DNA from: Inconstantimicrobium porci
GTDB lineage: Bacteria > Bacillota > Clostridia > Clostridiales > Clostridiaceae
Direction of reading: 5' to 3'
DNA: 64,000 bases
Assembly: GCF_009696465.1 (NCBI RefSeq)
Contig: NZ_VULX01000004.1
Span: 62,001-126,000 of the forward strand
The notes under the pieces: generated by a model
Databases searched by the model: none
What the model was told of the DNA's origin: nothing
Seen by the model: the letters and a program-made list of their open reading frames with translations, nothing else
Position numbers and translations under genes: made by a program
Part shown: positions 1-64,000 of the stretch, in pieces
Numbering within the stretch: the stretch's first letter is position 1
Layout of the letters: every line of letters starts with the position of its first letter

Positions 1-41
1 TTTGTTTTTATTACTAATTCCTCGAATGAATTTATTTCCAA
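1..41 (-). CDS. Start of a leftward gene running off the window edge (unidentified)
   Basis: A TTG codon at 41 (minus strand) is preceded by an AAAGGTGG-like ribosome binding site at 47-60 and opens a frame (MEINSFEELVIKT...) that stays open to the window edge. Thirteen residues are too few to name a product. It would be transcribed divergently from pepP, and the LexA-like site at 87-100 lies in its putative promoter region. It could be chance. Confidence 0.35.
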   Translation of the reverse strand, partial: MEINSFEELVIKT

Positions 42-86
42 ATTAAGTTCACCACCTTTTTAACTTTCAATATAAATATATGCTAC

Positions 87-123
87 CGAACAAATGTTTG
101 CAATAAAATAGAAAATTTGTTCG
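87..123. promoter_or_regulatory. LexA/DinR-like operator and larger inverted repeat in the divergent promoter region
   Basis: Positions 87-100 read CGAACAAATGTTTG, fitting the Gram-positive LexA core CGAAC-N4-GTTYG. The left half-site CGAACAAAT (87-95) is repeated as its exact inverse ATTTGTTCG at 115-123. The site lies between the start of a leftward gene and pepP. Either a single LexA box or a longer operator spanning both arms is possible; it is not a good PurR-box pair because the spacing is too large. Confidence 0.45.
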
Positions 124-231
124 AAAATGTTTAAAGAAAATTAATTTTATCATCATGGGATATGTTGTAAAGTTGTCACAAAACTGTGTTACAATATTAA
201 TTAATAAAACTACAAGAAGGGGCGCGATATT

Positions 232-1476
232 ATGATAAAAGATGTATTCGTAAAGAATAGAAAAAAATTATTGGAAAAGGTAGAGGATAATTCAGCAGTT
301 ATATTTTTCGCTGGAAAAGCGCTTACTAAATCTGCTGATGAAGAATATCCATTTACTCCAAATAGAAATTTTTATTATTTAACAGGAATCGACGAACCAC
401 ATCATATTCTTTTATTAAAGAAGGTTAACGGAAAAGAAAGTGAAGTATTATTTGTAATAAAACCAGATCTTGAAAGAGAAAGATGGTATGGAAAAACTTT
501 AAGACAGAATGAAGCATCAGAACTTTCAGGAATTGAAGACGTAGAATTCCTTGATTCTTTTGAAGCCGTAGTTAACAGACTTATAACTGCTGGAGACATT
601 GAAAACTTATATCTTGATTTAGAAAGAAATTCAATGGATGATGACAAGACTACTGCAGAAAAATTTGCTTCAAAGATAGCGGGAATATATCCACAAATTG
701 TAGTTAAGAATATCTATAATATAATAAGTGAAATAAGAATGGTAAAGTCTGAAGAAGAAATTGAAGAGATGAGAAAAGCTATAGCTATAACATTAGAAGG
801 CGTAGAAGCTCTTATGAAAAATTCAAAAACAGGCATAAAAGAATATCAGCTTGAAGCTTATTTTGATTTTGTATGCAAGAGCCATGGAGTTAAGGATTAT
901 GCATTTAAGACTATTGCAGCAGCAGGAGAAAATGCAGCAATTCTTCACTACTCAACTAATAATACTGTAATCAAAGATAATGAAATGATTCTTTTTGATC
1001 TTGGAGCTCAGTACAAATACTACAATGCTGATATCTCAAGAACATTCCCTGCTAATGGAAGATTCACAAAGAGACAGAAGGATGTATACGAAGCAGTACT
1101 TAGAGTAAATGAAAAAGTTATTGCAGCAACAAAACCAGGAGTTAAATTTATCGACTGGAACAACCAAGCTACCGAATGGATTGCAGAAGAATGTATAAAT
1201 CTTGGTCTTATAAAGGATAAGTCAGAAGTTAGAAAGTACTACTGGCATAGTATTGGACATAGTTTAGGATTAGACTGCCATGATGTTGGAAGAAGAGATG
1301 TAGAGTTTAAGCCAGGAATGGTATGGACAGTTGAGCCAGGTATTTATATAGCTGAAGAAGGTATAGGAGTAAGAATAGAAGACGATGTACTTGTTACTGA
1401 GAACGGCTGTGAAGTTCTTACTAAGGATATGATTAAATCAGTAGAAGATATAGAAAAATTTATGGCTCAGAAGTAA
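232..1476 (+). CDS. pepP: Xaa-Pro aminopeptidase (aminopeptidase P, M24B)
   Basis: Cytosolic metallopeptidase removing the N-terminal residue from peptides with proline in position 2. The 414-aa product has the family layout: N-terminal creatinase-like domain (about 1-170) and a pita-bread M24 catalytic domain. The five expected metal ligands are visible: Asp256 (LFDLG), Asp267 (NADISRTF), His343 (HSIGHSLGL), Glu368 (TVEPGIY) and Glu383 (VRIEDD). A GAAGGGG ribosome binding site precedes the ATG at 232. A second, shorter M24 enzyme, pepQ, lies at 47411. Identification to the M24B family is firm; aminopeptidase rather than dipeptidase rests on length and the N-terminal domain. Confidence 0.93.
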   Translation: MIKDVFVKNRKKLLEKVEDNSAVIFFAGKALTKSADEEYPFTPNRNFYYLTGIDEPHHILLLKKVNGKESEVLFVIKPDLERERWYGKTLRQNEASELSGIEDVEFLDSFEAVVNRLITAGDIENLYLDLERNSMDDDKTTAEKFASKIAGIYPQIVVKNIYNIISEIRMVKSEEEIEEMRKAIAITLEGVEALMKNSKTGIKEYQLEAYFDFVCKSHGVKDYAFKTIAAAGENAAILHYSTNNTVIKDNEMILFDLGAQYKYYNADISRTFPANGRFTKRQKDVYEAVLRVNEKVIAATKPGVKFIDWNNQATEWIAEECINLGLIKDKSEVRKYYWHSIGHSLGLDCHDVGRRDVEFKPGMVWTVEPGIYIAEEGIGVRIEDDVLVTENGCEVLTKDMIKSVEDIEKFMAQK

Positions 1477-1509
1477 ACATAAAAAAATAATAAAGAAGGT
1501 GTTTAAGAT

Positions 1510-1920
1510 ATGAATTTTATGAATGGACGATATGGAAAGTTTGATATGCTCGATCAGATAATCATTCTGGTTGCTGCAATACTATGCATGTTCAGATATA
1601 CAAGACCTGTCAGCATATTGCTTGTCTTATTTGTACTATATAGATTCTTTTCAAAGGATGTATATAAGAGACAGCAGGAAGAGCTGAAGTTTCAGGACTT
1701 TATAAGAAATGCCCTTGGAAAATCAGCACAGAAATATAGTGGTTATAATGTATACAAGAAGCCATTAGGCCAGAGAATGAGCGATTGGTTTAATGAAAAG
1801 AAAAACTATAAGATTTTTACATGTAAGAATTGCGGTCAGAAGCTGAGAGTTCCAAGGGGAAAAGGCAAGATTACAATTACATGTAGAAAATGTGGCATAC
1901 AGTTTAAAGCCAAAAGTTAG
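1510..1920 (+). CDS. Small membrane-anchored zinc-ribbon protein
   Basis: 136-aa protein with one or two hydrophobic segments (about residues 15-45, IIILVAAILCMF and VSILLVLFVLYRFF), a basic linker, and a C-terminal zinc ribbon with two CxxC knuckles (CKNCGQKL and CRKCGIQF). The pattern resembles the zinc-ribbon proteins often found singly in clostridia, whose function is not established. It follows pepP by 33 bp with its own GAAGGTG ribosome binding site and probably shares its transcript. A modular repeat follows it. Confidence 0.85.
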   Translation: MNFMNGRYGKFDMLDQIIILVAAILCMFRYTRPVSILLVLFVLYRFFSKDVYKRQQEELKFQDFIRNALGKSAQKYSGYNVYKKPLGQRMSDWFNEKKNYKIFTCKNCGQKLRVPRGKGKITITCRKCGIQFKAKS

Positions 1921-1980
1921 ACATTAATTCCCTAGCAAAATCAAGCGTAAGTATAGATTGAGCAAGATGCTCAATAATAA

Positions 1981-2180
1981 TTTAGAATGTAGGATTTAGA
2001 ATGTAAAATTGCAGATTGAACTCCTTTGAGGAGTTCTAAAAAGAGGCGGAAGCTCCTCTTTAAAACTCCTCTTAATTTAAAATTAATTAAGAGGTTTGGA
2101 GGTGAAACCTCCATGATAAATTAAGAAATCAACTTGCTGATTTCATCCTGTAATTTTAAATTTTAAAATCTAAATTTTTA
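1981..2180 (+). repeat. Modular multi-hairpin repeat, full copy, forward
   Basis: Outer AT-rich arm (TTTAGAATGTAGGATTTAGA) pairs with the closing arm around 2150-2180. Inside, in order, are hairpins GAACTCCT/AGGAGTTC, AAAGAGG/CCTCTTT, CCTCTTAATT/AATTAAGAGG, GGAGGT/ACCTCC and GAAATCA/TGATTTC, the last followed by the closing TCATCC. The same modules recur in at least fifteen other places in the window, after unrelated genes. It lies between the zinc-ribbon gene and the phasin-like gene. Confidence 0.85.
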
Positions 2181-2271
2181 ATTATTTATATATAGCTTTT
2201 ATTAGAGGATTAATCATTAAAAAAAGGGTATAATAAAAACATATTATGGTAAATAATGAGAGGTGTTTTTT

Positions 2272-2625
2272 ATGAATGATTTAAAAAATGTATTTTTAGC
2301 AGGGATAGGTGCTGCAGCTGCAACATATGAAAAGGCTGACAGTATGGTTAAGCAGTTTGTTGAAAAAGGAAAGCTTACAGTAGATGAAGGTAAGGAACTT
2401 TCAGAAGAATTAAAGAGAAACTTTACTAGTTCAGCAAGCGACAAAATGAATAAGCTAAACAATAAGATTGATGACATAAAACCTGCAACTAAAGATGAAG
2501 TAAGACAGATAATAGAACAGTATGGTTTCTGCTATAAGGGAGAGTATGATCTTCTTCAAAGCAAGGTTGATGAACTTGAAAAGAAAGTTGAGGAACTTGA
2601 AAAGAACTTAAAAACAAATAATTAG
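2272..2625 (+). CDS. Phasin-family / polyhydroxyalkanoate-granule-like coiled-coil protein
   Basis: 117-aa protein with a short hydrophobic Ala/Gly-rich stretch near the N-terminus (FLAGIGAAAATYEKA), an amphipathic middle and a strongly charged C-terminal coiled coil (heptads such as KVDELEKKVEELEKNL). This is the shape of phasin-family proteins that commonly sit before UbiB/AarF genes in clostridia. The ATG at 2272 is chosen because GAGAGGTG ends 6 bases before it; an in-frame GTG at 2263 lies inside that site. It ends 17 bp before the UbiB gene, so the two form an operon. The role here is unknown. Confidence 0.8.
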   Translation: MNDLKNVFLAGIGAAAATYEKADSMVKQFVEKGKLTVDEGKELSEELKRNFTSSASDKMNKLNNKIDDIKPATKDEVRQIIEQYGFCYKGEYDLLQSKVDELEKKVEELEKNLKTNN

Positions 2626-2642
2626 AGGATGATTGGTGAAAT

Positions 2643-4250
2643 ATGAAGAAGAAGTCTTTTTTAAGGTTTAAGGAGATAATGGGGGTTTTCGCTTCGTATG
2701 GTTTTGGATACCTTATAGATTCAAAGAAGAAGAGGCATGAAGATGCTCCTAAAAATTTAAGAAGAGCATTTGAAGAATTAGGGTCTACATTTATAAAAAT
2801 AGGGCAGATACTAAGTACAAGACCGGATATACTGCCGGAAGAATATATAAATGAACTTTCAAAACTTCAGGATTCTACAAATGAAGAAGACTTCTTCAGC
2901 ATTAAACAGGTATTTTTTGATGAATTTAAGATAGACATTGAGAAAGCTTTTAAGGATATTGATATAAAACCTGTGGCCTGTGCATCGATTGCCCAGGCTT
3001 ATAAAGCTGAACTTAATGATGGCAGGAAGGTAATTGTAAAGATACAGCGTCCTGGCATTGAAGAAATGATCAATACTGATATTCATATATTAAAAAAACT
3101 TCTTGGAATGGTCAGCTTTATAAATGAAGATGAATTCCTTATGAATCCAGTGGATGCTCTTAAGGAAATTGAAATCGAAACAAATAAGGAATTAAATTTT
3201 GAACTTGAAAAAGAAAATATATTGAAGTTTAGGGAACTTAACAAAGATGTAGCATGTATATATGCACCAAAGATTATAGATGAATACTGTGGTAGAAGAG
3301 TAATTACTATGGAGTACATAGAAGGCTTTAAGATTACTGATATTGATAAGATTGAGGAGTATGGTTATGATCGATATGATATAGGAAAGAAACTTGCTCT
3401 TTCATTTTGCAAGCAGGTGTTTAATGATGGGTTCTTTCACGGGGATCCTCATCCTGGAAATATTCTTATAGCTGATAATAAAATATGTTATATAGATTTT
3501 GGATCTGTGGGAGTTCTCACAGAATCAATGAAAAAATCATTTAATGATGCAATGGTTGGAGTTGCAACAAGGGATACCAATAAGCTTGTCAATTTCCTAA
3601 TAGGGGTAGGTATACGTCGAGGGAAAATGGATAGAAATATGCTTTATGAAGATGTAAAGTATCTTTTAAATATGTATCTATCTACGTCAATTAAGAACAT
3701 AAAGATGTCAATGCTTATCAGAGAAATTATTGAAATAGCAAAAAGAAACAATATACAGCTGCCTATTGACTTTGTAATGATATCAAAAAGTGCGCTTATC
3801 ATTGAAGGTGTTGTTTCAAAGGTTTCTCCTGACATGGATATACTTGATTTTGTAATTCCATATGTAAAGTCTAAGAATAAATATTACTTTAGAGAATCAT
3901 TTAATTACGATAATATAATGATTAGCTTATACTCATTCTTAAAAAGATCTAGCGAGTTGCCAGATAAGTATGCAGAACTTGCAGAAAACCTAAATGAGGG
4001 AAGGGTAAAAGTTAAAATAGAATCTACAGAATTCAAAGATACCATGAAGGAGGTCAATAAAATGACTAACAGGGTGGTATTTGGAGTCGTAGTATCAGGC
4101 ATGATAATAGGTTCATCTTACATACTCAGCGCCAATGTAGGACCTAAAATTAAGGGTGTATCAATCATTGGAATAACAGGATATGTTATCTCAGGGATAT
4201 TTGCATTATACCTGTTAATTTCAATATTACGATCAGGAAATCTAAAATAA
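2643..4250 (+). CDS. ABC1/AarF/UbiB atypical protein-kinase-like family protein
   Basis: 535-aa membrane-associated kinase-like ATPase. Family hallmarks are visible: KxGQ motif (FIKIGQILSTRPDILP, near residue 50), Ala-rich loop replacing the P-loop (CASIAQAY), the nucleotide-binding Lys (VIVKIQRPG), the catalytic segment HGDPHPGN near residue 268 and the DFG motif (YIDFGSVG). Two C-terminal transmembrane helices occupy the last 70 residues. In proteobacteria UbiB supports ubiquinone synthesis; clostridia generally do not make ubiquinone, so its role here is open. It is co-transcribed with the phasin-like gene. Confidence 0.9.
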   Translation: MKKKSFLRFKEIMGVFASYGFGYLIDSKKKRHEDAPKNLRRAFEELGSTFIKIGQILSTRPDILPEEYINELSKLQDSTNEEDFFSIKQVFFDEFKIDIEKAFKDIDIKPVACASIAQAYKAELNDGRKVIVKIQRPGIEEMINTDIHILKKLLGMVSFINEDEFLMNPVDALKEIEIETNKELNFELEKENILKFRELNKDVACIYAPKIIDEYCGRRVITMEYIEGFKITDIDKIEEYGYDRYDIGKKLALSFCKQVFNDGFFHGDPHPGNILIADNKICYIDFGSVGVLTESMKKSFNDAMVGVATRDTNKLVNFLIGVGIRRGKMDRNMLYEDVKYLLNMYLSTSIKNIKMSMLIREIIEIAKRNNIQLPIDFVMISKSALIIEGVVSKVSPDMDILDFVIPYVKSKNKYYFRESFNYDNIMISLYSFLKRSSELPDKYAELAENLNEGRVKVKIESTEFKDTMKEVNKMTNRVVFGVVVSGMIIGSSYILSANVGPKIKGVSIIGITGYVISGIFALYLLISILRSGNLK

Positions 4251-4356
4251 TACAAGTCTTAAGCATTATTTTGTAGAAATATGTATTTTTACAATTTTGC
4301 AAATAGGGCTTGTATTTTTTGCTAGAATGGTATAGTATAATTGTTATCAAAAAGAG

Positions 4357-4538
4357 AATAGATTTAGAAGAGGTAGAGGCGCATTATTTAATAGTAACTG
4401 TACAGAGGTAAACACAATGAAGTGCAGTGAAAGGAAATGATGCCGAAGTTTATGGATAATGTTTTAAGGCCATATGCTGGACTTGCATAGAATATATGCA
4501 AGGCTGTCACAATATTTTGTGGAGAGCTATCATCTATA
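4357..4538 (+). ncRNA. Lysine riboswitch (L-box)
   Basis: The P1 stem pairs ATAGAT near 4358 with ATCTAT near 4531. Between them are the conserved L-box blocks in order: AGAGGCGC, GTAACTGTACAGAGG, GTGAAAGGAAATGATGCCGAAG, the GGCTGTCAC segment and the closing GGAGAGCTATC. The arrangement and spacing are characteristic of the five-helix lysine aptamer. It sits upstream of an NhaC-type transporter and is followed by an intrinsic terminator, consistent with shutting off transport when lysine is abundant. Confidence 0.93.
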
Positions 4539-4570
4539 GGAAATTTTTCATTAAGTTATCTTAATGGATT

Positions 4571-4604
4571 AAGAACTCTGGGTGTTATCTCAGGGTTCTT
4601 TTTT
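4571..4604 (+). terminator. Expression-platform terminator of the lysine riboswitch
   Basis: Stem AGAACTCTGG / CTCAGGGTTCT with GTGTTAT between, followed by TTTTTT. It lies between the lysine aptamer and the transporter start, as expected for a transcriptional off-switch. Confidence 0.85.
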
Positions 4605-4649
4605 GCCTCTTTTATTATCACTCTTAAGTATTTTAAAGGAGGACTTTTT

Positions 4650-6362
4650 ATGAAAAACAGAAAAAAAATATTTTTACTATCATTTACTTTGTTTTTACTA
4701 TCATTTTGTACTATAGCACTTGGTGCAGAGAAGGATGCAGCACAGGTTAACGCAGTTAAGTTTGGACTGCTTACACTGCTTCCACCACTAATAGCAATAG
4801 TACTTGCATTTGTAACAAAAAACGTTGTTATTTCATTGTTTCTGGGAATACTTGTAGGATGTGTAATTCTGCAGTTTAATGGGACAAGCAATATATTTTA
4901 TGCACTTATCCATGGATTCCTGGATATGACTCAAAGGATGCTTAATTCTATAGCAGATCCTTGGAATGCAGGTATAGTACTTCAGGTACTTGCAATAGGA
5001 GGACTTATCAGTCTTGTAAGTAAAATGGGTGGAGCTAAGGCGGTAGCAGAAGCTTTATCAAAGAAAGCCAAGACTCCAAAGAGTGCCCAGATGATATCAT
5101 GGCTTTTAGGAATTCTTGTTTTCTTCGATGATTATGCAAACTCGTTAATCGTTGGACCTATAATGAGACCAATTGCTGATAAGCTTAAGGTTTCAAGAGA
5201 AAAATTAGCATTTGTTATTGATGCAACAGCAGCACCTATTGCAGGACTTGCAATAATATCAACTTGGATAGGGCTTGAAGTTGGACTTATAAAAGATGGA
5301 TTCAGCCAGCAACTTGGACAGGATGTAAATGGATTTGGGATATTCCTAAATACAATTCCTTATAGATTCTATAATATTTTAATCCTTGCTTTTGTTGTAA
5401 TTACAGCATTATCTTCAAGAGAATTTGGACCTATGCTTAAAGCGGAGAGAGCTACCAGAGTTAGAAGTAAAAAGGCTGATAAAGAAAATGTAGTTATTGA
5501 TACTGATCTTGAACCTGTAGAAGGAATAAAATTAAGTGTCTGGAATGCAATAATTCCAATAGGAACTCTTATAATAGCAGCACTTGTGGGATTTTATTAC
5601 AGTGGATATAAAACAATATTAGCTGGTAAAGATGCTTCGCTTATAGCACTTGTAAATAATTCACCAGCAAGTTTTGCAGCTATTAGGGAATGTTTTGGAC
5701 AGGCAGATGCTTCAATAGTATTATTCCAGGCAGCACTTATAGCAACAATAGTAGCAATTATAATGGCATTCTTTAAAAAGATTTTCTCAGTATCAAAAGC
5801 TGTAGAAGTATGGATAGAAGGTATGAAACCACTTGTAATTACAGGAGTTATTCTTATTCTTGCATGGAGCTTAAGCTCAGTAATAAAAGAACTTGGAACT
5901 GCAAAATTCCTTGTTTCAATATTATCTGATTCAGTTCCACAATTCCTTCTTCCATCAATAATATTTATATTTGGTTCAGTAATATCATTTGCAACAGGAA
6001 CAGCTTATGGAACAATGGGAATACTTATGCCGCTTGCTATTCCATTAGCCTTTGCAATATCACCTGATATGGGATATGTAACAGTAAGTATAAGTGCTGT
6101 ACTTACAGGAGCTATATTTGGGGATCACTGCTCACCAATATCTGATACAACAATACTTTCATCAATGGGAGCAGGATGCCATCATATAGATCACGTTAAA
6201 ACTCAGATATGGTATGCACTTTTCGTTGCAGCTGTAACAATAATCTTTGGTTATATACCAGCAGGACTAGGGCTTCCTATATATATAATACTTCCAGTAG
6301 CTATTGCTGCACTTACTGGACTTACTTATCTTATAGGAAAACCAGTAGAAGGTAACGAATAG
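4650..6362 (+). CDS. lysW: NhaC-family Na+/H+ antiporter-like transporter, probable lysine transporter LysW
   Basis: 570-aa polytopic membrane protein of the NhaC family, with a signal-like first helix and about a dozen hydrophobic segments. The conserved core FFDDYANSLIVGPIMRPIAD and the later GTAYGTMGILMPLAIPLA and FGDHCSPISDTTILSSMGAG segments are typical of the family. Upstream is a lysine riboswitch with terminator. Comparative genomics has assigned L-box-controlled NhaC paralogues in Gram-positives as lysine transporters (LysW), so substrate assignment rests on regulation, not on the protein itself. AAAGGAGG precedes the ATG. Confidence 0.85.
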   Translation: MKNRKKIFLLSFTLFLLSFCTIALGAEKDAAQVNAVKFGLLTLLPPLIAIVLAFVTKNVVISLFLGILVGCVILQFNGTSNIFYALIHGFLDMTQRMLNSIADPWNAGIVLQVLAIGGLISLVSKMGGAKAVAEALSKKAKTPKSAQMISWLLGILVFFDDYANSLIVGPIMRPIADKLKVSREKLAFVIDATAAPIAGLAIISTWIGLEVGLIKDGFSQQLGQDVNGFGIFLNTIPYRFYNILILAFVVITALSSREFGPMLKAERATRVRSKKADKENVVIDTDLEPVEGIKLSVWNAIIPIGTLIIAALVGFYYSGYKTILAGKDASLIALVNNSPASFAAIRECFGQADASIVLFQAALIATIVAIIMAFFKKIFSVSKAVEVWIEGMKPLVITGVILILAWSLSSVIKELGTAKFLVSILSDSVPQFLLPSIIFIFGSVISFATGTAYGTMGILMPLAIPLAFAISPDMGYVTVSISAVLTGAIFGDHCSPISDTTILSSMGAGCHHIDHVKTQIWYALFVAAVTIIFGYIPAGLGLPIYIILPVAIAALTGLTYLIGKPVEGNE

Positions 6363-6390
6363 TTAATAGTGAATAACGAATAGTGTAGGC

Positions 6391-6440
6391 AGAAACTCCT
6401 TACAGGAGTTTCTGAAATTAAAGAGGGGGTTATCTTTTTA
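6391..6440 (+). repeat. Partial modular repeat
   Basis: Contains the hairpin AGAAACTCC/GGAGTTTCT and a degenerate second module (AAAGAGGG/TATCTTTTT), directly after lysW and preceded by an arm-like TAGTGAATAACGAATAGTG. The remaining modules of the family are missing. Confidence 0.55.
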
Positions 6441-6463
6441 ATTATAAATTTTATATTTTAAAT

Positions 6464-6492
6464 AAAAGGTATGGGAGAATCCTATACCTTTT
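6464..6492. terminator. Intrinsic terminator after lysW
   Basis: AAAAGGTATGGGA / TCCTATACCTTTT forms a strong stem with a T-rich tail on the + strand. Confidence 0.75.
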
Positions 6493-6568
6493 GGTATTAT
6501 TGAGATTTTTTTGACTTTTTTTAGAAAAAGGGTTATTATAATATTAATTTAATTTTAGGAGGTATATT

Positions 6569-6619
6569 ATGACATCACTTAATATGGTTAAAGTAATTTT
6601 AGTCCATCATCATTGTTAG
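6569..6619 (+). CDS. Histidine-rich leader peptide upstream of hisS
   Basis: A 16-codon ORF with a perfect AGGAGG ribosome binding site 6 bases before its ATG encodes MTSLNMVKVILVHHHC, with three consecutive His codons at 6605-6613 just before the stop. It is followed by alternative hairpins and a terminator before hisS, the classical arrangement of a ribosome-mediated attenuator sensing charged tRNA-His. No T-box motif is present in this leader, unlike the metG, argS and asnS leaders of the same window. Confidence 0.75.
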   Translation: MTSLNMVKVILVHHHC

Positions 6620-6743
6620 AGACTTGGTCTGATTAAAGTCAGATACAAGTCTATTTCCGCAGGCTTGTATCTCTGACAATGGTTTTTAAGTGTATTCATA
6701 ATTTTTGTGAAGCCATGCAGGATAGAAGCTGCATGGTTTTTTT
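6611..6743 (+). promoter_or_regulatory. Candidate attenuator of hisS with mutually exclusive hairpins and terminator
   Basis: Segment 6621-6632 can pair with 6639-6651 (GACTTG.../...CAAGTC), while 6641-6649 (AGATACAAG) pairs perfectly with 6664-6672 (CTTGTATCT), so these two hairpins exclude each other. Segment 6611-6622, overlapping the His codons, can pair with 6670-6681. A terminator (AGCCATGCAG / CTGCATGGTT plus T7) occupies 6711-6743. How the upstream switch reaches the terminator is not evident from inspection. Confidence 0.65.
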
Positions 6744-6782
6744 GTATTCAAAAATTCTAAATTATTAAGGAGTGTATGAAAA

Positions 6783-8069
6783 ATGAAAAATAATATAATA
6801 AAACCAAGTATTTTAGCAGGATTTATGGAGTTACTTCCCAAGAATCAGAAAAAATTTGATGATATAGTAAGTAAGATTAAAGCAGTTTATGAGGAGAATG
6901 GCTGCGAAGCTATTGATACACCTATAATAGAAAAATCTGAAGTGCTGCTTGCAAAGTCTGGCGGAGAAACTGAAAAGCAGGTATACAGCTTTGAAAAAGG
7001 AAAGAATAAGATGGCATTAAGATTTGACCTAACTGTGCCTTTTGCCAGATATACAGCTCAGCACTTTGATGAATTAGCTTTTCCTTTCAGAAGATACCAG
7101 ATAGGAAAAGTTTATAGAGGAGAAAGAAATCAGAGAGGAAGATATAGAGAGTTTTATCAGTGTGATGTTGACGTAATAGGAAAGAACAGTTTAAGTATCA
7201 ATAATGATGCCTGGGTTATTAATCTTGCTGATAGAGCATTTAAAGCTATAGGCCTTACATCATATAAATTCCAGATAAGCAATAGAAAAATCTTAAAAGG
7301 AATTTTAAGCGAACTTGAAATTGAGAGAGAAAATGATGTAATGACACTTATAGATAAGTATGACAAGATTGGAGAAAAGTGTTTTAATGATGAACTTACA
7401 AAAGTTATTGGTTCAGAACAGGCTGAGATAATAAATAACATTATTTCTATAGAAGGCAGCAGTGATGAAACAATAAAAAGACTTTCTGAATTTAAGTTTT
7501 CCAATGAAACATTTATTGAAGGAATAAAAGAACTGGAAAAAGTAACTAATATACTGTCATGTCTTGGAGTAAGCAGTGATAAATTTACAATAAATTTAAA
7601 GATAATTAGAGGTCTTGATTACTATACAGGTACTGTATTTGAAACATTCCTTACTGGTAATGAGAGTTATGGTTCAGTATGTTCAGGTGGAAGATATGAT
7701 AACCTTGCAGAAAAGTATACAAATAATATTCTTCCTGGTGTTGGAATGTCTATAGGATTAACAAGATTGTTCTTTGTGTTAAGTGAAATTGGATTCCTTG
7801 ATACATATAAAGCAAACAATAGTCTTGATTATCTTATTCTACCACTTGGAGATACAATGGATTATTGCATAGAAGTGATGAATGATCTTCAGAAAAAGAA
7901 TTACGTAGCAACTGTTTATTTTGAAGAAAGTACATTAAAAAAGATGATGATTTATGCAAATAAGATACAAGCAGAAAATGTAATTATTATAGGCGAAGAT
8001 GAAGTTAAAAATAAAAGACTAAAATCTAAAAATATGAAAACAGGTGAAGAAACTTATATTAATTTATAA
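6783..8069 (+). CDS. hisS: Histidyl-tRNA synthetase
   Basis: Class II synthetase attaching histidine to tRNA-His. The 428-aa protein has motif 2 (YRGERNQRGRYREFYQCDVD), the HisRS-specific signature (RGLDYYTGTVFE, near residue 277), motif 3 (GVGMSIGLTRLFF) and a C-terminal anticodon-binding domain (LDYLILPLG to the end). The complete signature and anticodon domain argue against the HisZ regulatory paralogue. It is a stand-alone gene behind a His-codon leader peptide and attenuator-like region. Clostridia often keep hisS beside aspS, so this could be a second hisS copy. Confidence 0.9.
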   Translation: MKNNIIKPSILAGFMELLPKNQKKFDDIVSKIKAVYEENGCEAIDTPIIEKSEVLLAKSGGETEKQVYSFEKGKNKMALRFDLTVPFARYTAQHFDELAFPFRRYQIGKVYRGERNQRGRYREFYQCDVDVIGKNSLSINNDAWVINLADRAFKAIGLTSYKFQISNRKILKGILSELEIERENDVMTLIDKYDKIGEKCFNDELTKVIGSEQAEIINNIISIEGSSDETIKRLSEFKFSNETFIEGIKELEKVTNILSCLGVSSDKFTINLKIIRGLDYYTGTVFETFLTGNESYGSVCSGGRYDNLAEKYTNNILPGVGMSIGLTRLFFVLSEIGFLDTYKANNSLDYLILPLGDTMDYCIEVMNDLQKKNYVATVYFEESTLKKMMIYANKIQAENVIIIGEDEVKNKRLKSKNMKTGEETYINL

Positions 8070-8192
8070 TATAAATTAATTTCTGTAAAGTATTGAAATA
8101 TAGGCGATGCAACTCTTAGTTGACAAAAAGAAATTATCGGTTTGTAGACTAAAATTACCTTTTAAGTATAATTGTTCTTAGAGGTGAGTGTG

Positions 8193-8559
8193 GTGAATTT
8201 AGCAGATAAGTTACAATTATTAAGAAAGAAAAATTTATTGTCTCAAGAGGAACTTGCAGAGAAACTTGGTATTTCAAGACAGGCAGTTTCAAAGTGGGAA
8301 TCTGGACAGTCTTTACCAGATTTAAATAAACTTAAAGCAATATCTAAACTTTATAATGTTACAATTGACAGCTTAGTTAATGATGACAATGAAATTGGTG
8401 AGCGTAATGAAAATAAAGCAGCAGATGAAAAAAGTAATACTTCATATGAGCAAGATTTAAATGGTAAAATAGTTCTCAATATTAACAAGATATCAGTTGA
8501 TTATGAGTATAAGAGTAAAAAGACTTTATTTGGACTGCCTCTTGTACACATTAATTTAG
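8193..8559 (+). pseudogene. XRE-family regulator, 5' part, interrupted by an insertion sequence
   Basis: GTG start at 8193 behind AGAGGTGAG. The N-terminus is a helix-turn-helix (LSQEELAEKLGISRQAVSKWESGQSLPDL), followed by a charged linker and the start of a second domain (LFGLPLVHINLG). The frame is lost where the IS begins. Joining G8559 to 13967 restores HINLG-RGFKKAKGIIAIGN, the continuation expected for this family (HTH plus a Gly-rich hydrophobic repeat domain). The intact protein would have been about 277 aa. As it stands only about 120 native residues plus a short IS-encoded tail can be made. Confidence 0.88.
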
Positions 8560-10155
8560 GTGGTAAGAACAGAACCCTCCTTATTTCAATGAGGAGATGA
8601 ATGTTCTTCTTTTTTGCATAAAAAGACTATATGTAACCATATAACACCCTTAAATACTTGCTTTTTATATTAAATAAATGTATACTATATGTATGAAGAG
8701 TAAATTAACTAAAGCGAGAACTTGTGTCTATAATATTAACTATCATATTGTTTGGACAGTTAAGTATAGACGTAAAATTTTAATTGGAGATGTAGAACAA
8801 TATTTAAAAGATGAACTACAAAAAATTGCTGAAGAAAAAGATTTTATAATTCATGCAATGGAATGTGATAAAGACCATATTCATTTATTTGTATCAGCTC
8901 ATCCTAAGATAGCACCTTCTTACATTGTTAAGATGTGTAAAGGTATCACAGGAAGAAAATTGTTTCTACAATTCCCTGATATAAGTAAAAAATTATGGAA
9001 AAATACTTTGTGGAATAGTTCTTTTTATATTGAAACTATTGGTTCAACTAATGAAGAAAATATAAAAAGATATATTGAAAATCAAAAAATGAAAGGAGAA
9101 TAATGTTTTGTTATTGACGAAAAAGATTATATATAAACCAAATGAATTAGAACTTAATATTTTAAACTCAATGGCTTTTTCGTCAGCAAAGCTATGGAAT
9201 ATAGGCAATTATGAAAAGAGAAATTATAAAACATTAGGTTTCTCTGAATTTCCTAATTGGTATGACCAAAAGAAAAGACTAAAAGATAATTTTTGGTATA
9301 AGAATTTACCATCTCAAACATCACAAGATGTATTAAATAAATTGCAAAAAGCTTGGAAAAGTTTTTTTGAGTTAAATAAATCAAAAGGAATTAAAAATCC
9401 AAAACCACCAAGATTTAAAGGTAAAAAAGATTTATTTAATTTCACTTATCTTAATAATGGATTTAAAAAAGTATCTGATGATACTATTAAATTTTCTATT
9501 TCTAAACAACAAAAAGAATATTTAAAGGATAAATATGACTTTGATTCTAAATATTTAAGTTTGAAAATAAAATACTTTTCAACAATCAAAGGAAATATTA
9601 AAACTATTGAATTTAAACCACTTAAAAATAAAAAATATCAAATTAATGTTGTTTATGAAATAGAAGATGTAGCCCTTAAAGATGATAATGGAAATTATTT
9701 ATCTATTGATATTGGTATTTCAAATCTTTTCACTTGCTATGATAATAAAGGTAAAAGCTTTATTGCAAGTGGCTCTAAATACTTAGAAATTAGTCATTAT
9801 TTTAATAAGAAGATAAGTCATCTTCAAGAAATAGCGAATAAACAGCAAATAGCAAGTGGTAAAAAGTATGTAACTACTACTAAAAGGATAAATAATTTAT
9901 ATAAAAAGAAACAATTACAACTTAATCATTATTATCATTGTGTAACTAAAGAAGTTGTTAAATATTGTGTTACTAATAATATAAATAAAGTTGTAATAGG
10001 TGATATAAAAGGAATTAGAGATAATGCTAAATTAGGAAGTATAAATAATCAAAAGCTACATTTTTTGCCTTATGATAGACTTTATGATTTACTTGCATAT
10101 AAATTATTAAGAGAAGGAATAGAACTAATAAAAATAAAAGAAAGTTATAGTTCAC
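8560..10155 (+). mobile_element. IS200/IS605-type element copy 1, truncated at its right end
   Basis: Almost base-identical to copy 2 over about 1.59 kb, including the left-end near-perfect palindrome CTCCTTATTTCAATGAGGAG (8577-8596). Identity stops inside tnpB just after TAGTTCAC (ends 10155), the same octamer that forms the right end of the complete copy at 13966, suggesting a cryptic cleavage site was used. Visible differences from copy 2 are a few bases in the leader (for example around 8590-8675) and one silent change in tnpB. Confidence 0.85.
8678..9103 (+). CDS. tnpA: IS200/IS605-family Y1 transposase TnpA (copy 1)
   Basis: 141-aa HUH single-strand transposase. The HUH motif is DHIHLF (His67, His69), and the nucleophile is Tyr132 in KRYIENQ near the C-terminus, so the active site is intact. 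It recognises subterminal hairpins and cuts single-stranded DNA at the element ends. No clear ribosome binding site precedes either the ATG at 8678 or the in-frame ATG at 8693. Protein identical to the second copy at 12145. It ends 4 bp before tnpB, whose ribosome binding site AAAGGAG lies in its last codons. Confidence 0.93.
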   Translation: MYTICMKSKLTKARTCVYNINYHIVWTVKYRRKILIGDVEQYLKDELQKIAEEKDFIIHAMECDKDHIHLFVSAHPKIAPSYIVKMCKGITGRKLFLQFPDISKKLWKNTLWNSSFYIETIGSTNEENIKRYIENQKMKGE

Positions 10156-10175
10156 ATAGTATCCATGTTGAATGA
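9108..10175 (+). pseudogene. tnpB: TnpB RNA-guided nuclease, truncated copy
   Basis: TTG start as in copy 2. The 355-aa frame is identical to copy 2 up to ESYSS and then ends in six foreign residues (HSIHVE). It retains the RuvC-I Asp (SIDIGIS) and the Glu of KESYSS, but has lost the last 71 residues including the RuvC-III Asp, so it should be inactive as a nuclease. No guide-RNA region or right end follows it. Confidence 0.9.
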
Positions 10176-10329
10176 TAGCATATACTCTGCCTCCTTTGTA
10201 TTATTATATTTTTTATCATTAATTTTATAGATTTTCATTTAGTACTTATTATATTATATCTGTTTATGTTGACTATATGCAACGCTTTTTATATAATTTT
10301 AAATATATCACTAAGGAGGAATAATTAGG

Positions 10330-11034
10330 ATGAAGTCACTAAAGAAAATAATGCTCGGCATTACAATGTTAATGTTAGTTTCGGGATTAGGTAATACACT
10401 AATTACAGCACAGGCAGAAGGAGAAGTTAGTAATGACTATGTATCCCCATATGATATATCTACAGAAGAAAATACTATATATGGAGAACCTAATATAGAA
10501 AATCCATTAGATGAGATTGGCTCAATGTCCGGATATGAAGATATTAATGATAATACTCTCACTTTATCTAGTAATGTAGTTGATATATCTAATATACTAA
10601 CAGATAAAGAGGAAATAAATACCGTAATTGCCAATCAAAACGAACTGACAGGTCTTAATATTGTAGTGTATACTGATACTAAAGATGTTGAAGATAGCAC
10701 ATTTGAGACTATGTTCGGGTATAAAGTGGACAAAACTAATACCAATATATTAATTACAGTAAATACAGAAACAAATAAAATGAGAATTATACATGGTAAA
10801 GGTGTTAAGATGAACTTTATATCTAAATTTAACCTTGAAAGATTGGCTAACATAAAACTAAAAGATGGAAATTATGCGGGAGCTATTACTGACACAGTAA
10901 CTAGACTAGATAAAACCATAAAGCATGATACCATAAAATGGAAAATAATTAGTTTTATTACACCTATGTTAATTTCACTATATTTAGCTCTAACCATAGT
11001 AAAACTTAAAAACTATAATCATGGAAAACTGTAA
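10330..11034 (+). CDS. Secreted/membrane TPM-domain protein (cargo)
   Basis: 234-aa protein with a cleavable-looking signal peptide (MKSLKKIMLGITMLMLVSG...AQA), a short acidic linker, a TPM-like domain (about residues 75-200; ISNILTDKEEINTVIANQ, TGLNIVVYTD, TNILITVNTETNKMRIIHG) and a C-terminal transmembrane helix (IISFITPMLISLYLALTIV). TPM proteins are surface domains of varied, poorly defined function. AAGGAGG precedes the start. It lies in the cargo between the two IS copies and has its own terminator at 11052. Confidence 0.75.
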   Translation: MKSLKKIMLGITMLMLVSGLGNTLITAQAEGEVSNDYVSPYDISTEENTIYGEPNIENPLDEIGSMSGYEDINDNTLTLSSNVVDISNILTDKEEINTVIANQNELTGLNIVVYTDTKDVEDSTFETMFGYKVDKTNTNILITVNTETNKMRIIHGKGVKMNFISKFNLERLANIKLKDGNYAGAITDTVTRLDKTIKHDTIKWKIISFITPMLISLYLALTIVKLKNYNHGKL

Positions 11035-11051
11035 ATAATTGCGAGAAAATG

Positions 11052-11086
11052 AGGCGACATCACGCTTAGAAGGTGTCGCTTTTTTG
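11052..11086 (+). terminator. Intrinsic terminator after the TPM gene
   Basis: GCGACATC / GGTGTCGC stem followed by TTTTTTG. Confidence 0.85.
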
Positions 11087-11108
11087 CGTTTTTGGGAAAT
11101 AGTCATTA

Positions 11109-11244
11109 GTGAATACTCCCCTCTTGTAGAAGAGGGAGCTTCTAAGGTAGTCCTAACAGGGCTATCTTATTCTTTTTTATATTGTGTTTGGTATTTAATA
11201 TTTCTAACCTGTTAGGCTACCCTTAACAATATAGGGTTATTCAC
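11109..11244 (-). repeat. 136-bp palindromic element resembling an orphan IS605 right end
   Basis: Bounded by GTGAATACTCCC on the left and GGGTTATTCAC on the right, inverted copies of each other; an inner pair GTAGTCCTAACAGG (11147) / CCTGTTAGGCTAC (11208) makes the whole segment one long hairpin. On the minus strand it ends AAGCTCCCTC-hairpin-GGGGAGTATTCAC, the same layout as the right end of copy 2 (AAGCTCC-hairpin-GGAGTAGTTCAC). No transposase gene accompanies it. It may be a non-autonomous element or a remnant guide-RNA end. Confidence 0.7.
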
Positions 11245-11410
11245 GCACCCCTTATCCATTGCTATTTGTATTAGCTTTGGAGTACTATTTTTATACTTTC
11301 TTAATATATTATATCTTCTTTTTTTCTTGCAATAAATATATTTGCCGTTATAATTATATTATATTTCTCAATTACCCTAATTTTATCAAAATATGAAACG
11401 GAGTATATAT

Positions 11411-11950
11411 ATGTTTGATGTAAGAGACTTTTCAGAATTAAAAGAACTTTTGGCTAATAGCTGTAATGGACACCCAAATATTGTAGATAATATTGAAGAC
11501 TTAACTAGAGGAATAGCATTTTATCAGATTGTTTTCCTCGATGATAGATTGAACCATTTTGATGAAAATGACTGGTATAATCATATAAAAGAGTATGAGA
11601 CTAGAACAGGTATGCCATATGATGGTGACGCAATAGATATAAAATATGACACCAGAGTTAGATTATCTAATAGTATGTTAAGCGATAACTTCCTATGCGT
11701 TACAGAGCTTATAGTAGGTAACGGGTATGAGGAAAATTATTATGATATATTAATGTGGATTGAAGATTACGCAAGGAAAAAAGGCTATGACGGTGTGCGT
11801 ATTGATTTATCTACAAATAATGAATCTGTAAATACCATAGCACAGGATTGTGGTTACGAATATAAGGAGCTTACAGTAAAGAATATCGTATCTAATATGA
11901 TAAATACTGGATTCGTAAGCAAGAAGCCTTTAGTTCGATATTTAGTATAG
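11411..11950 (+). CDS. Hypothetical cytosolic protein, possibly GNAT-like (cargo)
   Basis: 179 aa from the ATG at 11411, chosen because CGGAG lies 7 bases upstream; an ATG at 11393 is in frame. No signal or membrane segment. The C-terminal stretch YDILMWIEDYARKKGYDGVRIDLSTNNESVNTIAQDCGYEYKE resembles the end of an acetyltransferase fold (residues that pack a distinct acceptor site, then a 'neglected repeat-neighbour' GYxY motif), but the acetyl-CoA loop is not convincing. It may be unrelated. It is followed by a strong terminator and then IS copy 2. Confidence 0.6.
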   Translation: MFDVRDFSELKELLANSCNGHPNIVDNIEDLTRGIAFYQIVFLDDRLNHFDENDWYNHIKEYETRTGMPYDGDAIDIKYDTRVRLSNSMLSDNFLCVTELIVGNGYEENYYDILMWIEDYARKKGYDGVRIDLSTNNESVNTIAQDCGYEYKELTVKNIVSNMINTGFVSKKPLVRYLV

Positions 11951-11952
11951 TA

Positions 11953-11995
11953 AAAAAACCGGGTTAATACTATTGAAGTATTAACCCGGTTTTTT
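11953..11995. terminator. Strong bidirectional terminator at the end of the cargo
   Basis: Perfect stem ACCGGGTTAATAC / GTATTAACCCGGT flanked by A7 and T6. Confidence 0.95.
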
Positions 11996-12144
11996 GATAT
12001 TAATATATACTTTACAAATTTTAGGTGGTAAGAGCAGAACCCTCCTTATTTCAATGAGGAGATGAATGTTCTTCTTTTTTTTGCATAAAAAGACTATATG
12101 TAATCATCTAACACCCTTAAATACTTGCTTTTTATATTAAATAA

Positions 12145-12570
12145 GTGTATACTATATGTATGAAGAGTAAATTAACTAAAGCGAGAACTTGTGTCTATAA
12201 TATTAACTATCATATTGTTTGGACAGTTAAGTATAGACGTAAAATTTTAATTGGAGATGTAGAACAATATTTAAAAGATGAACTACAAAAAATTGCTGAA
12301 GAAAAAGATTTTATAATTCATGCAATGGAATGTGATAAAGACCATATTCATTTATTTGTATCAGCTCATCCTAAGATAGCACCTTCTTACATTGTTAAGA
12401 TGTGTAAAGGTATCACAGGAAGAAAATTGTTTCTACAATTCCCTGATATAAGTAAAAAATTATGGAAAAATACTTTGTGGAATAGTTCTTTTTATATTGA
12501 AACTATTGGTTCAACTAATGAAGAAAATATAAAAAGATATATTGAAAATCAAAAAATGAAAGGAGAATAA
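12145..12570 (+). CDS. tnpA: IS200/IS605-family Y1 transposase TnpA (copy 2)
   Basis: 141 aa, identical in protein sequence to the copy at 8678, with intact HUH (His67, His69) and Tyr132. Together with complete ends this copy looks capable of transposition, and could act on copy 1 in trans. Confidence 0.93.
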   Translation: MYTICMKSKLTKARTCVYNINYHIVWTVKYRRKILIGDVEQYLKDELQKIAEEKDFIIHAMECDKDHIHLFVSAHPKIAPSYIVKMCKGITGRKLFLQFPDISKKLWKNTLWNSSFYIETIGSTNEENIKRYIENQKMKGE

Positions 12571-12574
12571 TGTT

Positions 12575-13837
12575 TTGTTATTGACGAAAAAGATTATATA
12601 TAAACCAAATGAATTAGAACTTAATATTTTAAACTCAATGGCTTTTTCGTCAGCAAAGCTATGGAATATAGGCAATTATGAAAAGAGAAATTATAAAACA
12701 TTAGGTTTCTCTGAATTTCCTAATTGGTATGACCAAAAGAAAAGACTAAAAGATAATTTTTGGTATAAGAATTTACCATCTCAAACATCACAAGATGTAT
12801 TAAATAAATTGCAAAAAGCTTGGAAAAGTTTTTTTGAGTTAAATAAATCAAAAGGAATTAAAAATCCAAAACCACCAAGATTTAAAGGTAAAAAAGATTT
12901 ATTTAATTTTACTTATCTTAATAATGGATTTAAAAAAGTATCTGATGATACTATTAAATTTTCTATTTCTAAACAACAAAAAGAATATTTAAAGGATAAA
13001 TATGACTTTGATTCTAAATATTTAAGTTTGAAAATAAAATACTTTTCAACAATCAAAGGAAATATTAAAACTATTGAATTTAAACCACTTAAAAATAAAA
13101 AATATCAAATTAATGTTGTTTATGAAATAGAAGATGTAGCCCTTAAAGATGATAATGGAAATTATTTATCTATTGATATTGGTATTTCAAATCTTTTCAC
13201 TTGCTATGATAATAAAGGTAAAAGCTTTATTGCAAGTGGCTCTAAATACTTAGAAATTAGTCATTATTTTAATAAGAAGATAAGTCATCTTCAAGAAATA
13301 GCGAATAAACAGCAAATAGCAAGTGGTAAAAAGTATGTAACTACTACTAAAAGGATAAATAATTTATATAAAAAGAAACAATTACAACTTAATCATTATT
13401 ATCATTGTGTAACTAAAGAAGTTGTTAAATATTGTGTTACTAATAATATAAATAAAGTTGTAATAGGTGATATAAAAGGAATTAGAGATAATGCTAAATT
13501 AGGAAGTATAAATAATCAAAAGCTACATTTTTTGCCTTATGATAGACTTTATGATTTACTTGCATATAAATTATTAAGAGAAGGAATAGAACTAATAAAA
13601 ATAAAAGAAAGTTATAGTTCACAAGTAAGTCCATTTTCGCCAGAGGTGAGTAAAACATATGCAACAAAGAGTAAAAGAAAGAAAAGAGGCTTATATATAG
13701 ACAAAATGACATTATTTAATGCAGATAGTGTTGGAGCATTTAATATATTAAGGCTATATGAACAACAAGAAAATAAAGGTATAAAAGTACCACTTAAAGG
13801 ATTAAGTAACCCTTATAAAATAAAAGTAGCTGTGTAA
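12575..13837 (+). CDS. tnpB: TnpB RNA-guided DNA endonuclease, unusual variant
   Basis: 420 aa, TTG start behind AAAGGAG. RuvC-like nuclease of the Cas12 ancestor family: RuvC-I Asp201 (SIDIGIS), RuvC-III Asp384 (FNADSVGAFNIL). The canonical RuvC-II Glu position reads VIGDIKGIR (Gly298-Asp299), while Glu345 (KIKESYSS) could supply the acid. The C-terminal zinc-finger Cys residues expected between the ESYSS motif and RuvC-III are absent (the segment reads QVSPFSPEVSKTYATKSKR). It helps retain the element by cutting empty sites guided by an RNA from the element's 3' end. Confidence 0.88.
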   Translation: MLLTKKIIYKPNELELNILNSMAFSSAKLWNIGNYEKRNYKTLGFSEFPNWYDQKKRLKDNFWYKNLPSQTSQDVLNKLQKAWKSFFELNKSKGIKNPKPPRFKGKKDLFNFTYLNNGFKKVSDDTIKFSISKQQKEYLKDKYDFDSKYLSLKIKYFSTIKGNIKTIEFKPLKNKKYQINVVYEIEDVALKDDNGNYLSIDIGISNLFTCYDNKGKSFIASGSKYLEISHYFNKKISHLQEIANKQQIASGKKYVTTTKRINNLYKKKQLQLNHYYHCVTKEVVKYCVTNNINKVVIGDIKGIRDNAKLGSINNQKLHFLPYDRLYDLLAYKLLREGIELIKIKESYSSQVSPFSPEVSKTYATKSKRKKRGLYIDKMTLFNADSVGAFNILRLYEQQENKGIKVPLKGLSNPYKIKVAV

Positions 13838-13966
13838 CTTCATAGTTAAGTAGCAGTATTGGGTGTGGACTTCCCCTATAGGTAGTATATGAGATATATT
13901 GCATTGCATACTTCCTCATATATGACTATAAAAAGAAGCTCCTTATTTCAATGAGGAGTAGTTCAC
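13836..13966 (+). ncRNA. Candidate omega/reRNA of TnpB at the IS right end
   Basis: The 130 bp after the tnpB stop contain nested hairpins: GTATATGAG (13887) / CTCATATAT (13915) and the right-end palindrome at 13940-13959. In TnpB systems the guide RNA scaffold is the element's 3' end and the guide is the adjacent flank; here the guide would begin GAAGAGGATTTAAGAAAG at 13967. Extent and processing are inferred. Confidence 0.55.
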
Positions 13967-14426
13967 GAAGAGGATTTAAGAAAGCCAAAGGCATAATTGC
14001 TATAGGAAATATATCATACGGGGTAATATCAGTAGGATTTCTGTCTTTTGGACTATTAAGTTTTGGCTGTTTTGGTATTGGATTTGCTGGATTTGGAGCA
14101 ATTGCATTAGGACTTTTATTGGCGACTGGAGCTATTTCTGTGGGGACTTTCTCATTTGGAGCTATATCATAGGTGTGTTTTCATGTGGAGCATTAGCAAT
14201 AGGAAAGTATGCCTTTGGTGCAATGGCAATTGCATCAGATATAGCTGTAGGTGATAATGCACATGCTCATATAGCTATCGGCAATACTGTGCAGGGAATA
14301 AAGACACTTCCATTAAATACACCTTTTGAGCAGTTAAAGGATACATTAAAACAAAGTTATCCTGATCTGCCAGAATGGATTATTAACACAGTTCATTTTT
14401 TCAGCAGTAATATTACTAAAAAATAA
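13967..14426 (+). pseudogene. XRE-family regulator, 3' part, with a further 1-nt frameshift
   Basis: Continues the gene broken at 8559: RGFKKAKGIIAIGNISYGVISVG..., a Gly-rich repeat of short hydrophobic strands (GxxSxG periodicity), ending ...HFFSSNITKK. A second lesion lies at about 14170: the frame meets TCA-TAG, while inserting one T (TCA-TTA-GGT-GTG) restores GAIS-LG-VFSCGALAIG and the remaining 83 codons. So the gene carries both an insertion and a single-base deletion. The fragments 13951-14172 and 14175-14426 should not be read as separate genes. Confidence 0.85.
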
Positions 14427-14457
14427 GAGCTATATTATCTTAGTTTCTACGGAAGCG

Positions 14458-14520
14458 TTATAGTAAATGTTTAAAAATACTAAATATTATTATATAATTG
14501 TAATTATATTGTTTACTATA
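14458..14520. promoter_or_regulatory. AT-rich inverted repeat before the DUF1189 gene
   Basis: TATAGTAAA at 14458-14466 and TTTACTATA at 14512-14520 are perfect inverses around an AT-rich centre, ending about 25 bp before the GTG start. It may be an operator or part of the promoter. Confidence 0.35.
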
Positions 14521-14545
14521 AAACGTGGTACGGAGGGATGAGAAA

Positions 14546-15328
14546 GTGGAGTTTATAAAAAATTGTTTTAAAGGTTTGTATGATTTTAAAGTATATAAAG
14601 AGTTGATGAAAGCGTCAAAGCTTAAGGTTTTTCTATATGTTGTGATATTGTCAGCAGTTCTTGGAGGGATATTATCAGTGCCATTTTACAATAATAGCAG
14701 GAGTAGTGTTAATGTTGTAGAAAATAATATGGACAAGATACCAGAATTCACTGTTAAAAATAATAATCTTCAGCTTAAAAATGAGGGACCTGTCGTTATT
14801 AATGATAGTGGAATGGTGCTTATATTTGACGACAGCACTGACAATAATAGTGACTATGCTAAAGCTGAGAATGCAATATTCTGGGGAAAAAGCTGCCTAA
14901 AGAAGAAGCTTAATGGCAAAGAATTAGGAAGTGCAAAATATGCTGATTCAAAAGGGATTACATTAAATAAACAATACGTAATAGATGAAGCAAAGTCATA
15001 TAAGTTTATGCCTATTAGATTTATAATACAGAATATAGCTATATCATATATGCTGATATTCATGGCAGCTTTATTAGTAATGACATTCAGCATGAGAGCA
15101 AAGAATCCTATGCAATTTGGAGAGATATTTAAGATAAGTTCATTTACAGTAACTGTACCAATAATATTATTTACATGCCTAAAAGCTTTTGGGATAGGTA
15201 ACATGCCAATAATAAGCTGGATTTTGGTTATTATTCAGGTATTATATGTACGTAAAGCAATAAAGGAAGTTAATGGTGAAGATAGCCTTAAACCAGAATA
15301 TAAAATTAAAAAAACAAATAAAAAGTAA
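14546..15328 (+). CDS. DUF1189-family membrane protein
   Basis: About 260 aa, starting at GTG 14546 with CGGAGGG eight bases upstream. One transmembrane helix near the N-terminus (VFLYVVILSAVLGGILSVPF), a large extracytoplasmic domain (about 50-170), and two or three C-terminal helices (IIQNIAISYMLIFMAALLVMTF; ISSFTVTVPIILFTCL; ISWILVIIQVLYV). This matches the DUF1189 layout. Function unknown. No gene partner is evident; a Met T-box follows directly. Confidence 0.82.
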   Translation: MEFIKNCFKGLYDFKVYKELMKASKLKVFLYVVILSAVLGGILSVPFYNNSRSSVNVVENNMDKIPEFTVKNNNLQLKNEGPVVINDSGMVLIFDDSTDNNSDYAKAENAIFWGKSCLKKKLNGKELGSAKYADSKGITLNKQYVIDEAKSYKFMPIRFIIQNIAISYMLIFMAALLVMTFSMRAKNPMQFGEIFKISSFTVTVPIILFTCLKAFGIGNMPIISWILVIIQVLYVRKAIKEVNGEDSLKPEYKIKKTNKK

Positions 15329-15379
15329 ATGATTTGACACTATGTTTAGTGTATAATATAATTATGTTAAAATTTATAA

Positions 15380-15680
15380 GAAGCTATGAAGAGAAGAGTA
15401 GCATTTTGGAATGTTAAAAGAGAGTTGGGCAAGCTGAAAACCAATAACAGGAAGATTTGTGAACATGGTCTTGGAGCATATTTTTCGAATGTAATTTATA
15501 GCGTAAATGCTATGTTTTAGAGAAGTACGGAAGCAGCCGTTATACTGCAGGGTGATGATGTATTAAAGTCGCCTGATATAAGGTATCGTAAATTATTTTT
15601 TAAGATATGAAATAGAGTGGTACAGCGTATAAAAAAGGCGCCTCTATATGAGAATAACTCATATGGGGGCGCTTTCTTAA
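15380..15680 (+). ncRNA. T-box leader specific for methionine, upstream of metG
   Basis: Stem I begins AGAGAAGAGTAGC; the specifier is ATG at 15465-15467 (GAAC-ATG-GTCTTGGAG). The T-box/antiterminator sequence AGAGTGGTACAGCG is at 15613-15626 (one change from the GGTACCGCG consensus), followed by terminator GCGCCTCTATATGAG / CTCATATGGGGGCGC. Uncharged tRNA-Met would allow read-through into metG. Confidence 0.93.
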
Positions 15681-15765
15681 TTAGTAACTAATTTGCTTGT
15701 TTTTCTAATAACTATAGGAAATTAAAGCACTTTAAAATATAAAAACATTGTAGGAGGACGTTGAA

Positions 15766-17712
15766 ATGGAAAAAAAACCATTTTATATTACAACACCAAT
15801 TTATTACCCATCAGCTAATCTTCATATAGGTAATACATATACAACTGTTGCTGCTGATGCAATTGCAAGATTTAAGAGACTTACAGGATATGATGTAATG
15901 TTTCTTACTGGATCTGACGAACATGGCCAGAAGATTCAGAGAAAAGCTGAAGAAAAGGGAGTAACTCCAAAGGAATTCGTTGATGAAATAGTTGCTGGAA
16001 TTAAGGAACTATGGACAATGATGGACATAAGCTATGATAAGTTTATCAGAACTACTGATGATTATCATGTTGAAGCAGTTCAGAAGATAGTTAAAAAACT
16101 ATATGATCAGGGAGATATCTATAAGAGTTCATATGAAGGAATGTACTGTACTCCATGTGAATCATTCTGGACAGAAACTCAGCTTGTAGACGGAAAGTGC
16201 CCAGATTGTGGAAGACCATGTGAAAAGGCAAAAGAAGAAGCTTACTTCTTCAAGATGAGCAAATATGCTCCAAGACTTATAAAGTACATTGAAGATCATC
16301 CTGATTTCATTCAGCCAGAATCAAGAAAGAATGAAATGCTTAATAACTTCTTAAAGCCAGGCTTACAGGATCTTTGTATTTCAAGAACAAGCTTTACATG
16401 GGGAATTCCTGTAACATTTGATCCAAAGCATGTTGTTTATGTATGGATAGATGCATTATCAAACTATATCACTGCTTTAGGATATGGCTCAGAAAACGCA
16501 GAAAAATTCAATAAGTACTGGCCTGCCGATGTACATCTTGTAGGTAAGGATATCATAAGATTCCATACAATTTACTGGCCAATAATGTTAATGGCTCTAG
16601 ATTTACCACTTCCAAAGCAGGTATTCGGACACGGATGGCTTCTTGTTGATGGTGGAAAGATGTCAAAATCAAAGGGTAATGTTGTAGATCCAGTTGTCCT
16701 TGTTGATAAATTCGGTGTGGATCCAGTTAGATACTACTTATTAAGAGAAATACCATTTGGTTCAGATGGATTATTCAATAATGAAATATTCATCAAGAAG
16801 ATTAACTCAGATTTATGTAATGACCTTGGAAACCTTCTTTCAAGAAGTGTTGCAATGGTTGAAAAATACTTTGACGGAGTTATACCAGCACCAACAGCTA
16901 AAGAAGCTATTGATGATGAACTTATAAATCTTGCACTTGCAACTCCTAAGAAGGTTGAAGAATATGTTGACAAGTTCAACTTACCAGCTGCACTTGAAGA
17001 AATATTCAATCTAATTGGAAGAGCTAACAAGTACATTGATGAAACAACTCCATGGATATTAGCTAAAGACGAAGACAAGAAAGAAAGACTTGGAACAGTT
17101 TTATATAACTTAATCGAAAGTTTAAGATTTGCATCTGTACTTCTTGAATCATTCTTACCAAGAACAAGCAAGAAGATTAATGAACAGATTAATGCTGAAA
17201 CTTTAAGCTGGAACAGTTTATCATCATTCGATGGAACTAGTGCTGGAACTAAGGTTGTTAAGGGTGATGCATTATTCCCAAGAATAGATGTAGAAGCTAA
17301 GATAAAAGAACTTGAAGACTTAAAAGCAGCTCAGATGGCAGAAAATGCAGCTCAGGCTGAAAAACATGAAATACAGCCAATAAAAGAAGAAATTACAATA
17401 GATGATTTTGAAAAGCTTGATTTAAGAGTTGTTAAAGTTCTTGAATGTGAACCAATAAAGGGAGCAAAGAAACTTCTTAAGTTAAAGGTTGATTTAGGAA
17501 ACGAAGTAAGACAGGTAGTTTCAGGAATAGCTAAGTTCTATAAGCCAGAAGAACTTGTTGGAAAGAACGTTGTTCTAGTTGCAAACTTAAAGCCAGTTAA
17601 ATTAAGAGGCGAATTATCACAGGGAATGATTCTTTGTGGAGCAACAGATGATGACAGTAAGCTATTTGCTGTAAATCCTGGTGATCTTCCAACAGGAAGC
17701 ATAGTAAGATAA
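15766..17712 (+). CDS. metG: Methionyl-tRNA synthetase with C-terminal tRNA-binding domain
   Basis: Class I synthetase charging tRNA-Met. 648 aa: Rossmann core with the HIGH motif (NLHIGNTY, near residue 20), zinc knuckle (CTPC...CPDC, about 126-149), KMSKS at residues 298-302 (KMSKSKGN), helical anticodon domain, and a C-terminal EMAP-II/OB-fold dimerisation and tRNA-binding domain (about 545-648). AGGAGG precedes the ATG. Controlled by the Met T-box immediately upstream. It opens the conserved clostridial block with tatD, yabE, rnmV and rsmA. Confidence 0.97.
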   Translation: MEKKPFYITTPIYYPSANLHIGNTYTTVAADAIARFKRLTGYDVMFLTGSDEHGQKIQRKAEEKGVTPKEFVDEIVAGIKELWTMMDISYDKFIRTTDDYHVEAVQKIVKKLYDQGDIYKSSYEGMYCTPCESFWTETQLVDGKCPDCGRPCEKAKEEAYFFKMSKYAPRLIKYIEDHPDFIQPESRKNEMLNNFLKPGLQDLCISRTSFTWGIPVTFDPKHVVYVWIDALSNYITALGYGSENAEKFNKYWPADVHLVGKDIIRFHTIYWPIMLMALDLPLPKQVFGHGWLLVDGGKMSKSKGNVVDPVVLVDKFGVDPVRYYLLREIPFGSDGLFNNEIFIKKINSDLCNDLGNLLSRSVAMVEKYFDGVIPAPTAKEAIDDELINLALATPKKVEEYVDKFNLPAALEEIFNLIGRANKYIDETTPWILAKDEDKKERLGTVLYNLIESLRFASVLLESFLPRTSKKINEQINAETLSWNSLSSFDGTSAGTKVVKGDALFPRIDVEAKIKELEDLKAAQMAENAAQAEKHEIQPIKEEITIDDFEKLDLRVVKVLECEPIKGAKKLLKLKVDLGNEVRQVVSGIAKFYKPEELVGKNVVLVANLKPVKLRGELSQGMILCGATDDDSKLFAVNPGDLPTGSIVR

Positions 17713-17952
17713 TTTAGAATGTAAAATGTAGAATTCAGGATAGAACTCCCCTTGAAGGGAGTTCAAGCCAAGGCATAAGCGAACATACCAAATCAAAGAT
17801 TTGGAATGCCTGCTTAAAAAGAGAGCTTGGCCCTCTTTAAAACACCTTTTTTTAATGACAAGAGGTTTGGAGGCAAAGCCTCCATTAAGTTTTAGAAATT
17901 AGCTTGCTAATTTCATCCTGAATTATACATTCTAAATTATACATTTTACATT
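17712..17952 (+). repeat. Modular multi-hairpin repeat, full copy with extra module, forward
   Basis: Outer arm AATGTAGAATTCAGGAT is nearly the exact inverse of ATCCTGAATTATACATT at the far end. Inner hairpins: GAACTCCC/GGGAGTTC, then an extra module AAGCCAAGGCATAAGCGAAC with CCAAATC/GATTTGG, then AAAGAG/CTCTTT, GGAGGC/GCCTCC and GAAATTAGC/GCTAATTTC. The extra module recurs in inverse orientation in the 35738-35965 copy. Confidence 0.88.
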
Positions 17953-18002
17953 GATACATATACATAGTAGAAGCAATAAGAATTATAAGTGGGGTTTAGT
18001 TT

Positions 18003-19640
18003 ATGAAAGTTTTAATAGGTAATGCATGGCCATATTCAAGTGGATCTCTTCATCTTGGAAGACTGGCAGCTTGGATTCCTGGAGATATTTTAGCTAGGTA
18101 TCATAGAGAAAAAGGTGATGAAGTAATTTTTATTTCAGGTAGTGACTGTCATGGTACACCAATATTAATGAAAGCTAAGGAAGAAAAGAAAAGCCCAAGA
18201 GAAGTTTCAGATTATTATCACAATGAGTTTAAAAGATATTTTGAGAAAGCTGATATGTCTTTTGATATATATGCAAAAACAGATTCTCCATATCATCATA
18301 AGATTGTTCGGGAGCTTGTAACTGAGCTTTATAAAAATGGATATATATATGAGAAGATACTTGAGCAGAATTATTGTGAAGAATGTGGTGAATACCTTTC
18401 AGATAAGATGATTGAAGGAACTTGTCCATACTGTGGAGGAGCAGCAAGAGGAGATCAGTGTGAAGAATGTTCAGCACTTCTTGATCCAGAAGATCTTATT
18501 GATAAGAAATGCAAAGTATGTCACAGTGAACCTGTTATCAAGCAGACTAAGCATTTATTCTTTAAACTTTCAAGTTTTGATAATGACATAAAAGCACTTG
18601 TAGAGAGAGACGGCAGGTACTGGAGAAATGACTCTATTAAAATAACAAAGAGATATATCAAGGAAGGATTAAGAGACAGAGCGATTACAAGAACTCTTGA
18701 CTGGGGTGTTGATGTACCGTTTCCTGGATTTGAAGATAAGAAAATTTATGTGTGGATTGATGCCATAATGGGATATATTTCAGCTTCAAGAAAAGTTGCT
18801 GAAGAAAGAAATGAAGATTATAAGGAATATTGGAATGATGAAAATAGCAGAATATATTTTGTACACGGAAAAGATAATATACCTTTCCATACAGTAATTT
18901 TACCTGCTATATTATATGGGCTTAATATAGGAAAGTCAGAAATAAGAATGGTTTCGTCACAATATATAAATCTTGAGGGCAAGAAGTTTTCTGCAGCGAA
19001 GAACTGGGCAGTATGGGTTCCTTATATCTTTGATCATTATGATTCAGATTCCATAAGATACTACCTTACTATCCATGGTGCTGAAAAGAGAGATTCTGAT
19101 TTTACATGGAGGAAGTTTATAAATAGTCATAATGGCGACCTTCTTGGATGCTATGGCAATTTTATTAACAGGAGTCTTAGTTTTATCCACAAGAATTTTG
19201 ACGGAAAGCTTGATAACTGTGGATTAAATGAAGAAATTCAGCGTAAACTAAAGAATTTATATATAATTGCTGGTAATAAAATCGAAAATGGTGAATTTAA
19301 AGCAGCACTTGAAAAGATATTTGATTTTATAAAAGAATCAAATAAGTATTTTGATAATGAAAAACCATGGGTTACCTTGAAAGAAAATAAGGAAAGGTGC
19401 AGGAATACTTTATATAACTGCGTACAGATAATAGCAAATCTTTCAAATCTTTTAGAGCCTTTTGTTCCAGAATCTGCAGCTAAGATAAGACAATTTCTTA
19501 ATATAGAAAAGCCTATATGGAGTTTTGTTGAACTTAAGGATGTATCAGTTAATGAATTATCATTTTTATTTACCAGAATAGATAAATCTAAGATTGATGA
19601 AGAAATTCAACTTATGATTGATGCAAGAAATGCTGAATGA
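18003..19640 (+). CDS. Second, divergent methionyl-tRNA synthetase-like protein
   Basis: 545-aa class I synthetase-like protein of the MetRS type with two zinc knuckles (CEEC...CPYC and CEEC...CKVC, about 125-175), unlike the single-knuckle metG next door. The HIGH motif reads SLHLGRL (near residue 18), and the KMSKS loop is degenerate: KKFSAAK (327-333), lacking the KS of KMSKS. It has no C-terminal EMAP domain and no T-box. It could be a resistance-type second MetRS, a specialised Met-activating enzyme, or an enzyme with altered substrate. The start follows GTGGGGTTTAGTTT. Confidence 0.88.
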   Translation: MKVLIGNAWPYSSGSLHLGRLAAWIPGDILARYHREKGDEVIFISGSDCHGTPILMKAKEEKKSPREVSDYYHNEFKRYFEKADMSFDIYAKTDSPYHHKIVRELVTELYKNGYIYEKILEQNYCEECGEYLSDKMIEGTCPYCGGAARGDQCEECSALLDPEDLIDKKCKVCHSEPVIKQTKHLFFKLSSFDNDIKALVERDGRYWRNDSIKITKRYIKEGLRDRAITRTLDWGVDVPFPGFEDKKIYVWIDAIMGYISASRKVAEERNEDYKEYWNDENSRIYFVHGKDNIPFHTVILPAILYGLNIGKSEIRMVSSQYINLEGKKFSAAKNWAVWVPYIFDHYDSDSIRYYLTIHGAEKRDSDFTWRKFINSHNGDLLGCYGNFINRSLSFIHKNFDGKLDNCGLNEEIQRKLKNLYIIAGNKIENGEFKAALEKIFDFIKESNKYFDNEKPWVTLKENKERCRNTLYNCVQIIANLSNLLEPFVPESAAKIRQFLNIEKPIWSFVELKDVSVNELSFLFTRIDKSKIDEEIQLMIDARNAE

Positions 19641-19673
19641 ATTTGAATACAATTTTCTATGAAAGAAAAAAAT

Positions 19674-19726
19674 AAGCCCTGGTACAAAAAAGTCTGTCAA
19701 GGGGGACGACTAAAACCCAGGGCTTT
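19674..19726 (+). terminator. Structured hairpin after the second MetRS-like gene
   Basis: Outer stem AGCCCTGG / CCAGGGCT and inner stem AGTC/GACT around a G-rich loop. The tail is TTTAAACTT rather than a clean T-run, so it may be a terminator or a stable 3' RNA structure. Confidence 0.55.
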
Positions 19727-19880
19727 AAACTTATATAATTTTAAGGGGTAAAATTTTATTTTAGTGCTTTAGCTACTTTACAAGTATTATATTACAAAAC
19801 TTATGTGTCAGGATTGTGTCAAAAAAGCAAAGAAATTATTAATAAATATAAATATATTATTAACATGAGGAGGAATTGCT

Positions 19881-21395
19881 TTGATAAAGATATTAGTAGG
19901 CGCTGCTATTGGGGCAGTAATCGGATATATCACAAATTACATAGCTATAAAGATGCTTTTTAGGCCATTAGAGGAAAAAAGAATATTTGGCATAAGGGTG
20001 CCATTTACACCAGGACTTATACCAAAAGAAAAGTCAAGAATAGCAAAAAGTGTTGGTGAAGCAGTTGGCAAGTATCTTTTAAGTAGTGAGGCTATCTTAG
20101 AATCATTAAAAACTCAGAGATTAAAAGATAAAGTAAGAAATAATATTTTTAATTTTATATGCTCATTAAAGGATAAAAAACTTAATGTCAAAAAGTTATT
20201 AACAATTATGGTTAAAGATAAAGAGATAGCTGTTGAAAACGAATTGAAGATGTTAATAACTAACACAGCACTTAATAAGTTTGAAAGTGAAGATGTGGTT
20301 GAGAGAATTAGTGATCACTTATTAGCTTTTGTGGATGTGAAACTTAATGAAGAGCCTCTTCTTATTAAAGATTATTTTGCAGGAAATGGATTTAAGTCAT
20401 TTTTAAATGATTTAATGAAGAAATCACAAGATCAGGGATATATCAGGGATAGTATTTCAAAGATAATTACTAATAAAAAGATAAGTCTCATAGAAAATAA
20501 TACAAAGCTTTTCGAAATTGTACCTGTAGAAGTTTTCACTGGTATTAATCTTTATATATTTAATGAAAAAGAAACTATAGCATCAGAAATTAAGGAACTT
20601 GTAAGGAACCCAGAAGTTGCAGATAAGATTAAAGAAAACATTACATCAAAAGTATTAAATAACATGAATCCGCTTGTTTCTATGTTCCTTAATGATGAGA
20701 CTCTTTATACTAAAGTGTTAGATTTTGTTGATGGCTATCTTGATGATGAAGTAAACAGAATAGAAATTGTAAAATACTTAAATTCATATGTGGATTCATA
20801 TAAGGATAAGACTGTAGCAGAAGTACTTGAAAAGATTCCAGTTAATATTCAGGATGAAATTCTTAAAAACATCTCAACTAAGATAGAATCGCGAATTCTT
20901 AATTCTGATATAGCAAATCTTATTTCAAAGAAAATATCAGAGAAAGTTAATAGTTTATCATCATATGATGAAATTATCTCTTCTTTCAGAAGTACTTATA
21001 GAGAAGATATAAAGGAAGTTGTTAAAAGAGAGATTGTTAAACTTGTTAACAGTGAAGATATAAAAGTACTTGTATATCATGCTGTTGATGATACAGTTAA
21101 TAAGATGATGAATAAGAACATCAGCAATAAGTTTATAGACACAGTCAACAGCTATGTGTCAGATATAGCTGGAGGACTGTACGATAAGGTACTTACAAGA
21201 TACATACCTACTTTAATAAATGACATCAAAATTGCACCAATCGTTGAAAAGCAGATTAATGAATTTGAAGTAGACTATGCTGAAAAAATTATCATAGAAA
21301 TAGCAGATAAAGAATTAAAGTCAATAACATGGCTGGGAGCACTTTTAGGAGCAATCCTGGGAATAATATCACCAATAATAAATGGACTATTCTAG
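19881..21395 (+). CDS. DUF445-family membrane protein
   Basis: 504 aa with a TTG start behind GAGGAGG. N-terminal transmembrane helix (ILVGAAIGAVIGYITNYIAIKMLFRPL, containing the family's GYxTNxxAIxMLFxP signature), a long helical, Lys/Glu-rich middle and a C-terminal hydrophobic segment (ITWLGALLGAILGIISPIINGLF). This layout matches DUF445 proteins of the B. subtilis YheB type, whose role is unknown. It sits between metG and tatD, interrupting the usual synteny. Confidence 0.88.
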   Translation: MIKILVGAAIGAVIGYITNYIAIKMLFRPLEEKRIFGIRVPFTPGLIPKEKSRIAKSVGEAVGKYLLSSEAILESLKTQRLKDKVRNNIFNFICSLKDKKLNVKKLLTIMVKDKEIAVENELKMLITNTALNKFESEDVVERISDHLLAFVDVKLNEEPLLIKDYFAGNGFKSFLNDLMKKSQDQGYIRDSISKIITNKKISLIENNTKLFEIVPVEVFTGINLYIFNEKETIASEIKELVRNPEVADKIKENITSKVLNNMNPLVSMFLNDETLYTKVLDFVDGYLDDEVNRIEIVKYLNSYVDSYKDKTVAEVLEKIPVNIQDEILKNISTKIESRILNSDIANLISKKISEKVNSLSSYDEIISSFRSTYREDIKEVVKREIVKLVNSEDIKVLVYHAVDDTVNKMMNKNISNKFIDTVNSYVSDIAGGLYDKVLTRYIPTLINDIKIAPIVEKQINEFEVDYAEKIIIEIADKELKSITWLGALLGAILGIISPIINGLF

Positions 21396-21488
21396 AAGAT
21401 ATAGATTAGAGAGCAGAGAAAAGGATGAAACTTCTAGGAGGAGTTTCAAGATAAGAGGACGAATCCCTCTCATATCTCTAATCTTTTT
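21395..21488 (+). repeat. Partial modular repeat with GA-rich outer arms
   Basis: Outer arms AGATTAGAGA / TCTCTAATCT; inner hairpins GAAACT/AGTTTC and AGAGG/CCTCT. The GGATGAAACT entry is shared with the main family, but the arms are GA/CT-rich, like those of the 51106 and 56048 copies. It covers only the first two modules. Confidence 0.65.
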
Positions 21489-21505
21489 ATTAGGTACTTT
21501 TTGTG

Positions 21506-21539
21506 AAAAAATAAAGTCATTATATGGCTTTATTTTTTT
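21506..21539. terminator. Intrinsic terminator after the DUF445 gene
   Basis: AAAAAATAAAGTCA / TGGCTTTATTTTTTT stem with T7 tail; usable in both directions. Confidence 0.85.
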
Positions 21540-21785
21540 GCTTTTAGAGGTGGGTTTAATTTTTTTTATGTATCGTGCAGCTAGATGTTTACAGTATTTG
21601 CATATTAAGAGTTAATTTCAACCATATAATATGGCTTGTTAAAAATGTAAAAAAGTGGTAATATTTATAGCGTAGTCACTAAAAAAGTTTAATTTGGTTG
21701 CCGATATGCCGATGAAATGCTTGAAATTTGACATATTGACATGGGTATGGGATAATTATACTAATAAACTTAACGGGGTGATTTC

Positions 21786-22571
21786 ATGAATCAAGATAAT
21801 ATATTAATATTTGATTCACATGCGCATTATGATGATTCTAGCTTTGATGATGACAGATATGAACTTATTAAGTCTCTTAACGATGATGGAGTAATAGGAA
21901 TTATAAATTGTGGAGCATCACTTAAAGGGACGCTTGACTCAGTAGAATTATCTAAAAAATATGATTTTATCTACAGCGCAGTAGGAATTCATCCTGAGAA
22001 TGCATACGAATATGATGATAAGGTGGAGCGACAACTAAAAAATATAGTGTTGTCTGAGCCAAAGGTTAAGGCTATTGGAGAAATAGGTCTTGATTATTAT
22101 TGGGAAGAGAATCCACCAAAAGAAATACAGAAAGAAGTTTTCGCAAGACAAATGAAGCTTGCAGATGAGCTTAACCTTCCAGTGATTATTCATGATAGAG
22201 ATGCTCATCAGGATACATTAGATATAATGAAACAGTTTCCAAATGTCAGAGGAGTGGTGCATTGTTTTTCAGGAAGTGTTGAGTTTGCAAGAGAATGTTT
22301 AAAGCTAGGATATTATATAGGCTTTACAGGAGTTGTAACATTTAAGAAGTCTAAAAAAGCAGTTGAGGTTGCTAAAGATATCCCGATTGACAGAATGTTA
22401 GTTGAGACTGATGCACCTTATATGTCGCCAGAGCCAAACAGAGGTAAAAGAAATCAGTCAAACTATATAAGATTCGTAATTTCTAAAATAGCAGAAGTGA
22501 GAGAAATTAGCGAAAAAGAACTTAGCGAAAAGCTTATAGATAACACTAGAAGGTTATTTGGCATAAAATAA
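21786..22571 (+). CDS. tatD: TatD-family metal-dependent DNase
   Basis: 261-aa TIM-barrel hydrolase. Metal-binding residues are visible in DSHAHYDD (near residue 10), GEIGLDYYW (Glu), IHDRDAH (His), HCFSGS (His) and TDAPYMSPEP (Asp). TatD enzymes act as 3'-5' exonucleases. Position between metG and the yabE-rnmV-rsmA block is the conserved Firmicute order. GGGGTGATTTC precedes the ATG. Confidence 0.93.
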   Translation: MNQDNILIFDSHAHYDDSSFDDDRYELIKSLNDDGVIGIINCGASLKGTLDSVELSKKYDFIYSAVGIHPENAYEYDDKVERQLKNIVLSEPKVKAIGEIGLDYYWEENPPKEIQKEVFARQMKLADELNLPVIIHDRDAHQDTLDIMKQFPNVRGVVHCFSGSVEFARECLKLGYYIGFTGVVTFKKSKKAVEVAKDIPIDRMLVETDAPYMSPEPNRGKRNQSNYIRFVISKIAEVREISEKELSEKLIDNTRRLFGIK

Positions 22572-22766
22572 TATGCTGTGTTTTTTAAGTTATTTGAGCT
22601 ACGATGGAATAAGAAAAGTATTATATTAATATATATATAAAGATTAATCATAAAACCATTTATATGACTAAAGATCTTACAGAGTATACTATTTCTTTAT
22701 ATATAGTATAAATATGTACAGTGTATGCATTCTATAAGAATGAAAGTACTAGCAAGAGGCTTAAAT

Positions 22767-22795
22767 TTGACATGATAATTGAATTTTCCTATAAT
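22767..22795 (+). promoter_or_regulatory. Consensus sigma-A promoter of yabE
   Basis: TTGACA (22767-22772), 17-bp spacer, TATAAT (22790-22795): exact consensus, 35 bp before the start of the 3D-domain gene. The flanking GCAAGAG (22752) and CTCTTGC (22806) form an inverted repeat around the promoter. Confidence 0.9.
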
Positions 22796-22829
22796 ACAGG
22801 AGACTCTCTTGCCAAAGGAGGAATATTGA

Positions 22830-23846
22830 ATGGTAAATAAGATAACTAGTCAGCTAAAAAAACTGACGGGTAGTCCCAAGGCAAAAATGGTAGCAGGATT
22901 GATAGTGATTGCCATCATGGTGGTGACGTTATTATCCATGAGGAAGACGTTAATAGTTAATATAGACGGTAAAGAAACAACAATAACTACTTACAAGGGT
23001 AATGTAAAGGCAGCATTGCAGGACAATAACATTACAGTGGGGCAGAAAGATAAAATTACACCAGGTTTAAGCACAGAGCTTTCAAGAACAGGAAGAGTAA
23101 ATATCCATAGAGCAGTTAATGTTTCAATCTCAGTAGATGGACAAACTACTCATGTAGCATCAGCAGAGAAAACAGTTGCTGATATGCTAAAAGCTGAAGG
23201 TGTTATTTTAGGAGATAAAGATAAAATAGAACCTGTTAAAGAAACAGAAATTACTAAAGATACTAGTGTGAAAATAACTAGGGTTGATTCAAAAATAGTT
23301 AAAGAAGAAAGCAAACTGGACTATGAAACAGTTATACAAACAGATGATAATTTAGATAAGAGTGTATCTAAGACTATCACAGAAGGTGAATGTGGAAGTA
23401 AGGAAACTACTTATATGTTAACCTTAGAAGATGGTAAAGAAGTAAAAAGAACTGTAGTAGCTCAGAAAGTTACTAAGAAACCAGTAAATAAGGTTATAAA
23501 AAAAGGAACAGCTGAAACTGTTACTTTATCAAGAGGCGAGAGTACTGTATATAAAAAGAAAATGAATATGGTAACTACAGCCTATGCAATTCATGGTGGA
23601 ACAGCAAGTGGTGCAACAACTGTAAGAAATCCAAATGGTTTAAGTACCATAGCAGTTGATCCAAATGTAATTCCTTTAGGAACAAAGGTTTATGTGCCAG
23701 GATATGGACTAGCAGTTGCCCAAGATACAGGCAGTGCTATTAAAAATAATAAAATTGATTTATTTATGAATACATCAAGCGAAGCATATAACTGGGGAGT
23801 TCGCAACGTTGAAGTATATATAATTGCATATCCAGGACAATGGTAA
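22830..23846 (+). CDS. yabE: YabE-like cell-wall protein: DUF348, G5 and 3D domains
   Basis: 338-aa membrane-anchored surface protein. An N-terminal transmembrane segment (VAGLIVIAIMVVTLLSM, about 20-37) is followed by two DUF348 repeats (TTYKGNVKAALQDNNITVGQKD; ...KTVADMLKAEGVILGDKD), a G5 domain (about 150-230) and a C-terminal 3D domain with its three Asp (AVDPNVIPLG, AQDTG, KIDLF), related to resuscitation-factor/Rpf-type lytic transglycosylases. Probably remodels peptidoglycan during growth or outgrowth. Canonical position before rnmV-rsmA, driven by a consensus promoter. Confidence 0.93.
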   Translation: MVNKITSQLKKLTGSPKAKMVAGLIVIAIMVVTLLSMRKTLIVNIDGKETTITTYKGNVKAALQDNNITVGQKDKITPGLSTELSRTGRVNIHRAVNVSISVDGQTTHVASAEKTVADMLKAEGVILGDKDKIEPVKETEITKDTSVKITRVDSKIVKEESKLDYETVIQTDDNLDKSVSKTITEGECGSKETTYMLTLEDGKEVKRTVVAQKVTKKPVNKVIKKGTAETVTLSRGESTVYKKKMNMVTTAYAIHGGTASGATTVRNPNGLSTIAVDPNVIPLGTKVYVPGYGLAVAQDTGSAIKNNKIDLFMNTSSEAYNWGVRNVEVYIIAYPGQW

Positions 23847-23858
23847 TTGTTTTTTGTA

Positions 23859-23896
23859 AGTAGGGATAACATGCTCGTTATCTCTACTTTATTTTT
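23859..23896 (+). terminator. Intrinsic terminator after yabE
   Basis: GTAGGGATAAC / GTTATCTCTAC with loop ATGCTC and tail TTTATTTTT. Confidence 0.85.
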
Positions 23897-24076
23897 ACAC
23901 CTTTTTTCTAATTAATAAATTAAGAAATGGTTACAAAATATAAAATATATGAAATTTTTTAATAATAGCGATTGTTGATAAAAGTATAGGGGAATGCTAA
24001 AATTAAGAAGATAATTTTTAGAAAAATAGTTAATGATATAAAATGTAAAAATATTCGTATTGAAAGGATGTTTTAG

Positions 24077-24637
24077 GTGATAAAAGAAGTTATAGTTGTT
24101 GAGGGACGAGACGATGTAACAGCAGTAAAAGCAGCTGTCGATGCAGAAATTATAGCTGTTGGTGGCTTTGGTATAAATTATAAAGTTATTAACAGAATAA
24201 AGGAAGCTCAGAAGAGACAGGGTGTAATTGTTCTTACTGATCCAGATTTTGCAGGAGAAAAGATAAGAAGAATAATTTCGAAAAGAGTTCCTAATATAAA
24301 ACATGCATACATATCTAGAAAAGAAGGTACTAAAGCTGATGACATAGGTGTTGAAAATGCTAGCCCTGAAGCAATAAGAAAAGCACTTGCTGGTGCAAAG
24401 GCATTAACAAAGGAAAAGAGAGAAGAATTTAATTCAAGTGACCTTGTTTTCTTCAAGCTTAGTGGTGATGCAAAATCAAAGATGAGAAGAGAGCTACTTG
24501 GAAAGCAGCTTAGAATAGGTTATGGTAATGCAAATCAGCTTTTATCAAGATTGAACAATTATGGTATAACAAAAGAAGAATTTGTAGATGCTATGAAAAT
24601 TGTTGAAAAGAAAATAAAATTAGGAGAAGATGAATAA
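24077..24637 (+). CDS. rnmV: Ribonuclease M5 (5S rRNA maturation)
   Basis: 186-aa Toprim-domain endonuclease that trims precursor 5S rRNA. Toprim motifs are intact: VVVEGRDDVTAVKAA at the N-terminus (catalytic Glu) and VLTDPDFAGEKIRR (DxD). Length is normal. Starts at GTG 24077 behind AAAGGATG. Stop lies 3 bp before rsmA, with which it forms the usual rRNA-processing operon. Confidence 0.95.
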   Translation: MIKEVIVVEGRDDVTAVKAAVDAEIIAVGGFGINYKVINRIKEAQKRQGVIVLTDPDFAGEKIRRIISKRVPNIKHAYISRKEGTKADDIGVENASPEAIRKALAGAKALTKEKREEFNSSDLVFFKLSGDAKSKMRRELLGKQLRIGYGNANQLLSRLNNYGITKEEFVDAMKIVEKKIKLGEDE

Positions 24638-24640
24638 TAT

Positions 24641-25489
24641 ATGGATATGAAAGATATACAGACTCAGGAACTTGTTAAGAAGTATAATTTTAAGTTCACA
24701 AAGAGCCTTGGACAGAACTTCCTTACAGATGAATCAGTACCACATGATATAGTTAATGGTGCAGAAGTAAATAAAGATGATCTTGTTATTGAAATAGGAC
24801 CGGGAGTTGGTACACTTACTACTCAGCTTTTAAATAGAGCAAAAAGAGTAATAGCAATCGAACTAGATGATAAACTTATTCCTATACTTCAGGAGGAACT
24901 TGGAGATAATCCAAATTTTCAGCTTATACATAATGATGCTCTTAAGGTTGACTTCAAGCAGCTTATAGGCGAAGAGAAGCATGTTAAGCTTGTTGCAAAT
25001 CTTCCATACTATGTTACAACTCCAATAATAGTTAAGCTTTTAAAAGAAAGATACAACTTTGAATCTCTTACAATAATGATTCAGAAGGAAGTTGCAGAAA
25101 GAATTGATGCAGAACCAAATTGCAAAGATTACGGTTCTTTATCTCTTTTAGTGCAGTACTACTGTGACACTAAGATTGTAAGAAAGGTTGCTCCATCATG
25201 CTTTATACCAAGACCGAAGGTTGAGTCTATAGTAATAAGACTTGATAAACTTGCAAGTCCTAGAGTTGAAGTGAAAGATGAGAAACTATTCTTTGAAGTA
25301 ATCAGAAGCTCATTCAACATGAGAAGGAAGACTTTAATGAATGGACTTAAGGTTTTAGGGCTTCCAAAAGAAAAGCTTGAGGAAGCATTTAATAATGCAG
25401 GAATAGACCTTAGGAGAAGAGGGGAAACTTTAAGTATCGAAGAGTTTGCTAATTTATCAGATCAAATATATGAAGTGAAGAATAAATAA
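24641..25489 (+). CDS. rsmA: 16S rRNA (adenine1518/1519-N6) dimethyltransferase
   Basis: 282-aa KsgA/RsmA family SAM-dependent methylase modifying two adjacent adenines near the 3' end of 16S rRNA. Motifs seen: GQNFL ([12 protein letters not shown]), SAM-binding [10 protein letters not shown], and catalytic [11 protein letters not shown]-terminal helical domain present. Start at 24641 (an ATG six bases later is possible). Follows rnmV by 3 bp. Confidence 0.96.
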
Positions 25490-25501
25490 AGATACGTAAA
25501 A

Positions 25502-25532
25502 ACCTTACAAATTAATTTTGTAAGTTTTTTTT
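25502..25532 (+). terminator. Intrinsic terminator after rsmA
   Basis: CTTACAAA / TTTTGTAAG stem with T8. Confidence 0.9.
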
Positions 25533-25643
25533 AAAAGTAGATATAATATTTCATCTTAATGAGTAAACTTTCTAAGGATAATAATAAATGAATGAGGTGT
25601 TACTATTAATAATTTATTAAAAATTAGAAGGTGCTCTATAATT

Positions 25644-25910
25644 TTGCCTATTAGTGCAATCATTATTGGTTGTCTAGCTGTGTTTGGTATTAAGTTTATT
25701 GTAGTGAAAATTATTATGGGGATGCTATCAGCATTAATGATAATCACGTTTATATTTATTTCGGTATTTATATGGAGGTGCCCTAACTGCAGGCAGGAAC
25801 TGCCTATTATTATAAAATCTAAGGACTTTGACAATGAATATGAGTGTCCATACTGTGGTGAAAAAATAAAAGAACATAAACCTTTGATCACAAAAAAAGG
25901 AAATATATAA
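25644..25910 (+). CDS. Small membrane protein with C-terminal zinc ribbon
   Basis: 88 aa from TTG 25644: two hydrophobic segments (ISAIIIGCLAVFGIKFIVVKI; MGMLSALMIITFIFISVFIW) then a zinc ribbon CPNCRQELP...YECPYCGEK. The frame is open further upstream; a non-standard ATT at 25605 (INNLLKIRRC...) has a well-placed GAGGTG and would give about 101 aa. A decayed paralogue follows at 26295. Function unknown. Confidence 0.7.
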   Translation: MPISAIIIGCLAVFGIKFIVVKIIMGMLSALMIITFIFISVFIWRCPNCRQELPIIIKSKDFDNEYECPYCGEKIKEHKPLITKKGNI

Positions 25911-25945
25911 TTGTGTTTATAGATATTTTTGTTGGAGGGATAGTT

Positions 25946-26284
25946 GTGAAAGAGAGAATATGTAAAAAATGTGGTTTTACTAATGATACTAATGCTTTTT
26001 ACTGTCAGAAGTGCGGAACTCATTTAAGCAATAAGGGGATTAAGAACTTTGTTAAAAGCCTGAAACTTGGAAGTGTCGCAGGCGGAGGAGCAAAAGGCGT
26101 ATCAATTGCACCTATTGCAGGTATGGAAGTAGATAAAATGAGTGGCAGTGCACAGTCATTCAAATCTGTAAGAAAGAGTTATAGCCTTGAGGATGGTTCA
26201 TGGTACTGCCCATACTGTGGTAAAAAGAACAAAGAACATGCTGTGGAATGTGGTGACTGTGGGAAGGCAAAGCCACATGATTAA
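25946..26284 (+). CDS. Double zinc-ribbon protein
   Basis: About 112 aa from GTG 25946, chosen for TGGAGGGA just upstream. Two zinc ribbons, CKKC-x11-CQKC at the N-terminus and CPYC...CGDC at the C-terminus, separated by a Gly/Ser-rich linker that appears disordered. No membrane segment. Sits between two membrane zinc-ribbon paralogues, forming a small cluster of CxxC proteins. Function unknown. Confidence 0.78.
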   Translation: MKERICKKCGFTNDTNAFYCQKCGTHLSNKGIKNFVKSLKLGSVAGGGAKGVSIAPIAGMEVDKMSGSAQSFKSVRKSYSLEDGSWYCPYCGKKNKEHAVECGDCGKAKPHD

Positions 26285-26294
26285 TTTAGAAATG

Positions 26295-26553
26295 AGAATG
26301 TAAGCGGGAAATTTCAATTATACTTTTTATAATTTCTAGCATTATTAATATCTTGGCATGGCTTGCACCATTTATTATTATAAGATTAGTTATGACAATT
26401 ATAATTGTATTATTGGTGCTTATATTTTTTTTACTTTCACATTTGTTCTGGAAATGTCCTTACTGTAAGGAACATCTTCCTATAAGAATAGATTTCGATA
26501 ATGATCTTAATAATGTATATTAGTGTCCATACTGTGGAAAAAAGTTTGAATAA
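26295..26553 (+). pseudogene. Decayed paralogue of the 25644 membrane zinc-ribbon protein
   Basis: Frame from about 26295: two hydrophobic stretches, then FWKCPYCKEHLPIRIDFDNDLNNVY, a TAG at 26521-26523, then CPYCGKKFE and a stop. The order and spacing parallel the gene at 25644, where the equivalent of the TAG position is Glu (YECPYC). No ATG with a ribosome binding site is evident. A single base change (GAG to TAG) explains the stop. Confidence 0.7.
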
Positions 26554-26560
26554 TAATTAT

Positions 26561-26600
26561 ATTGCTCATCTGCTTAATGCAGGTGGGCAATTTTAATTTT
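26561..26600 (+). terminator. Intrinsic terminator
   Basis: ATTGCTCATCTGC / GCAGGTGGGCAAT stem (one G-U) followed by TTTTAATTTT. Confidence 0.8.
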
Positions 26601-26690
26601 AAATTTTAAATTACAGAGGTTTGGAGGCGGAGCCACCATTATAATAGAGAAATCAGCGAGTGTAGCGAGCTGATATCCTCATTTATTAAT
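26601..26690 (+). repeat. Partial modular repeat (3' modules), forward
   Basis: Carries AGAGGTTTGGAGG with GGAGGC/GCCACC and GAAATCAGC(G)/GCTGATATCC, preceded by an AT-rich arm (TTAAATTTTAAATT) but lacking the GAACTCC and AGAGGA modules. Confidence 0.65.
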
Positions 26691-26825
26691 CATTGATGCT
26701 TGAGCAATGATCATTTTTCTTTGGAGTATTTGTAATTGTAATAATGTCTAAATCAAATTCTTATCATAAATTCAACATTTGCTCAGTATACTATATGGAA
26801 TAAAAATGTATCGGAGGAATTGAGA

Positions 26826-28640
26826 TTGGCACATTCTAGAATGATGAGAAATTTTATAATCTTACAAGAGGATGAGAAAGATCAATCAGTGTCTAAAGAT
26901 AAGGTGCTGTCAGGCTATGTTAAGATTGAGACCAGACCAGATAGGTGCAGAATATCATTTTATGCCCAGAACATAAAGGCTGATCAAAATAGATGCTATA
27001 TGGCGTTAATCTGCTATAAAAAAGATGCTAAGCAGATAATTAACATAGGAGCGTTGTCTATAGGAAGAGAAGGAAAATGTGATACTGGAGTTGAATTTCC
27101 TATAAATGATATAGCTGGTCTTGGCTTGAATGCTGAAAAAATAATTGGTGCTGCAATTTACAAGGAGATTCAGGGCAGGATAGTGTACTTAATGTATGGT
27201 TTCATTAATGGACATGTTCCAAAGGAAGACTGGAAGAAATTCAGTAAAGTAAAATGTAAGGGCATGGAGAAGGAAGAAGAGAAAAAACCTAAGCTAGAGA
27301 TTAAGAAGGAAGAGCCTGTAAAAGAAAAGTCTAAAAATCTTGAAGTTAAAGTAAAAGATGAATGTGATGATAAAGATAAAAAGGTAGAAAAAGAATGTAA
27401 AAAGAAAGATGATTTCTTTGACGATGAGTATATAGACGCAACAAAATGCAAGGATAAGGACAAAGATGAGAAATGTGATAAAGATAAGGATGATGATTAT
27501 AAGAAGTATAATCATGAGCACCATGACGATGATGAGCACCATGACCACCATGACGATGATGATCATCATGACCACCATGATGATGATGAGCACCATGACC
27601 ACCATGACAATGATGAGCACCATGATCACCATGACGATGATGAGCACCATGATCACCATGACGATGAGCACCATGATCATCATGACGATGAGCACCATAA
27701 TCATCATGATGATGGCGAGAATAAGGAGTGTAAGAAATGTTCTTCAATGGAGCAGGCAGTTCCAACTATAGAAGGTGTTTCAGATGATATACCTCTTGAG
27801 ATGCCATTAAACATAACAAGTATGACTGCTGATGAAGGATTTATTAATGCAGTAAGATCTGATGAGAATATGAGTGATAATACAAATGAACAGGTTATAG
27901 ATGATGATATTGACAGTGACCTTCTTAGAACATTAAAACTTAAGGCTATAGAATCTGAACTTGAAGAAGTTAAGGAAAAAATATGCAGCATAAATAAGAA
28001 GAATGAGGAAGCAATATTAGCTGAACTAAAGAAGTTTAAGGAACTTTGTCTTTGTCAAATGCAGTCAGTAGTACAGGCAGTTCCAAAAGCTTTAGGAAAA
28101 GAAGATAAACCAAAATGTGACAGCAAGAAGCGTGAAACCAATACCTTTGATGATTATGAACAAAAAATAGATGATGCAAGATATGACCGTCTAGAGAAAA
28201 ATAATGTGTATGAAATAAAAGGTAAAGTGGGAGAATATTTTAATAGGTTATTATCAGGCGTAAAGAATGATACTGAATCAATTAAAGATATAAAATATTG
28301 CAAGTGGTACAACATTCCTGTTGACAGCATACAGCAGATGTGCAATAAGGATAATCTAAGTAAGCAGGGAATTATATATAAGATTATGGTAAATAACTAT
28401 CCTTATATAATTAAGAATCATCATTTTATGTTTGGAATTAAAGGCGATCAGGAAGGAAATGCTAAATATCTTGTTTATGCAGTGCCTGGTACAAACAATG
28501 TGAAAGATCAGCCATACGGTGGAAAATCAGGATTTGTAACTTGGGTACAGGCTGCAAATAAAGAAAAAGGCATGGGATACTGGCTGATGTTCTATGACTA
28601 CAAAAATGAGATACTAGTAGTTCCGATGAAAGAAAACTAG
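26826..28640 (+). CDS. Large Clostridium protein with a His/Asp/Glu repeat tract
   Basis: About 604 aa from TTG 26826 (8 bases after GGAGG; TTG 26820 is too close). N-terminal domain (about 1-150) starts AHSRMMRNFIILQEDEKD...SGYVKIE, a type I have seen in clostridial proteins of unknown role. A Lys/Glu-rich linker leads to about 65 residues of (D)DEHHDHHDD repeats (27519-27712), a probable metal-binding, low-complexity tract. Then an acidic linker, a coiled region with Cys, and a C-terminal domain (about 465-604; WYNIPVDSIQQMC, HHFMFGIKGDQEG, YWLMFYDYKN). Not secreted. A role at the spore surface or in metal storage is conceivable but unproven. Confidence 0.85.
   Translation: MAHSRMMRNFIILQEDEKDQSVSKDKVLSGYVKIETRPDRCRISFYAQNIKADQNRCYMALICYKKDAKQIINIGALSIGREGKCDTGVEFPINDIAGLGLNAEKIIGAAIYKEIQGRIVYLMYGFINGHVPKEDWKKFSKVKCKGMEKEEEKKPKLEIKKEEPVKEKSKNLEVKVKDECDDKDKKVEKECKKKDDFFDDEYIDATKCKDKDKDEKCDKDKDDDYKKYNHEHHDDDEHHDHHDDDDHHDHHDDDEHHDHHDNDEHHDHHDDDEHHDHHDDEHHDHHDDEHHNHHDDGENKECKKCSSMEQAVPTIEGVSDDIPLEMPLNITSMTADEGFINAVRSDENMSDNTNEQVIDDDIDSDLLRTLKLKAIESELEEVKEKICSINKKNEEAILAELKKFKELCLCQMQSVVQAVPKALGKEDKPKCDSKKRETNTFDDYEQKIDDARYDRLEKNNVYEIKGKVGEYFNRLLSGVKNDTESIKDIKYCKWYNIPVDSIQQMCNKDNLSKQGIIYKIMVNNYPYIIKNHHFMFGIKGDQEGNAKYLVYAVPGTNNVKDQPYGGKSGFVTWVQAANKEKGMGYWLMFYDYKNEILVVPMKEN
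27519..27712 (+). repeat. Tandem DNA repeat encoding the HHDDDE tract
   Basis: Imperfect tandem units of CACCATGACGATGATGAG-type, about 18-27 bp, within the gene at 26826. The repeat also opens spurious frames on other strands. Confidence 0.85.
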
Positions 28641-28683
28641 TTAAAGTTTAATCTGATTATTTTGATAAATGATAATCTGAAGT

Positions 28684-28875
28684 AATTTAGAATTTAGATT
28701 TTAAAATTTAAAATTCAGGATGAAATTCATGAGCTTATAGCTCATGAATTTCTAAAATAAATGGAGGATGCATCCAAACATCTGTAATTAATTAATTTAA
28801 AGAGTTGTAAAGAGGAATTTGTCCTCTTTTTAGAACTCCTTTTGGAGTTCAATCCGAAATCCTAAATTCTACATT
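28684..28875 (-). repeat. Modular multi-hairpin repeat, full copy, reverse
   Basis: Module order is inverted relative to 1981: GGATGAAATTCATGAGC/GCTCATGAATTTC first, then TGGAGGATG/CATCCA, an AT-rich module, AAAGAGGA/TCCTCTTT, GAACTCC/GGAGTTC, AATCC and the closing arm. It lies after the His-rich gene and before the next gene start, so it may enter that gene's leader. Confidence 0.85.
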
Positions 28876-28895
28876 AGATTGTGGGGGTGATATTG

Positions 28896-29468
28896 ATGAA
28901 TGAACATAAACAGAGAGTTACTATCGCTGTGGTTTTGATTTGTTTATGTACTGTGCTGTTTTTTTCAGGAATGCTTTTTAAGAACCAACTGAGGACTGTT
29001 GCGCTTATTAATAACAATATAAGCAGTTTAAAAAAGTATGAAGCTAAAGAAAAGTATACTTATTCACTGCCTGAAAACTGGAGCACTGAAGAAGAAAATT
29101 TCCCAGGAAACGTTATTCTTCACCATAATTCGTTCAAGAACGACAAAGTTGATATGAATGGATATATACAGATAATAAATAGTAAGGGCAGTATTCAAGA
29201 TCTTATAGGACAGGATAAAGAAAATCTTAATAGTAAAGATGTAAGTGCATATAGTGCTAAGGACATTAAGCTTAATGGTAAAAATGCGAAGAAGATAGGT
29301 TATATCGAAAAACTTAAAAATGGAAAGTATTATACGAAGCGGGTTTATTATATTCAACTTAGTGAAGGTATAATTTTTAAAGGTTGCTTTAACATAAATT
29401 CTGATAATTATAACGAAAGTCTTGATTCTGTGTATGAGACAATCATGGAAAGTGGTAAATATATGTGA
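28896..29468 (+). CDS. Membrane-anchored extracytoplasmic protein (PsbP/DUF-like), unknown
   Basis: 190 aa from ATG 28896 behind GTGGGGGTGA. One N-terminal transmembrane helix (VTIAVVLICLCTVLFFSGMLF) and an outside domain of alternating strands (YTYSLPENWSTEEENF...GYIQIINSKGSI) that resembles the PsbP-like fold by its YSLPENW opening. Located 110 bp upstream of lgt. Function unknown. Confidence 0.75.
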   Translation: MNEHKQRVTIAVVLICLCTVLFFSGMLFKNQLRTVALINNNISSLKKYEAKEKYTYSLPENWSTEEENFPGNVILHHNSFKNDKVDMNGYIQIINSKGSIQDLIGQDKENLNSKDVSAYSAKDIKLNGKNAKKIGYIEKLKNGKYYTKRVYYIQLSEGIIFKGCFNINSDNYNESLDSVYETIMESGKYM

Positions 29469-29581
29469 AAAGCTGTTTATTAATTGCCATTAAAATAATA
29501 TAGTATTATAATAAATATAAGAATATAGGTGGAGGGGCATATTGCTTCTCCTTATTTAATATATAAAGGGGTGGTGAAATA

Positions 29582-30349
29582 ATGAGACCTATATTACTGA
29601 GTTTAGGAAAGATTAATATTTATTCATATGGTACTATGATTGCTATAGGAATAATTGCTGCATATTTTTTACTTAGCACAAGAGCTAAGAAAAAAGGATA
29701 TGATGAAGACTCAATAATTAATATGACTATTATTACAGTCATAATGGGGGTGATAGGCGGAAAGGTATTTTATATTCTTACAGAATTTTCGAGGTTTTTA
29801 AGTGATCCAGTAAGCATTATAAAAGAATTTGGCAACGGATTTGTAGTATATGGAGCTATTATTTTCGGAATGATAACAATATATGTGTATTGTAGAAGAA
29901 AGTCATGGGATATGCTTGAAATATTAGACCTTACAGTTCCAGCTGTAGCACTTGCTCAGGGATTTGGAAGAATTGGATGTTTTCTTGCAGGATGCTGTTA
30001 CGGAAAGGAAACTACATCACATTTATCTGTAGTATTCCCAGCTGGAGGACTTGCCCCAGTAGGTGTACATCTTCATCCTACACAGTTATATTCAGCAGCA
30101 TTTGATGTACTGCTTGCACTATTCTTATTATGGCTTTCTAAAAAGAATAAAAAAAGCGGCGTTATATTCTCTATGTATCTGATACTATATAGTATTGGCA
30201 GATTTATAGTAGAATATTTCAGAGGCGATCCAAGAGGAAATGTCAGCATGCTGAGCACATCTCAGTTTATTGCAATATTTATCCTTGTACTTGGTATTTC
30301 TGTGCTGGTTTTACAACTAAGAAAAGGGAGAAAATCAAAAAGTGAATAA
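29582..30349 (+). CDS. lgt: Prolipoprotein diacylglyceryl transferase
   Basis: 255-aa polytopic membrane enzyme transferring diacylglycerol to the lipobox Cys of prolipoproteins. The Lgt signature GRIGCFLAGCCYGKET (about 137-152) and HPTQLYSA are present. Seven hydrophobic segments. GGGGTGG precedes the ATG. Its 3' end overlaps the start of a lipoprotein gene by 8 bp, a fitting partner. Confidence 0.95.
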   Translation: MRPILLSLGKINIYSYGTMIAIGIIAAYFLLSTRAKKKGYDEDSIINMTIITVIMGVIGGKVFYILTEFSRFLSDPVSIIKEFGNGFVVYGAIIFGMITIYVYCRRKSWDMLEILDLTVPAVALAQGFGRIGCFLAGCCYGKETTSHLSVVFPAGGLAPVGVHLHPTQLYSAAFDVLLALFLLWLSKKNKKSGVIFSMYLILYSIGRFIVEYFRGDPRGNVSMLSTSQFIAIFILVLGISVLVLQLRKGRKSKSE

Positions 30350-31172
30350 ATCAAAAAAAATAATTTTACTCATGGTGATAATGATATTATCTTTTAGTTT
30401 AACAGGATGTTCACTTATCGATAATGTCAAACTAAAACTTAACATGAAGAATACAGATTTTGAATATCTTAAGCAGGGTAAGGCTGATAAGCTTGTTATT
30501 CAAAGTACAAGAGATACAAGCTTTAGGTTTATGGTTACTGATAAGAATACAATCAAGGAAGTATATGAGCTTTTATCTAAAGGAAAAGTCATTAATGAAA
30601 AGAGTGATTATGATCCTGATTATATCTTTGAAATTCATATAGGAGATTCTGTGAAGAAGTTCAAGTATGTTGTGGGCGATTATCAATCAAATAAGGGAAA
30701 CTTCTATAATGACAACAAGAAATATATAGTATCAAAGAGACTTGATAATGATATAATTCAGAACCTTGAAATAAGCAGAAAGCCTAGAAATTTTAAAAAT
30801 GTATATTATGAATCAATAATTCAAGTTGTTGAGAAGAACAAAGCGCTTCTTAATAAAGATAATAAAAAAGTAGGTATAGATATTATCGGTGATGTTGATG
30901 TTACTAAGTATCAGTATTCAGTTGATATTTCTGATTTTATGGAAAAAATAAATGACGCTGTACCAAATGCAAAACTTGTAAATAAAGATAGAGAAAAATA
31001 TGATATTATAGTGAACGTAAGAACTTACGGTTTTAAAACGTCAAAATATAAATCAATAATAACTATACTAAATAAGAATGATAAAAGCGAAACTAATATA
31101 TATGTTGACTGTGAAAACAATGCAAATACGTGGGAGATAAATATATTAGATAAGAAACCATCAACATGGTAA
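30342..31172 (+). CDS. Lipoprotein of unknown function, coupled to lgt
   Basis: 276 aa, GTG start at 30342 overlapping lgt by 8 bp. Classic lipoprotein signal with lipobox LTGC (Cys near residue 23). The mature part has no transmembrane segment and two apparent halves (about 35-150, YLKQGKADKLVIQSTRDTS; and 165-276 with DIIGDVDVTKYQYSVD). No domain recognised. Translational coupling with lgt suggests shared expression. Confidence 0.82.
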   Translation: MNKSKKIILLMVIMILSFSLTGCSLIDNVKLKLNMKNTDFEYLKQGKADKLVIQSTRDTSFRFMVTDKNTIKEVYELLSKGKVINEKSDYDPDYIFEIHIGDSVKKFKYVVGDYQSNKGNFYNDNKKYIVSKRLDNDIIQNLEISRKPRNFKNVYYESIIQVVEKNKALLNKDNKKVGIDIIGDVDVTKYQYSVDISDFMEKINDAVPNAKLVNKDREKYDIIVNVRTYGFKTSKYKSIITILNKNDKSETNIYVDCENNANTWEINILDKKPSTW

Positions 31173-31192
31173 AGCTAAAAGGAGGAGAACAA

Positions 31193-32044
31193 ATGTCAGG
31201 ATGTGAAAGCTGCGCAAGCAGAGATAAATGCTCAAGCAAAGATAAAGAAAATTGTGGCAGCAATTCTATAAGTTTAAAAATAATGCCTAAGTACGGCAAT
31301 GTAAAGAATATTATCGGAGTTATAAGTGGTAAAGGTGGAGTTGGTAAGTCAACTGTAACTGGTATATTAGCAATACAGCTTGCTAAGAAGGGTTATAAAG
31401 TTGGTGTGTTAGATGCAGATATAACTGGTCCATCTATGCCTAGATTCTTTGGTATAAATGAACAGAGAGCTAAGATGGTACCTGTAGATGAAAATAACTT
31501 TAAAATACAGCCAGTGGAAACTAAGTTAGGAATAAAGGTTATATCAATGAATCTTTTAACTCAAGAAGAAGACCAGCCAGTTATCTGGAGAGGCCCAGTT
31601 ATTACTGGAGTACTTAATCAGTTCTACACAGATACTATGTGGGGAGAACTTGACTATCTTCTAATAGATATGCCACCTGGAACTGGTGATACAGCTCTTA
31701 CAGTAATGCAGAGCTTCCCTATAAAAGAACTTATCATAGTATCAACTCCGCAGGATATGGTTTCTATGATTGTTAAGAAGGTCGTTATAATGGCTCAGAA
31801 GATCGGAGCTAACATAAGAGGACTTGTTGAAAATATGGCTTACATTGAATGTGAAGACTGTGGCAAGAAGATGAAGGTATTTTCAAAGAAATCTTCAGAA
31901 GAATTTGCGCAGTATATAGGACTTCCACTTCTTTGTGAGCTTCCTATAAACCTAGACCTTACAGAAGCTCTTGAAGAAGGAAAAGCAGAGCAGTATGTAA
32001 TGGAAAGTCCACTTTATGATCAATTATTTGGAGCACTTTATTAA
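31193..32044 (+). CDS. mrp: Mrp/NBP35-family P-loop ATPase (Fe-S cluster carrier)
   Basis: 283 aa from ATG 31193 behind AAAGGAGGAG. Starts with a Cys-rich N-terminus (CESCASRDKCSSKDKENC), the deviant Walker A GKGGVGKST, a DxDITGPSMPR switch, and the Fe-S binding CxxC (ECEDCGKK) near residue 223. These proteins assemble or transfer [4Fe-4S] clusters. Fits an anaerobe with Fe-S enzymes such as NrdG. Confidence 0.93.
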   Translation: MSGCESCASRDKCSSKDKENCGSNSISLKIMPKYGNVKNIIGVISGKGGVGKSTVTGILAIQLAKKGYKVGVLDADITGPSMPRFFGINEQRAKMVPVDENNFKIQPVETKLGIKVISMNLLTQEEDQPVIWRGPVITGVLNQFYTDTMWGELDYLLIDMPPGTGDTALTVMQSFPIKELIIVSTPQDMVSMIVKKVVIMAQKIGANIRGLVENMAYIECEDCGKKMKVFSKKSSEEFAQYIGLPLLCELPINLDLTEALEEGKAEQYVMESPLYDQLFGALY

Positions 32045-32145
32045 TTTAGAATTTAAGATTTAAAATTTAAAATTAGAGGATGAAACTCCCCTAAAGGGAG
32101 TTTCTAAATTATTAGAGATTTCGCAAATTGCGGAGTCTCTTTAAT
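32043..32145 (+). repeat. Partial modular repeat (5' modules), forward
   Basis: Starts immediately at the mrp stop: arm TTTAGAATTTAAGATTTAAA, GGATGAAACTCCC/GGGAGTTTC, then AGAGATTTCGCAA/TTGCGGAGTCTCT. Later modules are missing; a full copy starts 40 bp on. Confidence 0.75.
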
Positions 32146-32186
32146 TATATCCATAATTTAGCAAAATAATATTTTTGGGATGGAGA

Positions 32187-32355
32187 ATTTAGAATTTGGA
32201 TTGAACTCCCTTCAGGAGTTCCTAAAGAGGATTTTATCCTCTTTAAATTAACTAATTATAGAGGTTTGGAGGTGTCCTCCATTGGAAGTGGAAATCAGCT
32301 TGCTGATTTCATCCGTAATTCTAAATTTTAAAATCTAAATTTTAAAATTTAAATT
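32187..32355 (+). repeat. Modular multi-hairpin repeat, full copy, forward
   Basis: Order: arm, GAACTCCC/(G)GGAGTTC, AAAGAGGAT/ATCCTCTTT, AT-rich module, GAGGTTTGGAGGTG/CCTCC, GAAATCAGC/GCTGATTTC, ATCC, then arm AATTCTAAATTTTAAAATC that is complementary to the opening arm. It separates the convergent genes mrp and thiT. Confidence 0.88.
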
Positions 32356-32360
32356 CTCAA

Positions 32361-33056
32361 TTAAGCTTTAGCGATAGATGATGAACGGTTAACTTCTCTC
32401 ATTAATCTTTCAACAGGTAGTATAGCAAGTATTACAAGACAGATTGCACATTCTAATCCCTGTGCTGCTCCGTTAGCAACTAAAGAATAAACCCAAGGGC
32501 TCATACCCTTTGGTGCATAGTTTCCGAAGAATGCAACTCCTGAAATGAAGTGACATACAAATTTAAATAATACTGCCACAAGTGCTCCGATGAATTTTTT
32601 ATCTTTAAAGAATCCTGCGATTCCTAGACACATAAATGGTAGTGGATAGTCAAATAGTACTTGTACAGGGTTAAGCATGTATCCTCCCATAAGCAGGTTA
32701 AGAATTCCGTATACAAAACCTGTGAACATTCCTATTTCAGGGCCATACATAAATGAAATTATCATTAATGGAATAAAGCTTCCTAGTGTAATGCTTCCAA
32801 GTGCATTTGGCAGTTCGAAAATCTTAAATGCATGAAGTATAAAAGTAATGGCAAGAGCTAGTCCTAATCTTGCTACCATCTGAGGAGTGAATTTAATTTT
32901 TCTTGCTCTTATAACAACAACAAATAAGATTACGCATGCTAATATTGTTATTATGCAAAGAGGATAAGAGAATGAAGCGTCTGCTGCTTCAGGCAATGTA
33001 AATGACTTTTGAATGTTTTTGATAAAAGTACTGAATATTTTAGAAATACCCATCAT
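32361..33056 (-). CDS. thiT: Thiamine transporter, ECF S-component ThiT
   Basis: 231-aa membrane protein, six hydrophobic helices, with the ThiT features of GSITLGSFIPLMIISFMYGPEIGMFTGFVYG and the late YAPKGMSPWVYSLVANG segment that lines the thiamine site. It would act with a general ECF module (EcfA-EcfA'-EcfT) encoded elsewhere. A TPP riboswitch and terminator upstream on the minus strand support the substrate. An additional N-terminal hydrophobic region precedes the core. Confidence 0.93.
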   Translation of the reverse strand: MMGISKIFSTFIKNIQKSFTLPEAADASFSYPLCIITILACVILFVVVIRARKIKFTPQMVARLGLALAITFILHAFKIFELPNALGSITLGSFIPLMIISFMYGPEIGMFTGFVYGILNLLMGGYMLNPVQVLFDYPLPFMCLGIAGFFKDKKFIGALVAVLFKFVCHFISGVAFFGNYAPKGMSPWVYSLVANGAAQGLECAICLVILAILPVERLMREVNRSSSIAKA

Positions 33057-33126
33057 AGTTGAATCATCCCTTCATTATTATAATTTTAAGAAATTATGCA
33101 CAAATGCAAATGAAGTAAATCAACAA

Positions 33127-33150
33127 AAAAGCAGCCTTATAAAGGCAGCT
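33127..33150 (-). terminator. Expression-platform terminator of the TPP riboswitch
   Basis: On the minus strand GCTGCCTTTATAAGGCTGC (one mismatch) is followed by TTTTTTG, between the TPP aptamer and thiT. Confidence 0.8.
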
Positions 33151-33181
33151 CATATCATCAATATTTTATAGACATTAATGT

Positions 33182-33268
33182 TGGTCGCTTCCTTACGCTG
33201 GAATTATCCAGATCAAGTTTGAGGGTTAATGATTAGTCATCTCTCAGCCTATAGGCACCCCTAGCATG
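33182..33268 (-). ncRNA. TPP (THI-box) riboswitch upstream of thiT
   Basis: Minus strand reads, in order, AGGGGTGCC, GGCTGAGAG, GATCTGGATAATTCCAGCG and TAAGGAAGCGA, the invariant blocks of the TPP aptamer. It leads into a terminator before thiT, consistent with repression by thiamine pyrophosphate. Confidence 0.95.
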
Positions 33269-33337
33269 TTCATAATTACTTACAGAAATATACTATAATA
33301 TTTAGATAAATATGTCAAATGAGTTTGTTTGGTAATG

Positions 33338-33514
33338 TAAACGAATGTTCGATTTACAATAGAGGTTTTGTTGCATTGTCAACAAAGGAAATCATATAAA
33401 AGAAGTTAATATAATGAGAAAAATGGATATAAACACTATTTGTTTTCTTAAAATAACGAATTTAAAATTGTTCAAAAAAAATTATTGAATTATAATTATA
33501 CAAGATATAGTACT
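33338..33514. promoter_or_regulatory. nrdD upstream region: near-LexA box and weak NrdR-like sites
   Basis: TAAACGAATGTTCG (33338-33351) matches 12 of 14 positions of the LexA core. ACACTATTTGTTTTCT (33433-33448) and the inverse of 33499-33514 each match about 11 of 16 positions of the NrdR box ACACTATATATAGTGT, but they are about 65 bp apart rather than the usual three helical turns. Tentative; the rest of the 240-bp gap shows nothing clear. Confidence 0.3.
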
Positions 33515-33529
33515 AGGGAGGGATTAATA

Positions 33530-35644
33530 ATGCTACATGTTGTAAAGAGAGACGGGAGAGAAGTAAACTTTAATGCTGAAAAGATAGCTATTGCAATAAG
33601 AAAATCAGCTAAGGAATTAGGATATGAAATAAAGGAAAGTGAACTTTTAGATACTGTTAAAAGAGTAATTTCATATATAGAAGAAACAGAAAGCGAAAAA
33701 GTTTCAGTAGAAGAAATACAGAATTTTGTGGTTAAGGCTTTAAGGGATAGTAATTTGCCAAAAATATCTGCTGCATATGAAAGCTATAGAACAGAAAGAA
33801 CTAAGATAAGAGAACTTAAATCAGATTTAATGACAGCAATAAGCAAGATTGGTGTTGAGACAGATAGAGATAATGCTAACGTAGGAAACAACTTCTCATC
33901 AAAATTATTGAGAATTGCTTCAGAATCTAACAAATGGCATAACTTGTCAGTGATGCCTAAGGAACTTGCAAAGGCTCATGAAAATGGAGATATCTATTAT
34001 CATGATCTTGACAGTTATAATTTAACTACTAACTGCCTTCATATACCAACTAAAAAGATGCTTATAAATGGATTTAATACTGGATATGGTACTATTAATC
34101 CTCCAAGAAGAATAGAATCTGCAGCTGAATTATCATGTATATTATTGCAGTCAACTCAGAATGATATGTTTGGTGGACAGTCTCATCCTGATTTTGATAA
34201 CGACATGTCAGAATTCATAGAACCTACTAGAGAAGAAGTAAAACAGGAGCTTATTGAGCTAGGTATTGAAGGTGATATACTTACTGAGCTTACAGAAAAG
34301 AAGCTTAGAAAAAGAGTTCATCAGGCAATGCAGGGAGTTATATATAATTTAAATACCATGCATTCAAGAGCAGGCTCCCAGGTACCTTTTAGTTCAGTTA
34401 ATATAGGTATACCTAAGAATAAGGATGCTGCATTAGTATGTGAAATATTCTTGCTTGAATACGAAAAAGGACTTGGAAAAGGTGAACAGCCAATATTCCC
34501 TAACATAATCTTCAGAGTTAAAGATGGTGTTAACAGAGAAGAAAATGATCCATACTTCTACTTATTTAAGATAGCATGCAGAGTTGCATCAAAGAGAATG
34601 AACCCTACATTTATGAATATAGATGCAGATTTCAACAAGGAATATTATGATAAGGGATATATGCCAGCAACTATGGGATGTAGAACTTACTTAATGAGTA
34701 ATGTTAATGGTGAACCTGGATGTGAAGGAAGAGGAAATATTGCTCCAGCAACAATTAACTTACCTAGAATAGGAATACAAGCAGGCGGAAGTGAAGAAAG
34801 ATTCTTCGAAATTCTTGATGAAAGACTTGAGCTTACTAAGAAATCATTATTAAACAGATATGAAGTATTAAAGAAGCTTAAGGTTAAAGACCTTCCATTT
34901 GTAGCAGGTCAAGGACTTATGAAGGGATCTGAAAACTTAGGACCTGATGATTCAATCGAACCGATATTAAAGCAGGGTACTTGGGGAATTGGATTTATTG
35001 GACTTGCAGAAACACTTATTGCTCTTACAGGAAAACATCATGGTGAAGATGATCATGCAAGAGAATTAGGATACAAGATAATTTCTTATATAAGAGATTA
35101 CACTAACAAGACTACACAGGAAACACACTTAAACTGGTCTTGCTATGCAACTCCAGCAGAAGGACTTTCAGGAAAGTTCATTAAACAGGATAAGAAGATA
35201 TTCGGAATAATAAAGGGCGTAACTGATAAAGATTACTATACTAATTCATATCACGTTCCAGTATATTATCCAATATCATTAAAGAGAAAAATAGATATAG
35301 AAGCACCATTCCACAAGATGTGTAATGGTGGACATATAAGCTACCTAGAAGTTGATGATATGCCTACAGAAGAAGCTATCATGGATATAGTAAGATATGC
35401 TTATAGAAACACTAACTTGAGCTACATGGGAATCAACTTCCACATAAGATACTGCAGACGCTGTGGAACTTATCTTCACGAAGGACAGCACAAATGTCCT
35501 AAATGTGAAAGCACAGATATTCAAGGAATATCAAGAGTTACTGGATACCTTTCTTTAGATGAAAGATTCGGAGAAGGAAAAGTAGCTGAAAGAGCAGACA
35601 GAGTAAGCCATGATAACTTACATGCTCACACTTATAATGAATAA
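33530..35644 (+). CDS. nrdD: Anaerobic (class III) ribonucleoside-triphosphate reductase
   Basis: 704 aa from ATG 33530 behind GGGAGGG. N-terminal ATP-cone (VVKRDGREVNFNAEKIAIAIRK), ten-stranded barrel, C-terminal zinc site (CRRCG...CPKC) and glycyl-radical loop RVTGYL with Gly672 near the end. Makes dNTPs without oxygen; needs the NrdG activase, encoded next. A modular repeat pair separates nrdD from nrdG (about 370 bp). Confidence 0.96.
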   Translation: MLHVVKRDGREVNFNAEKIAIAIRKSAKELGYEIKESELLDTVKRVISYIEETESEKVSVEEIQNFVVKALRDSNLPKISAAYESYRTERTKIRELKSDLMTAISKIGVETDRDNANVGNNFSSKLLRIASESNKWHNLSVMPKELAKAHENGDIYYHDLDSYNLTTNCLHIPTKKMLINGFNTGYGTINPPRRIESAAELSCILLQSTQNDMFGGQSHPDFDNDMSEFIEPTREEVKQELIELGIEGDILTELTEKKLRKRVHQAMQGVIYNLNTMHSRAGSQVPFSSVNIGIPKNKDAALVCEIFLLEYEKGLGKGEQPIFPNIIFRVKDGVNREENDPYFYLFKIACRVASKRMNPTFMNIDADFNKEYYDKGYMPATMGCRTYLMSNVNGEPGCEGRGNIAPATINLPRIGIQAGGSEERFFEILDERLELTKKSLLNRYEVLKKLKVKDLPFVAGQGLMKGSENLGPDDSIEPILKQGTWGIGFIGLAETLIALTGKHHGEDDHARELGYKIISYIRDYTNKTTQETHLNWSCYATPAEGLSGKFIKQDKKIFGIIKGVTDKDYYTNSYHVPVYYPISLKRKIDIEAPFHKMCNGGHISYLEVDDMPTEEAIMDIVRYAYRNTNLSYMGINFHIRYCRRCGTYLHEGQHKCPKCESTDIQGISRVTGYLSLDERFGEGKVAERADRVSHDNLHAHTYNE

Positions 35645-35649
35645 TTTCA

Positions 35650-35712
35650 ATTTTTAAATTTAGATTTAGAATTTAAAATTAAAGGATGGAACTCCTTCAG
35701 GAGTTCCTTTTA
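35650..35712 (+). repeat. Partial modular repeat
   Basis: Arm TTTAGATTTAGAATTTAAAATT, then GGATGGAACTCC/GGAGTTCC, ending in TTTTACT. Only the first module is present. Confidence 0.7.
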
Positions 35713-35737
35713 CTATAAAAATAAACAGTATTAGTTG

Positions 35738-35965
35738 AAATTTAGAATTATAGGATGAAATCAGTTAACTGATTTCTTTAGTATAATGGAGGTATAACCT
35801 CCAAACCTCTGTATTATTTAATTAGGAGATTTAAAGAGGGCGAAGTTCTCTTTTTAAGCAAGCATACCAAATCTTCGATTTGGTATATTCGCTTATGCCT
35901 TGGCTGAAACTCCCATAAGGGAGTTTAATCCGTAATTCTAAATTCTACATTCTAAATTTTAAATT
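35738..35965 (-). repeat. Modular multi-hairpin repeat, full copy with extra module, reverse
   Basis: GGATGAAATCAG/CTGATTTC, TGGAGGTATAACCTCCA, AACCTCT, AAAGAG/CTCTTT, the extra module (CCAAATC/GATTTGG with GCTTATGCCTTGGCT) and GAAACTCCC/GGGAGTTT, ATCC, arm. It is the inverse orientation of the 17712 copy, including the extra module. It lies in the nrdD-nrdG gap. Confidence 0.88.
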
Positions 35966-36011
35966 AAGTATGAAATTTTACCGAGTTGTGTAAAAGAAGG
36001 AGTGGTTGTTT

Positions 36012-36521
36012 ATGGATAAAAATATTAGGCTTGCTGGCATTACTTATGAAAGTCTTGTTAATGGTCCTGGAATGAGAAGGGTATACTTTACTCAGGGATG
36101 TATTCACAATTGTCCTGGCTGTCAGAATCCGACTACTCACAGTATGAATGGCGGGGAAGATAGAAACATGGATGCTCTTATTGATGACCTTAGAGATAAT
36201 CCTATGCTTAGAGGTGTAACATTTAGTGGTGGCGATCCATTTGAACAGGCTGATAAGTGTACTTATATGGCTGAGAAAATCAGAAATTTACATCTTAACA
36301 TATGGTGTTATACAGGTTATACATATGAAGAAATTCTTGAAAACAAGGATAATAAAAAGGGATGGAAAGAGTTTCTTAACAATATAGATGTACTTGTTGA
36401 TGGAGTTTTCATAAAAGAACAGATGCAGGAAGGGCTTAAATTCAGAGGTTCAGCTAATCAGCGAATAATTGATGTTCAGAAGAGTTTGTCTGAAGGAAAA
36501 GTTGTTGAAATGGATTATTGA
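36012..36521 (+). CDS. nrdG: Anaerobic ribonucleotide reductase activating protein
   Basis: 169-aa radical-SAM enzyme from ATG 36012 (AAGGAG 9 bases upstream; TTG 36006 is too near it). The Fe4S4 motif is CIHNCPGC (CxxxCxxC), followed by a SAM-binding FSGGDPFEQ. It generates the glycyl radical on NrdD. Short radical-SAM length is normal for NrdG. Confidence 0.95.
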   Translation: MDKNIRLAGITYESLVNGPGMRRVYFTQGCIHNCPGCQNPTTHSMNGGEDRNMDALIDDLRDNPMLRGVTFSGGDPFEQADKCTYMAEKIRNLHLNIWCYTGYTYEEILENKDNKKGWKEFLNNIDVLVDGVFIKEQMQEGLKFRGSANQRIIDVQKSLSEGKVVEMDY

Positions 36522-36555
36522 CATTAAACTACGTTTTGTATATAATGGCAATATC

Positions 36556-36798
36556 AAATAAGTAAATTCAATGAAGAGAAGAGTATTTATTTAGATTCCT
36601 TTTAGCGAGCAGGAACAGAGTGTAAGTCCTGTAGGATATAAATAAAGAAAAGAATCTTGGAGAAGATATTAAGCCTTACAGGTGAGATAAGCCGTTTGCT
36701 GCGTTAAAGCATTGAGTGAACTAAATTTTAGTTAATTTGAGTGGTACCGCGGAATAATACATTCGTCTCTTATATAAAGAGAAGGATGTTTTTTTTTG
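36556..36798 (+). ncRNA. T-box leader specific for arginine, upstream of argS
   Basis: Stem I starts GAAGAGAAGAGTA; specifier AGA (Arg) at 36651-36653 in the same context as the Met leader (AGA-ATCTTGGAG). T-box sequence GTGGTACCGCGG at 36741-36752, then terminator CATTCGTCTCTT / AAGAGAAGGATG plus T9. Confidence 0.94.
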
Positions 36799-36913
36799 CT
36801 CTTAAAATATTCTGTTATTGTATTGTTTTTTACAAGCAGGGTATCATTCTGTATTATAGTTAATGCCAAATGAAAATTGAGAAATGATAATTAATAATTA
36901 CTAGGAGGTATTT

Positions 36914-38668
36914 ATGGATAAGTTTATTGAAAAGATAAGCTATATTGTATCTACAAAGTTTAAAGAAAACGGATATGATAAACAATATGGTAAGGTTAAT
37001 GTTTCAAACAGACCTGATCTTTGCCAGTTTCAGTGTAATGGTGCACTAGCAGCTGCTAAGAAATATGGAAAAGCACCAAGAAATATTGCAGAAGAAGTAG
37101 TAGAAAGTCTTAACTCACTTAATACTTTCGAAGAAATATCAATAGCAGGACCAGGATTCATCAACATAAAAGTTAAAGATGAAATCTTAGTTAAATATGT
37201 TAATGATATGGCTAAAGATAAGAAGTGTGGATGTTCAAATGCTGAAAATCCAATGAGCATTGTTGTTGATTACGGCGGTGCTAATGTTGCAAAGCCGCTT
37301 CATGTTGGACATTTACGTTCTGCAATCATCGGTGAAAGCATCAAGAGAACTGCTAAATTCTTAGGACACAATGTAATAGGTGATGTTCATTTAGGAGACT
37401 GGGGTCTTCAGATAGGTATGGTTATCACTGAAGTTAAGAGACGTCAGCCAGGTCTTCCATACTTTGATGAAAGCTTTACTGGAGAATATCCAAAGGAAGC
37501 TCCATTCACTATTGATGAGCTTGAAGATATATATCCAAAGGCAAGTAAACTTGCTAAGAGTGATGAAAATGCAATGCTTGAAGCAAGAGAAGCTACAGTT
37601 GAACTTCAGCAAGGTAGAAGAGGATATAGAGCTTTATGGCAGCATATATTAAATGTATCTGTTGCTGATTTAAAGAAGAATTATTCAAGCTTAAATGTTT
37701 TCTTTGATCTTTGGAAAGGTGAAAGCGATGCGCAGGAATTTATTCCTGACATGGTTAAGTACCTTAAAGACAATGGATATACTAAGGAAAGTGAAGGTGC
37801 GCTTGTTGTTGATGTAGAAGAAGAAACTGATAAAGCACCAATTCCTCCATTCCTAGTATTAAAATCTGATGGAGCATCATTATATGGTACAACAGATTTA
37901 GCAACTATAGTTCAGAGAGTTCAGGATTATAATCCTGATGAAATAATTTATCTTGCTGATAAGAGACAGTCTCTTCACTTTAACCAGTTATTCAGATGTG
38001 CAAAGAAGACTCATATATTTGATAAAGATAAGACACTTGACTATATAGGCTTCGGTACAATGAATGGTAAAGATGGCAAGCCATTTAAGACTCGTGAAGG
38101 CGGAGTTATGAGACTTCATGATCTTATTGAAATAATAAAATCAGCTGTTAGAGACAAGATAGTAGCTAACAACTCAGTTGAAGCAGATAAGGTTGAAGAT
38201 ACAGCTAGAATAGTAGGTCTTGCAGCACTTAAGTATGGAGATTTATCAAATCAGGCAACTAAAGATTATATCTTTGATATAGACAGATTTGCTGCATTTG
38301 AAGGAAATACTGGTCCATATATTCTATATACAGTAGTAAGAATTAAGTCAATACTTTCAAAGGTAAATCCTACTGGAGAAGAGATTATTATTAAGCCTTA
38401 CAGCGATGTAGAAAGAGACTTAATGCTTAAGCTTACTAAGTTTAATGAAGTTATTGAAGCAAGCTATGCTGAAAGAGCTCCTCATAAGATATGTGAATAT
38501 ATTTATGACGTATCTAATATATTCAACAGATTCTACAACAGTAACAAGATTGTTTCTGAAGAAGACAAAGAAAAACAGTCTTCATGGGTAGCTATGATAA
38601 CTTTAGTTAAGAGAGTTATTGAACAATGTCTTGATTTATTAGGTATAGAAGTACCAGAAAAGATGTAG
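36914..38668 (+). CDS. argS: Arginyl-tRNA synthetase
   Basis: 584-aa class I synthetase charging tRNA-Arg. N-terminal Add1 domain, HIGH motif KPLHVGHLRSAIIG (near residue 129), the class-typical lack of a canonical KMSKS (FKTREGGVMRL), and DALRxx-type C-terminal anticodon domain (ERAPHKICEYIYDVSNIFNRFYN). AGGAGG precedes the ATG. Controlled by the Arg T-box. Confidence 0.96.
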   Translation: MDKFIEKISYIVSTKFKENGYDKQYGKVNVSNRPDLCQFQCNGALAAAKKYGKAPRNIAEEVVESLNSLNTFEEISIAGPGFINIKVKDEILVKYVNDMAKDKKCGCSNAENPMSIVVDYGGANVAKPLHVGHLRSAIIGESIKRTAKFLGHNVIGDVHLGDWGLQIGMVITEVKRRQPGLPYFDESFTGEYPKEAPFTIDELEDIYPKASKLAKSDENAMLEAREATVELQQGRRGYRALWQHILNVSVADLKKNYSSLNVFFDLWKGESDAQEFIPDMVKYLKDNGYTKESEGALVVDVEEETDKAPIPPFLVLKSDGASLYGTTDLATIVQRVQDYNPDEIIYLADKRQSLHFNQLFRCAKKTHIFDKDKTLDYIGFGTMNGKDGKPFKTREGGVMRLHDLIEIIKSAVRDKIVANNSVEADKVEDTARIVGLAALKYGDLSNQATKDYIFDIDRFAAFEGNTGPYILYTVVRIKSILSKVNPTGEEIIIKPYSDVERDLMLKLTKFNEVIEASYAERAPHKICEYIYDVSNIFNRFYNSNKIVSEEDKEKQSSWVAMITLVKRVIEQCLDLLGIEVPEKM

Positions 38669-38678
38669 TTAATTAATA

Positions 38679-38790
38679 AAGCAGAATGAAGAGTGAAGAG
38701 TTTAGTCTGGAACTCCCAGAGGAAGTTCCAAACCAATGAATAAGGGGACAGATTCCCATTAAAACTCTTTCTTCATTCTGCTTTTATTTT
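38679..38790 (+). repeat. Long hairpin after argS, variant of the modular repeat
   Basis: Outer arms AAGCAGAATGAAGAG(...)AGAGTTT and AAACTCTTTCTTCATTCTGCTTTT are complementary; inside are GGAACTCC/GGAAGTTCC and GGGGACAGATTCCC. Different arms but the same GGAACTCC module. The T-rich tail could terminate argS transcription. Confidence 0.65.
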
Positions 38791-38857
38791 TTAATGCTCA
38801 AGGAAATTGCATTGAAAAAGGTAAAATTTTAATCTGTAAAGCATTGAAAACAAAGGA

Positions 38858-38887
38858 TTTACAGGTTGATACAAAAAATGGTAGAAT
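38858..38887 (+). promoter_or_regulatory. Putative promoter of small RNA A
   Basis: TTTACA (38858), 18-bp spacer, TAGAAT (38882). Predicted start near 38894 coincides with the first base of homology between the two small-RNA elements. Confidence 0.55.
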
Positions 38888-38893
38888 GCAATT

Positions 38894-38990
38894 TCGTCCT
38901 TTAGTCATCAAGAGGGTGAAAGACATATGAAGAAACGACTTGGAGCGTGTCGACGGAGGCTTCGGAATATGTCTTTCACCCTTTTATTTT
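38894..38990 (+). ncRNA. Candidate small structured RNA, copy A
   Basis: 15-bp perfect stem GGGTGAAAGACATAT (38914) / ATATGTCTTTCACCC (38967) enclosing a conserved GAAGAAACGACTTGGAGCGTGT apex with GAAG/CTTC closing pairs, ending in a T-rich tail. A copy at 41988 shares the apex and about 20 nt 5' of the stem (TCCTTTAGT.ATC), so homology is larger than a terminator alone. It lies after argS in a convergent gap with the hydrolase gene. I do not recognise a named RNA family. Confidence 0.6.
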
Positions 38991-39858
38991 ATTTTAGAAA
39001 TTCTTCTACAGAACTTAAGAACATTTTTTCAGCTTCAATTTGTGGATGGTAGCCACAATTTTCTATTGTATGAATCTTTAAGTTGTTATGTTTTGAAAAT
39101 AGTGTATAAGCATAATCTATGCTTGCTTCATCGTAATTCTTACCATCTATTATAAGAACTTCACCATTGAGATTTTTATCATTAGTTTCAGATTTGTAGT
39201 CGAAATTAGCATTGTACGCTTTTTTAAATGATTCATATGGAATTCTGCTTACTGCCTTAAAGTTCTTTTCTAATATAGTCATATCTATATGCTGAAGATT
39301 TAAAAATTTAGTAGCATAATCTATCATATATAGAAAATAAGACTTATTGCTTAGCCAGGTCATTATATTAGGCTTTGCAGTTAAGTTCTTTTCTTTTAAA
39401 GAAACCAGCACTGTTTTTTGGACAGATGTATAGTTTCTACACATTTCAAGAGCAATGTTAGCACCAGCACCATGACCTATTACATAATAGCTATTATAAC
39501 CTAAAGAAGACATAAAATTATTGCATAGTTCGGCAAGATTATTCACATTATAATCAACTTTTGAGTTTTGTGAGCCGTATATAGGAAGATCCATAGAAAT
39601 TACAGTGTAACTCTTAGAAAGATCTGCAGCTGTATTGCCAAATTCATCAGAACTACTGTTAAAGTCGTGTATAAGAAGAACAGGTAAGCCTTTTCCTGAC
39701 TTTGTATAAGAAATCGATACATCATTTATCTTTGTAGTAATCTTCTGCTCATCTTTTAAGAATATACGCACAGCAAAATATGAAATTAAATTTGCGCATA
39801 AAAATAAGATTGTGAAAGAAATAATTATGTTAAGTGTATACTTTTTGAATCTATTCAC
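38989..39858 (-). CDS. Alpha/beta-hydrolase fold protein, nucleophile Ser replaced
   Basis: 289 aa with an N-terminal membrane anchor (LNIIISFTILFLCANLISYFAVRIF) and an outside alpha/beta-hydrolase domain: oxyanion region LLIHDFNSSSDEF and nucleophile elbow YVIGHGAGANIAL. The elbow reads GHGAG where GxSxG is expected, so the catalytic Ser is Gly (codon checked on the minus strand). A late GYHPQIE may hold the family His. It is probably not a classical hydrolase, unless another residue acts. Confidence 0.85.
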   Translation of the reverse strand: MNRFKKYTLNIIISFTILFLCANLISYFAVRIFLKDEQKITTKINDVSISYTKSGKGLPVLLIHDFNSSSDEFGNTAADLSKSYTVISMDLPIYGSQNSKVDYNVNNLAELCNNFMSSLGYNSYYVIGHGAGANIALEMCRNYTSVQKTVLVSLKEKNLTAKPNIMTWLSNKSYFLYMIDYATKFLNLQHIDMTILEKNFKAVSRIPYESFKKAYNANFDYKSETNDKNLNGEVLIIDGKNYDEASIDYAYTLFSKHNNLKIHTIENCGYHPQIEAEKMFLSSVEEFLK

Positions 39859-39915
39859 GGTAAACTCCTTTCTATATATAGTTTAAGTTATTAAACTATC
39901 ATATTCAAGGTATTA

Positions 39916-40803
39916 CTACATTTTACCAAAATATACCGCAAGTTCTTTGATGAAAATACTGCATGCTTCTGTTTTATTTATGTTGCTTGGTGCAATACAT
40001 GAATAATGACGGTTAAAGGACTTATCAAGAGGCAGTATATTTAATTCTTTATTTTTAACTTCAGATTCAATTACAAGGCTTGATATTACAGTTATACCTA
40101 GACCATCTTTTACAGCTTCCTTAACAGCATAGTTGCTGCCTAGTACTGTTATACTTTTTGGAGTAATTTTATTTTGTGCAAGAAAAAGATTTAGATACTC
40201 TCTTGTGCCAGAACCTTCTTCACGTACAACCCAGTTTTTATTCTGAAGATTTTCTGTAGAAATTTTGTTTCTTAATAAGTTTTCATCTGCTGGGTAAGCT
40301 AAAACTAGGGAGTCTTCAAAGAAGTAATGTTGATTTATGTTTGATACTGTAGGAGAACCTTCTATAAGACCTAAATCAATAGAAAGGTTTTTGACATAAG
40401 AACATATAGAAGAAGTATTTTTAATTGAAACTTCTACATCAATGTAAGGATACTTCTTCAGGAAATATGATAGAAATTTTGGAAGTATATATTCACCAAT
40501 TGTAAGGCTTGCACCTATTTTCAGTGTGCCACTTATTGTGTCAGGTATATTATGGAGGTCGCTATATGTAATATCAAGCAGATTAAGTATTTCCTTTGCA
40601 CGTGCATATAGCTTATAACCACTTTCAGTTATAATAATATTTTTCTGCTTAACTGATCTGTTAATAAGTACTACGCCAAAGTGATTTTCAAGGTTTTTGA
40701 TATGCGTGCTTACACTTGGTTGAGATAAATTCAAGGCTGCGGCAGCTTTAGTAAAGTTCTTTAGTTCTACAACAGATATAAATGTTTTTAATTCTTCAAA
40801 CAA
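39916..40803 (-). CDS. LysR-family transcriptional regulator
   Basis: 295 aa. N-terminal winged HTH (FEELKTFISVVELKNFTKAAAALNLSQPSVSTHIKNLENHFG) and a LysR substrate-binding domain (about 90-295). Divergent from yeiH with 143 bp between starts, the usual placement of a CysL/YeiE-type regulator of YeiH. AGGAGG lies upstream on the minus strand. Probable ligand unknown. Confidence 0.92.
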   Translation of the reverse strand: MFEELKTFISVVELKNFTKAAAALNLSQPSVSTHIKNLENHFGVVLINRSVKQKNIIITESGYKLYARAKEILNLLDITYSDLHNIPDTISGTLKIGASLTIGEYILPKFLSYFLKKYPYIDVEVSIKNTSSICSYVKNLSIDLGLIEGSPTVSNINQHYFFEDSLVLAYPADENLLRNKISTENLQNKNWVVREEGSGTREYLNLFLAQNKITPKSITVLGSNYAVKEAVKDGLGITVISSLVIESEVKNKELNILPLDKSFNRHYSCIAPSNINKTEACSIFIKELAVYFGKM

Positions 40804-40946
40804 AGATAGACCTCCTTAACTTAATGTATTATTTAATGATTAATATCTTTAATGGTTAGTATTCATTATATTTATTTTACTTATTATTATATCAGATATA
40901 TACTATGACAGTAACAGAAATTCGTAATGAAAGGAAGATTTGATTT

Positions 40947-41981
40947 ATGGCTAAAGATAAAAAAGGTATCATACAGAGTATTAAAGATATAATACCTGGT
41001 TTTATAGTATCACTTGCAGTAGCCCTTGCGAGTATGTTTATTGCACAGTTTGTGCCTAAGCTTGGTGCAGCAACTATAGCAATATTTTTAGGAATGATAG
41101 TCGGAAACTTATTTTTTAAACAGAAGGTTTTTATTAAAGGATACAAATTTTCAGAAACAGATTTATTGTCATATTCTATAGTGCTTTTAGGAGCAACACT
41201 TAGTGTTTCAACTCTTATAGAACTTGGCGTAGGTGGTTTTGCATTTATAATATTACAGATGACTATAACAATAGTAGCAGCTTTATTAATAGGAAAGAAG
41301 CTTGGATTCAGCCAGAATTTTAGATTTTTAATGGCAAGTGGTAATGCTGTCTGCGGTTCATCTGCAATTGGAGCTGTAGCACCAGTAATTGATGCTGATG
41401 ACGATGAAAAAGGCATTGCAATTACAATTGTTAATGTAAGTGGAATTGTTCTTATGTTTCTTCTTCCGCTTATATCAGGAATTCTTTATAACCATGAAGC
41501 TATGAAAACATCAGCGATGATTGGTGGAACTCTTCAGTCTGTTGGGCAAGTTGTAGCCAGTGGTGCAATGGTAAATGAACAGGTTAAGGATCTTTCAACA
41601 ATATTTAAGATATTAAGAGTTATTATGCTTGTTGTAGTTGTGCTTGTATTTGGGCATTTAAAGCATAAGACTAATGAAGAAATAATTGAAGAGGAAATAG
41701 TAGCAGAAAAGAGAGGTAGAGTTAAGGTTCCATGGTATGTTATTGGATTCTTTATAACATGTGCACTATTTTCACTTAATATTATTACACCTGAAGTATC
41801 TGCATTCTGTAAGGCTCTAAGCAATAAGTTTGAAATAATAGCTCTTGCAGCTATAGGTCTTAAAGTTAATGTAAAAGAACTTATGAGACAGGGTAAGAAA
41901 GTTTCTATGTATGCAGTTGGCATAGGACTTGTGCAGATAATATCAGCAATTACATTAATAGCATTATTAATTAGAAAGTAA
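40947..41981 (+). CDS. yeiH: YeiH/UPF0324-family membrane protein (putative sulfate/sulfite-related exporter)
   Basis: 344-aa polytopic protein with about ten helices and the conserved SGNAVCGSSAIGAVAPVIDADDDEK segment typical of YeiH. Family members are annotated as putative sulfate exporters, on weak functional evidence. Divergently controlled, by position, by the LysR regulator. AAAGGAAG precedes the ATG. Confidence 0.9.
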   Translation: MAKDKKGIIQSIKDIIPGFIVSLAVALASMFIAQFVPKLGAATIAIFLGMIVGNLFFKQKVFIKGYKFSETDLLSYSIVLLGATLSVSTLIELGVGGFAFIILQMTITIVAALLIGKKLGFSQNFRFLMASGNAVCGSSAIGAVAPVIDADDDEKGIAITIVNVSGIVLMFLLPLISGILYNHEAMKTSAMIGGTLQSVGQVVASGAMVNEQVKDLSTIFKILRVIMLVVVVLVFGHLKHKTNEEIIEEEIVAEKRGRVKVPWYVIGFFITCALFSLNIITPEVSAFCKALSNKFEIIALAAIGLKVNVKELMRQGKKVSMYAVGIGLVQIISAITLIALLIRK

Positions 41982-41987
41982 GATTAC

Positions 41988-42086
41988 TTTTTGTCCTTTA
42001 GTAATCTAGGGGTGAAAGACATATGAAGAAACGACTTGGAGCGTGTTAGGGCGGAGACTTCGGAATATGTCTTTCACCCTTTTTTA
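41988..42086 (+). ncRNA. Candidate small structured RNA, copy B
   Basis: Same element as at 38894: stem GGGTGAAAGACATAT (42010) / ATATGTCTTTCACCC (42065), apex GAAGAAACGACTTGGAGCGTGT, T6 tail. The right side of the apex differs (TAGGGCGGAGACTTCGG against CGACGGAGGCTTCGG). It begins 7 bp after the yeiH stop, so it may be yeiH's 3' UTR; no good promoter seen. Confidence 0.6.
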
Positions 42087-42124
42087 TTTTAATGCTTTTA
42101 TAAAATATCCGTATTTGTACCAGT

Positions 42125-42352
42125 CTAAATATTCAAGAGAAACCTTCCAGCCTCTTTTTTCGTATTCATTTTTTTGTTATAATATTTTTCAGCATCATTT
42201 CTGTCTATAATAACTTCGTTATCACATTTATTACAGCGAGTTTTAATAGTAAAGTTATCTTCAATCCATGGATGATGATTAGTTACTAATATTTCTATAT
42301 CGTTGCCGCATTTACATGTAGTCCCCCAAGCTACAAAATTATGTTCCAACAA
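42125..42352 (-). CDS. Small zinc-ribbon-like protein
   Basis: About 75 aa from TTG at 42352 or 42349 behind a G-rich site. Two pairs of Cys (CKCGND and CNKCDN) suggest a zinc ribbon, with HHPW between. C-terminus basic. Function unknown; the ORF is short but its Cys pairs argue that it is real. Confidence 0.55.
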   Translation of the reverse strand: MLEHNFVAWGTTCKCGNDIEILVTNHHPWIEDNFTIKTRCNKCDNEVIIDRNDAEKYYNKKMNTKKEAGRFLLNI

Positions 42353-42501
42353 TGTTCAACCCCCCCCTTATTTTAGTTTGATATACCTAATCTAGTGTAC
42401 ATTAAATCGATAGATATATCTATACATAGAAATAATAAATGATGATATAATTATTTCATATTAGGGAATGGAATTCTCTTGCTTAGAAAGGAGGATGTAT
42501 A

Positions 42502-42888
42502 ATGCATAAATTTAATATTGTAATAATTGTTGGATGTGGTGGATTTATCGGTGCAGCATTAAGATATATTATTTCTGCCAAAGCTAATAAAGGGATACAG
42601 ATTGGCATACCAATGGGAACACTTATAGTGAATATACTTGGAGCTGTTCTTATAGGATTTATAATGGAAATGAGTAAGAAATCAAATATCTCATCAGAAC
42701 TTAAAACATTTCTTACAACAGGAATAATGGGAGGACTTACAACCTTCTCTACTTTTTCATATGAAACAATAACACTTATAGGTGAAGGTAAAGTAATGAT
42801 GGGAGGAATCAATGCTGCATTAAACTTATTTCTTAGTTTAATAGGAGTTTCTTTAGGAATGTTCCTGGGAAGGATAATACAACATTAA
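42502..42888 (+). CDS. crcB: Fluoride channel CrcB/Fluc
   Basis: 128-aa four-helix membrane protein of the Fluc family: GGFIGAALRYIIS, GTLIVNILGAVLIGF with the conserved Asn, and TTGIMGGLTTFSTFSYE with the Phe-box. Usually a dual-topology dimer exporting fluoride. AAAGGAGG precedes the ATG. No fluoride riboswitch is convincing upstream. Confidence 0.94.
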   Translation: MHKFNIVIIVGCGGFIGAALRYIISAKANKGIQIGIPMGTLIVNILGAVLIGFIMEMSKKSNISSELKTFLTTGIMGGLTTFSTFSYETITLIGEGKVMMGGINAALNLFLSLIGVSLGMFLGRIIQH

Positions 42889-42892
42889 TTAA

Positions 42893-42985
42893 GAATTTAT
42901 AATTTAGAATGTAGAATTGAGGATGAAACTCTTATGGAGTTTCTAAAAAAAGAGGAGGTATCCTCTTTAAAACTCTACTTAAATA
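42893..42985 (+). repeat. Partial modular repeat (5' modules), forward
   Basis: Arm AATTTAGAATGTAGAATTG, GGATGAAACTC/GAGTTTC, AAAGAGGA/TCCTCTTT. Later modules are absent. It lies between the convergent crcB and asnS. Confidence 0.75.
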
Positions 42986-43026
42986 CTAATCTTGCATCTT
43001 TTGAGATAAAAATATAATCTTAAAAT

Positions 43027-43067
43027 AAAAAAGCAGAAGACACATTATGATGCCTTCTGCTTTTTGT
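43027..43067. terminator. Bidirectional terminator of asnS
   Basis: AAAAAGCAGAAGACA / TGCCTTCTGCTTTTT stem, T-rich on both strands. Confidence 0.9.
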
Positions 43068-43076
43068 CATAGTTTA

Positions 43077-44471
43077 TTAGAATTCGCAAAGTCCTGTAGT
43101 TCTTGGGAATGGGATAACATCTCTGATGTTTGACATTCCTGTGATGTACATGATTAATCTTTCAAATCCAAGACCGAATCCTGAATGCATTGTTTCTCCG
43201 TATTTTCTTAGTTCTAGGTACCACCAGTAAGTTTCCTTATCTAGGCCAAGAGCATCCATTCTAGCTGAAAGTTTTTCAAGACTTTCTTCTCTCTGGCTTC
43301 CTCCGATGATTTCTCCGATTCCTGGTACAAGACAGTCAGCAGCTGCTACAGTCTTATTATCATCATTTAGCTTCATGTAGAATGCTTTGATATCCTTTGG
43401 ATAATCAGTAACGAATACTGGTTTCTTGAAGATTTCTTCTGTTAAATATCTTTCGTGTTCAGTTTGAAGATCATCTCCCCATTTAACTGGGTATTCAAAT
43501 TCTTTTCCTGATTTTAGAAGAAGTTCAACAGCATCAGTGTAGCTTATTCTCTTGAAGTCAGAAGTTGCTACATGATTTAATCTTTCAAGTAATCCCTTGT
43601 CGATGAACTTGTTGAAGAATTCCATTTCTTCTGGACATTGTTCCATAACGTAGTTGATTACGTATTTAAGCATTTCTTCAGCGCAGTCCATGTAGTCAGA
43701 TAAGTCTGCAAAAGCAAGTTCAGGTTCTACCATCCAGAATTCAGCAGCATGTCTTGTTGTATTTGAGTTTTCAGCTCTGAATGTTGGTCCGAAAGTATAG
43801 ATATTTCTGAATGCTAAAGCATAAGATTCACCATTTAACTGTCCTGAAACAGTAAGATGAGACTGTTTGCCAAAGAAATCTTTGCTGTAATCTATCTTTC
43901 CGTCTTCTGTTAATGGTGGGTTCTTCATGTCTAAAGTTGTTACCTGGAACATTTCGCCTGCACCTTCACAGTCTGAGCTTGTTATAAGTGGAGTATTAAC
44001 ATATACAAAGTCTCTTTCCTGGAAGAACTTATGTATAGCATAAGCAGCAACTGAACGAACTCTGAATACTGCTGAGAAAGCATTACTTCTTGGTCTTAAG
44101 TGAGAAATAGTTCTTAAGTATTCAAAAGTGTGTCTCTTTTTTTGTAGAGGGAAGTCTGAGTTAGACATACCTTCAACTACAACTGCATCAGCGTGAATTT
44201 CAAATGGCTGTTTTGCATCTGGAGTTGCTACAAGAGTACCTGTTACTGATATTGATGAACTTATAGGAAGCTTTGATATTTCTTTGAAGTTTTCAAGTTT
44301 GTTATCAAAAACTACCTGAATGTTTTTGAAGAAAGTACCATCATTAACTTCGATAAAACCAAAAGCATTTGAAGCTCTTAAAGTTCTTATCCATCCTGAG
44401 ATTTTTACTTTCTTATCTACATAATCTTTTTCGTTTCTGTAAAGTGTCTTAATGTAAACTACATCTTTCAT
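43077..44471 (-). CDS. asnS: Asparaginyl-tRNA synthetase
   Basis: 464-aa class IIb synthetase. N-terminal OB-fold anticodon domain ([23 protein letters not shown]), motif 2 ([24 protein letters not shown]), motif 3 ([15 protein letters not shown]). The sequence and Asn T-box distinguish it from AspRS. Preceded on the minus strand by the T-box. Confidence 0.96.
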
Positions 44472-44524
44472 AAAAAATCCTCTCTTTCATGTGTAATATA
44501 AATTAGCTAAAAGTAATTTCAAAT

Positions 44525-44775
44525 AAAAAAACCTATCATCCACACTGGGACGAAAGGTTAAAATTCCGCGGTACCACCCAAATTGCCAAATAGGCCTCTT
44601 TAATAATACGCTCAACTGTAACGGGTTGAAATCGTCTAGGCCTACTGTCTCAAAAAACCGAGAGTTCGGATAGAAACTCAGAGACGTTCTTCAATAAAGA
44701 AATAGTATGGATCCTTGCACCACCGTCCACTCGCTAAAACTATAATCTATATTTACTCTTCTCATCATTGTCATA
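44525..44775 (-). ncRNA. T-box leader specific for asparagine, upstream of asnS
   Basis: Minus strand: stem I from GAGAAGAGTAAATATAG; specifier AAC (Asn) at 44688-44686 (GAAG-AAC-GTCTCTGAG). T-box GGGTGGTACCGCGG at 44579-44566. Terminator AACCTTTCGTCCC.../...GGATGATAGGTTTTTT at 44560-44525. Confidence 0.94.
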
Positions 44776-44832
44776 AATTTTTATTAACAATTAAGATTTT
44801 ACATTATAAGTTTATTATTTGCAATGATTATA

Positions 44833-46173
44833 TTAGTTAATGTTCGAATCTTTTACTAATTTATAATCATAATCGATGCCGATAAGAGCATCCCTAAGGT
44901 TGATTAGTGATTCTATATCTGGAATAAGTGGCATTCTGTCCATAGTTTTATTATTAGGATATATATCAGTGGCATAGGAAAGATACATATTTGTATTTTT
45001 TAAAACTTTTGTCTTTGGATTTGAGAATACAGTTTTGAGTCCACCTGTACTTGTTCCGATGATTTTTGAATTTGGAAAGGCATTTTTAAAGTCAATGCCG
45101 GCAAATACACCTGCCGAGAATGTTGATTCATTTGTAAAAATAAACAGCCTGTTATTTTTATCAGCTATATTTTTGAATTTTGGGTCAACTGCTAAGTTTG
45201 AAATAAGATACTTTATAAGTTCAGGGTTACCTCCGCCATTGTCTCTTAAATCTATAATGAATTTCTCAGCATCGCTGTTATTAAAATCTTTTATTAGGCT
45301 ATTAAAGTATAGATTTATATCATTTGAATAAGATAACTGAGATTCACCTATAGATTTTGCTGTAGCTGCATCCATACATGATTTGTATTTGAAATAAAAG
45401 ATTTTATTGTCTTTATCATATGCATGCCAATAATTTTGATTTGATTTTTTGGGTTTTGCAGGAACGTTTTTCTGATTATATAACAGATCAAGAAATACTA
45501 GCTTTTTAAAGTCTTGTTTGTTTATAGCCTTAAATTTAACGTTGAAAGATTTATTTGAGAAATCCTTCAGAGCTAGGGTTATAGTATTATTTGCTGCAAT
45601 TCCTAGTAGCTTTAAGAGTTCGTAATTACGAAGGCTTTTAGAGGCTTTACTTTTTAACCAGTTACTACTTTCATTAGGTGTTACAGCATCTAACTTTTTT
45701 ATTACATCATTAATTGGTAGATTATTAACCTTTGATATTTTGTATCCCAGATATTTTTTATACTCTTTTGTAACTGCAGTAATTCTTAGTGAATTATCAT
45801 CAAACCATGTAGCTGAAAAAGGAAAATATTTTGCTGATTTTACATAGGCAGTGGTGTGGCCATCTTCAACTGATGCTGTAAGCTTCATTAATTCAAGACG
45901 CATGTCATTTATAGAATATTTAGACTGATTTTTTGTAAGATAGTTTAATTTGTTATAATAGTCTGATTTGCTGTATTTATAGAATAAATTAGGATGTAAC
46001 TTAGGGAGATCATTTTTGAAAAATTGTAAATCATCATTATAAGGGGCATCATTAGTTTTGTTTATTACTTTGGCAGGAGATATTGAGTGGTTTATAGCAT
46101 TGCTTAAATATACAACTATCAAGAAAACAACCACATATAACACTGCAAGAAATCTTCTGAAATTAGTTTTCAT
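44833..46173 (-). CDS. S41-family (C-terminal processing-like) peptidase, extracytoplasmic
   Basis: 446 aa with an N-terminal transmembrane segment (FLAVLYVVVFLIVVYLS). N-terminal domain includes DGHTTAY, and the C-terminal tail-specific protease-like domain has IIDLRDNGGGNPELIKYL and NESTFSAGVFAG (catalytic Ser in ST/FSAG). No clear PDZ domain. Likely processes or degrades external peptides; substrate unknown. Followed by the asnS T-box on the same strand. Confidence 0.85.
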   Translation of the reverse strand: MKTNFRRFLAVLYVVVFLIVVYLSNAINHSISPAKVINKTNDAPYNDDLQFFKNDLPKLHPNLFYKYSKSDYYNKLNYLTKNQSKYSINDMRLELMKLTASVEDGHTTAYVKSAKYFPFSATWFDDNSLRITAVTKEYKKYLGYKISKVNNLPINDVIKKLDAVTPNESSNWLKSKASKSLRNYELLKLLGIAANNTITLALKDFSNKSFNVKFKAINKQDFKKLVFLDLLYNQKNVPAKPKKSNQNYWHAYDKDNKIFYFKYKSCMDAATAKSIGESQLSYSNDINLYFNSLIKDFNNSDAEKFIIDLRDNGGGNPELIKYLISNLAVDPKFKNIADKNNRLFIFTNESTFSAGVFAGIDFKNAFPNSKIIGTSTGGLKTVFSNPKTKVLKNTNMYLSYATDIYPNNKTMDRMPLIPDIESLINLRDALIGIDYDYKLVKDSNIN

Positions 46174-46275
46174 TTTTTAATCCCTCCCCCAATCTAATTT
46201 ATTCTATAAATCTAGTCAAAGGTACTTTTAAATTCTAAATTAGAAGTTTTGATATTGAATCAATTATTAAATAAA

Positions 46276-46974
46276 TTACTCTATGCCGCTTTCATATGAA
46301 CTTATAAGTCTATTAGGAAATCGTTTCATTGTCATGTCTTTCATTATTTTTGTGAATTCATATGGAACGTTTTTTATTTTTGCTTTTATAGGCTGGTCTT
46401 TTTCAATTTCAAGTAATGCATAAGTCGCATCGGGCTGTCCATTTTTTGGCTTGCCGACACTTCCATCATTAACTAAAAGTTTGCTACCAAACTGCTTTAT
46501 ATATGGGATGTGTGTATGAGCACATACTAAAGCATCCTCTTCTAGATTTGCCATTATTTCATCTATGTTTTCATTATCTTCTGTTAAGTATTCATTTATT
46601 TTTAATGGGCTTCCGTGTACGAATTTTATCTTTTTACCTTCAAATTCAAGAGTCATAGTTTCAGGAAGTGAAGATAGATAGAACCTATTTGAAGCTCTAA
46701 GTTCTTCATATGTCCATGGTAGTGAAAATGAATTTAAATCTGTATTTCTTATATATGAGTAGGCATTGTCCACAACTGAAGCGTCATAGTTGCCTTTTAA
46801 ACATAAGATGTCTCTCTGTTTTATTAATGCTATTACTTCATTTGGATGACATCCATATCCTACTAGATCACCAAGACAGATTATTTGTGACACTTTTTCA
46901 TTATCTATATCCGCTAAAACCTCCATTAAAGCGTAAAGATTACTATGTATATCAGAGATTATTGCTATTTTCAT
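46276..46974 (-). CDS. Calcineurin-like metallophosphoesterase (YfcE/MJ0936-like)
   Basis: 232 aa. Metal ligands: SDIHSNLYAL, GDLVGYG, GNYD, VHGSP, AHTHIPY. A cytosolic metal-dependent phosphodiesterase; substrate unknown. Its first 20 residues match the calcineurin-like family starts. Confidence 0.9.
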   Translation of the reverse strand: MKIAIISDIHSNLYALMEVLADIDNEKVSQIICLGDLVGYGCHPNEVIALIKQRDILCLKGNYDASVVDNAYSYIRNTDLNSFSLPWTYEELRASNRFYLSSLPETMTLEFEGKKIKFVHGSPLKINEYLTEDNENIDEIMANLEEDALVCAHTHIPYIKQFGSKLLVNDGSVGKPKNGQPDATYALLEIEKDQPIKAKIKNVPYEFTKIMKDMTMKRFPNRLISSYESGIE

Positions 46975-47087
46975 AAGTTATGCCTCCACGTTTAATTTTC
47001 TTCATTAATACAATAAATATTATATCACTTAAACCAGTCTTATCTAATATATTTTATTTGGAGAGCAATTACTATTTTGGTAATAGA

Positions 47088-47320
47088 ATCATATTATTAA
47101 GTATTTTCTAGGGGCTTTATTAACTGTAAGTTTTTTTATCCCTGATATTAATAATATGATAAAGGTTGTTCCTAAGTTAAGAAATGCTGCTATATATGAT
47201 TTCAGTCATTATAATATTGTGGCAGGAATTGTTGGAACTATGCTTTGTTATTTCATTATATGTGGATTATTAGTGAAGTATAGTGAAAGAATTAAAATAA
47301 TAAAAAAGTTAATACTTTAA
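47088..47320 (+). pseudogene. Possible C-terminal remnant of a membrane protein
   Basis: A frame open from about 47088 reads two hydrophobic stretches (KYFLGALLTVSFFIP; IVAGIVGTMLCYFIICGLLV) then a basic tail and stop at 47320. No start with a ribosome binding site. It looks like the end of a decayed gene (for example of an acyltransferase-type membrane protein), but could be chance. The rest of the 415-bp gap holds only promoter-like AT-rich DNA. Confidence 0.4.
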
Positions 47321-47410
47321 GAATATTGTGAGGCTAAGGTATTTTAAATATACATATAAAAATGTATACTAAAAGCATAGTAGATTTACATGCAAATAAG
47401 GAGTGATAAT

Positions 47411-48490
47411 ATGCTTGATAAAAATAGACTTAACAGAGTAATCGAAGGAATGAAAGAACAGAAATTAAAACAGATGCTTGTTTCATCTGCTGCATCTATA
47501 TTCTACCTTACAGGAAAGTGGATTGATTGTGGAGAAAGAATGATTGCTTTGTACATAAACGTTGATGGAACTACAAAGATGTTTATTAATGAGCTTTTCC
47601 CTATAAACGAAGATCTTGGTGTTGAACTAAAATGGCACAGTGATGTGGATAACCCTGTTGATGATATTTTAACTGTTGTGGATAAAAATGAAGCACTTGG
47701 AGTAGACAAAAACTGGCCTTGCCATTTCCTTATCAGCCTTATGGAAAAGAGCGCAGCAAAATCTTATGTTAATGGTTCACATATTCTTGACAGAGTAAGA
47801 ATGATAAAGGATGAAAATGAGAAAAACTTAATGAGAAAGGCTTCAAAACTTAATGATCAAGCTATCGATAAAGTTATTAAGTTCTTATCAATGGATAAGT
47901 CAGAAAAAACAGTTGCATCTGAAGTAGGTAACATATTTGCAGATATGGGTACTCAGGGTAATTCATTCTCACCTATAATAGGCTATGGACCTAACGGAGC
48001 AGATCCACATCATGAATGTGATGGTTCACTTCCTAAGAGTGGTGATACAGTAATCATTGATATGGGATGCAGAAATGAATACTATTGCTCAGATATGACT
48101 AGAACAGTATTTTTAGGAGAGCCTACTGAAGAAGGAAAGAAAGTATATAACCTTGTTCTTGAAGCTAATAAGGCAGGAATAGCAGCTGTAAAACCAGGAG
48201 CTAGATTCTGTGACGTTGATAAGGCTACAAGAGATGTTATTGAAAAAGCTGGCTATGGAAAGTACTTTACACATAGAACTGGACACAGTATCGGTATAGA
48301 AGTTCATGATTTTGGTGATGTAAGTTCAGCTAATACAGAAGTATTAAGACCAGGAATGATTTTCTCAGTAGAACCAGGAATATATCTTTCAGGAAATCTT
48401 GGAGTAAGAATTGAGGACCTTGTAATGGTAACAGAAGACGGATGCGAAGTACTTAATGCATACCCAAAGGACATGATTATACTTAAATAA
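47411..48490 (+). CDS. pepQ: Xaa-Pro dipeptidase/aminopeptidase-like M24 peptidase
   Basis: 359 aa from ATG 47411 (AAGGAG eight bases upstream). M24B fold with N-terminal creatinase-like domain and metal ligands Asp (IIDMG), Asp (SDMTRT), His ([13 protein letters not shown]), Glu (SVEPGIY) and Glu (RIEDL). About 55 residues shorter than the pepP at 232, as typical for PepQ. Prolidase versus aminopeptidase activity is not decided by sequence. Confidence 0.88.
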
Positions 48491-48700
48491 TGTAGAATGT
48501 AAAATTTAGAATGTAGAATTGAGGAGGAAATCAGCAGGCTGATTTCTGAATTAAAATGGAGGCTGTGCCTCCAAACCTCTAATTTAGTATTTATAAATTA
48601 AAAACAGCACTGCGAAAGCAGTGCTGTTTTCTTTATTCAATCATAGAAATTCCGTAGGAATTTCAACATCAATATTTTAAAATCTAAATTCTAAATTATA
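48491..48700 (-). repeat. Modular multi-hairpin repeat, full copy, reverse, with embedded terminator
   Basis: Arm, GAGGAAATCAGC/GCTGATTTC, TGGAGGCTGTGCCTCCA, AACCTCT, then a strong terminator AAAACAGCACTGC/GCAGTGCTGTTTT (48601-48630) in place of the inner modules, then GAAATTCC/GGAATTTC, and closing arm AAAATCTAAATTCTAAATT. The terminator is bidirectional and separates the convergent pepQ and nupC. Confidence 0.85.
48601..48634. terminator. Bidirectional terminator between pepQ and nupC
   Basis: Perfect AAAACAGCACTGC / GCAGTGCTGTTTT stem with GAAA loop. Confidence 0.95.
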
Positions 48701-49916
48701 TTAAAAGTCCTGCTATTGTTGCAGTTAAGAATGTTGCAAGTGATCCACCAAGAAGTGCTTTTAATCCTAACTTTGAGATTAATCCTTTCTTGTTTGGAGC
48801 CATAGCACCTATACCACCTATCTGTATAGCGATTGAGCTGAAGTTAGCAAATCCGCATAGAGCATAAGTTAATATAGTTATAGTCTTAGGAGCAAGTGTA
48901 CCAGCTGTTATATATTTTGATAAACTTCCATAAGCAACGAATTCATTAATAGCAAGTTTCTGTCCTAGTAAGTCACCAGCTGCAAATATATCAGATGCTG
49001 GAACACCCATTAAGTAAGCTATAGGTGAGAATATTCTTCCAAGTATCCAGTTTAAGTTTATGTATGGAGCTCCGAATAATCCACATATTGAGCTTATTAA
49101 GAAGTTAACTAAAGCTATTAATGCAACGAATGCTATAAGCATTGCTCCAACATTAAGTGCTAATTGAAGGCCGTCGCTTGCACCTGAAGCAGCAGCATCA
49201 ATAACATTTGCATGATCTATTTCAAGTTCTAGTTCTGCACCATCCATAGTTTCTGGAGTTTCAGTTTCAGGAACTAATATCTTAGCAAAAACAAGTCCTG
49301 CAGGAGCAGCCATTATACTTGCAGCAAGAAGATGTGCCGCATTAACTCCCATTGCTATATATCCAGCCATAACACCGCCAGCTACAGTTGCCATACCACC
49401 AGTCATAACTGCCATAATTTCAGATTTTGTCATCTTATTGATATAAGGTTTTATTAATAATGGTGCTTCAGTCTGGCCTAAGAATATGTTACCAACTGAG
49501 TTTAATGATTCAGCACCACTTGTTCCTAATATTTTTGAGAAAAACTTAGAAACATATTTAATAACAAATTGCATTATTCCTAAATAATAAAGTATACCAA
49601 CAAAAGCTGAGAAGAATATTATTGTAGGTAATGTGTTAAGTGCAAAGATTACTCCGAATTTATCAGTATCAACAAGTGATCCGAATAAGAAAGAAGTTCC
49701 TTCTTTTGTAAAGTCTAAAAGTGTTGAGATTGCGTTGCCTAATCCCGCGAATATTTTTTGTCCAACAGGAACTTTTAAAATAAGTAATGCGAATGCGAAC
49801 TGTATTACTATACCTGTAATAACTAATCTCCAGTTTATTCTCTTTTTGTTATCAGAGAATAGGAAGGCTATTCCAAGAAGTACAATAATTCCGATAATTC
49901 CTATAAATTTATCCAT
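48696..49916 (-). CDS. nupC: Concentrative nucleoside transporter (NupC/CNT family)
   Basis: 406-aa polytopic protein. Conserved CNT elements: GQTEAPLLIKPYINKMTKSEIMAVMTGGMATVAGGVMAGYI and NEFVAYGSL...FANFSSIAIQIGGIG. Imports nucleosides with Na+ or H+. Downstream of purine nucleoside phosphorylase on the minus strand (75 bp gap), giving an uptake-plus-cleavage unit. Confidence 0.95.
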   Translation of the reverse strand: MDKFIGIIGIIVLLGIAFLFSDNKKRINWRLVITGIVIQFAFALLILKVPVGQKIFAGLGNAISTLLDFTKEGTSFLFGSLVDTDKFGVIFALNTLPTIIFFSAFVGILYYLGIMQFVIKYVSKFFSKILGTSGAESLNSVGNIFLGQTEAPLLIKPYINKMTKSEIMAVMTGGMATVAGGVMAGYIAMGVNAAHLLAASIMAAPAGLVFAKILVPETETPETMDGAELELEIDHANVIDAAASGASDGLQLALNVGAMLIAFVALIALVNFLISSICGLFGAPYINLNWILGRIFSPIAYLMGVPASDIFAAGDLLGQKLAINEFVAYGSLSKYITAGTLAPKTITILTYALCGFANFSSIAIQIGGIGAMAPNKKGLISKLGLKALLGGSLATFLTATIAGLLI

Positions 49917-49991
49917 AGTTTTTTCACCGTATCCTTTAATATTTTATCTTTAAGTGGGTAAATAAATTTTATCCCCGGTTTCGCTTTATAA

Positions 49992-50810
49992 TTAAATTTC
50001 TTTAATTATGTTTGTCATAAGGTTTATAAAAGTTGCTTTTACTTTGTTTGAAGTTTCCATGACTTCTTCATGACATAGTGGCTGATCTAAGATTCCAGCT
50101 GCCATATTAGTCATACAAGAAACACCAATTACTTTTAATCCACAGTGATTAGCAATTATTACTTCAGGAACTGTAGACATACCAACAGCATCTCCACCTA
50201 AAGTTCTAATCATTCTAATTTCTGCAGGAGTTTCATAAGTTGGACCACTAAGCATTGTGTATACGCCTTCCCTTAATTCTATTCCAGCATTTTTCGCGAT
50301 TTCTTTAACCTTTGTACGTAAATCCTTATCGTATGCATTAGACATATCAGGGAATCTAGGACCAAATTCATCAAGATTTCTTCCTATAAGCGGATTTCTT
50401 CCTGATAGATTAATATGATCTGAGATAAGTACAAGATCGCCAGGATTAAAGTCTTTGTTAACAGCTCCAGCTGCATTTGTAACTATTAATGTTTGCACTC
50501 CTAAAAGTTTCATTACACGAACTGGGAAAGTAACTTGATCCATTTCGTAACCTTCGTAATAGTGAAATCTTCCTTGCATAGCTACAACTTGTTTACCTTG
50601 GAAGTTTCCAATTACAAGTTTTCCAGCATGACCTGCAACTGTTGAAACAGGGAAGTTTGGAATATTACTATAATTGTAATGTTCAGCATCTTCAATTTTA
50701 TCTGCGATTGCGCCTAGTCCTGAACCAAGAATAAGACCTATTTCAGGCTTGAACTTAGTTTTAGATAGAATAAAATCAGCAGATTCTTTTAGTTTTGTGG
50801 ATAAATCCAT
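49992..50810 (-). CDS. punA: Purine nucleoside phosphorylase (trimeric, PunA type)
   Basis: 272 aa from ATG 50810 (AAGGAG nine bases upstream; the ATG at 50819 is too close to it). Family motifs: GLILGSGLG, GHAGKLVIG, QGRFHYYEGY, TNAAGAVN and GPTYETPAEIRM. Splits purine ribonucleosides to base and ribose-1-phosphate. Transcribed before nupC, probably one operon. Confidence 0.94.
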   Translation of the reverse strand: MDLSTKLKESADFILSKTKFKPEIGLILGSGLGAIADKIEDAEHYNYSNIPNFPVSTVAGHAGKLVIGNFQGKQVVAMQGRFHYYEGYEMDQVTFPVRVMKLLGVQTLIVTNAAGAVNKDFNPGDLVLISDHINLSGRNPLIGRNLDEFGPRFPDMSNAYDKDLRTKVKEIAKNAGIELREGVYTMLSGPTYETPAEIRMIRTLGGDAVGMSTVPEVIIANHCGLKVIGVSCMTNMAAGILDQPLCHEEVMETSNKVKATFINLMTNIIKEI

Positions 50811-50819
50811 AATGCACAT

Positions 50820-51100
50820 CTCCTTCTGCTTATTATTTCAAATTTCAATTAAGAAACTTTTAACGTTAATAATTTTTCATATTTTATTTCACTATATATC
50901 TTTTGTTTGAAGATTATTAGTTATTCTTATATTATAAAATAATTTAAGAAATCCCATATGGTATATTATATAAAAGTTAAGCAATAGTCAATAAGTAAAT
51001 AACAATTACCTTAAATAACTAATTAGTATATCATAATGTAAAACAAAAATAACACATTAAACAAAAAATCTTCATAATGATTTCAAGTTAATGTGTCATT
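50820..51100. promoter_or_regulatory. punA promoter region with a long-loop hairpin
   Basis: AT-rich upstream region of punA. TAACACATTAA (51049) and TTAATGTGTCA (51091) form a hairpin with a 30-nt loop that could terminate the ABC transporter transcript or control punA. Nothing else recognised. Confidence 0.45.
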
Positions 51101-51105
51101 TAATA

Positions 51106-51356
51106 GATAAGATATATGAGAGCAGAGATTAGAGAAGTGGATGAAATTTATTCGCTGCGTTTAAGTAGCAAATAAATTTCTACATCATAATGGAGGATGA
51201 CCTCCAAACCTCTTGTAGAATTGCTGAACGTAATTTCACTTTGTTCATTAAAAACTAGTTTTTAATATTTCAAACTGTTATAAGGGGAATGTGTCCCCTT
51301 ATATGGAAACTCCCACAGGGGAGTTTCATCCTTTTCTCTGCTCTCTTAATTCTGAT
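51106..51356 (-). repeat. Modular multi-hairpin repeat with GA-rich arms, reverse
   Basis: Outer arms GAGAGCAGAGATTAGAGAAG and TTTTCTCTGCTCTCTTAATT are complementary. Inside: GGATGAAATTTAT/ATAAATTTC, TGGAGGATGACCTCCA, AACCTCT, AAGGGGA/TCCCCTT, GAAACTCCC/GGGAGTTTC, ATCC. Immediately follows the second ABC gene on the minus strand. Confidence 0.88.
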
Positions 51357-51433
51357 TTCATAACTTATTTCTATATTGTTATCTAACAAGTAGTTAAAAA
51401 TACAGTTCACAGTAGTTTACTTGTCCGACAAGT

Positions 51434-53215
51434 TTATGCTGACAGGAAGCTGTACTGTGCCATGTATAAATCGTAGTAGGCTCCTTTTTGCCTTAACAGT
51501 TGTTCGTGAGTTCCACATTCTATTATTTTACCATCTGATACAACCATGATTTTGTCACAGTCTCTGATTGTTGAAAGTCTATGAGCAATTACTATAGAAG
51601 TTCTTCCTGTAAGCAGCTTCTGAATTCCTTTCTGAACAAGTCTTTCTGTATGGGTATCAATATTAGAGGTTGCTTCATCAAGAATAAGTATCTTCGGATT
51701 AGCAAGCAGAGCTCTGGCAAATGAGATAAGCTGTCTCTGACCAAGACTTAATCTTGAACCTCTTTCATTTACATTTGTATCATAGCCATCTTCCAGACTC
51801 ATAATGAAGTCATGTGCATTTACTGCTTTAGCTGCTGCGATGATTTCATCATCAGTTGCATCAAGTTTTCCATAGCGGATATTCTCCTTTATTGATGAAG
51901 AGAATAGGAAAGTATCCTGGAGCATTATTCCCATCTGGCTTCTTAAGCTTTCGATATCAACATGTTTTATATCTATGCCATCAATGAGAATTTGTCCTTT
52001 TTGAGGATCATAGAATCTACTTATTAATGAAGCAATTGTTGATTTGCCAGCACCTGTTTCACCAACAAAGGCAATTTTCTGTCCTGCTTTTATTTCAAAG
52101 TTTATATTGCTTAAAGCCTGAGTTTCCTTATCATAGAAAAAGTCAACATTTTTGAATCGTATATTTCCTTTTATTTCAGGCATTATAAGCGCATTTGTAT
52201 CACTCTTGATATCAGGATTTATATCAAGAATATCAAATATCCTTTCAGCAGCTGAGAAGTTTGATATAAGTGTTGTATAAAAATCTGAAAGATTTATTAT
52301 TGGACGCCAAAGCATTCCTATATACATAGTAAAGGCAATTAAAGTACCAGATGATAGAGAACCATTCTTTACAAGAAAATATCCTGCCAGGAATACAATA
52401 ACAGTGCCTATCCCTTGGGATATATCAACTGTAGGCCAGAATAAATCCTGAACCTTTACAGCTGTATCAAATGCATTTACATGATCAGATACGGATTTAT
52501 AAAATCCTTTTGCTTTAAAGTCTTCCTTGTTAAATCCTTCTGTAACCTTTATTCCAGAAAAAGCTTCATGTGAATAAGCTATAAAGTTAGAACGCTTTTG
52601 TCTTGAATCGGCCCATAATTTTGTAGCCTTTATTTCAATTGTAAACATTGAAATCATAAGTACAGGAATTATGATAATACTGCATACAGCAAGTTTTGGA
52701 TTCATTGAAAACATCATTATCATTACGAAAACTAGTGTAAATAAATCTGGAATAGTATTAGTTACACATGTGTTTAACAGATTCTGAAGTGATGATACAT
52801 CTCCAACAACTCTTGCAAGAATCTTTCCAACTGGTCTATTATCAAAAAATGAAAATGATAAAGTCTGTATATGAGTGTATAATTCATGCCTTATATTGAT
52901 TAATATTTTATTTGCAAGTTCATTCATCCATAGAAGTCTATATTTTGAAACAACCATGGAAACAAAGCTTATAAGAAGCAGCAACCCTCCGAATTTTATC
53001 AGACCTTGTACATTTTTTGAAGATACATAGGTATCTATTGAAACCTGAAGCATATATGGAATAAGCACGTTACATGCCATAACAATAAGCATTAGCATTA
53101 TGATGACTGCAACTCTTAGCCTATAGGGCTTAAGGTATGATAAAATTCTTTTTATTGTAGTAAACGATGAGTGCTTTGCAATTAATTCGTCTTGTGAAAT
53201 AGCGTTATGTGCCAT
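51434..53215 (-). CDS. ABC exporter half-transporter, second subunit
   Basis: 593 aa: transmembrane domain (about six helices, 1-330) then ATPase: Walker A GETGAGKST, Q-loop MLQDTFLF, ABC signature RLSLGQRQL, Walker B ILILDEATS. The signature RLSLGQ is noncanonical compared with LSGGQ. Starts directly adjacent to the end of the first subunit (53216), so translation is coupled. Paired subunits of this kind are multidrug or lipid exporters of the BmrCD/LmrCD type. Confidence 0.93.
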   Translation of the reverse strand: MAHNAISQDELIAKHSSFTTIKRILSYLKPYRLRVAVIIMLMLIVMACNVLIPYMLQVSIDTYVSSKNVQGLIKFGGLLLLISFVSMVVSKYRLLWMNELANKILINIRHELYTHIQTLSFSFFDNRPVGKILARVVGDVSSLQNLLNTCVTNTIPDLFTLVFVMIMMFSMNPKLAVCSIIIIPVLMISMFTIEIKATKLWADSRQKRSNFIAYSHEAFSGIKVTEGFNKEDFKAKGFYKSVSDHVNAFDTAVKVQDLFWPTVDISQGIGTVIVFLAGYFLVKNGSLSSGTLIAFTMYIGMLWRPIINLSDFYTTLISNFSAAERIFDILDINPDIKSDTNALIMPEIKGNIRFKNVDFFYDKETQALSNINFEIKAGQKIAFVGETGAGKSTIASLISRFYDPQKGQILIDGIDIKHVDIESLRSQMGIMLQDTFLFSSSIKENIRYGKLDATDDEIIAAAKAVNAHDFIMSLEDGYDTNVNERGSRLSLGQRQLISFARALLANPKILILDEATSNIDTHTERLVQKGIQKLLTGRTSIVIAHRLSTIRDCDKIMVVSDGKIIECGTHEQLLRQKGAYYDLYMAQYSFLSA

Positions 53216-54955
53216 TTATACCACCTCGCTTTCTAGTTCATCAAAGTCTTTAAACTGGTCTTTATAGATATTATAGTAATATCCTTTTTTCTTAAGAAGC
53301 TGTTCATGATTTCCGCTTTCAACAATATGTCCATTTTCCATGAAAAGAATTATATCAGCATCTTTGACAGCTGAAATTCTATGTCCAACTATGAAAGTAG
53401 TAGCTTCTGAGTTCTTATTCTCTTTAAGGTTTTTAAGCAGTGTAAATTCTGTTTCCATATCAAGTGCTGAAGTTGCATCATCAAGAATAAGAATATTAGA
53501 CTTTCTTGCAAGAGCTCTTGCTATGGCAAGTCTTTGTTTCTGTCCTCCTGAAAGACCAAGTCCTCTTTCGCCTATAAGAGTATCGAAGCCGTCATTTAAG
53601 GATGTGATAAAGTTATAAGCACAGGCCTCTTTGCTGACTTTAACAAGCTCTTCATCAGAAATTTCTTCATTTGAAAATCTGATATTGTTGGCTATTGTAT
53701 CAGAGAATAGGAAAGTATCCTGGAAGACAACAGACATATTGCTTCTAAGAGTGTTAAGATCCCATTTTTTGATGTTTACTCCGTCAACAAGAACTTCACC
53801 ATCAAGAACATCATAATATCTGCCTATAAGATTTAGTAATGAAGTCTTTCCTGATCCTGTTGTACCCATAATGGCGACAGTACTACCAGCAGGAATATCA
53901 ATATTTATATTGTTAAGAACAACTTCATTATTATATTTAAGACTGACATTCTTAAATTCTATATGACCTTTAACTGTTTTAGGTTTATAACAGTCGTTAT
54001 TAGATACTATATTTGAATCTCTGTTTAATATAGTAAATATCTTCTTTGCAGAGGCTTTGTTCTGAGCAAGAAGAGTTGTAAGGTTTCCAAACATTTTCAT
54101 ACATCCTACAAGAGTAAGAATGTAGCTGCTAAATGCAAGCAGTGTACCTAAAGTGATATCTCCAACAATAGCAAGATATCCTCCGAAAATTACCATTACA
54201 GCAAGTGACAGATTAGTAAGGAAATCTATTAGAGGAAGAAAGTTGCTGTTTGTTCTGGCAAGCTTCATATTTAATGAGTAATACTCTTTGTTAGTGTTTA
54301 AAAATTTCAATATTTCATGTTTTTCACGTGCAAAAGCTTTTACAAGTCTTACACCAGCTATATTCTGCTGTGCAGTAGAGTTTATCTCTGCAGTCTGATC
54401 ACTTAAAGCTTCGTAGTTAGGTGACAGCTTTTTCTGAAGAACTATTGTCAGATAAGCAATAGGAATAAGAGCAACGATGCAAGCAAGTGCTAACTTCCAG
54501 CTTAAATAAAACATTACTATGGAGCTTAATAGGAAATATATTAAGTTTTCAATAAAAAGCCTTAAGCCGAAAGAAATTGTCTGCCATACTATATCAGCAT
54601 CTTCACTTATTCTTGACATAAGTTCTCCTGTATTCATGTTGTCGAAGTAGGAAAATTCAAAAGTCTGTATTTTTTTGAATAAGTCACTTCTTATTGAACG
54701 TGTAATATCTGCGGATATAATATCGAAAAGATATTCTTTATAGTATGCGAATATAGCTTTTACTGCAGATATTATAAAAAGTAATAATAAAAGTTTCCCA
54801 AGTAAAGAAGCATTTCCTTTTGAAAAGACATTATCAAGAAGTAATTTCTGAATATATGGCGATAAAGTATCGCCTATAATACAGATAATCATTGATAATA
54901 TAGGAATTATAAAGGATTTATAATGTTTTCTTATATACTTGTTAAATAATTCCAT
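53216..54955 (-). CDS. ABC exporter half-transporter, first subunit
   Basis: 579 aa: six-helix membrane domain then ATPase with Walker A GTTGSGKTS, signature GLSGGQKQR and Walker B ILILDDATSALD. The Walker B reads LDDATS where the catalytic Glu is expected (Asp-Asp), typical of the degenerate site of heterodimers, while the partner has LDEATS; the two would form one good and one degenerate ATP site. Preceded by a leader ORF and two terminators (55079-55292). Confidence 0.93.
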   Translation of the reverse strand: MELFNKYIRKHYKSFIIPILSMIICIIGDTLSPYIQKLLLDNVFSKGNASLLGKLLLLLFIISAVKAIFAYYKEYLFDIISADITRSIRSDLFKKIQTFEFSYFDNMNTGELMSRISEDADIVWQTISFGLRLFIENLIYFLLSSIVMFYLSWKLALACIVALIPIAYLTIVLQKKLSPNYEALSDQTAEINSTAQQNIAGVRLVKAFAREKHEILKFLNTNKEYYSLNMKLARTNSNFLPLIDFLTNLSLAVMVIFGGYLAIVGDITLGTLLAFSSYILTLVGCMKMFGNLTTLLAQNKASAKKIFTILNRDSNIVSNNDCYKPKTVKGHIEFKNVSLKYNNEVVLNNINIDIPAGSTVAIMGTTGSGKTSLLNLIGRYYDVLDGEVLVDGVNIKKWDLNTLRSNMSVVFQDTFLFSDTIANNIRFSNEEISDEELVKVSKEACAYNFITSLNDGFDTLIGERGLGLSGGQKQRLAIARALARKSNILILDDATSALDMETEFTLLKNLKENKNSEATTFIVGHRISAVKDADIILFMENGHIVESGNHEQLLKKKGYYYNIYKDQFKDFDELESEVV

Positions 54956-55078
54956 TAAGATAACCCCCTTTGTTGTTTAATACCTTATATTTTCTGTAGA
55001 TTCTTTGATTTAATAATAAGCCTTTGATAAATGAGTCTTCGTTCTCTATTCACTATTCGTTTCTCGAAAAGAGCACAA

Positions 55079-55113
55079 AAAAAGAGCATGTACATATATT
55101 TATGCCCATGCTC
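55079..55113 (-). terminator. Second terminator between the leader ORF and the ABC exporter
   Basis: Minus strand AGAGCATG...CATGCTCT followed by TTTTTTT. Confidence 0.8.
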
Positions 55114-55140
55114 TGCTTAATCAAAATCAATCTTAGACAT

Positions 55141-55176
55141 AAAAAAGCACTGAACGATAACGTTCAGTGCTTTTTC
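55141..55176 (-). terminator. First terminator after the leader ORF
   Basis: Minus strand AAAAAGCACTGAACG / CGTTCAGTGCTTTTTTT with a TTAT loop; a 15-bp perfect stem. The same stem reads as terminator in the other direction. Confidence 0.9.
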
Positions 55177-55193
55177 AATATCTTGTCGATAAA

Positions 55194-55292
55194 TCAAAAG
55201 GAATCTAACGTTAAATCAGAGGTAGAGCCATAAATAAAAGCTGATTTAGTTTGTCTTAAAACCACACGGTTTTTAAATACATAATTAATCAT
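55194..55292 (-). CDS. 32-aa leader peptide upstream of the ABC exporter
   Basis: ATG at 55292 with AAAAGGAGG seven bases upstream on the minus strand. Encodes MINYVFKNRVVLRQTKSAFI... ending in DSF. A hairpin AAATCAG/CTGATTT lies inside the ORF. It is followed 18 bp later by a strong terminator, and a second one, before the exporter. This matches the layout of antibiotic-responsive attenuators such as bmrB upstream of bmrCD. The peptide itself resembles nothing I recognise. Confidence 0.72.
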   Translation of the reverse strand: MINYVFKNRVVLRQTKSAFIYGSTSDLTLDSF

Positions 55293-55472
55293 TTTACTAC
55301 CTCCTTTTCTAAAATAAGTATAATTAAAGTATAAATGGTAAATAATATATTGTCAATATGCAAAGATTAAAAGAATTAAATGAATTTTAATAAGTGTAAT
55401 AAATTATTAATTTTACAATATAGTACAAGCATTATATAATAATGTTAACAAAGTGTAAAAAAGAGGTATATT

Positions 55473-56045
55473 ATGATAAAGAAGAATATGAGGAAAAGAA
55501 TATGTATGTTGCTATCTATAATAATTATCTTTATTGCAGCTTTCCAGGTGTATATTTGGACAGTGCCGGTTGATAATGTTAATAGAGCAGATGCGGCAGT
55601 TGTTTTAGGTTGTAGAATAAAAGGGAATTCTCCCACACCATTTCTTGAACAGAGGACTAAAAGAGCAGCGCAGCTGTATAAGGAGAATAAAGTAAGGTAC
55701 ATTATTGTTTCAGGTGGAAAAGGAAACGGAGAAGATATGTCAGAAGCACAGTGTATGAAGAATATACTTGTTGAAGAGGGAATTGAAGAAGATAAGATCC
55801 TGATGGAAGATAAATCTGAAAATACTCGTCAAAATATAAAGTTTTCAAATGATATTATTAAGAAAAATAATTTTAACAACGTAATAGTTGTTTCGAATTT
55901 ATTCCATTTAAGAAGAGCATCAATTATTTGTAAGAAGAATGGTGTGAATGCATCATACTCAGGAACGTTCTCAAAAAAATATATGGAAACTGAAATATAC
56001 GGAGGTCTTCGTGAAGTTCCAGCCATAATTAAAGATGTGTTTTAA
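55473..56045 (+). CDS. YdcF/SanA-family (DUF218) membrane protein
   Basis: 190 aa: N-terminal transmembrane segment (RICMLLSIIIIFIAAFQVYIWTV) and a DUF218 domain: AAVVLGCRIKGNSPTPFLEQRTKRAAQLY, IIVSGGKGNGEDMSEAQCMK, ENTRQNIKFS. The SanA branch is implicated in envelope permeability. AGGTATATT... precedes the ATG; no strong ribosome binding site. Role in this organism unknown. Confidence 0.85.
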   Translation: MIKKNMRKRICMLLSIIIIFIAAFQVYIWTVPVDNVNRADAAVVLGCRIKGNSPTPFLEQRTKRAAQLYKENKVRYIIVSGGKGNGEDMSEAQCMKNILVEEGIEEDKILMEDKSENTRQNIKFSNDIIKKNNFNNVIVVSNLFHLRRASIICKKNGVNASYSGTFSKKYMETEIYGGLREVPAIIKDVF

Positions 56046-56047
56046 AA

Positions 56048-56266
56048 CTTAATAGATAAGAGATAAGAACTAAGAGAGAAGAGAAAAGGAAAAAACTCCC
56101 CTAAGGGAGTTTTAAAATAAGGGGACAAATTCCCCTTAAGATTTCTTTTTTGATAGAAGCAGAGATTTGGAGGTGAAACCTCCATTAGGATTTAGAAATT
56201 TATAAACTTAGTGAATAAATTTCGTCCAGTACTCATCTCTCTGATTTCATATCTCTTATCTTATTT
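56048..56266 (+). repeat. Modular multi-hairpin repeat with GA-rich arms, forward
   Basis: Outer arms GATAAGAGATAAGAACTAAG and ATTTCATATCTCTTATCTTA are complementary. Inner order: AAACTCCC/GGGAGTTT, AAGGGGA/TCCCCTT, TTTGGAGGTGAAACCTCC, GAAATTTAT/(AT)AAATTTC, ending GTCCAG. It fills the gap between the convergent ydcF-like gene and murC. Confidence 0.85.
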
Positions 56267-57634
56267 TAGGAATAAATCTCCGACTTTAACTACGTCTCCA
56301 GCTCCGACTGTAAGAAGTAAGTCGCCTGCTTTGATATGTTCTTTTACGTAATTATATGCTTCTTCATGTGAGTGGACATTAACACATTTTTGTCCATTTG
56401 CACGGATTGCATCTCCAAGCTGATCTGAGCTTACAAGACCTGTGTCCTTTTCACGGGCAGCATAGATGTCCATAAGAATAAGTTCATCACAGTCATTAAA
56501 AGCACTAGCAAATTCATCGAACAATGATTTTGTTCTAGTATAAGTATGTGGTTGGAATACACAGAAAATCTTATCGTGCTTTGTATTCTTTGCTGTACTT
56601 AAAGTTGCTTTTATTTCTGTTGGGTGATGGGCATAGTCATCAATTACAGTAACTCCGTCTTTAACACCCTTGTATTCAAAACGTTTGTGAGCTCCTCTGA
56701 ATTCAGATAATCCATTAATCATGTTGTTAGCATTTATATTAAAGATTAAGCCAACGCATACTGAGGCAAGAGCGTTTAATACGTTATGCTTTCCTGGTGT
56801 ATTTAAAGAAAGAGTAAATAGCTTTTTCTCTTTTCTGTATACATCAAATGATGCGCAGCCTCTTTCATCATAAGTGATATCCTGAGCAGTAACATCAGCA
56901 TTTTCGAAACCAAAGCTTAATACATGACATTTAGCAGATTTCATTACTCTTACTACACGTTCATCCTCTGCATTTCCTATTAAGAAGCCGTCTTCTGGAA
57001 TAAGCATAGCAAACTTATGAAAAGCTTCTTCTATTGCATCTATATCTTTATAGTAATCAAGATGGTCAGCATCAATGTTTAAAATGATTCCTACATAAGG
57101 GAAGAACTTTAAGAATGATTCCTTATATTCGCATGCTTCTGTGATAAAATATTCACTGTTACCAATTTTGTAGTTTCCGCTAATTATATCAAGATCTCCA
57201 CCAACAAGGATTGTAGGGTCAAGATTAGAATCAAGGGCTATATGTGAAACCATAGAAGTACATGTGGTTTTTCCATGAGTACCTGAGATTGCAACATTAT
57301 ATTTATGACCAAGCATTATTCTTCCTAAGAACTCAGCTCTGTTCATCATTGGAATATTCTGATTTTTTGCTGAGACAAGTTCAGGATTATCACTAGGTAT
57401 TGCAGCTGTATATACTACAAGGTCAACATCTTTTAAATTTTCTGAGCGATGTCCTATGTATATTTCAGCACCTATTTTTTCTAATTTATCTGTAGTAGGA
57501 GATTGTTTGAAATCACTTCCAGATACTCTGTAGCCTTTATTTAGTAATACCGCAGCAAGTCCGCTCATACTTACGCCACCTATTCCGATAAAGTGGACCT
57601 TCTTGTGCTTATCTTTTATAAAATCAAAAGACAA
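56261..57634 (-). CDS. murC: UDP-N-acetylmuramate--L-alanine ligase
   Basis: 457 aa from TTG 57634 (AAAGGAG nine bases upstream; a TTG at 57643 overlaps it). Three-domain Mur ligase: N-terminal [12 protein letters not shown]-binding GTHGKTT, and late YAHHPTEI. Adds L-Ala to UDP-MurNAc in peptidoglycan synthesis. Near purR, a usual neighbour in clostridia. Confidence 0.95.
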
Positions 57635-57730
57635 AAATATCAACTCCTTTAAAGTCTAATAAATTCATATATCAATACATTATAATTATATACATTTTTT
57701 TTAAAATGAACACAATAAAAGAGATAATTA

Positions 57731-58789
57731 TTATGAAAAATCTACAATTGATAGTTCATTCTGATTTGAAAGATCTATAACATCATTATCTAAACATATT
57801 ATTGGCTTTGAATAATTATTCATATTCACCTTTAATATAGAAGCTGTTTTATCATTATTAAGAAGTACCTTCTGACCTTCATAAAATTTTGCAATGTTAT
57901 GAATGAAGGTTGTACAAATTCTTGGATCAAGTTTTGAGAATGATTCCTCATAAACTTGCTTTAAAGCGTAAAGAGGACTTTCTTTAGTTGTGTAGCAGCG
58001 GTTTGAAGTTATTGCATCGAAGACATCTGCTACAGCGATTATTCTTGCAAATAGTGGAATTGTCTCCTCTTTTAAATGAGTAGGATAACCACTGCCGTCA
58101 AATCTTTCATGATGAAACAAGATTGCCTGAAGGACAGAAGAACTAATAAGAGAAATTCTTTTGGCTGTTTCGTAAGACATTAATGCATGATTCTTACATA
58201 TTTTAAATTCATCAGATGTAAGATGACCTTTTTTATTGATAATTTTATCGGGTATATTCAGCTTGCCTATATCGTGCAGTATGCCTGCAGTAGCGAGATT
58301 GCTTAATGAGTTTTTAGGAATATTAAGCCATATACCAATCATCACTGATAAAATAGAAACATTCAAGCTGTGACCATACAGATATTCATCAGGTTTATAT
58401 GAACGATTAAGTAGCTTTATTATATTTGTAGAATATTTTTTAGCATATTCAAGTATATTTGTAGTTATAGGACGTAAATCTGCAATGCTTACAGCATTTT
58501 TTTCTTTTAGTTTTGCGAATAAGTTCGTTATTAATGTTTGAGTAGATGCAAGATTTTTTTCTAATGCTTCAAGCTTGGAATTTTCTTGTTCGATAAAAGC
58601 TGTACCATCATTGTTATATATTGAAATGTAATACGAAGGATAGTTATCTTTAAGAGCATTTAAAATGCTTTCTGTAATAGTATAATCTTTATTAAGCAAT
58701 TTTCTTCCGTTTATTACTAGGTCTTCGCTAGTAACCATATCTTTTTTTAAATTGTTAATGAGTATTTTTTTTGAGTACATAAGCAACAC
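57731..58789 (-). CDS. HD-GYP domain protein, probable cyclic-di-GMP phosphodiesterase
   Basis: 352 aa. N-terminal region (about 1-120) unrecognised; then HD-GYP domain with HDIGK, the HHERFDGSGYP signature and DVFDAITSNRCYT. All metal-binding residues are present. Probably cytosolic. Degrades c-di-GMP in related proteins. Confidence 0.92.
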   Translation of the reverse strand: MLLMYSKKILINNLKKDMVTSEDLVINGRKLLNKDYTITESILNALKDNYPSYYISIYNNDGTAFIEQENSKLEALEKNLASTQTLITNLFAKLKEKNAVSIADLRPITTNILEYAKKYSTNIIKLLNRSYKPDEYLYGHSLNVSILSVMIGIWLNIPKNSLSNLATAGILHDIGKLNIPDKIINKKGHLTSDEFKICKNHALMSYETAKRISLISSSVLQAILFHHERFDGSGYPTHLKEETIPLFARIIAVADVFDAITSNRCYTTKESPLYALKQVYEESFSKLDPRICTTFIHNIAKFYEGQKVLLNNDKTASILKVNMNNYSKPIICLDNDVIDLSNQNELSIVDFS

Positions 58790-58987
58790 AACCCTTACTA
58801 TAAGTGTAAAATATTGATTGTATTATATAATGTTTGCTATATAATGTGAAATAGAATTAAAAATATTATTAATGATTATTGCTATAAAAAAATATAGCTC
58901 TTTACTACAATATGAATAATATGTGATAATATTAATAATATAGTTCGTAAGATATTGGAATATTAAAATAAAAAGATAGGTGAAAAT

Positions 58988-59308
58988 ATGGAGAAGTTAA
59001 CTAGAAATAACAGGATAGTTGTTGTAACCAAAATACTTACAGAAAACCCCAATAAAGTTATAGGGTTAAGTACATTTGCAGAAAAATTAAATGCTGCAAA
59101 GTCAACTATAAGCGAAGATATACTTATTGTAAGAAAAGTAATGGAAAAACTAAACTTAGGAAGCATAGAAACAATAGCAGGGGCTGCTGGAGGAATAAAG
59201 TTTATACCGGGTATGAGTATGGATGAAAAGAAATCTTTTGCACTTGAATTGTGTGAAATGCTTAAAGATAAGAAGAGAATTGTTCCTGGAAATTATATAT
59301 ATATATGA
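58988..59308 (+). pseudogene. purR: PurR, N-terminal DNA-binding fragment
   Basis: 106 aa encoding the winged-HTH domain of Gram-positive PurR (RNNRIVVVTKILTENPNKVIGLSTFAEKLNAAKSTISEDI) and the start of the linker (GNYIYI then TGA). The stop results from a (TA)6 run (59294-59305); with (TA)5 the frame continues GNYIY-MTDVMFDP and gives one 271-aa PurR. In this sequence the DNA-binding and effector domains are therefore separate ORFs overlapping as ATGA. Confidence 0.85.
59294..59305 (+). repeat. (TA)6 dinucleotide tract in purR
   Basis: Six TA units directly before TG; losing one unit restores the purR frame. Dinucleotide slippage here would switch PurR between full and split. Confidence 0.8.
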
Positions 59309-59805
59309 CTGATGTAATGTTTGATCCTCATGTTATAAGCAAGGCAGGAGTAATACTTGCATCTTCTTTTGCAGATAAAGATATTGACTATGTTGTGACA
59401 GTGGAAACTAAGGGGATTCCTTTAGCATATGAAGTTGCTAAAAACTTAGGTGTTCAGCTTATCACAGCTAGAAGAGATACTAAAATAACTGAAGGTTCTA
59501 CAGTGACAATAAATTATGTATCAGGAACATCAGGAAGAATACAACAGATGTCATTATCTAAGAAGACATTAAAGCCACACAGCAGATGTATCTTTATAGA
59601 TGACTTTATGAAGGGCGGAGGAACTGCTAAGGGGATAGTAGACTTATTAGGCGAATTTGAATCCGAACTTATAGGTATCGGAATACTAATTGATAACATA
59701 GGAAGCGAAAAGAAGCTTGTTACAGATTATACAGCTATAGTTGATTTTTTAGGTGTAAATGATGATGGAGAAATTAGTATGATTCCATCAGAAAAATTTA
59801 GATAA
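59305..59805 (+). CDS. purR: PurR, C-terminal PRPP-sensing fragment
   Basis: 166 aa beginning at ATG 59305, which overlaps the TGA of the upstream fragment (ATGA), so restarted translation is possible. It carries the phosphoribosyltransferase-like domain with an intact PRPP motif (CIFIDDFMKGGGTAKG). In intact PurR this domain senses PRPP to release purine-gene operators. Alone it cannot bind DNA. Confidence 0.85.
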   Translation: MTDVMFDPHVISKAGVILASSFADKDIDYVVTVETKGIPLAYEVAKNLGVQLITARRDTKITEGSTVTINYVSGTSGRIQQMSLSKKTLKPHSRCIFIDDFMKGGGTAKGIVDLLGEFESELIGIGILIDNIGSEKKLVTDYTAIVDFLGVNDDGEISMIPSEKFR

Positions 59806-59958
59806 GTTTATTGTATTTGATATTTTCTTGCCCAATATGCAATGTTATGCTTAATTCTGCAAAAAATCAAAAAAAATTATAAAAAAAATAATAAATAGAA
59901 GGAATTTCCTTTGTTGTGTAGAATATAGTATATAACAAGGCAACTGGAGGTGTGTCAA

Positions 59959-60237
59959 ATGCAAATAACAGATGTAAGAATAAGAAAAATTACTGCAGAG
60001 GGAAAGATGAAAGCTATTGTTTCAGTAACTTTTGACAATGAATTTGTTGTTCATGATATAAAAGTTATTGAAGGACAAAATGGTCTTTTTATCGCTATGC
60101 CTAGCAGAAAAACACCAGATGGAGAGTTTAAAGATATAGCTCATCCAATTAATACTGAAACAAGAGAAAAAATTCAGAAAGCTATTTTAGGCGAGTATGA
60201 AAAAGTTAAAAACGAAGAACAACCAGTAGAAGAATAA
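59959..60237 (+). CDS. spoVG: SpoVG septation/RNA-binding regulator
   Basis: 92 aa from ATG 59959 behind GGAGGTG. Sequence [26 protein letters not shown]...[21 protein letters not shown] is the conserved SpoVG core; the acidic C-terminus is variable. Nucleic-acid binding protein affecting sporulation and cell division. Conserved position between purR and glmU. Confidence 0.97.
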
Positions 60238-60240
60238 GAA

Positions 60241-60275
60241 AAAGTAAAAGGAAGCTAGTCTTCCTTTTACTTTTT
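60241..60275. terminator. Terminator after spoVG
   Basis: AAAGTAAAAGGAAG / CTTCCTTTTACTTTTTT hairpin. Confidence 0.92.
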
Positions 60276-60387
60276 TCCTTGTTCAAATTTTTTAAAACGA
60301 TTACCATGCTTGAAATAGTTCACTTAATAAAATATAATTAAATCTAGGTTTAAATTTATGAATTGTTTATCACAAAGAGGTGTTTAA

Positions 60388-61755
60388 ATGGATAAGTGTG
60401 TTATCATCTTGGCTGCAGGCCAGGGAACAAGAATAAAGTCTAAATTTCCAAAAGTTACGCATAAAGTATGTGGAAAAGAAATGGTTAATCATGTAATAGA
60501 TACAATGAGACAGGCAGAACTTAATGACATAAATGTAGTAATAGGTAAGGGAGCAGATATTGTAAAGAATATAACAGCATCAAGAAATGTATCTTATTCT
60601 ATGCAAAATGAACAGCTTGGAACTGGTCATGCTGTTAAATGCGCAAAGGATTTTTTAAGAGGTAAAAAAGGTGTTGTGGCTATTTTTGCAGGTGATGCTC
60701 CTCTTATTATGCCAGAGACTGTAAAAAGTCTTATAGACACACATATTAATAATAAAAATATAGGAACAGTACTTACTGCAATGATCGATGATCCTACTGG
60801 CTATGGAAGAATAGTTAGAAAAGATGGCGAAGTTCTAAAGATTGTAGAACAAAAGGACTGCAATGCAGAAGAAAAAGAAATTAAAGAAGTAAATTCAGGA
60901 GTTTACTGCTTTGATATAGAAAATTTATTAGATGCATTAGACAAACTTACAAATGATAATGCACAGAATGAATATTATTTAACAGACGTAATAGAAATAT
61001 TTAAATGTGAAAACAAAAAAGTTGGTGCATTTGTTACTGATTTTGAAGAAACAGTAGGCGTGAACTCAAGAATTCATCTTGCTGAAGCAGAAAAAATTAT
61101 GAGACTTAGAACTAACAGAATTCATATGGCTAATGGTGTTACAATCATCAATCCCGAAAACACTTATATAGGAACTGATGTTAAGATAGGCAAGGATACC
61201 ATAATTTATCCTGGAACTATTTTGGAAGGAAACACTGAAATAGGAGAAGACTGCATAATTTATGAAAATTGCAGAATAAAAAATGGTATTATAGGGAATA
61301 AATCTACAGTAGAGAGTTCTGTAATTATAGATAGTAGAGTTGGCTCTGATACTCATGTGGGTCCATTTGCATATATAAGACCAGAATCTTCTATTGGAGA
61401 TAATGTTAAAATAGGAGATTTTGTAGAGGTTAAAAAATCTTCAATAGGTAATGGAACTAAAGTTGCGCATCTTACATACATAGGAGATGCAAAGGTAGGC
61501 GAACATTGTAATTTCGGATGTGGTACTGTTGTTGTTAATTATGACGGTAAGAAAAAACATCAGACTATTATAGGTAATCATTCATTTATAGGATGTAATA
61601 CAAATCTTGTTTCTCCTGTAGAAGTTAAAGATAATACTTATATAGCTGCAGGTTCAACAATAACTAACGAAGTTCCAGAAAACAGTCTTGCAATAGCAAG
61701 AGCCAGACAGACTAACATAGAAAACTGGGTAATAAAGAAAAATTTTAATAAGTAA
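60388..61755 (+). CDS. glmU: Bifunctional UDP-GlcNAc pyrophosphorylase / GlcN-1-P acetyltransferase
   Basis: 455 aa. N-terminal uridyltransferase ([30 protein letters not shown]) and C-terminal left-handed beta-helix with hexapeptide repeats ([21 protein letters not shown]...) and catalytic [27 protein letters not shown]. Makes UDP-GlcNAc for cell wall. Followed by prs. Confidence 0.97.
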
Positions 61756-61803
61756 ATATATTTATATATATTAGTCTAAAATTTTAAGGAGGTCTTCGAC
61801 GAC

Positions 61804-62766
61804 ATGATAACTAATGGGAACAACATCAAGGTATTTGCTGGAAATTCAAATCCTAAATTAGCTCAGGAGATAGCTGATATCTTAGGAGTTAAAATGGGAA
61901 GTGCTAAGGTTTCAACTTTTAGTGATGGAGAAATTTCTATAGATATTAATGAAACAGTAAGAGGTGAAGATGTATTTATAGTACAATCTACATGTAGCCC
62001 TGTTAACAATAACTTAATGGAACTATTAATAATGATAGATGCATTTAAGAGAGCATCAGCAGGAAGCATTACAGCTGTAATACCTTACTATGGATATGCT
62101 AGACAGGACAGAAAAGTTAAATCAAGAGATCCAATAACTGCAAAACTTGTAGCAGATCTTATTACTGCAGCAGGTGCTGACAGAGTTCTTACAATGGATT
62201 TACATGCTGCTCAGATTCAAGGATACTTCAACATACCTGTTGATCATCTTTTAGGATCACCAATACTTGCAAAATACTTTGTAGACAAAGGATTAGCTGA
62301 TCAGGAAGATGTAGTTGTAGTTTCACCAGACCTTGGAAGCGTAACTAGAGCTAGAAAATTTGCAGATAAATTAAATGCACCAATTGCAATTATCGATAAG
62401 AGAAGACCAAAGGCTAATGTTTCTGAAATAATGAACATAATAGGCGATATAAAAGATAAGAGATGTATCCTTATAGATGATATGATTGATACAGCAGGTA
62501 CTATATCTAATGCAGCTAATGCATTAAGAGATTTAGGAGCTAAGAATGTTTATGCATGCTGTACTCACGGAGTGTTATCAGGTCCTGCGTTCGAGAGAAT
62601 CCATAATTCAGCTATTGAAGAATTAGTAATGCTTAATACAATTGCTCTTCCAGAAGGTAAAGAAGATACTTCTAAATTTAAGTCTCTATCAGTAGCACAA
62701 TTAATATCAGACGCTATAAAGAGAATCCACGAAGAAGAACCACTAAGCAAATTATTCGAAGTTTAA
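61804..62766 (+). CDS. prs: Ribose-phosphate pyrophosphokinase
   Basis: 320 aa. Makes PRPP, the PurR effector, from ribose-5-phosphate and ATP. Motifs: [25 protein letters not shown] loop [20 protein letters not shown] precedes the ATG. Its product is sensed by the purR gene just upstream. Confidence 0.97.
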
Positions 62767-62784
62767 TCTTAAATAATTTTTTAA

Positions 62785-62820
62785 AAAAGGTTTCTGCAGA
62801 GATGCAGGAGCCTTTTTTTA
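62785..62820 (+). terminator. Terminator after prs
   Basis: AAAGGTTTCTGCA / TGCAGGAGCCTTT stem (two G-U) with T7. Confidence 0.9.
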
Positions 62821-62843
62821 TTGAGCAGGATATCAAAAATAAT

Positions 62844-63042
62844 TCAAAATTTAGATTTTAAAATTTAAAATTATGGATTGAACTACCCGGAGGGAGTTCC
62901 CAAAAGAGAGCATATTTCTCTTTAAAACTTTCTATATTGAATAATTAAAGAGGTTTGGAGGCATAGCCTCCATTAATGATGTAGAAATCAGCTTGCTGAT
63001 TTCATCATCAATTCTAAATTCTAAAGTTTAAATTCTAAATTA
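62844..63042 (+). repeat. Modular multi-hairpin repeat, full copy, forward
   Basis: Arm TTCAAAATTTAGATTTTAAA, GGATTGAAC(T/A)CC/GGGAGTTC, AAAGAG/CTCTTT, AAGAGGTTTGGAGGC/GCCTCC, GAAATCAGC/GCTGATTTC, ATC, then complementary arm AATTCTAAATTCTAAAG. Separates prs from the two-component genes. Confidence 0.87.
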
Positions 63043-63176
63043 TCTTAACAAATTCTCAATTTGGTATTATGAATTAAACGAAAAGTGAACTAATTGTAAC
63101 ATTTTGAAAAAAATATGTAATAGTGACTTAAGGTATGGTAAATTATAAATTAGATAGTAAGTTGGGAGTGATATGT

Positions 63177-63863
63177 ATGGATGGTCAGTTAGGAAAGATA
63201 CTCATCGTTGATGATGATGAAAATATATGTGAAGTTATAAAGATGTATCTGCAGAGTTCAAATTATGATACGAAAGTCGTAAATAACGGAAAAATTGCAG
63301 AGGAAGTATTCCTTGATTATAAACCTGATTTAGTGCTTCTTGATGTTATGCTTCCTGGAGTTGACGGAATAGATGTATTAAAGTGGATTAGAAAAGAGAA
63401 GGAAACACCAGTTATTATGCTAACAGCAAGAGGTGAAACCTTTGATAAGGTTCTTGCACTTGAACTTGGAGCGGATGATTATGTGGTAAAACCTTTTGAG
63501 CCCAAAGAACTAGTAGCAAGAGTAAAAGCAGTAATGAGAAGATATAATGCTGATACTGCTGTTAAGGAGACTTTGGTATTTTCGGATTTATCAATAGATG
63601 TAAATTCATATAAAGTAATATATAAAGATGAAGAGATAAAAATGCCACCTAAGGAATTTGAACTTCTTTATTATCTTGCTTCAAACAAAAACAGAGTCTT
63701 TACAAGAGAACAGCTTTTATGTGAAGTGTGGGGCTATGATTATCCAGGAGATTCAAGAACAGTTGATGTTCATGTTAAGAGACTTAGAGAAAAACTTCAA
63801 AATGGAGAAGGCTGGGATTTACAGACAGTCTGGGGTGTAGGATATAAGTTTGAGGTGAAATAG
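63177..63863 (+). CDS. OmpR/PhoB-family response regulator
   Basis: 228 aa from ATG 63177 (GGGAGTGATAT upstream). Receiver domain with acidic pocket DDDE and phospho-acceptor in LVLLDVMLPGVDG, Thr/Lys switch (MLTARG, VVKPF), and a winged-helix DNA-binding domain (MPPKEFELLYYLASN...VWGYDYPGDSRTVDVHVKRLREKL). Stop immediately precedes the kinase start, with no gap. Target unknown. Confidence 0.94.
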   Translation: MDGQLGKILIVDDDENICEVIKMYLQSSNYDTKVVNNGKIAEEVFLDYKPDLVLLDVMLPGVDGIDVLKWIRKEKETPVIMLTARGETFDKVLALELGADDYVVKPFEPKELVARVKAVMRRYNADTAVKETLVFSDLSIDVNSYKVIYKDEEIKMPPKEFELLYYLASNKNRVFTREQLLCEVWGYDYPGDSRTVDVHVKRLREKLQNGEGWDLQTVWGVGYKFEVK

Positions 63864-64000
63864 ATGAAAAAAAGCAGCCTGGTTTCAAAATTATTATTAA
63901 CATTCAGTGCTATAATTGGAGTAAGTTTTATAATAATAGCAGCAATAGTATCAGTGTGGCTTAACAGATATGTATTTCAGGAGAAGAGAAATTTATTTGA
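63864..64000 (+). CDS. Sensor histidine kinase, N-terminal part (runs off the window)
   Basis: ATG 63864 directly follows the response regulator stop. 45 codons visible: short basic start, then a transmembrane helix (LLLTFSAIIGVSFIIIAAIVSVWL). The catalytic parts are beyond the edge, so identity rests on pairing with the regulator. GAGGTGAAATAG supplies the ribosome binding site. Confidence 0.75.
   Translation, partial: MKKSSLVSKLLLTFSAIIGVSFIIIAAIVSVWLNRYVFQEKRNLF

Follow-up and report, generated by a model that had tools for sequence, protein, structure and literature searches.

The hisS2 gene of Inconstantimicrobium porci, which encodes a second histidyl-tRNA synthetase (HisRS), is very probably controlled by a ribosome-mediated transcription attenuator, in which translation of a short His-codon leader would sense charged tRNA-His and set the expression of an inducible enzyme. 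This reading draws on comparative sequence analysis and on models of RNA folding; the leader ORF, its His codons, a fixed geometry, both alternative structures and the linkage to hisS2 are each supported by comparison among relatives. Such a switch would mean that in the clostridia, rich in T-boxes as they are, translation of a His-codon leader can govern the gene of a synthetase, in dozens of species, through an RNA family that is absent from Rfam and whose covariation-supported alternative folds are testable by mutation. Positions refer to the window, i.e. the whole stretch of DNA that was analysed (64 kb).

The leader ORF and its signals

The sequence-only reading had placed a 16-codon ORF with a perfect AGGAGG and three tandem His codons at position 6569, and direct inspection of the sequence bears out both the elements and their coordinates. 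The run of His codons does precede the stop, as had been described, with the added detail that a single Cys codon (TGT) intervenes before the TAG. The leader is thus a short ORF with its own Shine-Dalgarno (SD) sequence and tandem codons for the amino acid of the regulated gene. Its surroundings are laid out as follows.

6463-6493, plus strand: intrinsic-terminator-like hairpin 3' of the upstream transporter gene, setting the leader apart from that gene
6511-6539, plus strand: promoter-like site TTGACT-17-TATTAT, sigma-70-like, about 30 nt 5' of the leader ATG
6557-6562, plus strand: perfect SD (AGGAGG) of the leader ORF, with a 6-nt spacer to the ATG
6569-6619, plus strand: leader peptide ORF MTSLNMVKVILVHHHC*, ATG at 6569, 16 codons, stop TAG at 6617-6619
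6605-6613, plus strand: run of three His control codons, all CAT, read from the sequence
6783-8069, plus strand: hisS2, second HisRS, 428 aa (TIGR00442, 393.8 bits against a cut-off of 286.75)

The promoter-like site agrees with the consensus at 10 of 12 positions, and four sites of this quality occur in the region against 2.4 expected. That a His-rich ORF should have arisen by chance beside a constitutive terminator is scarcely credible, since only 4 of 2000 shuffles of the 450-nt upstream region produced a short ORF that has an SD and three or more His within four codons, and the conservation across the family described below contradicts it. Across both strands of the 64 kb, two SD-preceded His-rich short ORFs were found, namely the leader and MMHSHHSSYK, the latter with a weaker SD.

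The neighbourhood holds other features of interest. At 4366-6362, a lysine riboswitch (121.6 bits) lies 5' of a gene for a 570-aa NhaC/Tet(35)-type transporter, likely a lysine transporter. At 8678-10175, 3' of hisS2 and of an XRE-type regulator, ORFs of 141 and 355 aa were read as an IS200/IS605-type TnpA/TnpB pair.

Alternative folds and the proposed switch

From the leader start onward the RNA is much more stable than shuffled sequence: 6569-6750 has a minimum free energy of -60.5 kcal/mol, whereas 200 shuffles averaged -35.6 +/- 3.7 (z -6.75) and none reached that stability. The mutually exclusive hairpins and terminator that had been proposed from the letters alone are consistent with this fold, with its alternatives and with an intrinsic terminator lying between the leader ORF and hisS2.

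6576-6582, plus strand: P0 5' strand, inside the ORF; partner 6686-6692 in the no-ribosome (OFF) fold
6609-6622, plus strand: P1 5' strand, running from the last His codons through the Cys codon and the stop into the bases that follow; partner 6670-6683 in the OFF fold
6620-6632, plus strand: arm A, AGACTTG-G-TCTGA; partner arm B
6639-6652, plus strand: arm B, TCAGATACAAGTCT; partner either A or C
6659-6673, plus strand: arm C, GCAGGCTTGTATCTC; partner B (OFF) or the terminator 5' arm
6679-6686, plus strand: antiterminator 5' strand ATGGTTTT of the window sequence; potential partner GAAGCCAT at 6709-6716
6709-6743, plus strand: intrinsic terminator with arm D at 6709-6720, arm E at 6729-6740 and a U-tract at 6737-6743

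When His-tRNA is sufficient, the ribosome would complete the 16-codon leader and depart. In the emptied leader, the stretch from the His codons through the fourth codon to the stop would pair with 6670-6683 to form P1 and the early ORF with 6686-6692 to form P0, and with P1, P0 and B:C in place the terminator would fold, leaving the gene OFF. When His-tRNA is scarce, the ribosome would stall at codons 13-15 and block P1. Arm A, which a ribosome at the stop codon covers, can pair with arm B as long as the ribosome is held at the start of the His run. Arm C, thereby released, would pair through its GCAGGCTT with AAGCCATGC at 6710-6718 and, together with 6679-6686, occupy the terminator 5' arm, so that transcription would continue and HisS2 would be produced (ON). 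The antiterminator strand 6679-6686, whose family equivalent was tested comparatively, is the very stretch sequestered by P1 and P0 in the OFF fold, and a ribosome on the His codons would therefore set it free. From this arrangement we infer leader translation, stalling, antitermination and a response to histidine, with HisS2 as a reserve enzyme.

Comparative and thermodynamic results agree that the antiterminator and sequestering helices are mutually exclusive and placed so that a ribosome on the control codons would set the choice. Equilibrium terminator probabilities for the window leader were computed twice, by folding only the RNA outside the ribosome, whose footprint was taken to reach A-site +12 nt. 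For a ribosome at His13, at His14, from His15 to the stop, and for none, the first computation gave 0.44, 0.65, 0.83 and 0.96, and the second 0.44, 0.68, 0.87 and 0.93. When family members were folded with full terminators, 12 of 45 had a probability over 0.1 lower with the ribosome on the first His than with it at the stop, and a reversal of that size was seen in 0 of 45. Most members still favour the terminator at equilibrium with a stalled ribosome (median 0.93), and the switch must therefore be partly kinetic.

An alternative is that the leader is mainly driven by ribosome release, such that any ribosome on the leader antiterminates, only empty RNA terminates, and the choice between A:B and B:C matters little. 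In keeping with that picture, the terminator 5' arm pairs with bases upstream of it at a mean of 0.55 with the ribosome on the first His, 0.47 at the stop and 0.16 with none. Ribosome release as the main driver is less readily squared with the three-way complementarity of A, B and C, which is kept in nearly all sequences, or with the climb in terminator probability from the first His to the stop once full terminators are folded, and we judge it a possible but improbable account. Pairing of the terminator 5' arm was set aside as a sole read-out because of its weak contrast between stall and stop, full-terminator folding being clearer; a cruder measure gave 0.23 vs 0.99 for the window, with a weaker trend in the family.

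Conservation of the leader in Clostridiaceae

The sequence-only reading had proposed a search for conserved HHH leaders before hisS in relatives, and such leaders are present; a loss of the ORF and its His codons among close relatives, which would have counted against the proposal, was not what the search showed. Copies precede hisS2 in Clostridium nigeriense and C. neonatale (both HHHY), C. thermobutyricum (HHCH), C. sartagoforme and C. tertium (both HHHC), C. hydrogenum (HHH), a Cellulosilyticum MAG (HHHHS) and another genome of Inconstantimicrobium (HHHH). A covariance model built from nine such leaders (R1) was run against 208 genomes of the family; 72 gave matches, and in about 50 the match was strong. 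The strong copies read HHH(X)*, lie nearly all directly 5' of a hisS2 orthologue, and hold the leader stop codon at a fixed position of the model or at most one codon away. Within the I. porci genome the one strong match is the window leader; a second (L090, E 0.013) was judged spurious, having no leader ORF and lying where a repetitive coding region ends.

Across 55 leaders, His occupies the first, second and third control codons in 55, 51 and 54 cases, respectively, with CAT and CAC both in use, and every leader has an SD with at least four of six matches. Fifty-two of these leaders are located 5' of hisS2, some copies of which are partial or broken. Of the remaining three, L098 precedes a degraded hisS2, L097 (HHHT) a gene for the binding protein of an amino-acid ABC transporter, and L140 (FHHHR) hisZ. 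The HHHT leader (L097 1501-1643; G016:C10:1533002-1533144) is a second HHH leader, placed before the substrate-binding protein of the transporter, in a genome that also carries a hisS2 leader.

Linkage between enzyme and leader weakens with distance. Among HisS2 orthologues of at least 58% identity, about 43 of 50 have the leader and none was found in seven. R1 misses most hisS2 genes of 48-53% identity, and an HHH leader was present in 4 of 40 further upstream regions. A T-box occurred in 1 of 20 distant hisS2 upstream regions scanned, and other regions held only terminator remnants or nothing. That distant orthologues often lack the leader, and in one case have a T-box, indicates that here and there the sensing system was replaced or disappeared. 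Decay was also seen at L141, L132, L169 and L013, where the RNA or the terminator alone is left and the ORF or hisS2 is broken or gone.

With matches in so large a part of the family, the earlier description of ribosome-mediated attenuation of a synthetase as unusual in Clostridium is too strong, and for Firmicutes His leaders before hisS and his genes had already been published (PMC2965389, PMC9413887).

Covariation of the OFF and ON structures

Structure tests were carried out on an alignment of 38 leaders (A4). For the OFF fold, scored as P0, P1, B:C and the terminator together, 92.5% of cells are standard pairs against 31-44% in slid versions, and 82 double-sided compensatory changes were counted against 29.4 +/- 6.0 in shuffles that retain phylogenetic relatedness. 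Compensatory changes affect 8 of the 11 pairs of P0. In P1, the two pairs formed by the fourth codon are distributed as UA18/CG13/AU2 and AU26/GC6/CG1, while the residue encoded after HHH may be Tyr, Cys, Arg, Gln, Ser, Thr or a further His, or may be absent. That bases covary where the residue varies indicates that this codon is maintained for its pairing in the RNA rather than for the amino acid it encodes.

The ON fold, consisting of A:B and an antiterminator hairpin, has 95.5% standard pairs vs 36-45% slid. The pairing GGCUU:AAGCC was considered as the sole antiterminator and rejected, as 13 of the 38 leaders have a C-A mismatch in it; the family antiterminator is instead a hairpin of GGU-GAUAAAUUA with UAAUUUAUU-ACC, and the exact antiterminator therefore varies between members. 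At the base pair through which the terminator arm joins the antiterminator strand, the family hairpin shows UG16/UA13/CG6, and CA does not occur.

T-boxes in the window and the absence of one at hisS2

The genes metG, argS and asnS had been assigned T-boxes, and all three assignments hold, with the identities of the genes confirmed. Those before argS (36562-36773) and asnS (44543-44777, minus strand) exceed the Rfam threshold, and that before metG (15377-15648) falls just under it (90.8 bits against 93, E 1e-20) and is missed by a default Rfam scan. With such neighbours, the possibility arises that hisS2 is likewise controlled by a T-box, or by some other RNA with tRNA or a small molecule as its direct ligand, and that the short ORF plays no part. 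The T-box covariance model (RF00230), which recovers the T-boxes of the window, gives no match to the hisS2 leader; no Rfam family, riboswitches included, reaches threshold there; and the His_leader model (RF00514) gives no match either. The RF04312 trpB motif was discarded at 30 bits against a gathering cut-off of 59, its weak match spanning the hairpin-terminator layout. A directly binding RNA would also leave unaccounted for the retention of ORF, SD, start, stop and His codons in 55 leaders and the pairing of the switch strand with the very codons of the leader, and we consider it very improbable. Given the conserved ORF and His codons, the covarying structure and the lack of an Rfam T-box, the proposal that the gene is controlled by ribosome-mediated His attenuation stands.

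hisS2 and the housekeeping hisS

The sequence-only reading had called the regulated gene hisS. It does encode a HisRS, whose score lies under every HisZ cut-off, but it is not the housekeeping copy. A 424-aa HisRS, about 34% identical to HisS2, is encoded elsewhere in the genome and followed by aspS, in a relA-dtd-hisS-aspS locus (G000:C1:12500-20600; L258, L004) with a hemZ-like ORF also upstream; the relA, dtd and hemZ-like labels were read by eye from translations. In the 7 kb upstream of this housekeeping hisS, no Rfam family, the T-box included, reaches threshold. The genome also encodes a HisZ-like protein of 394 aa. HisS2 is present in 94 of 208 family genomes, and its nearest non-clostridial relatives belong to Bacteroidota, Saccharibacteria and other groups, which suggests horizontal acquisition.

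The low identity to the housekeeping enzyme, the resemblance to Bacteroidota and Saccharibacteria enzymes and the patchy distribution would each suit a resistance or stress paralogue that replaces an inhibited housekeeping HisRS, with the same sensor and uncharged tRNA-His still as its trigger. The leaders before the ABC binding protein (L097) and hisZ (L140) fit amino-acid supply better, and we hold the resistance role to be a minority prospect, doubtful though worth weighing. As a proposed starvation-inducible spare synthetase, HisS2 raises the question of why such an enzyme is kept.

Related attenuators elsewhere in Clostridia

In a class-wide sample, R1 also finds HHHH and HHHHH leaders before hisZ-like genes in other Clostridia families (L251, L252, L253, L256); these are apparently relatives of the known his-operon attenuators (PMC9413887). 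At L250 and L255, also in other Clostridia families, an HHH leader of the same layout precedes a small stand-alone protein that resembles the anticodon-binding domain of class II synthetases (PF03129, E 8e-6).

Weak matches to R1 and R2 revealed a second class of attenuators, with leaders such as MSREINFESIKVNMAYYLSYYR, MKNLSSITMQVVFNSQFR and MKKINLTRALKLNIFYFSYYS. These leaders are rich in Phe and Tyr, ending ...YYLSYYR, ...VVFNSQFR, ...FFYFSFFR or ...IFYFSYYS, and precede genes for transporters of the Na+:neurotransmitter-symporter family, for BPD_transp_2 permeases and for BrnQ-type transporters (L224, L225, L226, L228, L229, L233, L237, L241, L245 and others). None matches an Rfam family at threshold, and the class is apparently undescribed and a more novel lead than the His leader. 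A model built from 16 Phe/Tyr leaders (R3) matches 69 of 208 family genomes, some through their His leaders, and its only match in the I. porci genome is the window His leader (E 6e-7). The two classes accordingly look related. It is enticing to speculate that a single ancestral clostridial ribosome-sensing scaffold was re-coded for His or for Phe/Tyr near the leader stop and placed before a synthetase paralogue, his biosynthesis genes and several transporters, a proposal to which we give an even chance; if true, it would constitute a modular ribosome-based counterpart of the T-box. The Phe/Tyr leaders also suggest that leader-peptide control is commoner in Clostridia than a T-box-centred view implies.

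Comparison with known systems

Leader-peptide attenuation is classical in Proteobacteria, and in the pheST system of E. coli the leader peptide that controls a synthetase has many residues of the amino acid which that enzyme charges. The E. coli hisL leader (RF00514) shares with the hisS2 leader a ribosome stalled on His codons, alternative folds and an intrinsic terminator, whereas the hisS2 leader has only three His codons and its target is a synthetase paralogue rather than a biosynthesis operon. The pheST and cysS leaders likewise place a synthetase under a leader peptide of its own amino acid, yet they are proteobacterial and their RNAs are different. The cysteine leader in question, the uORFC-8-2 motif, precedes cysS in Rhodobacterales (PMC8632094).

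Among Firmicutes, Rli60 of Listeria (ilv-leu) is a ribosome-mediated attenuator demonstrated by start-codon and RBS mutations (PMC5864092); it differs from the hisS2 leader in sensing branched-chain amino acids, in its 13-residue leader and in its RNA. Attenuators of his operons, with 3-5 tandem His codons and both terminator and antiterminator hairpins, were predicted in Peptostreptococcaceae/Lutispora, Erysipelotrichales and the Bacillus cereus group, with C. difficile relatives included (Ashniev et al. 2022, PMC9413887). They resemble the hisS2 leader in these elements but govern his biosynthesis operons, and the paper makes no mention of hisS. His leader peptides were also predicted before hisS* and hisZ in the B. 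cereus group (Naville and Gautheret 2010, PMC2965389), and these too combine a short His-codon ORF and a terminator before a Firmicute hisS paralogue, with ribosome-mediated attenuation as the predicted mechanism. They belong to Bacilli, and the likeness to the clostridial leader is drawn at the level of description. Literature searches for clostridial hisS leaders or Phe/Tyr leaders returned none beyond the papers cited, and they turned up no experimental work on the hisS2 locus of I. porci. The clostridial hisS2 branch of His leaders appears to be undescribed in the literature searched, and the principle of its switch is already known from other bacteria.
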